NCBI GenBank assembly: GCA_945883495.1 | Contig: CAMCXS010000047.1 | Coordinates: forward strand, 1 to 44,992 | Direction of reading: 5' to 3' | Length of the DNA: 44,992 nucleotides | DNA from: Akkermansia muciniphila | GTDB taxonomy: Bacteria > Verrucomicrobiota > Verrucomicrobiia > Verrucomicrobiales > DEV007 | Shown: positions 1 through 44,992 of the stretch, in pieces | Layout: every line of letters begins with the position of its first letter | Numbering within the stretch: the stretch's first letter is position 1 | The notes under the pieces: generated by a model | Databases searched by the model: none | What the model saw: the letters and a program-made list of their open reading frames with translations, nothing else | What the model was told of the DNA's origin: nothing | Position numbers and translations under genes: made by a program

Positions 1-3000
1 GGGACGGCCTCATCCAGTTCGTTGTGACTGGTGACCTCGGTGACTTGGCCGAAGTTGTCATACCCGATATCCCGATGGCTGCCATCTTCCCGGGTGATGC
101 GGTCGCGGAGATTGGCGGCGTTGTGGCGGTAGGCATGGCCTTGATTCCATGAGGCAGCGGAGCCGGTGGCGGTGGAGGCGATGGAACTGAGGCGATCTTG
201 AGTGTCCCAGGTCCGGGTGGTGGTGAGGATGGGCTGGCCGTTGGTGCGGCTGACGGTGGTGCCGAGCAGATCCGAGTTCGCGACATAGCCATAGGCAAAG
301 GTTTGCTCTGCGGTGGCGATGGTGGAGAGGCGGCCGGCGGGGTCATAGCCATAGCTCTGGGCGTAACTCCACGGGGAAGTGCCGGGGCCGGTGACGGTGA
401 GTTGATTGCGGCGCCGGATGCCATCGTAGGCGGGATCGATGGTGATGCCGGCGAGCGGTCCGCCGGTGATCGACTCCGATTCCACGGCGCCCGAGAGATT
501 GTCGGCGTAGGCAAACGAGGTGGTCATGCCGGAGGACATGGCGACGGAAGTGATTTGGCCGAGCCGATCCCGTTGATAGCTGAGGTCCGGGGTGGCGTCC
601 GAGTAATCGATCAGGCTGACCTGGCCGCCGTTATCATAACTGTATGCGGTGACGATGCCGCGGGCGGAAGTGCGCTGGGCCAGGCGTCCGGCGGCGGTGT
701 AGCTGAAGCTGAGACCACGGTTGTCTGGATGACGTTTTTCGGCGAGCCGGCCGCTTTCTGGATAGTAGCTCCAGCGAGTGATGCCGGCGGCGGTGGTCAG
801 GGAGGTGCGGCGGCCTTGGGAATCGTAAGCAAACTCGATGGGATAGGTGCGGGCGCCGCTTTGGCGAAGCAGCAAACCGAGGGGCGTCCAATCCTGATTG
901 ACGATGCCGCCATCCGGAAGGGTGGTGAGGTCGGGACGTCCAGCTGCGTCATAGGTGAACCAGGTGCGGCGGGAGCCGGGCTCGGTGAGATTCACGAGCT
1001 GATCATTGTCGTCCCAGGCAAAGGTGGTCGCGCCGGTGCGGGCATCGGTGGACGAAATGAGCCGACCGAGCGGATCGTAGGAAAATTCCTGGCGGGAGAT
1101 CTGGCCGCCGGTGGCCGAGAGTTGCGTGATGGACGCCAGGCGGCCCTCGGTGATTTGGAGCACTTCTTGGGTTCCATCCGGCGTGGTCCGGGTGATGGTG
1201 CGGTTGCCATGGCCCTGCAGGATGGTGCGTTCGTGGCTGCTGAGGCCGGCGGCGGTTTGCCAAGTTTCCAAGCCATCGACGGCGTTTTCCGTGACGAAGA
1301 GATCCTCGGACGTTTCGCTCCCGTCCGTGGGAGACGACTTGGTGACCGACTTGCGGGTGGATTTGCCTGAGCGAGTGGACCAGGTGCGATCGGTGAGTAA
1401 GACCCGGTCGGGCCCGCTAAAATCGATGACGTGGTTGCGATTGAGATCGACGGCGGTGACGGTGCGCTCGCCAAGATAGTTATACGAAAAGAGGAGGGTG
1501 AGGCCATCGGGATCCTCGGCGCGGATGAGTTGTCCCTTGGCGTTGTAGTGATACGTGGAGACGGCGGGGGCGCCGCGTTCGTGAGAGCGGACCACCTTGG
1601 AGACGCGCCCGGCCATGTCCGTGAAGGTTTGGACCCAACCCAAATCCTCGCCGTTGTTGCCGAGGCGGATCTCTTTGCGGAAGGCTTGGTTGTTTTCTAC
1701 GCCATATTCGTAGCGGCGCGGGACGGTGGCGGTGCCGGAGAGGGATCGAAGTCTGCCGTCGGGGAAGCTTTTGCGGAAAATGGTGCCGCCGTCCGGGCGG
1801 GTGACGGTGATGGTGCGTTGGCCATCGGAGTCGTGGCTTTGCACCGTGCGGGTGGTGCGGTTTCCGGGCGTGGTGGAGCGTTGATCGATGCCGAGGCTAT
1901 CGCTGACCCGGGTGGCGCGCTGGATGGAGAGGAGCCCGCCGGTCTGGGTGAGGGAGAGGACTCTTCCGAGAGGGGAGAGCTCGTAGTCCGTGGTCGTGCC
2001 GAGACGGGTGCTGGAGAGGACGCGGCCGAGGTGATCGCGGAGATAGGACGTGGTGATTCCGTCTCTGCCGGTTTCGGAGATCAGGCCGCAGCAGCTGTAT
2101 TGGCGAAGGGAGAGGGAGCCATCGATGTGCCGGATTTTCGTGGCGCGGCCGAGTTGATCCTGTTCCAGGACGGCTTGTTCGGCGAGCACCAGATTTTCCG
2201 GGATAGCCACGGCTTGGTAGGCGACCACGTGGCCATAGGCATTGCTCGTCTCCGTCTCGCGGATGCCCTCGAGAATCGAGCGGCGGGTAGGGGAGGGAAG
2301 GCCAGTCCACTGGACCGTTTCACCGGCCTTGTATTCAAAGATGGACATGGTGCCGTCCGGGAACTGGATGCTCTGGGTTTCGCCTTCGAAGTCCCCGTCG
2401 GCATAGATGCGTCTCTTGGTGATCAGAGAGGCCGGGGACTCAAGCGCCCCTTCGACAGTGGTGACGGAGTGATCCAACACGCGGATAGTCCATTTTTCCC
2501 GGTAGGAAAACGGAGTGGTGCCATCCCGCAGGGTGTCGGTAAAGAGATCCTGGAAGGAGATGGATACGGTGCGCGACACGACCTCACCCGCCAAGGAACG
2601 AGTGACGATGCGAGCTCGGTCGTCCAGCGGTCCCAGGCCGAAGTCCGCGGTTTCTTTTTTGATGAGAGTGACATCGAGCTCGGAGTCGGGGGAGCCGCGG
2701 CCGGCGGAGCCATAAGGGCGGAGGATGGCGGATCTTCCGCTTTCGTTGTAGCGATGCCCCGTCCAGGAAGCATCGTAATTCGTGTAGGTTTCCGAGAGCC
2801 GGCCGTATCCTGGTTTGCCCGCTTCTGTCTGATAGGCAAAGAAGTGGGAGCGCGAGCCGGTGGTGGATCCGTCGGGTTGCACGATATATTGCTCGATGCG
2901 GGTAGGAAGCGTGCCGAAATCATAGGAATCGATCGTGAAGACGGCGCGGCCGGCGAGGACTCCGTCAAGATTGGTGATGCGGAGGTCTTTGGTGCGGGTG

Positions 3001-5018
3001 CGGCCGTCTGGAGAAACGGATTCAGCGATCGATTCCATCCGGGAAGCCGCCGGGGGCAGCTCGGGACCCGGACCGGATTGCTTCAATTCCCAAAAGCAGA
3101 CGCTAACGGCGTTGGGCTTCCAAGGGAACGAGTGGGAGCGATCGCCAAAGGCGCCGGTTTCAGCGACGTGGAAGGACTGGATGAAGCGGTTTGGGGCTTG
3201 GGAGAGGCTGAAGGTGATTTCCTGGTAGGGAGTGGCGCCGGATTGGGTGAACGTGCCGGAGCTGGAGTTGAAGGGGCCGAGCTGGCTGGCGCGGTCGTAG
3301 AACTTGAGGGACCAGGTTTTGTCGTTGGGGTCGGGATCCGAGACTTCGGCGAGGATGGCCGGGGTGAGGAACTGGGTCGGAGTGCTGGAATTAGCGGGGA
3401 AAGTGAGCGCGCCGTGGAGGGCTTGTCGCCAGAGGACCGCGGGCGTTCCCAGAGCGGGGGTGGCGGTTGTCTCATGAATCCAAAGCCGTCCGAGAGAGCG
3501 GCCGAGGGAGTCCGTTCCGAGGGGAACCTCGACCCGAATCGATGAGGTGACTTCTGCTTTGACCGAGCCTGGGGGGCAGTCAGTGCAACGGCAATCCGGT
3601 TGCAGGGTAAAGGGCGCTGAGGTCGCGAACCAACCTCCCGTCGCGGTGACACGGAGGGTAACTTCCTCCTCTTCCTCAAGGAGCAGCGTGGTGACAGCGC
3701 TTGCATCCCACACCAAGCTGTGGCGTCCCGGAGCGACCCCTGCTCCGAGATGACCAGTGCTATTGGGGCAGCTCTGCGGTGGAATTGTCTGATAGTTGAC
3801 GCCATCCAGGCTGTATTGGAGGGAAACGAAGTTCTCTGGATACTGAGCTCCGAGTTCGTAGGAAATGGCGACCAAAGAATCCGCGTTCGCGGACACGGAC
3901 TCGAACCGGGCGCCGGCGGATCCTTGGTCAATGGCATACGGTTTGTTCAGAATCAGGATGGTGCCGGTGCGAGGTTCGTACCATCGCGACTTGTCGTTTC
4001 CCTGGGACACGGCGCGCACGGTGAATTGGTCAAAGTAGCGGGGAGGGTTGCTACCACGCGTGTAGAGAATGTCTGGGGATGTGCGGGAGCGAAGTGCCGA
4101 TAGCCAAGGGCTGCTGGAGACATGGGTGTAGTATGAGCGGTGGACAGCGGCCTCAATATCGACGAGGGCATCGCCGCCGCCTCCGGGTAAAGGGGGAGGT
4201 GGCGTGACTTGGTAGGTGTTGTCGATACCCGCTTGTTGAATGACAATGCTTTTGTTGAGATTGCCGGGCGCGCCGACCCGGAGCGTGGCTTGGCGTGATT
4301 GGGTGATGGCGTCGTGACCGTAGTTGGCGTTGGTGTTGATCCCGATGACACTGTAGAAAGCGCGGATGCCATATTGGGGGTCGTCGGGAGTCACGTTGAG
4401 GATGAGCGCATCCAACATGCTGGATGAGGTGAGCCGGAACCAAGTGGCGTCGCCCTGCATGTCAAACTGGGAGCTGCGGACGTTGCCATAGATGCGAAGC
4501 TCGATCGTCTTCCCCAGATGGTCCGTGCTGATGGCCGACATCGAGTAGGCATACGTATTGTCGATGCCGGGCTGCTCGATGGTCGCTACGTACGGCCCGG
4601 CGGTGATCGTGGCGGAACGAGCCTCGGTCAAGCGATCGGGTGACCAGTTGGCGGAGTAGGTCCAGCGGACGGTGATCTTGTGGAGATTCGTGCCGATCAC
4701 GGGAAATGAGGTGCGTTGCACGGCTTGAAACCAGCTCGGGATGCCTTTGGCGGTAGCATTGGAGTCTGGGGTGGTGAAAGTGACGGTTGCGGTCTGGTCG
4801 CCCAGGTACGTGGGCGCGAGGTCTCCGGAGAACTGAGCCTGGACCGAGGTGAGGGTGAGGAGAAGGAAGATGGGGGGGACGGTGGCGGCAGACAAGGTAG
4901 CGGTGAGGGGCTTTTCCTGGGGAATCGCTAGGGTTTTATAGCGATAACGCCGCGTGACGGAGGCGACGGTCGCGCTGTCCGCAAGGAGACATAACCAGAA
5001 ATTCAAAATGCGCTTCAT
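1..5018 (-). CDS. Giant secreted RHS/YD-repeat protein, C-terminus outside window
   Basis: An uninterrupted reading frame runs from the ATG at 5018 (MKRILNFW) off the left edge, about 1672 codons. A hydrophobic stretch at residues 45-62 ending SVQAQFS looks like a signal peptide, so the true start may be an internal TTG near residue 42, because the ATG start gives an odd 40-residue leader. Residues about 95-270 hold two modules that each end in I-x-Q-x-G-IDNTY and resemble BACON-type beta domains. A Cys cluster (CRCTDC) lies near residue 480. From about residue 960 onward classic YD repeats appear (for example YDPLGRL, YDAAGRP, YDSQGRR, YDPAGRL). Such repeats build hollow beta-shells that often encapsulate a C-terminal toxin; that end is not in view, so toxin, adhesin or structural roles stay open. 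The antisense strand also stays open over long stretches, a GC-rich artefact. Confidence 0.85.
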   Translation of the reverse strand, partial: MKRILNFWLCLLADSATVASVTRRYRYKTLAIPQEKPLTATLSAATVPPIFLLLTLTSVQAQFSGDLAPTYLGDQTATVTFTTPDSNATAKGIPSWFQAVQRTSFPVIGTNLHKITVRWTYSANWSPDRLTEARSATITAGPYVATIEQPGIDNTYAYSMSAISTDHLGKTIELRIYGNVRSSQFDMQGDATWFRLTSSSMLDALILNVTPDDPQYGIRAFYSVIGINTNANYGHDAITQSRQATLRVGAPGNLNKSIVIQQAGIDNTYQVTPPPPLPGGGGDALVDIEAAVHRSYYTHVSSSPWLSALRSRTSPDILYTRGSNPPRYFDQFTVRAVSQGNDKSRWYEPRTGTILILNKPYAIDQGSAGARFESVSANADSLVAISYELGAQYPENFVSLQYSLDGVNYQTIPPQSCPNSTGHLGAGVAPGRHSLVWDASAVTTLLLEEEEEVTLRVTATGGWFATSAPFTLQPDCRCTDCPPGSVKAEVTSSIRVEVPLGTDSLGRSLGRLWIHETTATPALGTPAVLWRQALHGALTFPANSSTPTQFLTPAILAEVSDPDPNDKTWSLKFYDRASQLGPFNSSSGTFTQSGATPYQEITFSLSQAPNRFIQSFHVAETGAFGDRSHSFPWKPNAVSVCFWELKQSGPGPELPPAASRMESIAESVSPDGRTRTKDLRITNLDGVLAGRAVFTIDSYDFGTLPTRIEQYIVQPDGSTTGSRSHFFAYQTEAGKPGYGRLSETYTNYDASWTGHRYNESGRSAILRPYGSAGRGSPDSELDVTLIKKETADFGLGPLDDRARIVTRSLAGEVVSRTVSISFQDLFTDTLRDGTTPFSYREKWTIRVLDHSVTTVEGALESPASLITKRRIYADGDFEGETQSIQFPDGTMSIFEYKAGETVQWTGLPSPTRRSILEGIRETETSNAYGHVVAYQAVAIPENLVLAEQAVLEQDQLGRATKIRHIDGSLSLRQYSCCGLISETGRDGITTSYLRDHLGRVLSSTRLGTTTDYELSPLGRVLSLTQTGGLLSIQRATRVSDSLGIDQRSTTPGNRTTRTVQSHDSDGQRTITVTRPDGGTIFRKSFPDGRLRSLSGTATVPRRYEYGVENNQAFRKEIRLGNNGEDLGWVQTFTDMAGRVSKVVRSHERGAPAVSTYHYNAKGQLIRAEDPDGLTLLFSYNYLGERTVTAVDLNRNHVIDFSGPDRVLLTDRTWSTRSGKSTRKSVTKSSPTDGSETSEDLFVTENAVDGLETWQTAAGLSSHERTILQGHGNRTITRTTPDGTQEVLQITEGRLASITQLSATGGQISRQEFSYDPLGRLISSTDARTGATTFAWDDNDQLVNLTEPGSRRTWFTYDAAGRPDLTTLPDGGIVNQDWTPLGLLLRQSGARTYPIEFAYDSQGRRTSLTTAAGITRWSYYPESGRLAEKRHPDNRGLSFSYTAAGRLAQRTSARGIVTAYSYDNGGQVSLIDYSDATPDLSYQRDRLGQITSVAMSSGMTTSFAYADNLSGAVESESITGGPLAGITIDPAYDGIRRRNQLTVTGPGTSPWSYAQSYGYDPAGRLSTIATAEQTFAYGYVANSDLLGTTVSRTNGQPILTTTRTWDTQDRLSSIASTATGSAASWNQGHAYRHNAANLRDRITREDGSHRDIGYDNFGQVTEVTSHNELDEAV

Positions 5019-5250
5019 GTGAGGCTGTTCATGGCGCAGTACGGCGGGAATTCAAGCTTAGTTGTGGCAATGCAATCTGAAGATTTTGTCACAAAGCAGT
5101 GATGGGAAGGTTTTGCACTTGGCTTGAGACGTTGCCACGCAGCTGGACGGCTGGGGCGCATCGTGGCAAAGCGGCGAGTTGGCGAAGGCGTTCGTGGCGA
5201 AATTCCCGTTTTGGCTTGCCCTCAGGGGCGCGCTCCTGCTGTAGGAGGGG

Positions 5251-6819
5251 ATGCGCGTTGGAAGATTGGGGTTCGTTTGTGTGGCGGTATGGGCTGGGAG
5301 CATCGTGGGGGCGGCGGCGCAAGGGGGAGCACCCGGGACATTGCCGGATCCAGGACTTCCGGCGGTAGCTGCCAAGCCGGTGATTGATCCGTATCCGCCG
5401 GTGCCTCAGGTGGAGGCGGCCTTGCGCAAGGCGGTGTTGTTTGCCCGGACGCACCTGAGCTTTGCGGGAGGCTATGCCACCCGGTGGAGCCGGGACTTGA
5501 AGGAATCCCGAACCTCGGACATCTCGGGGTCGACGGTGATCAGCATTGAGGGGCCGGGGACTCCGGTGATGGGGCGTGTGTTCTCGCGCGGCTGGGAGGT
5601 GACGCGGGATCCCCTCTACCTCCAAGCGGCGCGAGAGGTCTCGCAGGCGTTGCTCTGGACGCAGTTGGCGTCTGGTGGGTGGGACACTTGGCATGACTAC
5701 TCCCTTCCGGTGGCGAGGAGGCAACATTACCGGCGTGACCTGGAGGCAGGGGACACGGAACGAGGCGAGCGCCGAGCGCTGTCCACCCTGGACGATGACA
5801 AGACCCAGTTGGCCTTGCTCTTCCTGATGGATTTTGGGGCGCTGCCGGAGAATCGGGAGAATGCGGGATTGCGGTCATCGATTCGCTTTGCCCTGGATGG
5901 GCTGCTGGCAGCGCAGGCCCCGAATGGGGGGTGGCCACAGGGGTTCAGTGGTCCCTTTGATCCGGCTGCTCCGGTGCTCAAGCCGTCGTTGCCCAAGGAT
6001 TGGCCCAGACTCTGGCCGGGGGACGACTACACGGGATATTATACATTGAACGACGGCAACCTCCGGTCCGTGGCGCGGGTGCTTTCGCGCGCTCATGAGA
6101 CGACTGGGGAAGCGCGCTACCTCGATGCGTTGCGCAAGCTGGGGGACTTCCTGCTGCTTTCGCAATGCCCGGAGCCGCAACCGGGGTGGGCGCAACAATA
6201 CAACCTGAGGATGGAGCCTGCATGGGCCCGGAAGTTTGAGCCGCCGAGCGTCAGCACCGTGGAAACGCTGAGCGCCGTGTTCACGTTGCTGGAGATTTCG
6301 TGGTCGACTGGGGATTCCCGGTATCGCGGTCCGATCCCTTCCGCCTTGGCGTGGCTGGAGCGATCCCGTCTGGCGGACGGCAGCTATGCCCGGTTCATGG
6401 AACTGCACACAAACAAGCCGCTCTATTGTGTGCAAGAGAGCTATGAGCTGACCTATGACGATTCCAACTTGCCGGGGCACTACGGATTCAAGGTCGACGA
6501 CCTGCAAGTGGACATCGACGAATTCAAGGAGGCGCTGGAGATGACGGGCGACGTCTGGCTGGCGAAGCAACAAGCGCCGGTCACCGCCAAAGCGTGGTTA
6601 TCGAAAGCGAAGGGAGTAGCCAAAAAGGTCGTGACTGCTTTGGAAGGGCAGAACAAGGAAGGCGTCTGGACGGCTGACAACGTGATCGAGGCGCAGCTGT
6701 TTGTGAAGCATTGTCTGGCGATGGCATACTACATTGAGGCGGCCAAAGGCGCGGGGGAGCTCTTTGAGACGTTCCGGAGCAGCCAGGCACCGGGGGGGAG
6801 TGATGGAGTGATGGAGTGA
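5251..6819 (+). CDS. Secreted pectate lyase, PL10 (PelA/Pel-15E) type
   Basis: Encodes 522 residues with a clear signal peptide (hydrophobic to about residue 23, AAAQG). The body matches family 10 pectate lyases, alpha/alpha-toroid enzymes that cleave polygalacturonate by beta-elimination: STLDDDKTQ near residue 178, GGWPQGF near 226, a YTLNDGNL segment near 267, and WAQQYNL-x-P-AR-x-FEPPS near 312-333, the region that carries the catalytic arginine in this family. The protein is longer than a minimal PL10 domain (about 330 residues), with an extra C-terminal helical part. The last residues (SDGVME) are encoded by an 8-bp tandem repeat that also supplies the stop. An AGGAGGGG tract abuts the ATG with unusually short spacing. 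It diverges from the RHS gene; no other pectin genes are nearby. Confidence 0.8.
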   Translation: MRVGRLGFVCVAVWAGSIVGAAAQGGAPGTLPDPGLPAVAAKPVIDPYPPVPQVEAALRKAVLFARTHLSFAGGYATRWSRDLKESRTSDISGSTVISIEGPGTPVMGRVFSRGWEVTRDPLYLQAAREVSQALLWTQLASGGWDTWHDYSLPVARRQHYRRDLEAGDTERGERRALSTLDDDKTQLALLFLMDFGALPENRENAGLRSSIRFALDGLLAAQAPNGGWPQGFSGPFDPAAPVLKPSLPKDWPRLWPGDDYTGYYTLNDGNLRSVARVLSRAHETTGEARYLDALRKLGDFLLLSQCPEPQPGWAQQYNLRMEPAWARKFEPPSVSTVETLSAVFTLLEISWSTGDSRYRGPIPSALAWLERSRLADGSYARFMELHTNKPLYCVQESYELTYDDSNLPGHYGFKVDDLQVDIDEFKEALEMTGDVWLAKQQAPVTAKAWLSKAKGVAKKVVTALEGQNKEGVWTADNVIEAQLFVKHCLAMAYYIEAAKGAGELFETFRSSQAPGGSDGVME

Positions 6820-6855
6820 TGGAGTGATGGAGTGATGGAGTGATGGAGTGATGGA
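6797..6855. repeat. 8-bp tandem repeat (TGATGGAG), about 7 copies
   Basis: Six perfect TGATGGAG units lie at 6801-6848, with partial units on both sides. The array covers the last codons and stop of the pectate lyase gene and the following bases. Every frame of the array meets TGA within 24 bp, so copy-number change would hardly alter the protein. Each unit also reads GGAG-TG-ATG, a minimal ribosome site plus start, followed by an early stop. Confidence 0.97.
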
Positions 6856-6927
6856 CCACCCGCCGCGGCAGCGGCAAATCTGGGCTGCCGAAGGGTGACT
6901 CGGGGAGCCTGCGGTAGCGGGCAGTGA
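6855..6927. repeat. 73-bp direct repeat, copy 1
   Basis: Begins ACCACCCGCCGCGGCAGC and ends GCGGTAGCGGGCAGTGA. It is identical by eye to 6988-7060. The two copies flank a 60-bp spacer holding the TCAAC heptamers and a CGCGC hairpin. No gene is apparent in it. Confidence 0.95.
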
Positions 6928-6940
6928 TGTTTTGCTCCCC

Positions 6941-6968
6941 TCAACGATCAACCCTCAACCATCAACTC
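6941..6968. repeat. TCAACNN heptamer array, locus 1
   Basis: Four consecutive 7-bp units of form TCAACNN (second letters GA, CC, CA, TC), followed at 6967-6983 by a hairpin TCGCGC-GACGA-GCGCGA. The same arrangement recurs at 29527-29554, in another intergenic space. Confidence 0.9.
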
Positions 6969-6987
6969 GCGCGACGAGCGCGAACGA

Positions 6988-7060
6988 ACCACCCGCCGCG
7001 GCAGCGGCAAATCTGGGCTGCCGAAGGGTGACTCGGGGAGCCTGCGGTAGCGGGCAGTGA
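6988..7060. repeat. 73-bp direct repeat, copy 2
   Basis: Second perfect copy of the 6855-6927 sequence. Together with the 8-bp array and the heptamers it fills nearly all of the 303-bp gap between the pectate lyase and the Old Yellow Enzyme; no other feature is seen there. Confidence 0.95.
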
Positions 7061-7122
7061 GGGCGAAAATTTGCTTGCCGGAGTGTAAGGAGGAGGTGGG
7101 GCGCGGCGTCGTGAGCGGGGCG

Positions 7123-8223
7123 ATGAGTGATTCGTATCCAAAGCTTCTGAGTTCGTTTGATCTTTCTGGGCTGCGTCTGGGGAATCGGGTGGTGATGGCT
7201 CCAATGACCCGGGCACGGTCGGGAACCTCGCGAATCCCCAATCATCTGATGGCGCAGTATTATGCCCAACGCGCCAGCACTGGGCTCATCATCAGTGAAG
7301 CGACGACGGTTTCCGAGCAAGGGAATGGCTGGAATCACTCGCCAGGGATTTACACCGATGTCATGGCGGCGGCTTGGGGATTGATTCCCACTGCGGTGCA
7401 CGAGCGAGGCGGGCACATCTTCTTGCAGCTCTGGCATTGCGGGCGCGCCTCGCACTCCAGTTTTCACGATGGGAAGCCGGCGGTGGCTCCTTCAGCCATC
7501 AAGATTGAGGGGGAGGCCATTCATACTCCGAAAGGCAAGGAGCCTTATGAAACGCCGCGTCCGCTGGAGACGGGCGAAATCTCCGGGGTGATCGAAGACT
7601 ACCGCCGCGCGGCGGAGCGAGCCAAGCAGGCGGGGTTCGACGGGGTGGAGATTCATGCCGCGAACGGTTACCTGCTCGATACCTTCCTCCAGAGCAAAAC
7701 GAATCATCGGACGGATGCCTACGGAGGCAGCCTGGAGAACCGGACCCGGCTTCTCTTGGAAATTGTGGAAGCCTTGGTCACGGTTTGGCCGGCGAACCGC
7801 GTGGGCGTGCGATTCTCGCCCAACGGGAATTTTAATGACATGGGGTCCCCTGATTTCCGTGAGCAATTCCTCTTCGCGGCCTCGCGGCTGGATGCGTTTG
7901 GGCTGGCCTATCTGCATGTCATGGATGGGCTTGGTTTTGGCTTCCACGAACTGGGGGAGCCGATGCGTCTCGCGGAATTTCGCGAGGTGTTCCACGGTCC
8001 GTTGATTGGCAACACTGGCTACGACCCCGCGGGTGCGGAAGCTCGGATCGCTGCGGGGGAGGCGGATCTCATCGCCATTGGCCGCCCCTTGATCAGCAAT
8101 CCGGACTACGTGGAGCGACTCGTCAACGGTTGGCCTTTGGCGGAGGATGCGCCGATGAGTGCTTGGTATAGCGACCAGGGCGCTTTGGGCTACACCGACT
8201 TTTCGCGATATCCAGGGCGGTGA
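7123..8223 (+). CDS. Old Yellow Enzyme family NADH:flavin oxidoreductase (NemA-like)
   Basis: 366 residues from MSDSYPKLL, the usual length for FMN-dependent ene-reductases of the OYE family. Landmarks are NRVVMAPMTR near the N-terminus, the substrate-anion pair H178 and N181 in HAANGYLLDTFLQ, YGGSLENR just after it, and IGRPLISNPDYVERL near the C-terminus, which binds the FMN phosphate. These enzymes reduce activated alkenes, quinones or nitro compounds with NAD(P)H in the cytoplasm. The frame is open upstream to an ATG at 7057; a GTG at 7111 sits about 14 bases after AAGGAGGAGG and is an alternative start. No regulator lies beside it. Confidence 0.93.
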   Translation: MSDSYPKLLSSFDLSGLRLGNRVVMAPMTRARSGTSRIPNHLMAQYYAQRASTGLIISEATTVSEQGNGWNHSPGIYTDVMAAAWGLIPTAVHERGGHIFLQLWHCGRASHSSFHDGKPAVAPSAIKIEGEAIHTPKGKEPYETPRPLETGEISGVIEDYRRAAERAKQAGFDGVEIHAANGYLLDTFLQSKTNHRTDAYGGSLENRTRLLLEIVEALVTVWPANRVGVRFSPNGNFNDMGSPDFREQFLFAASRLDAFGLAYLHVMDGLGFGFHELGEPMRLAEFREVFHGPLIGNTGYDPAGAEARIAAGEADLIAIGRPLISNPDYVERLVNGWPLAEDAPMSAWYSDQGALGYTDFSRYPGR

Positions 8224-8229
8224 CGCGGG

Positions 8230-8251
8230 CTCCGGGCGATCACACCCGGAG
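8230..8251 (+). terminator. Hairpin just after the OYE gene
   Basis: Perfect 7-bp stem CTCCGGG / CCCGGAG with an 8-base loop, six bases after the OYE stop. There is no T-run, so it may only stabilise the 3' end or attenuate. Confidence 0.45.
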
Positions 8252-8298
8252 AATTTGCTGGCCCGATCAAGCGGCCATCAGCATCCTGTTAGGCCGAG

Positions 8299-8442
8299 AT
8301 GAAAGCGAAATTGATTGTTTGCTGGCTGTTCGTCGCCCTTCCGCTGGGTTGGGGAGTGACCCAGTCGTTGAAGAAGGCGATCCCGCTGTTCAGCCGCGAA
8401 GCGCCCGCAGCAGGTATTCCGACGGCCGGAAATGCTCGATGA
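8299..8442 (+). CDS. 47-residue membrane peptide like MFS transporter small subunit
   Basis: ATG at 8299, stop TGA at 8440. The first 32 residues contain one hydrophobic helix with the pattern LIVCWLFVALPLGWGV followed by TQSLKKAIPLF. This is very like the small single-helix peptides annotated as MFS transporter small subunit (pattern AWLFVGIPLAWGVxQTLxxAxxLF), which usually lie beside an oxalate/formate-antiporter-type MFS gene. No MFS gene is present in this window, so this copy is an orphan here. The tail (about residues 33-47) lacks recognisable pattern and overlaps the convergent M29-like gene by 53 bp. A weak AGG lies 5 bases before the ATG. Confidence 0.65.
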   Translation: MKAKLIVCWLFVALPLGWGVTQSLKKAIPLFSREAPAAGIPTAGNAR

Positions 8443-9589
8443 GGACTTCTTCCTGGGTGCCGCGCTTCATGCGGACTTGGACGAGGTCGAAGTTTGGCGT
8501 TTTGTGCGGGGCGAAGAGGATGTCGTCATGCGTCGAGTTCTCGTGCCGCTTGAACATGCCGGGGACGATGTCGCCGCCGAGGTGATCATCGCGGCCGGTG
8601 GCCAAGTGACAGGTGCCGAGGACTTTTTCGTCTTGGATATCGGCGCCGGAGACGGGAAGGACTTGGGTGCCGAACCCGAGTTCCCCCAATGTCCCGGTCA
8701 TGGGATCATCGAGAAGGCGGGCGTTGTGGGTGTCGATGGTGGCCTGGTCGCCTTGCAGGAGCGTGGAGGAAATGATGTTGCGATTGCGCACTTCGAGGAG
8801 GCCGAGCGTGCCGTCGCTGTATTTCATCGGGAACTGGCCGTTGGCATCGACCGGGACGAAGTAGACCTCTCCGGCTGGGAGGTTGGCGACGTCCGGCTGA
8901 GTGCCGCGGCAAAGTCCGTGACTTTTTTGCGCTTCTTGGCCGCCGAGATCGAGGGAGGCGGTGAGAATCGTGCCATCTTCGAGGCCGAAATCGATTTCGA
9001 TGCTGTCCGCCATGGTCATGGCGATGCGCAGGCGCTCGGCGTCGGCACTGACTTGGTGGTAATCGACGGCGAGGCCGCTGGCGAGGATGACGTCATTGAC
9101 CCCGTGGAGCGTGGCACCGCGGAAGCCGAAAGTTTTGCACTTCGCGGTGAGCGGCGCGGTGGCGGAGAAGGTGGAGATGCAGAGGATGATGTCGTACGCG
9201 GAGTAGACATCGCGATCAAGGCTGAGTTGGCGGCCTGCCATGTCCCAGCACTCGTCGGCCAGATCGAGGTTGGAACCTCCTGTCATGCGATAGACGAACA
9301 ACTCGCCGCCAGAGAGCCCGAGGTCGGCCATCGTGCCGTCCTTGAGACCCAAATAGAAGTGCTCGTGAGCGCGCTTCTGGATTTCGTGACCTGGGGCCTC
9401 GAGGAACGCAAAATTTTTGGCGAGACTGATGTCTTCCAAGTCAATAAGGATACAGATCCGGCATCCCTGTGTTGGCTCGAACACCGTGCCAAGCAAGCGG
9501 GTGAGGGAGAACTCCGGAAAAACGCGTGCTTCGGGATCGAGGACCAGGGGCGGGGTGGTGGTTTCGGGGCCGGTCATGAGAGTAGGCAT
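8390..9589 (-). CDS. M29-like (AmpS/AmpT-type) aminopeptidase
   Basis: 399 residues with no signal peptide. The C-terminal half carries the pattern of thermophilic M29 metallo-aminopeptidases: GELGFGTQ (metal-ligand Glu), then DEKVLGTCHLATGRDDHLGG (Glu and His), then a His-rich segment ending THDDILF. These enzymes remove N-terminal residues from peptides using two metal ions. The N-terminal half (EPTQGCRICILID, SAYDIILCISTFSATAPL) fits the family's regulatory half. Family membership is judged from motif order; overall similarity to characterised members looks distant, so specificity is unknown. It diverges from the SDR gene. Confidence 0.7.
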   Translation of the reverse strand: MPTLMTGPETTTPPLVLDPEARVFPEFSLTRLLGTVFEPTQGCRICILIDLEDISLAKNFAFLEAPGHEIQKRAHEHFYLGLKDGTMADLGLSGGELFVYRMTGGSNLDLADECWDMAGRQLSLDRDVYSAYDIILCISTFSATAPLTAKCKTFGFRGATLHGVNDVILASGLAVDYHQVSADAERLRIAMTMADSIEIDFGLEDGTILTASLDLGGQEAQKSHGLCRGTQPDVANLPAGEVYFVPVDANGQFPMKYSDGTLGLLEVRNRNIISSTLLQGDQATIDTHNARLLDDPMTGTLGELGFGTQVLPVSGADIQDEKVLGTCHLATGRDDHLGGDIVPGMFKRHENSTHDDILFAPHKTPNFDLVQVRMKRGTQEEVLIEHFRPSEYLLRALRG

Positions 9590-9711
9590 GGAATTCGTCG
9601 GTTCGTCGTTGAATGTCTCCCCTCCTTACGTCGGGAGGGGCAAACCGGTTTGCAAGAAGGGTTTGCAACCGTGCTTGCATCCTGGAGCGGCGCACGTATC
9701 GCTGTGCTGCT

Positions 9712-10428
9712 GTGGCTCCATCGAACATCATCACGCTCTCCACGGAGCGCAAGCGGGTCGTCATCACCGGGTGCACCCGCGGCTTGGGCCGGGCCTTAGT
9801 CGAAGGGTTCGCGAATCGCGGGGATTTGGTGGCGGCGTGCGGGCGTTCACAGAAATCGTTGCGAGCCTTGGCCCGCGAGTTGGGGCCTGGGCACCATTTG
9901 TTCCAAGCGGATGTAACGGACGATGCGGCGGTGGCGTCGTTCCGAGACCGGGTGATCGAGGAGATCGGCGTTCCGAATTTGGTGCTGAATAATGCGGCGA
10001 TCATCAACCGCTCGGCCCCGATTTGGGAGGTTCCGCCGGAAGAATTCGACGAACTGATGCGAATCAATGTGGGTGGCACGGCCTCTGTGCTACGGCACTT
10101 TCTTCCGCCGATGATTGAGGCGGGGGAGTCGGCGGTGATCGTGAACTTTAGTTCCGGCTGGGGGCGATCGACGGCACCCGAGGTGGCTCCGTATTGTGCT
10201 TCCAAATGGGCGATCGAAGGATTGACCCAGGCGGTGGCCCAGGAAGTGCCGCCCTTCATCGGGGTGGTGGCACTCAATCCGGGGATCATCCACACGGAGA
10301 TGTTGGAAAGTTGTTTCGGCCGCGGAGCCGCCAATTATCCGGATCCAGAGGATTGGGCCCGGGCAGCGGTTCCGTTTCTCGCGAATTTGCGCCCGTCTGA
10401 TAATGGCAAGGCGCTGACCTCGCCGTAG
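9712..10428 (+). CDS. Short-chain dehydrogenase/reductase (SDR)
   Basis: Classical SDR of about 238 residues when started at the GTG at 9712 (MAPSNIITLS). Visible motifs are the cofactor loop TGCTRGLGRAL, the NNAA structural motif (LVLNNAAI), the catalytic Ser in NFSSGWG and the Y-x-x-x-K pair in YCASKWAIEG, then the NPGIIHTEM segment. It should be an NAD(P)-dependent oxidoreductase; the substrate cannot be told. An ATG at 9613 would add 33 Arg/Cys-rich residues unlike an SDR N-terminus and leave almost no promoter space to the divergent M29-like gene, so the later start is preferred, although no good ribosome site precedes it. Confidence 0.88.
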   Translation: MAPSNIITLSTERKRVVITGCTRGLGRALVEGFANRGDLVAACGRSQKSLRALARELGPGHHLFQADVTDDAAVASFRDRVIEEIGVPNLVLNNAAIINRSAPIWEVPPEEFDELMRINVGGTASVLRHFLPPMIEAGESAVIVNFSSGWGRSTAPEVAPYCASKWAIEGLTQAVAQEVPPFIGVVALNPGIIHTEMLESCFGRGAANYPDPEDWARAAVPFLANLRPSDNGKALTSP

Positions 10429-10558
10429 CCGGGCTGAAGAGGCGCCCTGATCAAACAGGAGCGGGGCGGCGGCTCTTTGAGCCATCGCGTGCCGGAAGGT
10501 GAAAGTGGCTTGGCGGGTTCTCGAAAACTAGATGGAGTGCCGTGTCCGCGACCTGCCG

Positions 10559-10579
10559 ATTCTCATGTCTGAGAATTTT
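10559..10579 (+). terminator. Terminator-like hairpin after the SDR gene
   Basis: ATTCTCA-TGTC-TGAGAAT, a perfect 7-bp stem with a TGTC loop followed by three T. It lies in the 306-bp gap 10429-10734. Confidence 0.5.
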
Positions 10580-10611
10580 GTGAAGGCTGCGTTAAAATTT
10601 TGCACTGTTTA

Positions 10612-10642
10612 TCGACATTTGCTTGCGAGTTGTTCACATAAT
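10612..10642 (+). promoter_or_regulatory. Possible promoter for zinc-ribbon gene and priA
   Basis: In an AT-richer stretch upstream of 10735, TCGACA and CATAAT are separated by 19 bases, resembling a weak sigma-70-type promoter. The long spacer makes this tentative. Nothing else was recognised in the gap 10429-10734 apart from the hairpin at 10559. Confidence 0.25.
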
Positions 10643-10734
10643 TGATATCTTCGGCAGGGTTGAGGGGCGCAGACTGGAAGCTCTTTTGAGAAAAGTGTTT
10701 GATCTGCGCAATAATTCTGATAATTTTAAGAAGT

Positions 10735-10974
10735 ATGGCCGAATACGAAAAAAAGACCCTCTTGGACCGCGCTCGCCGTGCTCAAAAGATCGTTGAGAAC
10801 CCGGGCAAGTACAAGATTTGCGAAGGATGCGATTCCATCGTCGCCGCCAAGGTGAATCTTTGCCCGAACTGCCACGGGTACCGGTTCGAGGAAGCTGAGC
10901 ACTTGGTTGTCGCCCAGGCTCGCGCCCTAGGTTCCCGGGAACAGCAGTCCGTGGTATCTGAAGACTTGATCTGA
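10735..10974 (+). CDS. Small zinc-ribbon protein
   Basis: 79 residues from MAEYEKKTLLDRA. A single zinc ribbon is formed by CEGC (about residue 30) and CPNC (about residue 47), with a helical, charged N-terminus and an acidic tail. It is probably cytoplasmic. Small ribbons of this form are annotated as hypothetical; nucleic-acid or ribosome binding is a guess. AAGAAG lies just before the ATG, and the 12 codons upstream (from 10699) are hydrophobic and fall in the AT-rich leader, so they are left out. priA begins 10 bases after its stop, so the two are probably co-transcribed. Confidence 0.8.
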   Translation: MAEYEKKTLLDRARRAQKIVENPGKYKICEGCDSIVAAKVNLCPNCHGYRFEEAEHLVVAQARALGSREQQSVVSEDLI

Positions 10975-10984
10975 TCCGTTCCGG

Positions 10985-13282
10985 TTGACCGAGCCGTCCC
11001 GCCTTCAGCAGGGCCAGTTGGCCGGTTTAGCTACGGTTGCGGCTCGGAAGTGCCTTGTCTTGGTCGATGAAGCTCCGGATCTGGAGCTTTGGTATGCAGT
11101 TCCCGAACCGTTGGCCAATCGGGAACTACGTGGATGCCGGGTAAGCGTTCCGCTTCGGCGCCGGAAAGTGCAGGGAACGGTCATCTCGGTCGCTCCCATC
11201 GAAGGTCAGGAGGGCTTCGCGCTTCGCCCTCTGGCGACTCTGCTTCACCCCAAGCCTCTGGTTCCGCCCACGCTGTTGGAGCTGGCAGGTTGGATGTCCG
11301 ACTACTACGCCTGCCGCCTGGAGGTCGTGGTGCGGGGGATGATCCCCGAAATGATCCGCACCGGATCCTCCGGCTTCAAAACGCAGAAGGCGATCCGCTT
11401 AAGAAAAGAGATCACGATCGAAGAGCTCGAAGCGTTGCGAAAGAAGGCGCCTCGGCAAGCTGCCATCTTGGAAGAACTCAAGCCGGGTTCCACGCTCTTG
11501 CTATCGACACTGTCCGCTCAGCATTCGAGCGCACCGCAGGCGGTGAAGCGGCTGGAGGAGGACGGTTGGATCGAGGTTGTCGATGAAGTTCAGTCCCGTG
11601 ATCCCTCGCGTTCCGAGCAGTTTTTGGCCAGTCAACCGTTGGCCTTGACCGACGAACAGGCGGAGGCGCTGCGCGTGATCGAACTCGACATGGAGGCCGA
11701 GCCCGCTGACAAGCGGCCGATTCTCCTCAAAGGCGTCACGGGTTCTGGGAAAACCGAGGTCTATCTACAGGCGATCGCCAAAGTGATCGATCAGGGGCAG
11801 CGGGTCATCGTGCTGGTTCCGGAAATTTCGCTCACGCCGCAGACGACGGAACGGTTCAAGCGCCGGTTCGCCATGATTCAAGATCAGGTGGCGATCATCC
11901 ATAGCCATTTATCCGAGGGGGAGCGGCATGACGAGTGGCGGAAAATTCTCGATGGCAAGGCCCGGATCACCATCGGAGCCCGGAGCGCCATCTTCGCACC
12001 CATGGAAAATGTGGGGCTGATCGTGGTCGATGAGGAACACGAGAATACCTACAAGCAGGAGAATCCGCCAAGGTATCAGGGGCGCGATGTCGCTGTGGTG
12101 CGGGGCCGGATTGAAGGGGCCACGGTTTTGCTGGGGAGCGCGACGCCGTCCCTGGAATCTTGGCGCAACACCCAGAACGGGAAGTACCAGCTCGTCGAGC
12201 TTACCCGCCGGGCCGATGACCAGCGCATGCCGGTGACGCGGATCGTCGATATGCGTTCCGAGGGGAGGCGCAAGGACGGGCAGAAACAAGTGGCCACGAT
12301 CATTTCCGAGCCACTGCGGATCGCCATCGATCAACGGATCGCGCGGGGCGAGCAGACGATTTTGTTTTTGAACCGGCGGGGCTATTCGCCCTCGGTGGTT
12401 TGTCAAGAATGCGGGCACCGGGTAGAATGTCCGCATTGCAGCGTGACGCTGACCTACCACGAAGCGGACAGCCGGCTCGTTTGTCACCTGTGCGGCTTCC
12501 AGCGAGTGCCGCTCAAGAAGTGTCCGGAGTGCAAGAGCGGGACGATTTTCATGGCCGGTTTTGGCACGGAACGCGTTGAGCAAGTGCTCCACAAAGTGTT
12601 CCCGCGCGCCCGGATTGCGCGGATCGACACGGACACGATGAAGCGCAAGACTCAGTTGGAGGACACGCTCAACGACTTCAAGGCGCAGAAGTACGATCTT
12701 TTGATCGGAACCCAGATGATCGCCAAAGGATTGCACTTCCCGAATGTGACGCTGGTGGGCGTGCTCAATGCGGACCTCGGATTGCACATTCCGGATTTCC
12801 GGGCCGGGGAGCGGACGTTTCAACTCCTTACCCAGGTGGCGGGGCGCGCCGGACGTGGGCACTTGCTCGGAGAAGTTTTGGTCCAGACGTTTACTCCGCA
12901 CAACCCCTCCATTCAATACGCGAGGCATCACGACTTCGAGGGATTCGCGACACAGGAGCTAGAGGCCCGCCGGACGCTCAACTTTCCGCCGTTCGTCCAC
13001 GTGACTCTGATCACGGCGAGGTCCGAGCATGAGCGCCGGGCCCAGTTCTGCGCGGAGACGCTGCACAAGCGGCTGGTGTCGGATCTTCCGCCGGAGTTTT
13101 TGATTAGCGATCCGATGCCGTCGCCGCTGGTCCGGGTGGCGAACCAGTATCGTTTTCAGGTGTTGATGCGGGCCAAAAATCCGAGACGGATGGTGTCTCA
13201 TATCCGCAAGCACTTGGATGCCCTCACGTTTCCGGAGGACGTCATTGTGACCGTGGATATCGACGCTTACAACCTCTCTTGA
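10985..13282 (+). CDS. priA: Primosomal replication factor PriA (3'-5' DNA helicase)
   Basis: 765 residues, the normal PriA length, with a TTG start. An N-terminal 3'-DNA-binding region precedes a superfamily 2 helicase with Walker A GVTGSGKTEVY (about residue 250), Walker B DEEH (about 350), motif III GSATPS and the C-terminal helicase motifs QMIAKGLHFPNV and QVAGRAGR. Between the helicase lobes is the two-zinc insertion with paired Cys (CQECGHRVECPHC, CHLCGF, CPECKSG). PriA restarts stalled replication forks by loading the replicative helicase. No clear ribosome site precedes the TTG; translational coupling to the zinc-ribbon gene is plausible. Confidence 0.96.
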   Translation: MTEPSRLQQGQLAGLATVAARKCLVLVDEAPDLELWYAVPEPLANRELRGCRVSVPLRRRKVQGTVISVAPIEGQEGFALRPLATLLHPKPLVPPTLLELAGWMSDYYACRLEVVVRGMIPEMIRTGSSGFKTQKAIRLRKEITIEELEALRKKAPRQAAILEELKPGSTLLLSTLSAQHSSAPQAVKRLEEDGWIEVVDEVQSRDPSRSEQFLASQPLALTDEQAEALRVIELDMEAEPADKRPILLKGVTGSGKTEVYLQAIAKVIDQGQRVIVLVPEISLTPQTTERFKRRFAMIQDQVAIIHSHLSEGERHDEWRKILDGKARITIGARSAIFAPMENVGLIVVDEEHENTYKQENPPRYQGRDVAVVRGRIEGATVLLGSATPSLESWRNTQNGKYQLVELTRRADDQRMPVTRIVDMRSEGRRKDGQKQVATIISEPLRIAIDQRIARGEQTILFLNRRGYSPSVVCQECGHRVECPHCSVTLTYHEADSRLVCHLCGFQRVPLKKCPECKSGTIFMAGFGTERVEQVLHKVFPRARIARIDTDTMKRKTQLEDTLNDFKAQKYDLLIGTQMIAKGLHFPNVTLVGVLNADLGLHIPDFRAGERTFQLLTQVAGRAGRGHLLGEVLVQTFTPHNPSIQYARHHDFEGFATQELEARRTLNFPPFVHVTLITARSEHERRAQFCAETLHKRLVSDLPPEFLISDPMPSPLVRVANQYRFQVLMRAKNPRRMVSHIRKHLDALTFPEDVIVTVDIDAYNLS

Positions 13283-15226
13283 TCAAGAGGCCGGCGGCTG
13301 GGCAGGGATGCTCTCCAGGTGGGAGCGGCTGGCCCGGACCGCTGGTCCGATGTCTTGGAGGTCGCACGGACCAAGATTTTCGAAGGAGACGCTTTCTACT
13401 CTCGCGCCTTCGATGTTTGCGAAGACCAGGGCCAGGCGTTTGGGCGTTTCGGGGAAGCCTCCTTGCCTGATGGGGCCGATGGCCGCGCGGACGCCGTTTA
13501 CGAACAAGGCCGCTTGGCCATCCTTGCAGTTGATGACGAGTTCAAGGTCGTTCTCGGCACCGGGTTTCCAGAAATCTTTGGGGAAGTCTACGTTCTTTTT
13601 CCGGAATCCCTGCTCGTGCAATCCGCCGCTTCCTGGGTTGCCGTGCTTGTCCCCCACGATGCCGACCCAGCCTAAGAGGTCATCATCCACGACGCTGGGC
13701 GCGTCCCGGTTCGCAAGGCCGATTCCCAGCCACCCTGCCGCAGGGTTCGAAAGACCAGAAACGATGATCCGAATGGTATCGCGAGACGAGTAGGTGCCGG
13801 TGAGATCAAAGGTGGCAAGCTGACGGCCGGCGGCGGCCTGCAATTCCTTTCCGGTGACCTTCAGCCCCGGCGTGGCCATCCAGACACGACCGCTGAGAGG
13901 CAGCGGCAGGCGCAACGGGGCGGAGGCGTGGAGCAGCCCGGCGGCGTGGGCATTGAAGTCATCGGCAAACCGGATCGGGTAGTCAGCAGCGATGCGCATT
14001 TTGACCGCAAGGAAGATCAATCCCGTGAGGAGCGGGACGATCAGGCCCACGAGCAGCGCAGGGTGGATCTTTGACTGGCGGCTTTCCGCCGGAAGCTGAT
14101 CGGCGATCGTGGACGCAGTCCCGGGGCCGGTTGGCGAGCCCATCGTTTGGATCCGCCCCGTGTTCATCCTGGGCGGCACGCGTCCCGTGGTGACGGCGGG
14201 AGTCCGGCCCGTCGCTGGCGGCACGTTGGATGTCTGGTTGGCTGGAGCCCGGTTGACAGGCGGGGCGGGCAGGGGACGTGGGGGGCGAGCAGGGTCCGCG
14301 ACCAGATTGGCCGGTTTGATGACGTGGACCTCTCCAGTACCAACGGGTTCGCTTGCTTCCGTCTCGTCGGCCTGGACCACATAGACCTCGCCGTCCTTGC
14401 TGGTGGCCAGAGGAAGGCAGTCCAAAGCTTCTTGGGCAGTCTGCGGCCGGTGACGAATGTCCCGGTTCATCAGCCACATGACCCATTGACAAAGATGACG
14501 AGGCAGGTCGGGCCGGAGCCGATCTAGCGGTTCGTAGGTGCCCTGGAGGTGGGCCGTCATGATCTTTGCCAGCGAGTCGCCGTCGAATGGATACCGGCCA
14601 GTGAGACAAAAGTAATAAACGCACCCCATCGCATAGAGGTCCGTGGCCGGTCCGAGCTCGCGCAGTTCGAACTGTTCGGGCGCCATAAAGTAGACGGTGC
14701 CGACGATGGAACGACCGTGTTCAACGGTTTGCAGGCTGGGCTGTGCGCTGATTTTGGCCAGGCCGAAGTCGAGGATTTTCACCTGGAACTTCTTCGATGG
14801 GAGCCACACGAGCATGATGTTCCCGGGTTTGAGGTCCCGGTGCAACATGTTGCAAGCGCCGGCGGCGATGAGGGCTTCCAGCGTCTGCTGTGCCACGGAG
14901 TGGAAGTCCTCCAGCGTGAGCACGTTGCGCTTGACGACGTCGTGGAGTGTCTCTCCATTGAGGAGCTCCATCACGACGAATCCGCCCTCTGCATCCTGCT
15001 GGATATCGTAAATCGAAACGATGTTGGGGTGGTTCAGCACGGACATCGCCGTGGCTTCCTTCATCAGGGTTTCCCCGATCTTTTCGATTTGCTCCGGCGT
15101 TGAGCCAGGCTCCACGGGGATTCGTTTGATGGCGACTTCCCGCTTTAAACGGGTGTCCATGGCTCGGTAGACGTGACCTCGCCCTCCCTGCCCGATCTTT
15201 TCCCGGATTTCGTAGCGCTCGCTCAT
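13283..15226 (-). CDS. Membrane-anchored Ser/Thr protein kinase with sensor-like tail
   Basis: 647 residues from MSERYEIREKIG. A complete Hanks-type kinase domain covers about residues 4-270: glycine loop GQGGRGHVY, ATP-binding lysine in VAIKRI, catalytic HRDLKPGNIM near 125, DFG near 152 and MAPEQFE for APE. A Pro-rich linker (about 300-385) leads to one transmembrane helix (about 387-412, LLVGLIVPLLTGLIFLAV) and an outside beta-rich domain of about 230 residues resembling concanavalin/LamG-like sandwiches. It presumably couples an external signal to phosphorylation of cytoplasmic targets. The frame extends upstream to 15319, but that part overlaps hipA debris and a hairpin, so the start where the kinase homology begins is used. 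Its last codon nearly meets convergent priA. Confidence 0.9.
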   Translation of the reverse strand: MSERYEIREKIGQGGRGHVYRAMDTRLKREVAIKRIPVEPGSTPEQIEKIGETLMKEATAMSVLNHPNIVSIYDIQQDAEGGFVVMELLNGETLHDVVKRNVLTLEDFHSVAQQTLEALIAAGACNMLHRDLKPGNIMLVWLPSKKFQVKILDFGLAKISAQPSLQTVEHGRSIVGTVYFMAPEQFELRELGPATDLYAMGCVYYFCLTGRYPFDGDSLAKIMTAHLQGTYEPLDRLRPDLPRHLCQWVMWLMNRDIRHRPQTAQEALDCLPLATSKDGEVYVVQADETEASEPVGTGEVHVIKPANLVADPARPPRPLPAPPVNRAPANQTSNVPPATGRTPAVTTGRVPPRMNTGRIQTMGSPTGPGTASTIADQLPAESRQSKIHPALLVGLIVPLLTGLIFLAVKMRIAADYPIRFADDFNAHAAGLLHASAPLRLPLPLSGRVWMATPGLKVTGKELQAAAGRQLATFDLTGTYSSRDTIRIIVSGLSNPAAGWLGIGLANRDAPSVVDDDLLGWVGIVGDKHGNPGSGGLHEQGFRKKNVDFPKDFWKPGAENDLELVINCKDGQAALFVNGVRAAIGPIRQGGFPETPKRLALVFANIEGARVESVSFENLGPCDLQDIGPAVRASRSHLESIPAQPPAS

Positions 15227-15267
15227 GTTTGCTGAAACGCCACCAGCAAACATGGCGAAGCCATGTT
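15224..15267 (-). promoter_or_regulatory. Two overlapping palindromes covering the kinase start codon
   Basis: In mRNA sense, an 8-bp hairpin AACATGGC-TTC-GCCATGTT (15267-15249) shares bases with an 11-bp hairpin CATGTTTGCTG / CAGCAAACATG (15254-15224) whose 3' arm contains the kinase ATG. The two cannot form at once, so one would bury the start codon while the other frees it. The stems are seen directly; the switching role is inference. A dispersed repeat sequence is an alternative explanation. Confidence 0.55.
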
Positions 15268-15315
15268 CTGGCAACAGGAAACTTGTCAATTGACGGACGG
15301 CGACGCGCGGCGGAT

Positions 15316-15785
15316 TCACTCGGCGTCGTCATCGGTTGCTTTCGCAAAGGACTTCGCGCATTCCGAGGTCCAGGCTGCAAGCGAATCGACCAGTTTTCCC
15401 ATGACTGGGTGCGTAAGGCCCTTGGCTCGGAGCTCTCGGGCAAGGAATAGTTCTTGGCGTGAGCGTCCGTGCCGGCGATGAGCCAATTAAAGGCGAGCGC
15501 ATCAAAGAAGCGAATGACGTCGTTCTCCGGCTTGGAGGGGTTGCTCCGCAGCAAACCGACGATTTCCACAGCGCCGGTCCACCTTTGGTTCTGGTATTTG
15601 GCGTGCGGAGGAGGGCTTAGTGCCTGGCAGATGTCTCCTGATGAATCCGGCGGGTCCCGTCGGGCATACGGTCATAACGTCGGGCCACAAAAACATGGAT
15701 GCCTCCGATGTTCATGACTTCCATGCTGTGATCAAGGAGCGCTGTCCGAATCCGATATTCGAGATTGATCCTCAACAAAAGAGAT
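15316..15785 (-). pseudogene. hipA: Broken HipA-type Ser/Thr kinase toxin
   Basis: HipA pieces occur in consecutive but different frames. One is VARRYDRMPDGTRRIHQE near 15620-15690. Next comes CQALSPPPHAKYQNQRW, then VEIVGLLRSN and FFDALAFNWLIAGTDAHAKN near 15460-15570. Finally a C-terminal tail, ARELRAKGLTHPVMGKLVDS, runs to the TGA at 15316. The N-terminal third of a normal HipA (about 430 residues) is missing and there are at least two frameshifts. HipA phosphorylates Glu-tRNA synthetase in the family's best-studied member; this copy cannot be functional. It sits just upstream of the kinase gene, with only a short hairpin region between. Confidence 0.8.
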
Positions 15786-15792
15786 TCACGTC

Positions 15793-15972
15793 CTACGCTC
15801 GGAGCGTCTTCAACACCAAGCCAATTTCGAAACTGGCTTTGCCTCGTTCGAAATCGATAATCCAAGAGCGGTTGACCCCCACCTTGTCAGGGAGCGTCTG
15901 CTGACTCCAACCGAGTTCATTGCGCCGTTCGCGAGAGTAGGCTGCAATGTCTTCGGCCGTTTTGACAAACAT
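15793..15972 (-). CDS. hipB: HipB-like XRE-family antitoxin, short remnant
   Basis: 59 residues from MFVKTAEDIAAYSRE to a TAG. The helix-turn-helix core is clear (RRNELGWSQQTLPDKVGVNR, then SWIIDFERGK) and it ends LVLKTLRA, where HipB proteins usually continue with a few more residues. In normal operons HipB binds its own operator and neutralises HipA. Here the partner is wrecked, and TLPDK replaces the usual LADK, so it may be decaying or may persist as a solitary regulator. Confidence 0.65.
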   Translation of the reverse strand: MFVKTAEDIAAYSRERRNELGWSQQTLPDKVGVNRSWIIDFERGKASFEIGLVLKTLRA

Positions 15973-16013
15973 GGTCGAAACATAAGTGACCGATCGCCAA
16001 GACTGGAGGGCGC

Positions 16014-16048
16014 AAAAAAGCCAGTCAGCGTTGCACTGACTGGCTTTT
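16014..16048 (-). terminator. Strong intrinsic terminator after tRNA-Glu
   Basis: Perfect 13-bp stem AAAAGCCAGTCAG / CTGACTGGCTTTT around a CGTTGCA loop, with A/T tracts on both sides, so it can act on either strand. It lies 16 bases after the tRNA. Confidence 0.9.
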
Positions 16049-16064
16049 AAACCACTTACGAAAG

Positions 16065-16136
16065 CGACCCGTACGGGAATCGAACCCGTGTTACTGCCGT
16101 GAAAGGGCGGTGTCCTAACCGCTAGACGAACGGGTC
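16065..16136 (-). tRNA. tRNA-Glu (TTC)
   Basis: A 72-base cloverleaf: acceptor GACCCGT / ACGGGTC with discriminator G, D-arm containing AGCGGTTAGGA, anticodon loop CTTTCAC giving TTC, and T-arm with GGTTCGATTCC. CCA is not encoded. It lies 86 bases after waaA on the same strand and may share its transcript. Confidence 0.97.
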
Positions 16137-16222
16137 ATTTTGACCGTGCGGCTTTCGCGTTGCGGGCCGGTAATCTCGCCAATTGCTGGGAGGGTGCAAG
16201 GGAAAAATCGATCTTTGTGGGT

Positions 16223-17560
16223 TTATTCCCCTGCAAAGAGGGGCGCCAGGGCGGCGACGGTCCGGGCGGCGGCCCCCTGATCCTGCTCCACCACACGCCG
16301 ACCGGCGGCGACAATGGTGGCGGCGCGCCCGGGATCGTGGAGCAATCCGGCGATCGTTTCTGGAAGTTCGCTGGGCTGGGCGACCTGGAGCCAACCGCCG
16401 GCGGCCGTAAGACGCTCCGCTAAGCTCGCGAAATTCTTCAGTTCGGGACCCGTGATGACCGGTTTGCCGGCAAGGATTGGTTCGATTGGGTTTTGGCCCT
16501 CGTCGGAGAGGAAGGTTTTGCCGATCAGCACCACGTCCGCCAGGTGGTACCAAGCCCAGAGCTCTCCGGTCGTGTTGACGATGAGACAGCGGCCGGGTGC
16601 CGGTGGAGGGAGGTTCGCTGAGTCTCCGGCGAGCTCCGTTTTCAAGACCGGGTCTAAGCCGCAGCCACGAAGATCGCGCCGCACGGCTTCCGCGCGCTCA
16701 AAGTGCCGGGGGACGACCACGAAAAAGGCGTCAGGAATCTGTTCGCGCACCTTGAGGAAAGCCTCGGCGATTAGTTTTTCTTCGCCTGGGTGGGTGCTTC
16801 CGGCCAATACCACGGGACCTTGCGTGCCGCCGCGCAGGGCGCTTAAGAGATCGCGGAAGGATGCGATCATTGCGTCGGGCACTGGCTGGGCGGTTTGATC
16901 ATATTTGATGCTGCCGGGACAAGAGATCCGCTCGGGGGGAATCCCGAGTCGTGACCAGCGGGCGGCGTCGTCCGGAGTTTGCACTTGGACCTGAGCCAGT
17001 TCCTCAAACAACGGCCGGGTCAACGCGGCAAATGACTGGTAGCGGCGCTCGGAGCGAGGGGAGAGGCGGGCATTGATGAGGACGACGGGGATGCCATCGT
17101 GTCGAGATTGGCTTAGTATGTTGGGCCAAATTTCCGCCTCCACGAGAACGAGAAGTTTGGGCTGCAGAAGGGCAAAAGCCGAAGCGACTGCCCACGGCAG
17201 GTCCAGAGGATGGTAAAGCACTTCGCACAGTCCTTGGCAGCGGACGAGCGCGAGTTCATGGGCAGTTGAGGTCGTGCAGGAGAGGGCAACCGGTTGCCCG
17301 GGATAATCGCGGCGGAGGGCTTGGATGAATTTCAAAGCCACTAAGACCTCTCCGACGCTGACGGCTTGGACCCAGACGGGTCGCGTGGCGCCTCCGCCTA
17401 GTTTGGCCCGGGCGGACTCTGAGTAGAGGCCAAATCGCTGGAAAAAGTCCTGCCCGTAGTTGCCCCGGCGGAACATTTTGGCCAGGTAAGCCGGTGCCGT
17501 CAACAGCATGCCCGGCGGGAGGAGGATGTTGTAGAGCAGGGAGACGGACCGCAAATTCAT
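16223..17560 (-). CDS. waaA: 3-deoxy-D-manno-octulosonic acid (Kdo) transferase
   Basis: 445 residues from MNLRSVSLLYN. The N-terminal helix (LLYNILLPPGMLLTAPAYLA) anchors it to the inner membrane. GT30 landmarks are VWVQAVSVGEV, VEAEIWPNIL, GSIKYD, AGSTHPGEEKLI, the NTTGEL segment and EPILAGKPVITGP. It transfers Kdo from CMP-Kdo to lipid A precursor, which argues for an LPS-bearing outer membrane. The ATG overlaps the rsmD stop (ATGA), so translation is coupled. The 22 upstream in-frame codons overlap rsmD and are not used. Confidence 0.95.
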   Translation of the reverse strand: MNLRSVSLLYNILLPPGMLLTAPAYLAKMFRRGNYGQDFFQRFGLYSESARAKLGGGATRPVWVQAVSVGEVLVALKFIQALRRDYPGQPVALSCTTSTAHELALVRCQGLCEVLYHPLDLPWAVASAFALLQPKLLVLVEAEIWPNILSQSRHDGIPVVLINARLSPRSERRYQSFAALTRPLFEELAQVQVQTPDDAARWSRLGIPPERISCPGSIKYDQTAQPVPDAMIASFRDLLSALRGGTQGPVVLAGSTHPGEEKLIAEAFLKVREQIPDAFFVVVPRHFERAEAVRRDLRGCGLDPVLKTELAGDSANLPPPAPGRCLIVNTTGELWAWYHLADVVLIGKTFLSDEGQNPIEPILAGKPVITGPELKNFASLAERLTAAGGWLQVAQPSELPETIAGLLHDPGRAATIVAAGRRVVEQDQGAAARTVAALAPLFAGE

Positions 17561-18126
17561 GATCCGCGCAGCTGGAAAAACTGGATCATGTTGGTGCCGT
17601 AGTTCCGGGCTTCCACGAGTTCCCAAACGGGGCTTTGCGGGTCCGGGGTGTCCCTTGGCGCTTCCAAAATGAGCACGCCATTGGTTGCCAGAATTTTGGG
17701 CAAATCAACCGATGCGATCAAGGCTGCGCCGAAGTCGGTGTCACCCGGCCGGGTCGCGTACGGCGGATCCGCGAACACGAGGTCGTAGCGGCTAGTGCCG
17801 AGTTGCGCTTGGCCCGACAAAAAGGCTTCCACGGACTGGCGCACGACCCGGCCCGTAGCGAGCCCGGCCCGCCGGAGGTTGTCCTCGATGCAGGTGCAGG
17901 CTTCCTTGCGCGCCTCTACGAAGACGGCCGAGGTCGCCCCCCGGCTCAGGCATTCGATGCCGAGAGTGCCGCTCCCGGCGAAGAGATCGAGCACGGAGGC
18001 GGCTTTGACGCGGTCACCGAGAATCGAGAAGATGGAAGAGCGGACGCGGTCCGTGGTGGGCCGGGTGAGGTCGCCTTTGGGGGCGCGCAGGGAGACGCCG
18101 CTGGCTGAGCCGGAGATGACGCGCAT
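17557..18126 (-). CDS. rsmD: 16S rRNA (guanine-N2-)-methyltransferase RsmD
   Basis: 189 residues, typical for RsmD, which methylates G966 of 16S rRNA using S-adenosylmethionine. Motifs are MRVISGSASG at the start, RPTTDRVRSSIFSIL, the SAM-binding DLFAGSGTLGIECLSRGA near residue 47 and the catalytic DPPY (FADPPYA) near 120. It starts 9 bases after the rhomboid stop and overlaps waaA by 4 bases, forming one operon. Confidence 0.95.
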   Translation of the reverse strand: MRVISGSASGVSLRAPKGDLTRPTTDRVRSSIFSILGDRVKAASVLDLFAGSGTLGIECLSRGATSAVFVEARKEACTCIEDNLRRAGLATGRVVRQSVEAFLSGQAQLGTSRYDLVFADPPYATRPGDTDFGAALIASVDLPKILATNGVLILEAPRDTPDPQSPVWELVEARNYGTNMIQFFQLRGS

Positions 18127-18135
18127 GAAGAAGGA

Positions 18136-19032
18136 TCAGTCGTTTCGTTTGCCAAGATTTTCGCTGGCGCGCTCCAAGATGCGGCGCTCCGCTGGAGTGA
18201 GGGAACTGATCCCCTCGCGGTTGATCTTGTCGAGCACTTCGTTGTAGTCGGCTTTCGAATCGCTGAATTCGGCGTCGATCACATTGGGCTGTCCGGGCCG
18301 GGCGCGGTAAGTGGGATTGGGCGCGGCGGCCGGGCGCTTCGCGGTCGGCTTGGGCTTTTTCGAGGTGCGGGTGATCCGGATCACGGGAAGCAGGATGCGT
18401 TGGCGGAAGTATTTGCCGTGGACGATCCCGTAGAGGGCGCCGCCGACGTGGGCTAAGTAAGCCGTGGTGCCCGCGGAAACGGGAGAGGCGAGCGATGAGA
18501 GGCCGAACAGCCCGTTGAAGATCATAAAGCCCCAGGCGAGTTTCACCAGAGTAAAGGAGAACGGAAACGGAAAAAGCTGGACCATCATCCGCGGTTGGAT
18601 GGTCACGAAGACGAACATCAGCGCAGAGAGGGAGGCGGAAGCGCCAACGATCGCGCAGGGCCGACCGGCGGCGGACTGGAGCAGCCACTCAAAAAGGGCT
18701 CCGAAAACCCCGCCCGCCAGGTAGATCACCACAAACTGGGTGGGCCCGAGTGCCGAGACCACCGTCCGGCCCACGAAGTAAAGGCCTACCATATTCATCG
18801 CCACGTGGAAAAGGCCGCCGTGGATGAACTGATAGGTGATGAGCCGCCAAAGCTCGCCTCGCGCCATCCCGCTGGAGGTGAAGACGCCCCATCGGTCCGC
18901 GATCGGCAGCAGAAAAAGGACGGTCGAGATGCCGATAAACACCCAGACGATCCGTTCTGGATCGAGCCAAAAGGCACTCCCGCCCCTCCATCCGGAGTCG
19001 CGGCGCATGTAGTCCCTGTCGTGTGCTCCCAT
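18136..19032 (-). CDS. Rhomboid-family intramembrane serine protease, variant active site
   Basis: 298 residues with about six membrane helices. Rhomboid features are WRLITYQFIHGGLFHVAMNM (helix 2, HxxxN), the serine motif in helix 4, and the catalytic His in AYLAHVGGALYG. The serine motif reads GASAS rather than the usual GxSG, so the glycine after the nucleophile is Ala. The cytoplasmic tail ends with DKINREGISSLTPAERRILE, a short helical motif often seen in this position. It is first in an operon with rsmD and waaA and diverges from polX. Substrates are unknown. Confidence 0.9.
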   Translation of the reverse strand: MGAHDRDYMRRDSGWRGGSAFWLDPERIVWVFIGISTVLFLLPIADRWGVFTSSGMARGELWRLITYQFIHGGLFHVAMNMVGLYFVGRTVVSALGPTQFVVIYLAGGVFGALFEWLLQSAAGRPCAIVGASASLSALMFVFVTIQPRMMVQLFPFPFSFTLVKLAWGFMIFNGLFGLSSLASPVSAGTTAYLAHVGGALYGIVHGKYFRQRILLPVIRITRTSKKPKPTAKRPAAAPNPTYRARPGQPNVIDAEFSDSKADYNEVLDKINREGISSLTPAERRILERASENLGKRND

Positions 19033-19144
19033 AGCTTGCTTGCGCTGACTGAGCGGTCACCATACGCTGACACTTCTCTCTTGGCAAAAAGGCGTCGACA
19101 AGATCGCTCGCATGCAGAAGGTGAGCCCTGGAGGGAAGAGACGA

Positions 19145-20893
19145 ATGGACATGACTCGAGAAGACTTCGCGGAGGTTCTCCGCCGCATCGCCCTCTTGTT
19201 GGAACTCAAAGGCGAGAACCCGTTCAAGATCCGCGCGTATCGCAACGGTGCCGAAGCCGTGGAAACGTTTTCCGGGGACTTGGTGACCCTGGCCCGGGAG
19301 AATCGCTTGGATGGCATCAAGGGCATTGGCGATGCCATCGCCGCGAAATTGCACGAGCTGGCGTCCACCGGCCGCATGGAATTTTGGGAGAAGCTGCGGG
19401 AGAATTTTCCGGATTCGATTTTCGAGTTGTTCGAGATCGGAGGGCTCGGGCCGAAGAAAATCAAGGCCCTTTACGATGCCTTTGGCGTCGATTCCATCGA
19501 GCGGCTCAAGGAGGTTTGCGAGTCGGGCGAGGCGGCTGCCCTTCCCGGCTTTGGCCAAAAATCGGTCGCCAAGATTCTGGATGGCATTGCCTATCGCGAG
19601 AGCCACGTTGGCATTTGGCGGCTCGGGGACGTGGCCTCGATCGTTTCCGAGATCCTCGAAACGTTGCGCGCGCATCCGGCCACAAGCCGGGCCGATGCGG
19701 CTGGCAGCTTCCGTCGGGGCAAAGAGACGGTGCGTGACTTGGATTTCGTGGTGGCGACGAAGCATCCGCTTGAGATTTTGGAGTTCTTCGCCACGGCCCC
19801 CTGGGTGGCCGAAGTGCTGGTGCGCGGAGACACGAAATGTTCAATCCGTTTGGCGGAGGGGATTCAGTGTGATCTCCGGGCGGTTTCGAATGCGAATTAT
19901 CCCTTCGCGTTGAACTATTTCACTGGGTCAAAGGAACACAACGTAGCGCTCCGGAGCCGGGCTTTGAAGCGGGGGCTTTCGCTAAATGAATATGCATTGA
20001 CGCCGGTGGAGGGTTCCCAAGCCGAGGTGCCGGACGTTTTTGAAGAGCGCGACCTCTACCGGGCGCTCGGACTGGATGTGATCGATCCGGCGCTACGGGA
20101 AAACACTGGCGAAATCGAGGCGGCTGCGGAGGGAGACTTGCCGACGCTGGTGGAATTGGTAAACCTGCGGGGGACGTTCCACAACCACACCACGGCGAGC
20201 GACGGCTGCGACAGCTTGGAAGCCATGGCCGAAGCGGCGCAGGAACTCGGGTTGCAGTACCTGGGGATCGCGGATCACAGCAAGAGCTCGTTTCAAGCAA
20301 ACGGCCTCAACGAGACTCGTTTGCGTGCCCAAATCGAAGCGATTCGACGCCTCAACGAAACCTTCGACGACGATTTTCAGCTCTTCGCCGGATCGGAAGT
20401 GGACATCCTCCGGGATGGATCGTTGGACTTCGACGACGCGCTTTTGGGGGAGCTCGATTACGTCGTAGCCAGCGTGCACAACGCCTTTCAGCTGCCCGAA
20501 GCGGAAATGACGGCTCGCATTTTGCGGGCGGTGGAGCACCCTCGCGTCACGATGCTAGGACACCTTACCGGGCGTCTCCTGCTGCAGCGGGAACCCTACG
20601 CGGTGAAGATCGAAACGATCATCGACGCCTGTGCGCGGACCGGAACGTGGATCGAGTTGAATTCGAATCCGTGGCGGCTCGACATGGATTGGCGGTGGTG
20701 GAAGCTCGCCCGGGAGAGGGGAGTCAAATGCGTCATTAATCCCGACGCTCACCGTTGCGCGGAGCTGGAATATCTCCACTTCGGCGTGCTCCAGGCCCGC
20801 AAGGGTTGGTTGCGGCGGCAAGATGTCGTCAATTGCCTTCCGCTTGGAATGATGCGAGAAACGCTCGCGGCCAAGAGATTGGCCCGCTCCTAG
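19145..20893 (+). CDS. polX: Family X DNA polymerase with PHP exonuclease domain (PolX)
   Basis: 582 residues, near the usual 570-580. An N-terminal 8-kDa-like helix-hairpin-helix part (RAYRNGAEAVETF, GIKGIGDAIAAKL, GFGQKSVAKIL) leads to the polymerase palm with GSFRRGKETVRDLDF (two catalytic Asp) and the third Asp in IQCDLRAV. The C-terminal PHP domain has FHNHTTASDG, GIADHS, GSEVDIL, ASVHN, MLGHLTGR and INPDAHR, a full set of metal ligands. It fills gaps in base-excision repair and trims 3' ends. The start was chosen by GGAGGGAAG eight to ten bases before the ATG; an in-frame ATG at 19112 is less likely. Confidence 0.95.
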   Translation: MDMTREDFAEVLRRIALLLELKGENPFKIRAYRNGAEAVETFSGDLVTLARENRLDGIKGIGDAIAAKLHELASTGRMEFWEKLRENFPDSIFELFEIGGLGPKKIKALYDAFGVDSIERLKEVCESGEAAALPGFGQKSVAKILDGIAYRESHVGIWRLGDVASIVSEILETLRAHPATSRADAAGSFRRGKETVRDLDFVVATKHPLEILEFFATAPWVAEVLVRGDTKCSIRLAEGIQCDLRAVSNANYPFALNYFTGSKEHNVALRSRALKRGLSLNEYALTPVEGSQAEVPDVFEERDLYRALGLDVIDPALRENTGEIEAAAEGDLPTLVELVNLRGTFHNHTTASDGCDSLEAMAEAAQELGLQYLGIADHSKSSFQANGLNETRLRAQIEAIRRLNETFDDDFQLFAGSEVDILRDGSLDFDDALLGELDYVVASVHNAFQLPEAEMTARILRAVEHPRVTMLGHLTGRLLLQREPYAVKIETIIDACARTGTWIELNSNPWRLDMDWRWWKLARERGVKCVINPDAHRCAELEYLHFGVLQARKGWLRRQDVVNCLPLGMMRETLAAKRLARS

Positions 20894-20911
20894 GCCCCCT
20901 TCTTAAACCAC

Positions 20912-21541
20912 ATGGACTACCTTTGGATACTTATCGGATACCTCGCCGGAGCCACCCCGTTCGGATACCTCGCCGGGCGGATGAAAGGGATCGATATCCG
21001 CGAGCACGGCAGCAAGAACATCGGCAGCACCAACGTGCTCCGCGTGCTCGGGAAAGGGATCGGCTACCCGGTGTTCGCTTTGGACGTGCTCAAGGGCGTG
21101 CTGCCGGTCCTGCTGTCGCGTATTTACGCACAGGACGTGGAGCCGGTGGGCCTCGTGCCCGCGCTGACCAGCATCGCCACCATTTTGGGCCACAACTACA
21201 CCTTCTGGCTCGGGTTCAAGGGAGGGAAAGGGATTGCCACTTCCGCCGGCGCCTTGTTGCCGATCATGCCGTTCACCATCTTGGCGGCGGTGACTCTCTG
21301 GATCGTGACGTTCTTGACGACGCGTTATGTGTCGCTTGGTTCCATCGTGGCGGCGTTGACCTTGCCTGCTTCGTTTCTGCTGCAGGGACTTTCGACCGGG
21401 GAATGGAATGGGCCGCTGCTCGGGCTTGCGTCCTTGATCGGCGGCTTGGCGGTCTTTAAGCACCGGGCGAACATTGATCGCCTCCGCAAAGGCACGGAAA
21501 ACAAGTTCGAACGCAAGAAGAAGACGGCTGAGCCTGCATGA
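20912..21541 (+). CDS. plsY: Glycerol-3-phosphate acyltransferase PlsY
   Basis: 209 residues with five predicted membrane helices. Conserved loops are GSKNIGSTNVLR and GHNYTFWLGFKGGKGIAT, which bind acyl-phosphate and glycerol-3-phosphate; the tail is Lys-rich. It makes 1-acyl-glycerol-3-phosphate, the first step of phospholipid assembly. It lies 18 bases after polX and overlaps gpsA by 4 bases, a logical pairing because GpsA supplies its substrate. Confidence 0.96.
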   Translation: MDYLWILIGYLAGATPFGYLAGRMKGIDIREHGSKNIGSTNVLRVLGKGIGYPVFALDVLKGVLPVLLSRIYAQDVEPVGLVPALTSIATILGHNYTFWLGFKGGKGIATSAGALLPIMPFTILAAVTLWIVTFLTTRYVSLGSIVAALTLPASFLLQGLSTGEWNGPLLGLASLIGGLAVFKHRANIDRLRKGTENKFERKKKTAEPA

Positions 21542-22533
21542 AGCACATCGTCATTATTGGAGCGGGCAGTCTCGGCACCGCCTTTGCTGCCGCCCTGTCC
21601 CATACCGGCCGCCGCGTCTCGCTGTGGGGCAGAGATGCCGAGACGATCCAGGAGATCAACGAGCAGCGCACGAACAGGGCGTATTTGCCCGGAGTAAAGC
21701 TTCCGGAAGGATTTGCCGCCACCACGGACCGCTCCGTTTGCCTGGAAGCGGACGTGATCCTCATGGCGGTTCCCTCCCGGGCTTTCCGCTCCGTTAGCGA
21801 AGAAATCCGCGAGACGGGCCTGAAGCCGGGGTGCGTGACGCTTTCTGGCACCAAAGGGATTGAACTGCAAAGCGGCTTGCGCATGACGGAGGTGCTCAAG
21901 GAGATCTTTCCCGCTCACCAAGCGGCCGTGATTTCCGGTCCCTCGCACGCTGAAGAAGTGGCGCGCGGCGTGGCCACGGCGCTTGTCATCGGATGCCAAG
22001 ACGAGGCGGTGGCGCTGGCGCTCCAGGAAATTTTCACCCTGCCCTGGCTGCGTAGCTACACCTCAAACGACGTCGTCGGCATTGAAATCGGCGGCACGGT
22101 GAAGAACATCGTCGCGATTGCCGGCGGGATCGTCGATGGCCTCGGCTTGGGCGACAACGCCAAAGCGGCCTTGGTAACGCGTGGATTGGCGGAAATGGTG
22201 CGCATCGGCGTTTCCATGGGTGCCCGGGCGGAGACGTTCATGGGGTTGAGCGGGGTGGGGGATCTCATGGTTACCTGCTTCAGCAACCATAGCCGGAATA
22301 CCCGGTTTGGTCGGATGCTGGGACAAGGATTGAGCCTGGCGGAAGCCCGGGACCGCATGAACATGGTCGCGGAAGGCATCCCCAACAGCGAAAGCGTCTA
22401 CCACTTCGCCCGCAAGCACGACATCCGCACGCCGGTCACCGATCTCCTCCACGACCTCATCCAAGGCCGTCTGGAAATCAACGACGCCGCCAGACGGCTC
22501 TTATCGCGGAGTCCTCGGGCGGAGTTGGATTGA
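21538..22533 (+). CDS. gpsA: NAD(P)-dependent glycerol-3-phosphate dehydrogenase
   Basis: 331 residues. Rossmann motif IIGAGSLGTAFAAAL at the start, SGPSHAEEVARG in the middle, and the catalytic region EIGGTVKNIVAIAGGIVDGL with N-AKAALVTRGLAEM. The usual GALKN appears here as GGTVKN, with the catalytic lysine kept. It reduces dihydroxyacetone phosphate to glycerol-3-phosphate for PlsY. Its ATG overlaps the plsY stop (ATGA). Confidence 0.96.
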   Translation: MKHIVIIGAGSLGTAFAAALSHTGRRVSLWGRDAETIQEINEQRTNRAYLPGVKLPEGFAATTDRSVCLEADVILMAVPSRAFRSVSEEIRETGLKPGCVTLSGTKGIELQSGLRMTEVLKEIFPAHQAAVISGPSHAEEVARGVATALVIGCQDEAVALALQEIFTLPWLRSYTSNDVVGIEIGGTVKNIVAIAGGIVDGLGLGDNAKAALVTRGLAEMVRIGVSMGARAETFMGLSGVGDLMVTCFSNHSRNTRFGRMLGQGLSLAEARDRMNMVAEGIPNSESVYHFARKHDIRTPVTDLLHDLIQGRLEINDAARRLLSRSPRAELD

Positions 22534-22551
22534 GTGAGGGATACGTCTGGG

Positions 22552-24963
22552 CTATTCGTAGTCGAGCTGCGCCGTCACGACCGCCTCGGTGGCACTCACG
22601 AAGCGGATCCAGTAAGCCTGGAACGCCCTGGGAAACTCCGTGCTGACGATTTCTCCGTTCCCGGGGAGCGCAAACGTCCGGAAGGTAGACCAAAGTCCGG
22701 TGCCGGTGATGTCGATCTGGGCGGTGATTTCGGTGGGGGAGTTCGCGGTCAGACGCAGGGTTTTCCGATCGTATCCGGTCATGAGATAGGGATCGGAAAT
22801 CTCACCAGCACGGACCGAAGAGTTGAGCCATGGACCGCCGACGCCGGTTGGTTTGCCGAGTTGCCAGAGATCGTCGATCGCGCCAACCCAGAGGCCGGTC
22901 TTGCCGTCTTCGGAACGGATCAGGTGGCGATTTTCTCCGGCCGTCTGGAGGTTCACCCCGGACATGACGAGAAGACCGCGGTAGCTGCAATAGTCGGTGA
23001 TGGCCAGATTGTGAGAGGAGACGGGACGCACCCGGCAAAATCCAGCGGCGTTCTCCGCAGGAAGCTCGAAGAAGGTGCCCGCGCAATGAAATAAGTCCCT
23101 CTCCGTGGCCACCTCCCGGCAGAGACGGCCGGGAAGCGTGTTCGCAACCGTCCGGGAACGGGGCAGCCGGAATCGTCGCCCCTGGTCGTCGATGTAGATG
23201 ATTGAGGCTTGGTCTTCGTCGATCACTCCTTCGCGAGAGGGGATGGCCGCATGTTGTTGGAGCCAGGCGAACTCGGCTGCATCGCCAGTGGGACGAAGTT
23301 TGAGGTCGGCGGTCAATTCGTAGGCTCCGAAACCTGAGGCGGCAAATTGGAGAGTGCGCTGGCCGCCGTCGCGGGCGCGGACAAGGCCGCCAGTCGAGCC
23401 AGTGTCTCCCGCGCGGGCGACGCCGTCGAAAATGGGCGGCGCGGAGTTGGAACCGCTTTCCCGCGAGTCCGGCCCTGAACCGGTGAACCAGGCCGTGATG
23501 CCATCGGCGGAAGCTTCGGGGTTTAGGCGGATCCAAACGCCTGGGGCATCGTCCGGAAATTCGATCCATTGGTAAGCGGCGGGATCGATGTGGCGGTACG
23601 GTTCCCACGTTCCGGTGCCATTGCGGTCGATTTCAAGCGTCACGGGGGTCGCAGCACCACTGGATTGGGCTAGGTGGAGAGCGCGTCGCTTCAGTCCGGA
23701 AAAAAGATACGCATCCGACGGCTGTCCGGCGCTGACCGCCTCTTCCAGCCAAACCGCGCCGCGCGCGATGACGGGGCCGAGCTGATCGAGTTGTCCGGGG
23801 CGGAGGAACCAAAGATTCGACTGCGACTGCGGCGGCGCGATCTCTCCTTTGGCGCGCCGTTTGTTGAGGAATTCGCTTTTGGCGGCATCATCGCACCCGA
23901 AGACGACTCGGTCGCCCCAGCGGCAGAAATCGCCGACGACCTTGAGGAAGGTGGAGCGTGGGGTGAGCCCGGCCGAATGGGAGGAGCAGAAGGATTTGGG
24001 GAAGCGCCAGAACAGGCCGTGCATGGTCATGAGCCAAGAATCGTCTCCTTCGCCGATGTCGCGGATGCGGGGCCATTCGGTGTTCCAGCCGTGGGCTCCG
24101 TCGTAGCTGTGGCTCGCTTTGGGTAGACGATAGTGGTGCCATTGGTCGTGGTCGAGCACCATGAGGAGGACAGACTTGGCGTCCCAGCCGAGCGCCCATA
24201 CCGGATCGGTTTCGGGGTGATGATTTCCAGTGATGCCGCCCGGGCCGGTGACTTCGGTGAATTGGTTGCGGCTGATCACATGCCAGGCTTCGTCGCTCCA
24301 TTCCGCAAGCACGCCGGAGGGGACAAACGGGTTGCGCAAGGCTTCTTGGCCGTGTTCGCCATTGTTGGAATACACGAGGCGCCCCTGGCCCGAGTAGAAG
24401 CCCTTCCCATGATAACCGGGCAGATCGGCCTTGGGCTGGGCGTCTTTGACCTGCTCGTCGTGGTAAAGGGTGCGGACTTCCAAGGTGGAGACGTCCACGT
24501 CGTAAAAACCTTCCTCCATGGTGGCGTAGCAAATCCGCTGGGCCGGGGCGGAGAGGTGACGGGCGTTTCCGGTGAGGCGGCCATACATGACCGAAGCTGG
24601 GATGACGCGGACCTGCCGGTTGGAATCAATCACGTAGGGGCCGATGAAAAGCTGGTTGGATTCAGGGTGAATCATCCGGTTTGCGCAGGTGCCACCCACG
24701 CTTTCGGGGCGGACCGTGAGATTCAGAGCGGGATCGATCTCGTAAAGCTTGTCCGAGGACCCGGTGGGGCGGTGCGGCGCGTAGGTGATGCACCAGAGGC
24801 GGTCCGCCCATGGCACGACGGCCCCCGTGCCACACTCCCCTTCCTTATTGAAAAAAGCGAGGTGGGGGTAAATGCCGCTCCACTCGGCGAGATCTGCCTG
24901 GGCGTGGACTAGGAAAGCGGCGGTGAGGAAGAGGGCGACGGACCTGGCGCGGACGGGGATCAT
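22552..24963 (-). CDS. Secreted protein of unknown function with duplicated beta module
   Basis: 803 residues from MIPVRARSVALFLTAAF, whose signal peptide ends near HAQA; the 19 codons upstream would mask it. No enzyme family was recognised. The first 400 residues are rich in Trp, Gly and Asp and read like a beta-propeller (LYEIDPALN, IGPYVIDSN, GLFWRFPKS). Two related segments were noticed, at about residues 407-495 and 714-803: each has AG-x-x-SD-x-YL, a G-x-x-(R/K)-x-x-L, and IDxxGTGxW followed by WIR, suggesting a duplicated sandwich domain. It is convergent with gpsA and ends 18 bases after that stop. The role may be extracellular or periplasmic binding. Confidence 0.8.
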   Translation of the reverse strand: MIPVRARSVALFLTAAFLVHAQADLAEWSGIYPHLAFFNKEGECGTGAVVPWADRLWCITYAPHRPTGSSDKLYEIDPALNLTVRPESVGGTCANRMIHPESNQLFIGPYVIDSNRQVRVIPASVMYGRLTGNARHLSAPAQRICYATMEEGFYDVDVSTLEVRTLYHDEQVKDAQPKADLPGYHGKGFYSGQGRLVYSNNGEHGQEALRNPFVPSGVLAEWSDEAWHVISRNQFTEVTGPGGITGNHHPETDPVWALGWDAKSVLLMVLDHDQWHHYRLPKASHSYDGAHGWNTEWPRIRDIGEGDDSWLMTMHGLFWRFPKSFCSSHSAGLTPRSTFLKVVGDFCRWGDRVVFGCDDAAKSEFLNKRRAKGEIAPPQSQSNLWFLRPGQLDQLGPVIARGAVWLEEAVSAGQPSDAYLFSGLKRRALHLAQSSGAATPVTLEIDRNGTGTWEPYRHIDPAAYQWIEFPDDAPGVWIRLNPEASADGITAWFTGSGPDSRESGSNSAPPIFDGVARAGDTGSTGGLVRARDGGQRTLQFAASGFGAYELTADLKLRPTGDAAEFAWLQQHAAIPSREGVIDEDQASIIYIDDQGRRFRLPRSRTVANTLPGRLCREVATERDLFHCAGTFFELPAENAAGFCRVRPVSSHNLAITDYCSYRGLLVMSGVNLQTAGENRHLIRSEDGKTGLWVGAIDDLWQLGKPTGVGGPWLNSSVRAGEISDPYLMTGYDRKTLRLTANSPTEITAQIDITGTGLWSTFRTFALPGNGEIVSTEFPRAFQAYWIRFVSATEAVVTAQLDYE

Positions 24964-25090
24964 CGCGCTCCAGCATGAGGGCGGGGCGATGCTTTGAAAA
25001 CCAAAAATCGGCCGGGTCACTTTCCCCTTGCAAAGATGTCACTCCTGCGCGACCTATCCCTCCCGGCGATCTTTGGCTCGCCAAGTAGAC

Positions 25091-25161
25091 AACTCCGTGG
25101 TGTAACGGTAACACAGCGGATTTTGGTTCCGTTATTCAAGGTTCGAATCCTTGCGGGGTTG
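25091..25161 (+). tRNA. tRNA-Gln (TTG)
   Basis: A 71-base cloverleaf: acceptor AACTCCG / CGGGGTT with one G-T pair and discriminator G; D-arm TGGTGTAACGGTAACA; anticodon stem GCGGA / TCCGT with loop TTTTGGT giving TTG; T-arm AAGGTTCGAATCCTT. CCA is not encoded. It stands alone between two protein genes. Confidence 0.96.
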
Positions 25162-25284
25162 CTTCTCTCCTATTTCAATTTCGTTTGTCGGCCTCGCGAG
25201 CGCGAGCTCGCCGGCGGATCGTTCTGGTTCTTGAGTTGAAGGCATGGTGACGGTCCATGGCCCGGCACACTTCTCTCATCCAGA

Positions 25285-25857
25285 ATGAACAAGATCCTCG
25301 TTCTCTTCGATTCCAAGTCCGGCAACGTGGCACAAATGGCGGAGTTTGTGGCTGAAGGAGCCCGCCAAGTGCCAGAAACCGAAGTTCGCCTTCGCCACGT
25401 GGACGAGGCGGCCGCTGAAGATGTGCTCTGGTGCGATGGTTTGGCGGTCGGAAGTCCCACGAACATGGGGATCCTTTCCTGGAAGATGAAGCGCTTCTGG
25501 GATGAAGTGATGCTCGACCATTGGATCGAGGTCGATGGCAAGATCGCTTGTGCCTTCAGCAGTGCGGGCGGTTGGGGTGGGGGGATGGAGATGGCGTGTC
25601 AGTCCCTCTTGACCGTGCTGATGAATTTTGGGTTTTTGGTCTTCGGCGTGACTGAGTACAGCGGGCGGAACATGACCTCGCACTACGGAGCGGTGGGTGC
25701 GAAAGCCCCGCGGGAACCAGAAGTCCAGGAGGCCTGCCGGATTCTCGGCCGACGCCTAGCGGAGTGGTGCGCGTGTTTCGTTCACGGCCGGAAGGAACAG
25801 CATCCGCTGCGAAAAGACATCAAACGCCTCACTCCCGGCGATTTCGTGGAGGGTTGA
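25285..25857 (+). CDS. Flavodoxin-fold protein, WrbA/NAD(P)H:quinone reductase-like
   Basis: 190 residues. The FMN phosphate loop is DSKSGNVAQMAEFVAEGA at residues 9-26, and GSPTNMGILSWKMKRFWDE near 52-70 and SSAGGWGGGMEMAC near 92-105 surround the flavin ring, as in WrbA-type proteins. These proteins bind FMN and often reduce quinones by two electrons. The C-terminal tail (CFVHGRKEQHPLRKDIKRL) is longer and more basic than in short flavodoxins. It is a single gene following tRNA-Gln. Confidence 0.85.
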   Translation: MNKILVLFDSKSGNVAQMAEFVAEGARQVPETEVRLRHVDEAAAEDVLWCDGLAVGSPTNMGILSWKMKRFWDEVMLDHWIEVDGKIACAFSSAGGWGGGMEMACQSLLTVLMNFGFLVFGVTEYSGRNMTSHYGAVGAKAPREPEVQEACRILGRRLAEWCACFVHGRKEQHPLRKDIKRLTPGDFVEG

Positions 25858-25968
25858 ATCGCTTGGAGGTCGAAATGCAAACCACCCCGAGACGGAGACG
25901 TATCGCGAAAAGTTGGAGTTGAGCCGAAGGTCGAGCGGTGGCGCAGAAGTCTGGCGACCCACACATTT

Positions 25969-27201
25969 CTAGGGAGCCTTGCTGGCCAGCGCGGCTGAGA
26001 GCACGGCGACGCCCCTTTGGGCGAGTTCGGCTTGTGCTCGTGGTGTGAGCTTGCCAGTTACCGCGACTACGTTCCCGCGCCCTTCGGTGGCGAAGACGGA
26101 AAGAGCACTGCCGCAATCGATGCACCAGCCGCCCAAGTCTACGGCGAAGGGGAGCACGCGTTTGCCGGACGTGGTGACAGCCACTGGGAGCCAGCCTTGG
26201 GACTCGATGCGCGCCACCGGTTCCTCATTCGCTTGATACCAGCTCAGCAATTCGGCGGTGCGCCGGTAAAAGTCGAACTCCTCCCGGGAGGACGAGTCCG
26301 TGGCCATTGCGATGAGCCGGGTGCGTTCCTCAGCCTCGGACAGCGAGGCCAGGGCGCGGGTCAGAATGGTCTGCTGGGCGGGGGTAGAGAACGGAATCGA
26401 GAGGAAATCGGCTGCCAGTTCCTTGGGAACGCCGATTTCTTGCAGGGTCTTGCGATTTTCTAGGAAGAGGTCAGAGGGGGAGGCGAGGTAGGCATCCATC
26501 ATCCGGGTTTCCCGGCCCGTTTCCAAGATGCTGAAGAGGCCGTTTCCGGGAATCGCCAAGCCGATGCTGAAGTCCGGTAGCGCTTCGAGCAGAGCGACCC
26601 GTTCGAGTTCCTTTTGCAGTGGCTCGTTGTCCGAGTACGGATCGACTTGGAGGCGGGCGGCAAGGGCTCGCTTGCGGTCATTGGCGCCGAGCAGGCCTCG
26701 GACGGGACCTCCGCTGGTGTAACTACTATGGCGCCGCTCCTCCAACGCGAACGCCCCAGCCCGGCGGATCAGGGCTCGCGCGCCACGGGGGACGTCGAAC
26801 ACGGTAGCCAGCGGCATGGTCGCGAGATCCTCCACCAACTCCAGTTTTCCGGTGGCGACGGCCACGGTGCCCCGCCCACCGGCCCGTCCGGCTCCTTGCT
26901 GGCGAAGCCAATGGAGAGCGGCGATTTCCCGAAGACGGGCGAGGAGGTTCTGGTCACTCCAGGCCTCCATCGGGCCGTAAACGGTGTCAATGGAGTAGTG
27001 GTTGGTGAAGTCGTTGGGCTGCACCTCATCCCGTACCTCCCAAAGATCCGTCTGGAGCCAGCTGGCGTGATCCCACCACTCCCGAGCGCTGATGGAGGAA
27101 GGCTTTTCGAACTGATTGCCGGAGGATTCGGCTGCCTGGGCAGAGTTGAGTTGAGTGAAAATCGTGAGCCAGAGAATGCTGAGGGCGGCGCGGGCAGTCA
27201 T
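25969..27201 (-). CDS. Secreted protein of unknown function
   Basis: 410 residues from MTARAALSILWLTIFTQLN, a signal peptide ending near AQAAES; the upstream in-frame ATG at 27312 overlaps the TraB-like gene and gives a charged leader, so it is rejected. The sequence has no family I can name. It is helical in the middle (repeated Leu/Glu-rich stretches), has one possible metal or disulfide pair (GGWCIDCGSA) near residue 355, and ends with GKLTPRAQAELAQRGV. It begins 43 bases after the TraB-like gene on the same strand, so a shared transcript is likely. Confidence 0.75.
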   Translation of the reverse strand: MTARAALSILWLTIFTQLNSAQAAESSGNQFEKPSSISAREWWDHASWLQTDLWEVRDEVQPNDFTNHYSIDTVYGPMEAWSDQNLLARLREIAALHWLRQQGAGRAGGRGTVAVATGKLELVEDLATMPLATVFDVPRGARALIRRAGAFALEERRHSSYTSGGPVRGLLGANDRKRALAARLQVDPYSDNEPLQKELERVALLEALPDFSIGLAIPGNGLFSILETGRETRMMDAYLASPSDLFLENRKTLQEIGVPKELAADFLSIPFSTPAQQTILTRALASLSEAEERTRLIAMATDSSSREEFDFYRRTAELLSWYQANEEPVARIESQGWLPVAVTTSGKRVLPFAVDLGGWCIDCGSALSVFATEGRGNVVAVTGKLTPRAQAELAQRGVAVLSAALASKAP

Positions 27202-27244
27202 CGATGGCCTTCGACGCCCGCGCTCGCTGCGGCTTACGATCCGT

Positions 27245-28264
27245 TCACTCTTGCGGCGGAACGAACCCTTCTCCGGCGAAAGCGCGGAAGATCGAGATAA
27301 CGCTTTCGACAATCGAATCGTCTTTCAGGACATTTTCGAGCAGGTCGAGCCCGCTTACGGAGGATGCGGAGTTGCCGATGTTCCAGGCGGAAATCCACTC
27401 AGTGCCGGACTCGCTGAAACCGGCGGTTTCCAAACGCGATTGGAGGTCCGGCATGTGACCGGCTCCGTAGAAGACGGCGATCTTGCGATGGCCTTTGGCG
27501 AGTTGTTCTTCGACGCTGTTCATCACGATTTTGTTGCGCTCCGAGATGACCACGGTTCCGTCCTTGCCTTCCAGTTTGGTCACGAAGCCTTCGGCCTCAC
27601 TGAGCAAAGGGGCCAGGCTGCGCTTGAATTTGTCAGGGTTGAACTCCTGCACGGCGGAGAGGATTTGGGTGAAGACCTCTTCGGTTTTCATTTTCTCCAT
27701 TTCCTTTTTCATTTCGGGATCGTTCTGCATCTCCAAGGCGCGTGCAAAGAGGGTGGCCATGGTCTGCTCCCGTTCTTCGTTGAGCCGTTCCCAATCGTCC
27801 CAGGTCGCATCCGCGTGAACAAAGTTGGGGCGCTTGTAATCGATCCCATCAAGTTGGTAGCGCAAGCCGAGCATTGATTGGACGACCCGCTGCAGCAGAT
27901 GGGTGCCGCCCAATTCCGCATTTAGTTTCTGCTCGTCCCGCTGCTCCATGGGGCCGCCGACAAGTTCATACAAGACGACGTCGTAGCTGGACAGCAGCTG
28001 ATTGAGCGCCTCGAAGTAGGAAGCGTCTCCGATGTGAACGGCGGAGACCAGATCCACCTGCGCCCCAGTGGCGTTCTTCAGGGAAATTACCGCCGTTTGC
28101 AGCTCGGCTCGCCCATCGGGCCGATCGACGAAGCGGATCGAGTCAACCGCCGGAACTGCGGCTGCGGTGTTCGCCTCGTCCGACTGGGCGGAGAGGACGG
28201 AAGTGAGGGCAAGAGACGCGGAGGCCAAGGCGCAAACGGCCTGGGACGTGAAGGAGAGCTTCAT
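27245..28264 (-). CDS. TraB/PrgY-like (GumN-type) secreted protein
   Basis: 339 residues from MKLSFTSQAVCALASASLAL, with a signal peptide ending near SAQS. The TraB-family marks are VHIGDASYFEALNQLL followed by YDVVLYELVG, and near the C-terminus KIAVFYGAGHMPDL, the paired His/Glu motifs that in the Tiki/TraB superfamily form a metal-dependent peptidase-like site. An acidic helical insert lies in the middle (KKEMEKMKTEEVF). TraB-type proteins are linked to peptide or pheromone processing in a few bacteria; here the function is unknown. It is upstream of, and probably co-transcribed with, the 25969-27201 gene. Confidence 0.8.
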   Translation of the reverse strand: MKLSFTSQAVCALASASLALTSVLSAQSDEANTAAAVPAVDSIRFVDRPDGRAELQTAVISLKNATGAQVDLVSAVHIGDASYFEALNQLLSSYDVVLYELVGGPMEQRDEQKLNAELGGTHLLQRVVQSMLGLRYQLDGIDYKRPNFVHADATWDDWERLNEEREQTMATLFARALEMQNDPEMKKEMEKMKTEEVFTQILSAVQEFNPDKFKRSLAPLLSEAEGFVTKLEGKDGTVVISERNKIVMNSVEEQLAKGHRKIAVFYGAGHMPDLQSRLETAGFSESGTEWISAWNIGNSASSVSGLDLLENVLKDDSIVESVISIFRAFAGEGFVPPQE

Positions 28265-28449
28265 GGTAGTCTTAAGGAATTGAGGAGGTAACCCCCGTTC
28301 TCGGACGAAACCAGCTAGGCCACTATTCAGAGCCACGCGGTATCGTCGCTGAAGGGTGCCGCCAGTATTCCGCTTTGCCGCAATGAGGGCGACTACAATC
28401 CTCCCCCGAATTTGGAGCGCCCAAAGCCCCCGAAGCGCCTGAAGCCGGA

Positions 28450-28785
28450 TTAGGGCTGGGCGATGCGGTGCAGGTTGGGAGCAAGGGAATGTCCGGCGCG
28501 CAACTGAGCTTTTCCGCCGCTGGCCAACACGTGCACGCTGAGCACATTGCTGGAAGTTTCGTCGTTGCGCATCAGCGGACGACCCTCGTAGACGTAGGGA
28601 GTGAGTTGGGCCTCAATGCGCTGGAATGCCGGGATTCGGCGTTCTTCGAGCGGGGCGCGGCGTGCCTTACCGCCTTTTTGATTGAGTTCCAGGGCGATGC
28701 CATTGTTGTCTTGGGCCGTGGCGGAGCCAAGAATGGCGATGGCGGCTAGCGCCAGGGCGAACGGGGAGCGTGCGTGAGACTTCAT
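28450..28785 (-). CDS. Small secreted protein of unknown function
   Basis: 111 residues with a signal peptide (MKSHARSPFALALAAIAILG, cleaved near ATAQ). The mature part of about 87 residues is Arg-rich and has no Cys; YVYEGRPLMRND and VLSVHVLASGGKAQL look like beta strands. No family was recognised. It lies upstream of the TraB-like gene on the same strand, with a 185-bp gap in which no feature was seen. Confidence 0.65.
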   Translation of the reverse strand: MKSHARSPFALALAAIAILGSATAQDNNGIALELNQKGGKARRAPLEERRIPAFQRIEAQLTPYVYEGRPLMRNDETSSNVLSVHVLASGGKAQLRAGHSLAPNLHRIAQP

Positions 28786-29047
28786 GTTTGTTTGAGTAAT
28801 TCAAGAGCGGATTACGGCTCAGGAGAGCAGCGGGACGAGAGGACTTCTAGCAATCACCGGCGGCTTCCGTCAACGCGAGAACCGCTAATTTTGAAGGACT
28901 GCACAGGAGTTTTCCAGAAAATTTTAAAAACACAAAAATATTTTCCCGCATTGTTGCGGTTCCCCCTTTCCCTGCCGTGGGTGAAAAGCATTTGCGGTCG
29001 CCAGGCAGCTCAATATCGTGATTCCCCCGCGTGGCTCAGCTCTTTCT

Positions 29048-29515
29048 ATGAATTTGGCGCAACTGCTATCGGTCGATCAAATCGTTCCGGAAATGACGAG
29101 CTCCGAGCACTGTGGTGCCATTACCGAGTTGGTGAATCACCTCGCGTCGAAAACGCTGCTGAGAGGGATGGAGCCGACGGACTTGATTGAGCAGTTCTTG
29201 CGCCGCGAGGAGCTGGTCAGCACCGGGGTGGGCTCCGGCGTGGCCATTCCCCACACCTTTGTGCCTGGCCTCGATCAGGTGCTCACGGCCTTTGGGCGCT
29301 CCCGAAAGGGAATTGACTTTGGCGCCCACGACGATGCCCCTGTTTATTTCGTGGTGCTGTTTGTGGTTCCGAAAACGGAATACCAACTTCACCTGCGGAC
29401 CCTGGCGGCCATCGCCAAGCTTTTCTCGAACACCGAGGTGCGCCAAGCGTTGGCGGGAGCGGCGGACGCTGAAGAGATCCTAGAGATACTCTCCAAACGC
29501 CCGGCGCGAGCTTGA
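29048..29515 (+). CDS. PTS EIIA (fructose/PtsN-type) domain protein
   Basis: 155 residues from MNLAQLLSVDQIV. The EIIA fold of the PtsN/FruA kind is shown by LIEQFLRREELVSTGVGSG, the phospho-acceptor His in VAIPHTFVPG (about residue 72), and VYFVVLFVVPKTEYQLHLR. No permease is nearby, so a regulatory role like PtsN (nitrogen/potassium signalling) is more likely than sugar transport. The 262-bp region upstream is AT-rich near 28910-28960 and may hold its promoter, but I could not define one. Confidence 0.88.
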   Translation: MNLAQLLSVDQIVPEMTSSEHCGAITELVNHLASKTLLRGMEPTDLIEQFLRREELVSTGVGSGVAIPHTFVPGLDQVLTAFGRSRKGIDFGAHDDAPVYFVVLFVVPKTEYQLHLRTLAAIAKLFSNTEVRQALAGAADAEEILEILSKRPARA

Positions 29516-29526
29516 GGATTTCATCC

Positions 29527-29554
29527 TCAACCCTCAACAATCAACTCTCAACGG
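29527..29554. repeat. TCAACNN heptamer array, locus 2
   Basis: Four 7-bp units TCAACCC, TCAACAA, TCAACTC, TCAACGG, then a GCGC / GCGC inverted repeat. It is placed between the convergent ends of the EIIA and fabV genes. Same design as 6941-6968. Confidence 0.9.
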
Positions 29555-29568
29555 CGCGCGTTCAGCGC

Positions 29569-30756
29569 TCAGGCTCCCGCCGAACAGGCGCGGACAGGAT
29601 CGGTTTCCGCATCGTAATCGACCCCGGTCAGTCCGAAGCCGAACAGCTTGAGGAATTCGCTTTGGTATCCATCGAAATCCGAGATTTGGCGCAAGTTCTC
29701 CGTGGTGACCTGGTTCCAGGCTTTCTCGACGGCGGCTTGGATTTCCGGACGCATTTCCCAGTCGTCGATGCGGACCCGGCCCTTGGCGTCGAGTTGCGGG
29801 GCGTTGCCGGTAGCCAGTTGGGTGGCGAAGAGCCGTTGGATTTGTTCGATGCAGCCCTCGTGCAGACCTTGCCGCTTCATTTCCTTGTAGAGCAGGGAGA
29901 TGTAGAGCGGGACCACGGGGATCGCGGAGCTGGCCTGAGTGACCAATGCCTTGTTCACGGAGACCAAGGCCGTGCCGCTTCCGAAGCGCTCATTGAGACG
30001 CGCGGCGGATTGTTCGAGATGTTCCTTCGCACGGCCGATGGTCCCGTTGGTGTAGATCGGGAAGGTCAGTTCGGGCCCGATATAGGAATACGCGATGGTG
30101 CGGGCTCCAGGCGCCAAAACCCCGGCGGCGGCAAGCGCGTCCATCCAGAGTTCCCAGTCCTCGCCCCCCATGACCTTGACGGTGTGGTGGATGTCCTCTT
30201 CTGAGGCGGGCTCGATCGTGATCGGGTAAACCTCGGCCTTGTCCGTGTTCAGGGTTTTCTGGGTGTAAGAGGCGCCGATCGGCTTGAGGCAGGAATTGTA
30301 GGTTTGGCCGTCCGTGGGATCCGTCCGGCGGGGGGACGCCAGGCTGTAGATCACAAGATCGACGGTGCCGAGATCCTGGGCGATGGCCTCGATCACGCTC
30401 TCCTTCATCCCGGTGGAGAAGGCATCGCCATTGAAGCTGCGGGCGTAGAGGCCCTCCCTTGCGGCGGCGGCTTCGAAGGCCACGGAATTGTACCAGCCGG
30501 CGCTGCCGGACTTTTTGTCGACACCGGGTTTTTCGAAAAAGACGCCGATGGTGCGGGCGCCGCCACCGAAGGCCGGGACGATGCGGGAAGCGAGTCCGTA
30601 CCCGGTGGATGCCCCGATCACCAGCACGTTTTTCGGGGGATAGGGGAGCGGCGGTTGCGACTTCACGAAATCGATTTGCTGCTGCACGTGGGCGGCGCAG
30701 CCCTCCGGATGAGCGGTGGTGCAGATGAAGCCGCGAATCTTCGGTTGGATCAACAT
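29569..30756 (-). CDS. fabV: Enoyl-ACP/trans-2-enoyl-CoA reductase FabV
   Basis: 395 residues from MLIQPKIRGFICTTAHPEG, the conserved FabV opening. The NADH loop is VLVIGASTGYGLASRI near residue 45, and the catalytic tyrosine-lysine pair with the wide FabV spacing (Y-x8-K) is in YTNGTIGRAK near residue 230. It performs the last reduction of each fatty-acid elongation cycle; FabV is naturally poorly inhibited by triclosan. It diverges from coaX with 53 bp between start codons. Confidence 0.96.
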   Translation of the reverse strand: MLIQPKIRGFICTTAHPEGCAAHVQQQIDFVKSQPPLPYPPKNVLVIGASTGYGLASRIVPAFGGGARTIGVFFEKPGVDKKSGSAGWYNSVAFEAAAAREGLYARSFNGDAFSTGMKESVIEAIAQDLGTVDLVIYSLASPRRTDPTDGQTYNSCLKPIGASYTQKTLNTDKAEVYPITIEPASEEDIHHTVKVMGGEDWELWMDALAAAGVLAPGARTIAYSYIGPELTFPIYTNGTIGRAKEHLEQSAARLNERFGSGTALVSVNKALVTQASSAIPVVPLYISLLYKEMKRQGLHEGCIEQIQRLFATQLATGNAPQLDAKGRVRIDDWEMRPEIQAAVEKAWNQVTTENLRQISDFDGYQSEFLKLFGFGLTGVDYDAETDPVRACSAGA

Positions 30757-30809
30757 GGTGTTCTCTGTTAGCAGGAGTCTGGCCCGAGACAAGCGGGCAG
30801 ATTGCCACC

Positions 30810-31562
30810 ATGGGCGCGCCCTATCTTCTGATCAACAACAACAATTCCCGGACCAAGTTCGCTCTTGCTGGCCGGGACCGGCTTTTGGAGGCCCGCGCCG
30901 TGGTTGAAACGGCCTCGCTCACGCCTGAGGTGCTGGCGAACATCAGCGAGGGCTGGGAGTTTGAGCGAGTGGTGATGGCCTCCGTGGTGCCGACCAAGGC
31001 GGCGGTGATTCGGGAGTTTTGGTCCGCTTACCCCATCCTGGAGGTGAATTACCGCCTCAACCTGGGGGTGGCGCTCGATTTGCCGGATCCTTCCACCCTT
31101 GGCCCCGATCGCTTGGCCAATGCCGCCGCCGTCGTGGGGCTACAAGAAGCATTGCCCTGCATCGTCGTCGATTTCGGGACCGCCCTGACTTTCAATGTCA
31201 TCTCTGCGGCCAAGGTCTATCTCGGCGGGATGATCGCCCCGGGCCTGAGCGCGATGACGGAGTATCTGCACGAGCGGACCGCCTTGCTCCCGAGGATCCA
31301 AATCGAGGAACCGCGCGAGGTGATCGGCAAATCGACCCAGGCGGCCATGCTTTCAGGGGTCGTCTACGGGTATCGCGGGCTCATCAAGGAGCTTCTGCGG
31401 CAGCTGGAACACGAGGTCACGGGCGGCGCGCGGCACGTCCGGACCGTGGCGACCGGCGGCTACGCGGAGCTCCTGGCGGCGCAAATTCCTGGCATCGACG
31501 CCGTTTTTCCAGATCTCACACTGGACGGAATCCGGATCATCGCCAACCTGAACCCGCCATGA
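30810..31562 (+). CDS. coaX: Type III pantothenate kinase (CoaX) with altered phosphate-1 motif
   Basis: 250 residues. CoaX marks are GPDRLANAAAVVG, VVDFGTALTFNVI, LGGMIAPGL, and GGYAELL near the C-terminus. The first motif of the acetate/sugar kinase fold normally reads D-x-GNT; here it reads INNNNSRTKFAL, with Asp and Gly replaced by Asn, so the residue normally needed for catalysis is missing. Everything else looks intact. CoaX phosphorylates pantothenate, starting coenzyme A synthesis. It overlaps the ROK gene by 4 bases (ATGA). Confidence 0.88.
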   Translation: MGAPYLLINNNNSRTKFALAGRDRLLEARAVVETASLTPEVLANISEGWEFERVVMASVVPTKAAVIREFWSAYPILEVNYRLNLGVALDLPDPSTLGPDRLANAAAVVGLQEALPCIVVDFGTALTFNVISAAKVYLGGMIAPGLSAMTEYLHERTALLPRIQIEEPREVIGKSTQAAMLSGVVYGYRGLIKELLRQLEHEVTGGARHVRTVATGGYAELLAAQIPGIDAVFPDLTLDGIRIIANLNPP

Positions 31563-32527
31563 GACAACCTTCGGAAGCGGAATCCCCCTTGGCCATCGGC
31601 CTCGACTTCGGCGGCACCTCCATCAAAATCGGCGTTTGCCGCGGCCCGGAAATGGTGGGACGCAGTGAGCCGATCCCCACCAGCGGCCATGAGTCCGTCG
31701 AGGCTTTGATCGATGTCATGGTGCGCAAGATCACGCAACTGCGGGGGGATTTCCCGGCCATTTGCGCGATTGGGGCCGGCGTTCCCGGCTTCGTGAACCA
31801 TGCGGAAGGCTTCATCCACCAGCTCACGAACGTGCCGGGCTGGCGGCAGATTCCGTTCCGTGACATCCTCGAAGCGAAAACCGGTCTTCCGGTCAGCGTC
31901 GAGAACGACGCCAACGCGATGGCCTATGCGGAATGGAAGCACGGTGCCGCGCGCGGCTTGCCACACGTCGTCTGCGTGACCTTGGGCACTGGCGTGGGCG
32001 GTGGCTTGATTCTCAATGGCGAGCTATTTCGGGGCTCGACCTACGGCGCCGGAGAAATCGGCCAGATGAGCATCGATGGCCGGGGGACTCCGGGGAATTA
32101 CGGGAATTTCGGTGCCTTGGAGAAATACGTGGGCAACCAGCAGATCGAGGAACACGCTCTCGGTCTCTACACCCGCGCCGGGAAGATCCGGAAACCGGGT
32201 GACTGCAGTCCCCATCAACTGGCGGAGGCGGCCGCGCAGAATGACCCGATCGCGCTTCAGGTTTGGACGGATGTGGCGGAGTGGCTGGGGACGGCGCTTT
32301 CGAGCATCGTGTGGCTCCTCAACCCGGACGCGATCGTCGTGGGCGGCGGGGTGTCCAAAGCGGGGGAACTCTTGTTTGGCCCCTTGAGCCGGCGCATGCA
32401 AAGCACGCTCAATCCTGTGTTTTGGGAAAGGCTGCGTCTCTTGCCGGCTCGCTTTGGCAATGAGGCGGGGATTATTGGCTGCGCGGCGTTGGCGTTGCAA
32501 GAAGGCCGGGAGCGGCGCCATGCTTGA
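31559..32527 (+). CDS. ROK-family sugar kinase lacking the zinc motif
   Basis: 322 residues from MRQPSEAESPLAIGLDFGG. The ATP loop GLDFGGTSIKIGV, the sugar-binding and catalytic VENDANAMAYAEW, LGTGVGGGLILNG and GAGEIGQMSID are clear ROK signatures, so a hexokinase such as glucokinase is likely. The CxCGxxGCxE zinc motif is absent (GRGTPGNYGNFGALEKY) and the zinc-binding His after GEIG is Gln; both changes together suggest a zinc-free subgroup. The ATG overlaps coaX and the gene overlaps trmB by 8 bases. Confidence 0.9.
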   Translation: MRQPSEAESPLAIGLDFGGTSIKIGVCRGPEMVGRSEPIPTSGHESVEALIDVMVRKITQLRGDFPAICAIGAGVPGFVNHAEGFIHQLTNVPGWRQIPFRDILEAKTGLPVSVENDANAMAYAEWKHGAARGLPHVVCVTLGTGVGGGLILNGELFRGSTYGAGEIGQMSIDGRGTPGNYGNFGALEKYVGNQQIEEHALGLYTRAGKIRKPGDCSPHQLAEAAAQNDPIALQVWTDVAEWLGTALSSIVWLLNPDAIVVGGGVSKAGELLFGPLSRRMQSTLNPVFWERLRLLPARFGNEAGIIGCAALALQEGRERRHA

Positions 32528-33158
32528 TTGCATCGAGCCGCTCGAATTCGCCCCAGTGGACTGCTTCCGCCGGGTCAGCGTGGCCGAAATCTTCCCGGAG
32601 CGCCCGGAGGCTCCGTTGGAGCTCGACCTCGGTTCGGGCGATGGCGGTTTTCTCCTGGCGATGGCACGGCAGCATCCCGAGCGGAATTTCCTGGGCGTGG
32701 AGCGGCTCTTGGGCCGGGTCCGCAAAGTTTGCCGCCGGGCGTGGCGCGGCGGCGTGCCGAACGTCCGCCTGCTGAGATTGGAGACGAGCTATACCGTGGA
32801 CTGGCTTCTGCCGCCCGGTGCCTTCGCCCGCATCCACCTGCTGTTCCCGGATCCGTGGCCCAAGAAGAAGCACGAAGAACGCCGGTTGGTGACGCCCGAG
32901 TTCGCGCGAGCCGCCGCGGGTCTGCTCGTGCCCGGGGGCGAGTTTCTCTTCAAATCCGATCACCCGCCCTACTTCGCCGAGGCCGCCGCCGTCCTCCGCG
33001 CGGAGCCAGTCTTCACGGAGCTCGATTGGAGGGCGGATGCGTTCCCTTATTTTGAGACGGACTTCGAACGCCGCTGGAAGGAGGAGGGAAAGTGGATCCA
33101 GCGGTTGCGACTGGTACAAAAACGTCACCAAGCAGCCCCTTGCGGCCCAGAAATGTGA
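32520..33158 (+). CDS. trmB: tRNA (guanine-N7-)-methyltransferase TrmB
   Basis: 212 residues from MLDCIEPLEFAPVDC. SAM site ELDLGSGDGGFLLAMA, then GVERL, and the family signature HLLFPDPWPKKKHEERRLV followed by GGEFLFKSDH. It makes m7G46 in tRNA. The ATG lies inside the end of the ROK gene (8-base overlap), so translation is coupled. The C-terminal tail after RLVQKRHQ is short and Cys-containing. Confidence 0.95.
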   Translation: MLDCIEPLEFAPVDCFRRVSVAEIFPERPEAPLELDLGSGDGGFLLAMARQHPERNFLGVERLLGRVRKVCRRAWRGGVPNVRLLRLETSYTVDWLLPPGAFARIHLLFPDPWPKKKHEERRLVTPEFARAAAGLLVPGGEFLFKSDHPPYFAEAAAVLRAEPVFTELDWRADAFPYFETDFERRWKEEGKWIQRLRLVQKRHQAAPCGPEM

Positions 33159-33232
33159 CGAATCATTCACGGTGAAGCCAGTGCGAAGCCGCGAGCCCTG
33201 GTCAACAGGTGGGCACTTTCGCGCTTCGCCCC

Positions 33233-36200
33233 ATGAATCTACTCCGTCCGCTCGCGCCCATCTCGCTCCTTTTTAGCCTCGTTGCCCGCCGCACGGCTTG
33301 TGCGGTCTTCCTCTCGATTTGCGCGGGGAGTGCTTCGCTTTTGGCGGCTCCCATCGCAGGTTGGGACGTGAATCCGTCCACGGGTTACGGTGCCTCACCA
33401 TACGCCGCAACGGTATCTGATATCAACGTGACAGTGGAAGGGCTCACTCGCGGCTCGGGCGTCGTAACGACGGGGACAGCCGCAGGCCGGGCTTGGGGGG
33501 GATTGGGCTGGAATTTCACTACCGCCGCAGACGCCGTCACCAACAACCGGTTTATCACTTGCGCGGTGACTCCCAAGGCTGGGTTTGCGGTCTCCTTCAC
33601 ATCCATCAGCAAGTTTGATTATCGCCGGTCCGGTACAGGGGCCACTTCGGGCGTAGTGCAGTATCAAGTGGGTAGTGGACCGTTCGTGGACATCACCACC
33701 GTCAGCTACACCAACAACACCAGCGCTGGGGCCGCGCTGCCGGCGATCGATTTAAGCGGCATCGCAGCCCTTCAGAGCGTGCAGGCCGGCATCAAGGTGA
33801 CCTTCCGCGTCGTCAACTACGGTGCGTCGGGATCGGGTGGAACTTGGTATGTGTTCGACGTCAGCAACAGCAACGCCACCGACTTTCAGATCGATGGGAC
33901 GGTGACCACGTCTGGAAACGACGCCACCCCGCCGACGGCGTTGACGTTCAATCCGGCCGATAACGCCACCGGAGTGCCCGTTTCCGCCGCTCCATCGATC
34001 ACGTTCAACGAGCCCGTGCAGAAGGGGATCGGGAACATCCTCATCAAGCGTTCCGCCGACAACAGCATCTTCGAGACTATTTCAGCTTCGTCCGCGCAGG
34101 TCTCCATCTCTGGCACCGGGTGGACGCTCACTCCTACCTCCTTCTTCGCCGGGAACACCGGCTACTACATCGAGATTCCGGCGGGAGCGATCAAGGACGC
34201 CGCCGGTAACGACTACGCCGGGTTGGCCGGTGCGGCTGCCTGGAATTTCACAACGCTGGCTGCCGCCGCCAATCCCACCGCCACGGAAACCTTCGCCACC
34301 CAAACCCGCGTCACGCCGACCGGTTCCAGTTCCACCGCCGAATACTACGGTGAAGGCAACGGCCAAGGGACGTTTGCCGTGTATGGCTTCGGCACCTTCA
34401 ATTTCTCCAAGCTCGACTTCGGATTGTCCGGCGCCTCGATCATCACCAGCGTCGCCTCCGCCGAGTTCACCCTGACCCACAACGACCGGACGTTCACTCA
34501 GGGAACCGAGCTGGAGTTCTTCCTTACGACGGACAGCTCCACCGGCAAAACCTTCAATACGAGCTTGGTCAACGGGATCGACAACAATCAGTATTCCTTC
34601 GCTCCCATTTCTCTCGGCAAATTCGCTTACACGCCTAAAGCCGGTGGCCAGAAGGATACGTTCACTCTCAACCTGAGCGCCGTGGAAGCCGCGCTCGTCT
34701 CCCGCCTCAACACCGGCGAAGACTTCAGCATCATCCTCGCCGCCACCACGCCCATGGCCGCGATCACCTATTCCGGCAAGGGCAACACCTTTGATCCCGG
34801 TGATCCCTCGCTGAAGCTGACCGTCAATGAGACCACCGGCGTCGATACCACCCCGCCGACCTTGGCGTTCTTTACTCCAGCGGACGGTTCCGGCGGCTTG
34901 CCCATTTCCTCCAATCTCCGGGTGGCCTTCAACGAGCTGATCCGCAAAGGCGCGTCCGGCACCATCACCATCTTCCGCTCCAGCGACGACTCCGTCTTTG
35001 AAGCTATTGACGTCACATCTTCCCAGATCTCCGTAAACTTGGGAACGGTGACCATCGACCCGGCGAATGCCCTGGAGTCCGCCACCAGCTATTATGTGCA
35101 GATCACAGCCGGAGCCATCGAAGATGTAAGCGGCAATGCCTTCGCCGGAATCTCCGATTCCACCACCTGGAATTTCAGCACCGCGCAACCGCCGATCACC
35201 AACCTCGGGCCATTTGTCGCTTCGCAAAATGCGCCTGGCGGCACGGTCGTCGGACAGTTGAATAACAACATCAACGGCAAGGAAGGGATCAGATATTCTC
35301 TGCTCGCGGGCAGCGGCGGCACCACGATGATGAAGGCGGTTCCGGGCAGCGGCTACCTGGTGACGCCGATCTTTACCATCGGCGATACCATCAATTCCGC
35401 CACCGGCGCGCTCAACTCGACTTCCGCCGGAAGCTTCTCTCCGGTCGGCACGCTGGATGGGATCGGAGCTTTCTCGCTAAATGCGAACACGGTGCGGGTC
35501 TTTACGAATCACGAAATCGAAATTCCGAACAGCGGATCCGGTGGTTATCCGTATACGTTGGCGAACGGCACCGTGATCTCCAAAGGCGGCGCCCGGATCA
35601 GCTATTGGGATATCGATAAGGCGACCCGTCGTGTCATCGACGGTGGCTTGGCGATTGCCCGGATGTATGACCGCACGGGCACCGTGGTGACCAACGCCAG
35701 CCAGTTGGAGCTGGGTGGTTTGGACCGCACTTGTTCTTCCTCGCTTTTCGAGCCGAATCTTTGGGGGGCGGGCCGCGGCCTCGTCGATCGGATCTACATG
35801 ATGGGGGAGGAGACATCCACGGCGTTTGGGCACCCACACGGTGGGACGATGTGGGCGTTGGATACTTCCAATGGCGATCTCTGGGCGTTGCCGGACCTTG
35901 GCCGCGGATCTTGGGAGAACGCGGCGCTGGTCGATACCGGGACCACGACCCACGTCGCCTTGTTGCTCGGGGATGATGCTCCCGCGCGTCCGCTGTATCT
36001 TTACGTAGGACAGAAGAGCACCGCGGTGGGCGCAAACTTCGTGGAGCGCAACGGCCTCAAAGGCGGCCAGTTGTATGTATGGAAATCCACGAATGGGAAC
36101 ACCACGCCGCAGCAGTTCAATGGCACCGGAGCCAGCCGGACCGGCACCTGGGTGGCCATCAATGCGCGGGATGCTTCCAAAGCCGGCACCACCGGTCACG

Positions 36201-39200
36201 ATGCCCAGGGATACAAGAACGACACCACCCTCGGCAGTGAAGCGACCGCCGCGGGAGCTTTCCTCTTCTCCCGCCCGGAAGACCTTTCCGCCAGCCCCAC
36301 GGACGGCAGTATCATCGCCTTCACGTCCACCGGCCGGGGCAGCGTGTATCCGCTGGATAACTGGGGAGATACCAATGTCATCGACATCGATTTCAACGCC
36401 AGCGCCGTCCCTACTGCTGGTAATATTCGCATTCTCTATGACGGTGACGACGCCGGGGGCGGCCAGTTCATGACGCCCGAGGAAGGCTTGCGCTCCCCCG
36501 ATAACCTCGACTGGGCGGATGATGGATTCATTTACGTCCAGGAAGACCAAGCCAACAACACTGGCAGCTTTGGCGCCGCCGGTTTTGAGACTTCCATTTG
36601 GAAGCTGAATGCGACCACGGGAGAGGCGGTGCGACTGGCCGAGACCGATCGCTCCACCGTGCTGCCTCTTGGATCCACGGACACCAATCCGAGTGATGTG
36701 GGGAATTGGGAATCCTCGGGGATCCTCGACGTCTCTTCTCTCTTTGGCGAAGCTCCGGGGGAGCTCTTCCTCTTTGATTTGCAAGCTCACAGCGTGAACA
36801 ACGGCCTGATTGCCACCAAGCAGCTCTACGAAGGCGGCCAGCTCTGCTTCTTGGAGAAAGGCATCGAAAAGGGGGCGTTCAAGGTCAATCCGAATACCGG
36901 TGTCATCACCATCGCGAATCCCGATGCCATTGATCTGGCCACGCAGGCCTCGTATCAATTCCGCTTGCAGGCGTTCGACGGGACCAACCACACCTTCAAC
37001 CAAGTCACCGTCAACATCACCAATACGGCTGTCGCCACCTCCAACAGCTTCAAGGTGGCCACCTACAACATCAGCCACTACCGCACCAGCGCCGGAGCCC
37101 TTATTACCGATCTCGGCACGGTCACGAACACCCAGAGCCAAAACATTGCCCGGGTCATCCAACGGAACAATCCCGACGTCATCCTCCTCAACGAGTTCGA
37201 TTATGATGAAGACGGCCGCGCCCTGCAGCGGTTCCAGGATAATTACTTGGAAGTCGGCCAAAGTGGCGAGGCTCCGGTCTATTATCCGTATGCCTTCATC
37301 GCCCCGTCCAATACCGGCGTTCACTCTGGCTATGACCTCGACAACAACCGTGGAGTGGTCTCCACACCTGGAGCCGGCAACGGATACGGCGAGGACGCCT
37401 TCGGCTTCGGGGATTATCCGGGGCAATACGCCTTTGTCGTCCTTTCCAAGTTCCCCATTGACCGGGCGAATCTCCGCACCTTCCAGAAGTTCCTTTGGAA
37501 AGACATGCCTGGAGCCCTCTTGCCCGACGATCCGGATATTGCCGGCACCGGGGATTGGTATAGCCCAGCGGAGTTGAATGTCTATCGGCTCTCCTCCAAG
37601 AATCATGCGGACGTGCCCGTTCTGGTGAATGGGACGCCGGTGCATATTCTCGCCAGTCACCCCACGCCGCCGGTGTTTGATACAGGAGCGCCCTGGAAGG
37701 CCGGAGTCGATCACAACGGCCGCCGCAACAGCGATGAGATTCGCTTCTGGTCGGATTATGTGAATCCTGCCGCTTCCTCTTATATTTACGACGATACCGA
37801 AACCGCCGCGACGGCATCGGGAGGTCTGCCGGCGAACACCCGCTTCGTCATTATGGGGGATCAGAACGCGGACAACAACGAAGGTGACAGCACCGATCCC
37901 GCGATCAAGCAAATCATTGGCGGCATCGCCACGGCGGGCGGGGCCACGATCTCGCCCAATGCCTTTGTGAACTACACGTTCGTGCCCGCTGGTGGGGCCG
38001 GTCCCGAGCCGGATGACACCGCCGGGTTCAGCGGTGGGGTGCGGGTTGATTATGCCCTGCCTTCAGCCTTTGGGATGACGGTCGATAGCGGCGGCGTCTA
38101 CTGGCCCGGAGCCGGTGACGCCATGGCCGGGGCGATCGCTGCCTCCGACCACCGCATGGTCTACCTCAACCTCACCCTGACCGGTGTCGCCCCACCGCCG
38201 AATACGACGCTGATCAACTACTACGCGTCGGCAACTGGCTTGACGGGCAGTGCTTTGCAAACCGCGCTGCACAACATCATCGATGACCACGTTCCCCTTG
38301 ATTACAGCGTCACGGGCGACGTGATGCGGGTCATCGACCAAGCCCCAGGAGACAGCAACTCCGTCCGTCTCCTCTATTCCAATGCGACTCTCCCGAAACT
38401 CTCGACGCAGTGGAACCGGGAGCACGTTTGGCCTCGTTCGGATGGTGTCGGTGAAGACGGTCCAGATTTCTCCGACTTGCACCACCTGTTCCCTTCGGAA
38501 TCGAGCGTGAATAGTGTGCGTTCCGCGTTGGTGTTTGATGAGAGCAGCAACCTGCAAAGCAGTTCGTTTGCTCCGGAGTCGTTTGCGGATAACAATTCCT
38601 TTGAGCCGCTGGATCGCGACAAGGGAGTCGTGGCTCGAGCCTTGCTTTATATGATGGTCCGTTATGATGGTAACGATGCGTTGACCAGCGATCTGCAATT
38701 GGCGGACAACACCTCACCAACGGGAACTCACGGTGTCCTCAGCACGCTTCTGGCCTGGCATCGGGCTTTCCCGCCCACGGACTTCGAGCGCCAACGCAAC
38801 GACGCCATTTATAGTGGCGCCCAGGTCAACGGCGTCACCTACGCTCAGGGGAACCGCAATCCATTCATCGACTTCCCGCAGTTTGCGGACGGCATTTTCG
38901 TGGCCAGCACCGCGCAATCCTTCAGCAAGTGGCAGTTGGAGAATTTCACGATTGCCCAGTTGCTCAACGGTGCGGTCTCTGGGGCCAATGTCGATGCCGA
39001 CGGCGATGGACGGACCAATTATGCAGAGTTTCTCACCGGTGGCGATCCGAACTCTGGCATCGATCCGCTCCTCACCATCACTCGCGGCGCGGGGAATGTC
39101 ACCCTCTCCTTCCTGCGTCCCAAGGGGATCACGGAACAGACTCGCTTGCAGAGTTCCTCGACGCTCGGCGCTGCCAGTTGGCAGACCGTCACGGACTGGG

Positions 39201-39298
39201 AATCCTTTGCCAGCTATCTTGACATGACCGACTACGAGCAAGTCAACGTCACGCTTCCCGCCTCCAGCGCGATGTTCTGGCGCGTGATCTTCGAGTGA
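33233..39298 (+). CDS. Giant secreted PhoX-like / EEP nuclease / endonuclease I fusion
   Basis: 2021 residues from MNLLRPLAPISLLFSLVARR; a long signal region ends near LLAAPIAG. In order: a beta domain (to about 230); an Ig-like Big_5-type domain (231-340, TPPTALTFNPADNATGVPV); a second beta domain (350-535); another Ig-like domain (540-650); a DUF839/PhoX-like phosphatase region (about 655-1185; FTNHEIEIPNSGSG, DRTCSSSLFEPNLWG, MGEETSTAFGHPHGG, FSRPEDLSASP, DNLDWADDG); a cadherin-like piece; an EEP nuclease (about 1273-1650; ATYNIS, NPDVILLNEFD, FVIMGDQNAD, ASDHRMV); an endonuclease I/NucM domain (about 1656-1890; WNREHVWPRS, DLHHLFPSESSVNSVRS); and a calcium-binding-like DADGDGRTNYAEF tail. 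It probably digests extracellular nucleic acid. The eight upstream codons from 33209 are left out. Confidence 0.92.
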   Translation: MNLLRPLAPISLLFSLVARRTACAVFLSICAGSASLLAAPIAGWDVNPSTGYGASPYAATVSDINVTVEGLTRGSGVVTTGTAAGRAWGGLGWNFTTAADAVTNNRFITCAVTPKAGFAVSFTSISKFDYRRSGTGATSGVVQYQVGSGPFVDITTVSYTNNTSAGAALPAIDLSGIAALQSVQAGIKVTFRVVNYGASGSGGTWYVFDVSNSNATDFQIDGTVTTSGNDATPPTALTFNPADNATGVPVSAAPSITFNEPVQKGIGNILIKRSADNSIFETISASSAQVSISGTGWTLTPTSFFAGNTGYYIEIPAGAIKDAAGNDYAGLAGAAAWNFTTLAAAANPTATETFATQTRVTPTGSSSTAEYYGEGNGQGTFAVYGFGTFNFSKLDFGLSGASIITSVASAEFTLTHNDRTFTQGTELEFFLTTDSSTGKTFNTSLVNGIDNNQYSFAPISLGKFAYTPKAGGQKDTFTLNLSAVEAALVSRLNTGEDFSIILAATTPMAAITYSGKGNTFDPGDPSLKLTVNETTGVDTTPPTLAFFTPADGSGGLPISSNLRVAFNELIRKGASGTITIFRSSDDSVFEAIDVTSSQISVNLGTVTIDPANALESATSYYVQITAGAIEDVSGNAFAGISDSTTWNFSTAQPPITNLGPFVASQNAPGGTVVGQLNNNINGKEGIRYSLLAGSGGTTMMKAVPGSGYLVTPIFTIGDTINSATGALNSTSAGSFSPVGTLDGIGAFSLNANTVRVFTNHEIEIPNSGSGGYPYTLANGTVISKGGARISYWDIDKATRRVIDGGLAIARMYDRTGTVVTNASQLELGGLDRTCSSSLFEPNLWGAGRGLVDRIYMMGEETSTAFGHPHGGTMWALDTSNGDLWALPDLGRGSWENAALVDTGTTTHVALLLGDDAPARPLYLYVGQKSTAVGANFVERNGLKGGQLYVWKSTNGNTTPQQFNGTGASRTGTWVAINARDASKAGTTGHDAQGYKNDTTLGSEATAAGAFLFSRPEDLSASPTDGSIIAFTSTGRGSVYPLDNWGDTNVIDIDFNASAVPTAGNIRILYDGDDAGGGQFMTPEEGLRSPDNLDWADDGFIYVQEDQANNTGSFGAAGFETSIWKLNATTGEAVRLAETDRSTVLPLGSTDTNPSDVGNWESSGILDVSSLFGEAPGELFLFDLQAHSVNNGLIATKQLYEGGQLCFLEKGIEKGAFKVNPNTGVITIANPDAIDLATQASYQFRLQAFDGTNHTFNQVTVNITNTAVATSNSFKVATYNISHYRTSAGALITDLGTVTNTQSQNIARVIQRNNPDVILLNEFDYDEDGRALQRFQDNYLEVGQSGEAPVYYPYAFIAPSNTGVHSGYDLDNNRGVVSTPGAGNGYGEDAFGFGDYPGQYAFVVLSKFPIDRANLRTFQKFLWKDMPGALLPDDPDIAGTGDWYSPAELNVYRLSSKNHADVPVLVNGTPVHILASHPTPPVFDTGAPWKAGVDHNGRRNSDEIRFWSDYVNPAASSYIYDDTETAATASGGLPANTRFVIMGDQNADNNEGDSTDPAIKQIIGGIATAGGATISPNAFVNYTFVPAGGAGPEPDDTAGFSGGVRVDYALPSAFGMTVDSGGVYWPGAGDAMAGAIAASDHRMVYLNLTLTGVAPPPNTTLINYYASATGLTGSALQTALHNIIDDHVPLDYSVTGDVMRVIDQAPGDSNSVRLLYSNATLPKLSTQWNREHVWPRSDGVGEDGPDFSDLHHLFPSESSVNSVRSALVFDESSNLQSSSFAPESFADNNSFEPLDRDKGVVARALLYMMVRYDGNDALTSDLQLADNTSPTGTHGVLSTLLAWHRAFPPTDFERQRNDAIYSGAQVNGVTYAQGNRNPFIDFPQFADGIFVASTAQSFSKWQLENFTIAQLLNGAVSGANVDADGDGRTNYAEFLTGGDPNSGIDPLLTITRGAGNVTLSFLRPKGITEQTRLQSSSTLGAASWQTVTDWESFASYLDMTDYEQVNVTLPASSAMFWRVIFE

Positions 39299-39313
39299 AA
39301 TCGCCCCTGTGTA

Positions 39314-39335
39314 GGACAGGCATTCCTGCCTGTCC
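39314..39335 (+). terminator. Hairpin after the nuclease fusion gene
   Basis: Perfect 9-bp stem GGACAGGCA / TGCCTGTCC with a TTCC loop, 15 bases after the stop. It has no T-run, so it may be a repeat of the hairpin class rather than a true terminator. Confidence 0.5.
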
Positions 39336-39354
39336 AGAGGCATCGTGCTACTAA

Positions 39355-39448
39355 TCGTGCTCGTGCTCAGCGAAGCGGTGCTCGTAATCGCAATCGAATT
39401 CGCATCGGAGCCGCTCTGGAAAACCGTTGGTTTCGAGCACGAGCACGA
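39355..39448. repeat. 94-bp CGTGCT inverted-repeat unit, copy 1
   Basis: Bounded by perfect 14-bp inverted arms TCGTGCTCGTGCTC (39355) and GAGCACGAGCACGA (39435). The first 53 bases match 39673-39725 except for one base. MITE-like in layout, but no transposase or target duplication was seen. Confidence 0.85.
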
Positions 39449-39449
39449 G

Positions 39450-39523
39450 GAAGCGGCAGCAAACCTGCTTGGCTGTCGCTTCTCACAAAGCCTCAACGTG
39501 GCGCGGACTTTCAGTCCGCGAGT
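39450..39523. repeat. REP-like double-hairpin repeat, copy 1
   Basis: Holds hairpin AAGCGGCAGC / GCTGTCGCTT (10 bp, one G-T) and hairpin CGCGGACT-TTC-AGTCCGCG. It differs from 39550-39623 at two positions in 74. Confidence 0.9.
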
Positions 39524-39549
39524 GATGCGCCGCACCAGCGCCCATTGGC

Positions 39550-39623
39550 GAAGCGGCAGCAAACCTGCTTGGCTGTCGCTTCTCACAACACCTCAACGTG
39601 GCGCGGACTTTCAGTCCGCGAGT
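39550..39623. repeat. REP-like double-hairpin repeat, copy 2
   Basis: Second copy of the 74-bp unit with both hairpins; GATGCGCCGCA follows each copy, with a 2-bp insertion here. Confidence 0.9.
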
Positions 39624-39672
39624 CCGATGCGCCGCATTGGCGATCGAAGCGCGATTATGAACCGTTCTGGTA

Positions 39673-39766
39673 TCGTGCTCGTGCTCAGCGAATCGGTGCT
39701 CGTAATCGCAATCGAATTCGCATCGTAGCCGATCTGCACAACCGGTGGTTTCGATTACGAGCACGA
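39673..39766. repeat. 94-bp CGTGCT inverted-repeat unit, copy 2
   Basis: Same length as copy 1. Its outer arms TCGTGCTCGT (39673) and ACGAGCACGA (39757) are perfect over 10 bp. As with copy 1, a REP-like hairpin follows within two bases (39769-39799, degenerate). The rest of the gap 39800-40086 shows nothing I recognise; a 67-codon frame at 39798-40001 looks random. Confidence 0.85.
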
Positions 39767-39768
39767 GG

Positions 39769-39799
39769 AAGCGGCAATCAACCTGCTTAACTGTCGCTT
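39769..39799. repeat. Degenerate third REP-like hairpin
   Basis: AAGCGGCA / TGTCGCTT stem around ATCAACCTGCTTAAC; a decayed version of the first hairpin of the 74-bp units. Confidence 0.7.
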
Positions 39800-40086
39800 G
39801 GCAGCACAGCCTTCAAACCTAAAGTCCAAAGTTCCTTTGCGCCCAGAGTCGCCCCAGAACCGCCGTAGGTGGCTGCATCTTCACAAACAGCCACGCCAAA
39901 AACCCTTGACACAACGATCAACGATAGTTCAATTCATCCCAACCAATAAGAGAAACTCCCTTTCGCATCGCCCCCCCCATCCGGAGCCGACACGTCGCTA
40001 GTTGGCGGGCGACTCTAGAGTAGAATTAGGTCGATGTGCTGCCGGCCTGTCCGACCAACATTGGAAATCCTTGGCGAAGTTTCTGT

Positions 40087-40539
40087 ATGAAAAACATAGT
40101 GCCGCTAATTCTCATCGCTGCTGCGACCGTATTGCTAATTATAGGCGTGCAGATGTCCCAGTCTCAACGTCACTGGCAAGAAATCGAAACCAGAACGATC
40201 CCAGGTAACAAAGGTCAAAACGCGGCGATTGGCGGTGTAGGCGGAGGTATTCTTGGAGGGGTGGCGGGGTTCTTGATCGGCGGGATTGGGGTAGTATTAT
40301 GCGGAACAGGAATCGGGATTCCAGGCGGAGCCGCCATGATAGCAACAGGTGCCGCAGTGGGTGCAGGAACTGGGGCTGTGACTGGAGCAGCTGTCGGTGA
40401 CTCAACCAAGTTTGTAGACATCGTCATTGATCGCTCCGCACCTTCATATGACACCTGGCAATGGGTTGCCGTGATATGTATTTCAGTCCTGATTTATGGT
40501 TTGGCAGTTCACGAGTTCTCAAGAAGCCGGAATGCGTGA
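40087..40539 (+). CDS. Small glycine-zipper membrane protein
   Basis: 150 residues from MKNIVPLILIAAATVLLI. There is an N-terminal membrane helix, a Gly-rich double helix in the middle (GGVGGGILGGVAGFLIGGIG and later GAAVGAGTGAVTGAAVG) with G-x-x-x-G spacing typical of tightly packed or pore-forming helices, and a third helix near residues 120-142 (WVAVICISVLIYGLAV). No family is recognised. Glycine-zipper proteins include outer-membrane lipoproteins, phage holin-like and toxin-like peptides. It sits between the repeats and the ATPase-TOPRIM pair. The upstream part of the frame (from 40036) is not hydrophobic and was left out. Confidence 0.65.
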   Translation: MKNIVPLILIAAATVLLIIGVQMSQSQRHWQEIETRTIPGNKGQNAAIGGVGGGILGGVAGFLIGGIGVVLCGTGIGIPGGAAMIATGAAVGAGTGAVTGAAVGDSTKFVDIVIDRSAPSYDTWQWVAVICISVLIYGLAVHEFSRSRNA

Positions 40540-40713
40540 AGCCCCGGTGATACGCTCCTGTTCAAGATTCGACTCTACCATTTACCTCTCCTTTTCCGTT
40601 CGCGGTGCTTTTTGAAGCCCTGGCACCATGGGCGCCGGCCCAAAAAGGAAACGCCTTCCAGGCCAGCTAAATCCCTGGCCACGCCGTCGCCCCGCCTTTA
40701 GAGTCACGTTCCG

Positions 40714-41847
40714 ATGATCGAGCAGTTCACCGTGGAGTCCTTCAAGTCGATCCAGTCCGCCAAGCTGGACCTGGGCCAAGTGAATCTGTTCATTGGCGCA
40801 AACGGCAGCGGCAAGAGCAATTTGTTGGAAGCCCTCGCGGTGTTGTCGGCGGCGGCTGGGGGGAAAGTGGATTTGCCCTCGCTGCTTTGGCGCGGCTGCC
40901 GACCGAGCGGTTATTTCCAACCGATGTTTAGGGGATCGGATCAGGACGCTAGTACGCGGCTGCGTGCCTCCGACGCTTCAGCCTTTTATGACGTTACCTT
41001 AAAGCCGTCGCCCGCCTTGCGTCCGCAGGCATGGACATATCTTGAGGAACATTGGCCGGATCAAACCCATCAACGCGATTGCAATTCGGAACCACACACC
41101 GGTTTGGCGGCCCTGTCGCTTGCAATGGCAGGCACGGCTGGACCAACGGCTGGGTTTTTAAAGTCCCTCGCGGAGTTCTGCATCTACTCGGCCGAGACAC
41201 GGATGCTCCAGGGGCGTAGCGAGGATTCTCAGGCGCGCCAACCGGTTGGGCTGGGAGGGGGAAATCTCATCCAGGCCATTCAAGACCTCCTGTCCCAAAA
41301 CCGTGATGCTCTCGAAACTGAGTTTGGGGAATGTGTCGATTGGTTTGGAGAACTTGTGATCATCGACTCACGAGCTCCGAGCTGGAGGCATCTTGAACTT
41401 GGGTTCGTGGATCGTCACCTTCGTTCGGAAGGCAAATACCAGTTTCTTCTGAACGAAAGCGAAGTCAACGAAGGCGCGCTCTACCTCGCCTTTCTCGCCG
41501 TTCTCGGCCTGCATCCCGATGCGCCCGAAGTCTTTGCCGTGGAAAATGTCGATCACGGCCTGAATCCGCTGCTGGCCAAGCGGCTCATGACGACCCTGAC
41601 GTCTCGCATCCTATCCTCCGAGAGGAAACGCCAAGTCTTTTTGACGACGCACAATCCGCTCGTCCTGGACGGCCTCCCCCTCGGCGACGATCGCGTCCGG
41701 CTCTTCACGGTGGATCGGGACAACAAGGGGCGCACCGTGGTCCGCCGGTTTATCATCACCGACAAACAGCGCGAGATGGCGGCTCAAGGATGGACCTTGT
41801 CCCGCATGTGGGTCAATAAGTTGATTGGAGGCGTTCCCGATGTCTGA
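40714..41847 (+). CDS. OLD/RecF-like AAA ATPase, first gene of two-gene module
   Basis: 377 residues. It is an SMC/ABC-type ATPase of the OLD/AAA15-21 sort: IEQFTVESFKSIQSAKLDL at the start, Walker A GANGSGKSN (about residue 28), a signature-like NEGALYLAFLAVLGL (about 250), Walker B VFAVENVDHGLNPLL (about 273), and the H-loop LTTHNPLVLDGL (about 312). In Walker B the usual DE is VE-N. There is no coiled-coil arm and no fused TOPRIM domain; instead a separate TOPRIM-like protein overlaps its end by 8 bases. Such split ATPase-nuclease pairs occur in anti-phage systems (for example PARIS and AbiL). Function here is inferred. Confidence 0.85.
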   Translation: MIEQFTVESFKSIQSAKLDLGQVNLFIGANGSGKSNLLEALAVLSAAAGGKVDLPSLLWRGCRPSGYFQPMFRGSDQDASTRLRASDASAFYDVTLKPSPALRPQAWTYLEEHWPDQTHQRDCNSEPHTGLAALSLAMAGTAGPTAGFLKSLAEFCIYSAETRMLQGRSEDSQARQPVGLGGGNLIQAIQDLLSQNRDALETEFGECVDWFGELVIIDSRAPSWRHLELGFVDRHLRSEGKYQFLLNESEVNEGALYLAFLAVLGLHPDAPEVFAVENVDHGLNPLLAKRLMTTLTSRILSSERKRQVFLTTHNPLVLDGLPLGDDRVRLFTVDRDNKGRTVVRRFIITDKQREMAAQGWTLSRMWVNKLIGGVPDV

Positions 41848-42553
41848 CGACGAGCCTCTGCGAATTGCCTTGGTCGCCGAGGGACCGACGGATCGCATCG
41901 TGCTGGATGCGGCCCTGTCCTCCATCCTCGGAGATCGCCGCTACATTCTTCGCCTGTTGCAACCAGAGGATTCGCTCGCATTCGCACCTCCATCCGCCTC
42001 AAGCGGCCGAGGAAAAGGCTGGGGAGGGGTTTGTCTCTGGTGTCGCAACACCCATCAGCGAGGCGGCGGGACGCTGCGCCAGGATCTCGTTTTTGAAACC
42101 TACGACTTACTGATTGTTCATCTGGATGCAGATGTCGCAGGTTGTCGCTATTCGGACTGTGGATTACCGGACGATGTTGGCGATCTGCCTTGCGACGAAC
42201 CCTGTCCTCCACCCAGCACAACAGTGGATCGGCTCCGGTGCGTGATCCTGCGCTGGGTTGGAGAAACCGAACTTCCCCCACACACAGTGCTCTGTATCCC
42301 TTCGAAAAGCACCGAAACCTGGGTCGTCGCGGCGTTGTTCCCCGATGACAAAGAGATGCAACGAAAAGGTTGGGAGTGTCATCCCAATCCCGCGACCAGG
42401 CTAGCCGCCCAACCGAAATCGGATCGCCTGAAGAAAACCGAGATGAATTACCGGGGAATCCAAGACCGGTTGGCAGCGGAGTGGCCGCGGGTTTGTTCTC
42501 TGTTGGGCGAAGCGGAGCGATTCTCCGAGGCGGTGCGGAATTCGGTTCGTTGA
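41840..42553 (+). CDS. TOPRIM-like partner of the ATPase (DUF4276-like)
   Basis: 237 residues from MSDDEPLRIALVAEGPTDR. TOPRIM marks are the Glu in ALVAEGPTDR near residue 14 and the Asp pair in LLIVHLDADVAG near residue 94, the metal-binding triad of OLD-type nucleases. A Cys-rich insert (CRYSDCGLPDD, LPCDEPC) follows the Asp pair and could bind zinc. KSTETWVVAALFP resembles the segment after the TOPRIM core in DUF4276 proteins. GGAGG at 41827 lies eight bases before this ATG and fixes the start; the ATG at 41825 is five codons earlier. The 8-base overlap with the ATPase suggests equimolar, coupled production. Confidence 0.75.
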   Translation: MSDDEPLRIALVAEGPTDRIVLDAALSSILGDRRYILRLLQPEDSLAFAPPSASSGRGKGWGGVCLWCRNTHQRGGGTLRQDLVFETYDLLIVHLDADVAGCRYSDCGLPDDVGDLPCDEPCPPPSTTVDRLRCVILRWVGETELPPHTVLCIPSKSTETWVVAALFPDDKEMQRKGWECHPNPATRLAAQPKSDRLKKTEMNYRGIQDRLAAEWPRVCSLLGEAERFSEAVRNSVR

Positions 42554-42708
42554 TAGGGCTAGAGGGTATCTTGCTTCAATCCGCCGGGACTGGGAGTCGA
42601 AAAACGCATTCGGCTTGGCTGTTTCTCCGTTGAGCTGCCCCTTTCCGCAGCAGCATTCCCAAAAATGCCGATCTTCCGTAGAGCAGGTAGCGGCACAAAA
42701 CCTCAACG

Positions 42709-42790
42709 ATAGGGGTAGGGACGGCTCATTGAGTTGCGCCGCCCCTCCCTCCGAACCGGACTGGCGGTTCTCCCGCATCCGGATCTCCAG
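42709..42790 (-). ncRNA. Group II intron 3' end (domains V and VI), degenerate
   Basis: In minus-strand sense, domain V is the 33-nt hairpin GATCCGGATGCGGGAG..CCGGTTC (42785-42753), followed by a domain VI-like stem GGGGCGGC / GCCGTCCC and a 3' end ACCCCTAT near 42709. The catalytic AGC triad of domain V appears as ATC, giving a mismatch, so splicing is unlikely. It directly follows the stop of the reverse-transcriptase remnant, the normal order for these introns. Confidence 0.7.
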
Positions 42791-43009
42791 TTAGCAGTTT
42801 GCTCCGTTACGGCGACTGGCGGATTCCGATGCTCGGTCTGTTCGCAGGCTGAATAGCCCGAGTTCGGCAAAGTAGTGGTTGGGCCAGCGTTGATGGTCCA
42901 GGCCACGGCCGCGTCTGCCTCGACGCTTGCGCAAGATTGAGCGCAGACGCATGCGTATCCTGCCATCGACCTAGCGCATCTCGCTGTCATTGGCGTGTTT
43001 GAAGTGAGA
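42791..43009 (-). pseudogene. Group II intron reverse transcriptase, C-terminal remnant
   Basis: Reading HFKHANDSEMR, an in-frame TAG at 42973, then VDGRIRMRLRSILRKRRG and DHQRWPNHYFAELGLFSLRT to a TAA at 42793. This is the characteristic maturase/C-terminal end of bacterial group II intron reverse transcriptases (normally over 400 residues). All upstream RT domains are gone; the remnant stops at the hairpin 43011-43042. The gap 42554-42708 next to it shows no gene, only CACAAAACCTCAACG, which resembles part of the 74-bp repeats. Confidence 0.8.
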
Positions 43010-43010
43010 G

Positions 43011-43042
43011 ACGATCAAGCTGCTTGGTTGTCGCTTGATCGT
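43011..43042. repeat. REP-like hairpin at the intron breakpoint
   Basis: Perfect 10-bp stem ACGATCAAGC / GCTTGATCGT around TGCTTGGTTGTC. The core CTGCTTGGTTGTCGCTT is close to CTGCTTGGCTGTCGCTT in the repeats at 39450 and 39550. CGTGCTCGTGCT follows at 43071, like the 94-bp units. Confidence 0.75.
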
Positions 43043-43123
43043 TGCCGATTTGCCCGGCGTCTCCTGTGCCCGTGCTCGTGCTGTCCCGGAAGATCTTCAA
43101 AACCGGCGCATCAGCGGCTAGTT

Positions 43124-43151
43124 CCGGAAGTCCGGACTCTGGCACTTCCGG
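43124..43151. other. Hairpin upstream of the DUF4062 gene
   Basis: Perfect stem CCGGAAGT / ACTTCCGG with a 12-base loop that itself contains CCGGACT. It could be a terminator for upstream debris or a leader structure for the next gene. Confidence 0.5.
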
Positions 43152-43224
43152 GTTTAGGGTGATCGATCATGAAATCTGCTTTAATTGACTTTCGGGGCAT
43201 CCGAAGAGCGTGTAAGAGGACAAG

Positions 43225-44685
43225 GTGGTGAGAACGCGATACCAGGTCTTCATTAGCTCAACGTACCGGGACCTCAAGGATGAGCGGCAGGCCGTGATGA
43301 AGGCGGTGCTCAAGGCGAACTGCTTCCCTGCAGGGATGGAGCTGTTTCCCGCGACAGATGAGGAGCAGTTTAGGTTCATCAAGCGGGTCATTGATCAAAG
43401 TGACTACTACCTGCTGATCATTGCCGGATCTTACGGCACCGAAGACGCTAGTGGTTTGGGTTTCACGGAGCGAGAGTTTGACTACGCTGTGGAACGGGGG
43501 ATTCCGGTCACTGCCCTCTTGCACCGCTCCCCGGATCAGTTGATGCTCAAAAACTCGGAGACGGATCCAGAGCGTCGGCGGAAGTTGGAGCGTTTCCGGG
43601 ATAAAGCCGGTAAAGGACGTTTGGTGGAGTATTGGGAGTCCGCAAACGAGCTCCCCGCACTGGTATCGAATTGTTTGTTGCACGAAATCACGACGAATCC
43701 GGGGATAGGGTGGATTCGTGCGGATCAGATTCCGGTGGCTGCCGGAACGAGCTCGGCCCACTCGGATAACTCAGAGCATTCTATTCGGAGCAAGGCACGG
43801 GGAAGTGTGCTTGCTGTCCTGAGAGACCTAGTCTTCCTCAACCTCCCCCTTGAGTATCGATCGGTATTGGCGCGAATCAGTCCAACGATTGACAGCGGCG
43901 ACGTACGCAACGCAGTTCAGGATTTGGCGGACAGAGGGGAGATAGACCTTGAAGACGGAGATGAACTGAATGGGCCGGTGATTCGATATCCGGGAAAACG
44001 CGTAGTTCCGCAGACCGCGAAGAGTGACAAGATTGGACGGGTTGAACCCTGTTGGCGGCCGACCCAGTATGTGGCGCGGGATCAACGTGTGGTGACCCGG
44101 GATAGCTTATGTGCAAAAGTAAGAAATCTCGGCAACGTGCCGTTGTGGGTAGATGAACTGGGATTTACGCTCGGACGAGAGCGAATCCCGGCGCAGATCT
44201 CACCTGATGATGGGGAAGGCCACAACTTCGAAGTAATTCCTTTTCGAAGTCGCATCTTTCGGCTTGGCCAGGTCAACCTTACCGGAGAACAGATTGGACA
44301 AGTGGACGGATTCTATGTCGTCACTGGCACGGGACATCTGATCACAGTAACGGATCTGGAAATGAACAGGGTGCGGCTTCACTTCCGGGTGATCGCAAAT
44401 CCCCGAGAAGAGGCCGACCGGCTCTCGAGAATGTTCAAAGTTGCGGCGAAGAATCCAAATGAATTGAATTCCAGCATTCTCCGGATTACAGAAACTGCTA
44501 AAGCTCTCCGAAATCACTTCTCGGGCGTGACCGGGGTGGAGGAAAAGCTGGCTGAATTTGAACACCATGCCAGATCTGCAGCAGGTCTGGAAGCGACCAC
44601 CCACTCTCGGGAGCAGCAGATTGTTTGGAGTCTTGGCGCGTTGGACGGTCTTGAAATCTCACTCGCTCAGATGGACTTGCGCTAG
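43225..44685 (+). CDS. DUF4062 (TIR-like fold) protein
   Basis: 486 residues with a GTG start; AAGAGGA lies four to seven bases before the two consecutive GTG codons at 43225 and 43228. Residues 4-95 are a DUF4062 domain: RYQVFISSTYRDLKDERQAV, FPAGMELFPATDE, SDYYLLIIAGSYG, and GFTEREFDYAVERGIPV. This domain has a TIR-like layout and is common at the N-terminus of bacterial signalling and putative immune proteins. The rest (about 170-486) has a winged-helix-like stretch near residue 200 (VLAVLRDLVFLNLPLEYRS) and a beta-rich region, and it lacks an obvious ATPase. Codon use looks less GC-biased than in the neighbours, hinting at transfer. Confidence 0.85.
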   Translation: MVRTRYQVFISSTYRDLKDERQAVMKAVLKANCFPAGMELFPATDEEQFRFIKRVIDQSDYYLLIIAGSYGTEDASGLGFTEREFDYAVERGIPVTALLHRSPDQLMLKNSETDPERRRKLERFRDKAGKGRLVEYWESANELPALVSNCLLHEITTNPGIGWIRADQIPVAAGTSSAHSDNSEHSIRSKARGSVLAVLRDLVFLNLPLEYRSVLARISPTIDSGDVRNAVQDLADRGEIDLEDGDELNGPVIRYPGKRVVPQTAKSDKIGRVEPCWRPTQYVARDQRVVTRDSLCAKVRNLGNVPLWVDELGFTLGRERIPAQISPDDGEGHNFEVIPFRSRIFRLGQVNLTGEQIGQVDGFYVVTGTGHLITVTDLEMNRVRLHFRVIANPREEADRLSRMFKVAAKNPNELNSSILRITETAKALRNHFSGVTGVEEKLAEFEHHARSAAGLEATTHSREQQIVWSLGALDGLEISLAQMDLR

Positions 44686-44820
44686 GTAATAGAGATTCTG
44701 CTGGCACTTCGCTTTCAACCCTCGGTGTCGCTGAGTAAGGATCCCCAAACGCAGTGAGGGGTGAACGAAATCAGATCACTATTCGCTCCGCTGATTGGTC
44801 CTGGGCCCCGACCACAACAA

Positions 44821-44992
44821 TCACGATTCCTTGTCCGCCCCTTCCAGTTCCTCCCGCAAAACCTGGTAATTCTCCACCACCGTCCGCGTACGGGGATGAT
44901 CCTCTCCGAAGCTGTCCCGAACAATATCCAGGGCCCGGCGCATCAGCGGCTCCGCCTCGGCCAGCCGCTTGGTGTCCTGGAGCAGACGGGCT
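44821..44992 (-). CDS. TPR (kinesin-light-chain type) protein, C-terminal 56 residues
   Basis: The frame enters from the right edge and ends at the TGA at 44821. It reads LAEAEPLMRRALDIVRDSFG, EDHPRTRTVVENYQVLREEL and a short charged tail: one TPR_12-type repeat and the start of another. Such repeats often follow NB-ARC, CHAT or TIR domains in bacterial signalling proteins; the head is outside the window. It converges with the DUF4062 gene; the 135-bp gap 44686-44820 shows no feature. Confidence 0.75.
   Translation of the reverse strand, partial: ARLLQDTKRLAEAEPLMRRALDIVRDSFGEDHPRTRTVVENYQVLREELEGADKES

Follow-up and report, generated by a model that had tools for sequence, protein, structure and literature searches.

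Can a single secreted protein turn extracellular DNA into inorganic phosphate? In water and sediment, extracellular DNA is a known source of phosphorus. Genes for nucleases and for phosphatases are generally counted apart. The question is raised by a Verrucomicrobia bacterium in which one open frame (33209–39298, forward strand) of the window, the 44,992-nucleotide stretch of DNA that was analyzed, encodes a whole multidomain chain. The frame provides 2029 amino acids from the GTG at 33209, the longest option, and 2021 from the ATG at 33233, which is the likely start; residue numbers are counted from the GTG. The sequence-only reading had placed a PhoX-like region, an EEP-type domain, and an endonuclease I-type domain in series behind a signal peptide and Ig-like spacers. 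The frame and a Pfam scan of the whole protein agree with this arrangement, the order being signal peptide, two Big_5 domains (129.8 bits, two stretches), PhoX, EEP, and Endonuclease I. The three enzyme families named in that reading (PF05787, PF03372, and PF04231) each score above the Pfam cut-off. Export of the chain is predicted from a Sec-type signal read by eye, and the N-termini of the orthologs are likewise short and hydrophobic. The features are collected in Table 1.

Table 1. Coordinates of the features along the multidomain chain in the window
Feature	Position	Strand	Basis
Predicted signal peptide	33233..33349	+	Sequence; Sec-type by eye, cleavage near AA/PIAG
N-terminal domain without Pfam match	33353..33904	+	Fastest evolving part, dN/dS up to 0.43
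Big_5 (bacterial Ig-like) domain 1	33920..34255	+	PF13205, residues 238–349
Linker domain between Big_5 domains	34265..34828	+	No family match; 56–81% identity in 13 orthologs
Big_5 domain 2	34829..35188	+	PF13205; placed by similarity to domain 1, 43.6% identity
Putative cadherin-like domain, N-terminal half	35198..35320	+	Joined-halves PF00028 match
Predicted PhoX phosphatase domain, propeller	35342..36856	+	PF05787; best PDB match 4a9v; residues aligned to 3zwu
Putative cadherin-like domain, C-terminal half	36857..37033	+	PF00028 profile 37–91, alone under cut-off
Predicted EEP (DNase I-like) nuclease domain	37061..38152	+	PF03372; motif residues invariant in alignment A2
Predicted Endonuclease I (Vvn/NucM-type) domain	38243..38878	+	PF04231; motifs NREHVWP, DLHHLFP, VN
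C-terminal tail	38924..39295	+	Calcium-loop-like DADGDGRTN segment and small beta domain, ~1956–2029

The PhoX profile matches the chain at 55.2 bits (cut-off 24) in two stretches. The best of these, residues 896–1138, spans positions 233–472 of the 515 in the profile, and the PhoX region as a whole exceeds it, extending over approximately residues 712–1216. The structure model used for the fold comparisons has a mean pLDDT of 58.7. The top Foldseek match to this model is the PhoX of P. fluorescens, 4a9v (E 1.1e-16, TM 0.52), and the next unrelated chain appears at E 1.2e-6. The same structure is first in the VIA comparison with a Z of 20.9 and 431 of 581 residues aligned (chain 22–580), where Z alone is weak because 764 of the 980 chains exceed Z 8. 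The earlier proposal had been made to depend on the presence of a PhoX fold, and the solved PhoX leads both comparisons.

The 3zwu site positions E273, D292, R385, E387, and D479 align with E903, D923, R1022, E1024, and D1098 of the window protein, which are kept in those aligned orthologs that cover them. We take E273, E387, and D479 to be further PhoX site residues. The metal ligands of PhoX include a cysteine and an N-terminal glutamate; among the orthologs C842, E769, and E867/E868 are conserved, and the N-terminal half of the PhoX region lies outside the sequence alignment to 3zwu. Residues R385 and D292 are named as site residues in the accessible part of a PhoX report (PMC11098088). It is quite improbable that the PhoX-like propeller is a binding module or another hydrolase here instead of a phosphatase. 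An identity of 16% and a TM-score of about 0.5 with the solved PhoX would suit such a role, as would the many unrelated propellers that reach Z 17–20 in VIA and the modest PhoX score of a standalone relative, L121 (34.8 bits), but PhoX leads the Foldseek matches by a wide margin, the five site positions are kept, and dN/dS for this domain is below 0.1 in all nine ortholog pairs. The preferred assignment is a predicted iron- and calcium-dependent phosphomonoesterase.

The nuclease motifs pointed out in the sequence-only reading are visible at residues 1550 (GDQNAD), 1646 (SDH), 1736 (NREHVWP), and 1756 (DLHHLFP). Exo_endo_phos (PF03372) is matched at 87.8 bits (cut-off 24.5) over residues 1285–1648 and Endonuclease_1 (PF04231) at 98.8 bits (cut-off 25) over residues 1679–1890. 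The catalytic motif list of the EEP enzymes is presumably N, E, H, DxN, D, and DH; residues N12, E54, H209, D276, N278, D339, D372, and H373 (A2 numbering) are invariant over 15 rows. For Endonuclease I, whose metal site we take to be REH plus Asn, residues E463, H464, and N493 (A2 numbering) are invariant over 15 rows. The A2 profile matched only Endonuclease I relatives in the PDB, including the Vibrio-type Endonuclease I 1oup, to which the Asn region aligns. A phmmer search of the PDB sequences with the single EEP and Endonuclease I stretches gave no match at 0.001. The NCBI equivalog for deoxyribonuclease I, PRK15137, has a cut-off of 372 and scored 17.1 bits, and the domain is therefore not a PRK15137 equivalog. 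The model of the nuclease half (A2) has a mean pLDDT of 34.4 and is confident only in the C-terminal tail (pLDDT blocks 69–84). From the family matches and motifs, cleavage of DNA or RNA is predicted for both domains.

The identical domain order is present in one frame in 13 further loci (L032–L044), one of which (L035) has lost its C-terminus at a contig end, and in another ortholog, L123, to give 14 other near-complete orthologs; two additional loci (L045 and L046) are partial. Chance or mis-assembly is ruled out by the order common to these 14 orthologs, and a protein unique to the source genome is ruled out by the near-complete versions in 14 other genomes. Purifying selection acts on each of the three enzyme domains: for nine ortholog pairs, dN/dS is 0.035–0.092 for PhoX, 0.017–0.141 for EEP, and 0.030–0.236 for Endonuclease I.

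The PhoX region appears to be inserted within a split cadherin-like domain, an arrangement that is new here and moderately supported. In the whole-protein Pfam scan the Cadherin match at residues 1217–1271 is sub-threshold (20.6 bits; cut-off 28.8). When the two halves are joined, PF00028 gives 32.6 bits over profile positions 6–91 of 93 for the window protein, and 34.8, 28.7, and 30.9 bits for L035, L044, and L037, respectively (cut-off 28.8). The C-terminal half alone gives 25.7 bits for the window protein and 19.9 for L044, and the N-terminal half alone gives no match. Shuffled controls of the join reach 24.7–25.8 bits (window) and 20.0–23.0 bits (L044), and the C-terminal half of the window protein gives 27.2 and 28.6 bits when joined to two segments from elsewhere in that protein. 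As a probable insert, PhoX would have both of its ends brought together, with the nucleases placed directly after it.

The protein is probably a secreted, one-chain, multienzyme phosphate scavenger that would convert nucleic acid to 5′-phosphorylated fragments and these to phosphate. Endonuclease I would cut extracellular DNA (or RNA) and the EEP domain would then trim the pieces shorter. Both nuclease families leave 5′-phosphate ends; PhoX would strip the terminal phosphates to yield inorganic phosphate, with nucleosides and oligonucleotides remaining. The Ig-like and cadherin-like domains may serve as spacers or surface tethers. We infer catalytic activity, product hand-over, and a nutritional role, and regulation of the gene by phosphate would be expected. 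The conversion of DNA to phosphate, already suggested from the letters, gains support from the conserved site positions and the purifying selection. The functional link between nuclease and phosphatase is strengthened because EEP domains of the same clade are fused to, or stand beside, phosphatases elsewhere.

It is unlikely that the main task of the chain is to clear or remodel DNA outside the cell (in biofilm matrix, or from prey, competitors, or phage), with PhoX as a side activity. The two nucleases to one phosphatase and the Ig-like and cadherin-like domains, which suit contact with a surface or matrix, are compatible with DNA clearing, and sludge MAGs commonly have secreted nucleases, a role of DNA as a nutrient or in structure being proposed in the accessible part of that study (PMC11495043). 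However, removal of matrix does not explain the pairing of the same EEP clade with phosphatases of several families, PhoX is about as conserved as EEP by dN/dS, and the protein has no defence-family match.

A further new finding is that, in 29 of 80 loci, an EEP domain of the same clade shares a frame with phosphatase domains: PhoX, purple acid phosphatase, 5′-nucleotidase, or phytase, in some cases together with PhoD. Members of the clade stand alone in 62 of 96 rows, as far as the locus sequence reaches. In the Catenovulum relatives, the EEP and PhoX genes are adjacent on one strand in eight of the ten genomes with both matched (at most three candidates scored per genome). A fused PhoX–EEP adjoins an Endonuclease I gene in Sulfuricurvum, and PhoX, EEP, and Endonuclease I are all fused on one chain in a Clostridia MAG (L069). 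This graded series from neighboring genes through partial to full fusion, new here, belongs to a different PhoX subfamily. In L108 an Endonuclease I frame begins 90 nt past the PhoX–PKD–EEP frame. The Catenovulum PhoX gave no match at 0.001 in a phmmer search of the PDB sequences, and the PhoX of L108 matches the solved PhoX weakly (2.6e-5).

On the EEP tree, a single origin of all PhoX–EEP fusions is not rejected (AU p 0.098). In the PhoX tree, which carries long-branch warnings, the fused domains group with the standalone L121 (98 SH-aLRT), far from L069, L108, and L109; this separation points to two origins of the fusion. On balance, we favor the view that the secreted EEP clade is the core of recurrent one-chain nucleic acid mineralizers, fused or in tandem with several phosphatase families (two subfamilies of PhoX, purple acid phosphatase, 5′-nucleotidase, and phytase, the last with or without PhoD), in which PhoX, EEP, and Endonuclease I would have been assembled at least two times, once with PhoX inside a cadherin-like domain. 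The EEP superfamily includes lipid and inositol phosphodiesterases. A broad degrader of organic phosphorus, in which nucleic acid is just one of several EEP substrates next to phosphodiesters such as phospholipids and glycerophosphodiesters, is distinctly improbable: relatives bear phytase and PhoD, and a GlpQ–phytase chain is known from Nodularia (accessible part of PMC3610870), but Endonuclease I, a nucleic acid family, shares the chain with EEP both here and in L069, and lies next to it in L108.

The sole PhoX match and the sole Endonuclease I match in the draft genome (96% complete) are in this protein. Of the other window genes scanned by Pfam, six gave a match, in no case to a phosphate gene, and one gave none; the window beyond these genes was read by eye only. 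The ortholog neighborhoods fit only partly, with PhoD and phytase-like genes at L034 and a phytase-like gene at L032. No record of the plasmid collection covers 80% of the query. An E. coli-type Pho box was sought in at most 250 bases before each open frame and 60 inside it; because the regions are set from stop-to-stop frames, they may miss some of the real promoters. For 13 of the 14 upstream regions the best site has 4–6 mismatches (shuffled means 4.9–5.3), the exception being L044 with two mismatches, where the best of 100 shuffles has four.

A chain that apparently does both steps, is under purifying selection, and is approached by unrelated bacteria suggests that DNA is worth a dedicated enzyme. 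If the view of recurrent one-chain mineralizers is correct, phosphate release from extracellular DNA would be a single-protein process, and marker-gene surveys of phosphatases would miss or mislabel such chains. A clear test is made possible: one recombinant protein, with DNA in and phosphate out.

Among the papers listed from an open-licence library, neither characterized proteins with the same architecture nor a description of a protein with PhoX, EEP, and Endonuclease I appeared, in keeping with the sequence-only reading, which knew of no described protein with all three. Known PhoX proteins stand alone, as far as we are aware. The window protein resembles the PhoX of P. fluorescens (4a9v/3zwu/4alf; PF05787) in its Pfam match, propeller fold, and five site positions, and differs in its two fused nucleases and apparent insertion in a cadherin-like domain. 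PhoX is predicted to be Tat-exported in the accessible part of PMC11098088, whereas the signal of the window protein has no conserved twin-arginine by eye. The family match and the NREHVWP...VN motifs are shared with the Vvn/NucM/EndA Endonuclease I enzymes (1oup and others; PF04231), of which the five matched solved chains are 210–231 amino acids long, unlike the window domain near the C-terminus of a 2029 amino acid chain. The ExeM/Xds-type extracellular nucleases are likewise secreted with an EEP domain, and they are not known to carry a phosphatase domain; LTD domains are present in the relatives L069 and L108. The YfkN-type trifunctional nucleotide phosphoesterase of Bacillus, with metallophosphoesterase and 5′-nucleotidase domains, is similar in having several nucleotide phosphoesterase domains on one chain, and it is not known to have a nuclease for polymeric DNA. 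Nodularia nsp6490 combines two GlpQ domains and a phytase on one chain that is strongly induced under phosphate limitation, with glycerophosphodiesters and phytate as proposed substrates (PMC3610870, PMC9846622); it shares the union of phosphodiesterase and phosphomonoesterase with the window protein and differs in that no EEP, Endonuclease I, or PhoX is named in the accessible parts of these reports. The Clostridia MAG protein L069 (JAFGTX010000385.1) also has PhoX, EEP, and Endonuclease I on one chain of 2452 amino acids, differs in its PKD and LTD spacers and in its other PhoX subfamily (~20% identical), and is probably a separate assembly of the same three-enzyme set.

Pfam analysis of the whole protein detected two Big_5 domains, PhoX, Exo_endo_phos (EEP), and Endonuclease_1 (EndoI), every one above its curated cut-off. 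The sole NCBIfam match was to deoxyribonuclease I, far below threshold (17.1 bits against 372). The sequence-only reading had placed a PhoX-like region and two unrelated nucleases on one secreted chain and quoted the motifs GDQNAD, SDH, NREHVWP, and DLHHLFP; all were found in the protein. The window is an entire contig (G000:C47, 44,992 bases) from a draft genome of 6.46 Mb that is 96% complete. The genome's only PhoX match and its only Endonuclease_1 match fall in the study gene; EEP and PhoD gave seven and three matches, respectively. The coordinates of the gene and other features are collected in the table.

Coordinates of the study gene, other features of the window, and features of related loci
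Feature	Source	Coordinates	Strand	Details
Study ORF	window	33209-39298	+	2029 aa from GTG 33209; 2021 aa from ATG 33233
Intergenic repeats	window	39299-39800		between study gene and next larger ORF
Candidate defence pair	window	40714-42550	+	AAA ATPase gene and overlapping downstream neighbour
DUF4062 protein	window	43225-44682	+	94.5 bits; follows candidate defence pair
Trypsin-like PDZ protein	L036	14872-15900	-	downstream of ortholog
Split EEP locus	L046	1-7273		EEP in two frames
Second EndoI fragment	L046	6392-7273
Split PhoX relative	L122	7584-9435		overlapping frames 7584-8483 and 8368-9435
Giant EEP frame	L125	6667-14970
Giant EEP frame	L126	2034-10787
Giant EEP frame	L127	3273-10037
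Giant EEP frame	L047	2855-16135

The Pfam match to PhoX is partial, and the domain was placed at approximately residues 712-1216 using the orthologs (loci with the same domain order), the standalone PhoX protein L121, and the PhoX copies of L047. A phmmer search of PDB sequences gave P. fluorescens PhoX as the only meaningful E-value (1.9e-6), and a profile of the PhoX half matched solved PhoX at 2.8e-15. Residues E273, D292, R385, E387, and D479 of the solved structure 3zwu align to E903, D923, R1022, E1024, and D1098, respectively. We take E273, E387, and D479 to be PhoX site positions. The remaining two, R385 and D292, are named as site residues in PMC11098088. All five are retained in every aligned ortholog that covers them, with RLE instead of RPE in L032 and L042. 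When the distant PhoX sequences of L047, L069, and L108 were added, E903, D923, E1024, and D1098 were invariant or at least 90% conserved. Comparison among orthologs, rather than with a solved structure, also identified conserved NHE, Cys842, and EE in the N-terminal half of PhoX. Confidence in the predicted model of the PhoX half is intermediate (mean pLDDT 58.7, pTM 0.69). Foldseek ranked PhoX first in the PDB by a wide margin (E 1.1e-16 versus 1.2e-6 for the next unrelated chain; TM 0.52), and VIA also placed PhoX first (Z 20.9, 431 aligned), with unrelated propellers close behind.

In the 15-row alignment of the nuclease half, N12, E54, H209, D276, N278, D339, D372, and H373 of EEP and E463, H464, and N493 of EndoI are invariant (alignment numbering). 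Used as a profile, this alignment matched solved chains of Endonuclease I through its EndoI region.

The Pfam match to cadherin, located after PhoX and below the cut-off, is limited to the C-terminal half of that domain. The stretch preceding PhoX looks like the missing half, in which case the domain would be interrupted by PhoX. The joined halves cover the 93-position profile continuously in the study protein (6-91), L035 (3-92), L044 (3-92), and L037 (4-91), scoring 32.6, 34.8, 28.7, and 30.9 bits, respectively; three of the four exceed the cut-off (28.8 bits). By itself, the C half scored 25.7 bits in the study protein and 19.9 bits in L044, and the N half alone gave no match in either. Joining shuffled N halves to the C half (four controls per protein) gave 24.7-25.8 and 20.0-23.0 bits, respectively. 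Support is only moderate because two other segments of the study protein, joined to its C half, reached 27.2 and 28.6 bits. The flanking region is poorly resolved in the predicted model. The standalone L121 is PhoX from start to end, with no cadherin-like flanks seen.

The same domain order occurs in L032-L044 among the best 80 of 363 related loci, L035 ending at a contig end. Partial relatives in this set are L045, which is without the N-terminus, and L046, which has EndoI and an EEP in two frames, a probable frameshift, without PhoX. A further ortholog is L123 (genome G449); L032 and L042 seem to be contigs of genomes G002 and G001, respectively. The closest relatives are Verrucomicrobia MAGs, with lake or pond names on L035, L039, and L040. 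At the order level, 13 of 288 genomes (own included, one cut at a contig end) have EEP directly joined to EndoI within a frame some 2000 aa long. PhoX matches were found in six of 74 genomes of the family, four of which, including the source genome, have the full protein. In the broader phylum draw, a PhoX-cadherin query matched four of 387 genomes, again including its own. The study gene is a maintained gene. Over nine pairs, Nei-Gojobori dN/dS ratios lay at 0.035-0.092 in PhoX, 0.017-0.141 in EEP, and 0.030-0.236 in EndoI, and reached 0.43 in the N-terminal domain; these are rough because several dS values exceed 1.

PARTNERSHIPS of the EEP clade was scored by Pfam on eight relatives and by profiles built from those relatives. 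EEP shares a frame with a phosphatase domain in 29 of the best 80 of 363 loci: 14 orthologs (L032-L045), six with purple acid phosphatase, six with phytase-like and phytase domains (four of these also with PhoD), and L047, L069, and L108. A wider set of EEP domains, built without L046, EEP matches no longer than 300 residues, and short or duplicate loci represented by a longer one, had 34 fused members among 96. Unfused here means that these profiles detected no partner in the EEP's own frame, and some frames end at contig ends. An EEP tree built by a quick method needs at least seven fused/unfused changes, three forced by well-supported branches, and the orthologs form one side of a branch with support 100. 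Mainly because this clade recurrently pairs with different phosphatase families, phosphate acquisition is preferred over matrix clearing as the role of the chain. Giant EEP frames (2255-4427 aa) in L125, L126, L127, and L047 also carry 5'-nucleotidase and choice-of-anchor I domains; a phytase-like domain is present in three of these frames, and two PhoX-like copies in L047. In a plasmid-record relative, the region matching the study EEP has the sole annotation 'esterase-like activity of phytase family protein'.

Neighboring genes, a part-fusion, and a full fusion form a graded series. In Catenovulum (L109), PKD-EEP and PhoX are separate genes, and the ATG of PhoX comes 30 nt after the PKD-EEP stop. 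Among 118 genomes comprising this one and its relatives, scored for up to three candidates each, 62 had a match: EEP and PhoX adjoin on one strand in eight, lie on different contigs in two (G685 and G700), and 52 gave a single match. In Sulfuricurvum L108, PhoX, PKD, EEP, and LTD share a chain; a frame for Endonuclease I-LTD begins 90 nt after it. The Clostridia MAG L069 has PhoX, PKD, EEP, LTD, and EndoI on a single chain, 58% identical to that of L108 over 304-1535 and 53% and 44% identical to the two Catenovulum proteins. In the Verrucomicrobia chain, PhoX is of a different subfamily, about 20% identical to these, and groups with standalone L121 in the PhoX tree (support 98, with long-branch warnings), which suggests that the Verrucomicrobia triple fusion was assembled separately from the L069-type fusion. 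The EEP tree did not reject a single origin (p 0.098). In L122, a PhoX relative is split over overlapping frames, possibly by a frameshift.

A PF02390 methyltransferase, read as TrmB, precedes the study gene. No phosphate genes were found among seven other proteins of the window scanned by Pfam, the remainder being inspected by eye. Some ortholog loci adjoin large phosphoesterase-type proteins, with PhoD and two phytase-like stretches in L034 and a phytase-like protein in L032. The L036 neighbor has choice-of-anchor I, LTD, and a weak phytase-like stretch, and a 5'-nucleotidase fragment by custom profile only. A trypsin-like PDZ protein, assigned by Pfam on the L036 copy, lies downstream of several orthologs, with relatives in L032, L042, L043, L044, and L045; none was found in the window. 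The intergenic region after the study gene contains near-identical repeated segments, such as 'gcggactttcagtccgcgagt' and 'gaagcggcagcaaacctgctt', with two occurrences each. The candidate defence pair matches PADLOC PDC-M31A (319.5 bits) and PDC-M31B (254.4 bits), each near full length; PADLOC gave no match for the DUF4062 protein.

The EEP and Endonuclease I families both leave 5'-phosphate ends. For phosphate acquisition, the working mode is probably serial: the signal peptide would direct export of the chain, EndoI would cut long DNA, EEP would yield shorter pieces, and PhoX, a phosphomonoesterase, would free the phosphate. Among the papers listed from an open-licence library, none described a PhoX, EEP, and EndoI chain, subscription journals being mostly outside this scope. 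A comparable principle is already in print: the GlpQ-GlpQ-phytase chain of Nodularia, which is among the genes induced by phosphate limitation (PMC3610870, PMC9846622).
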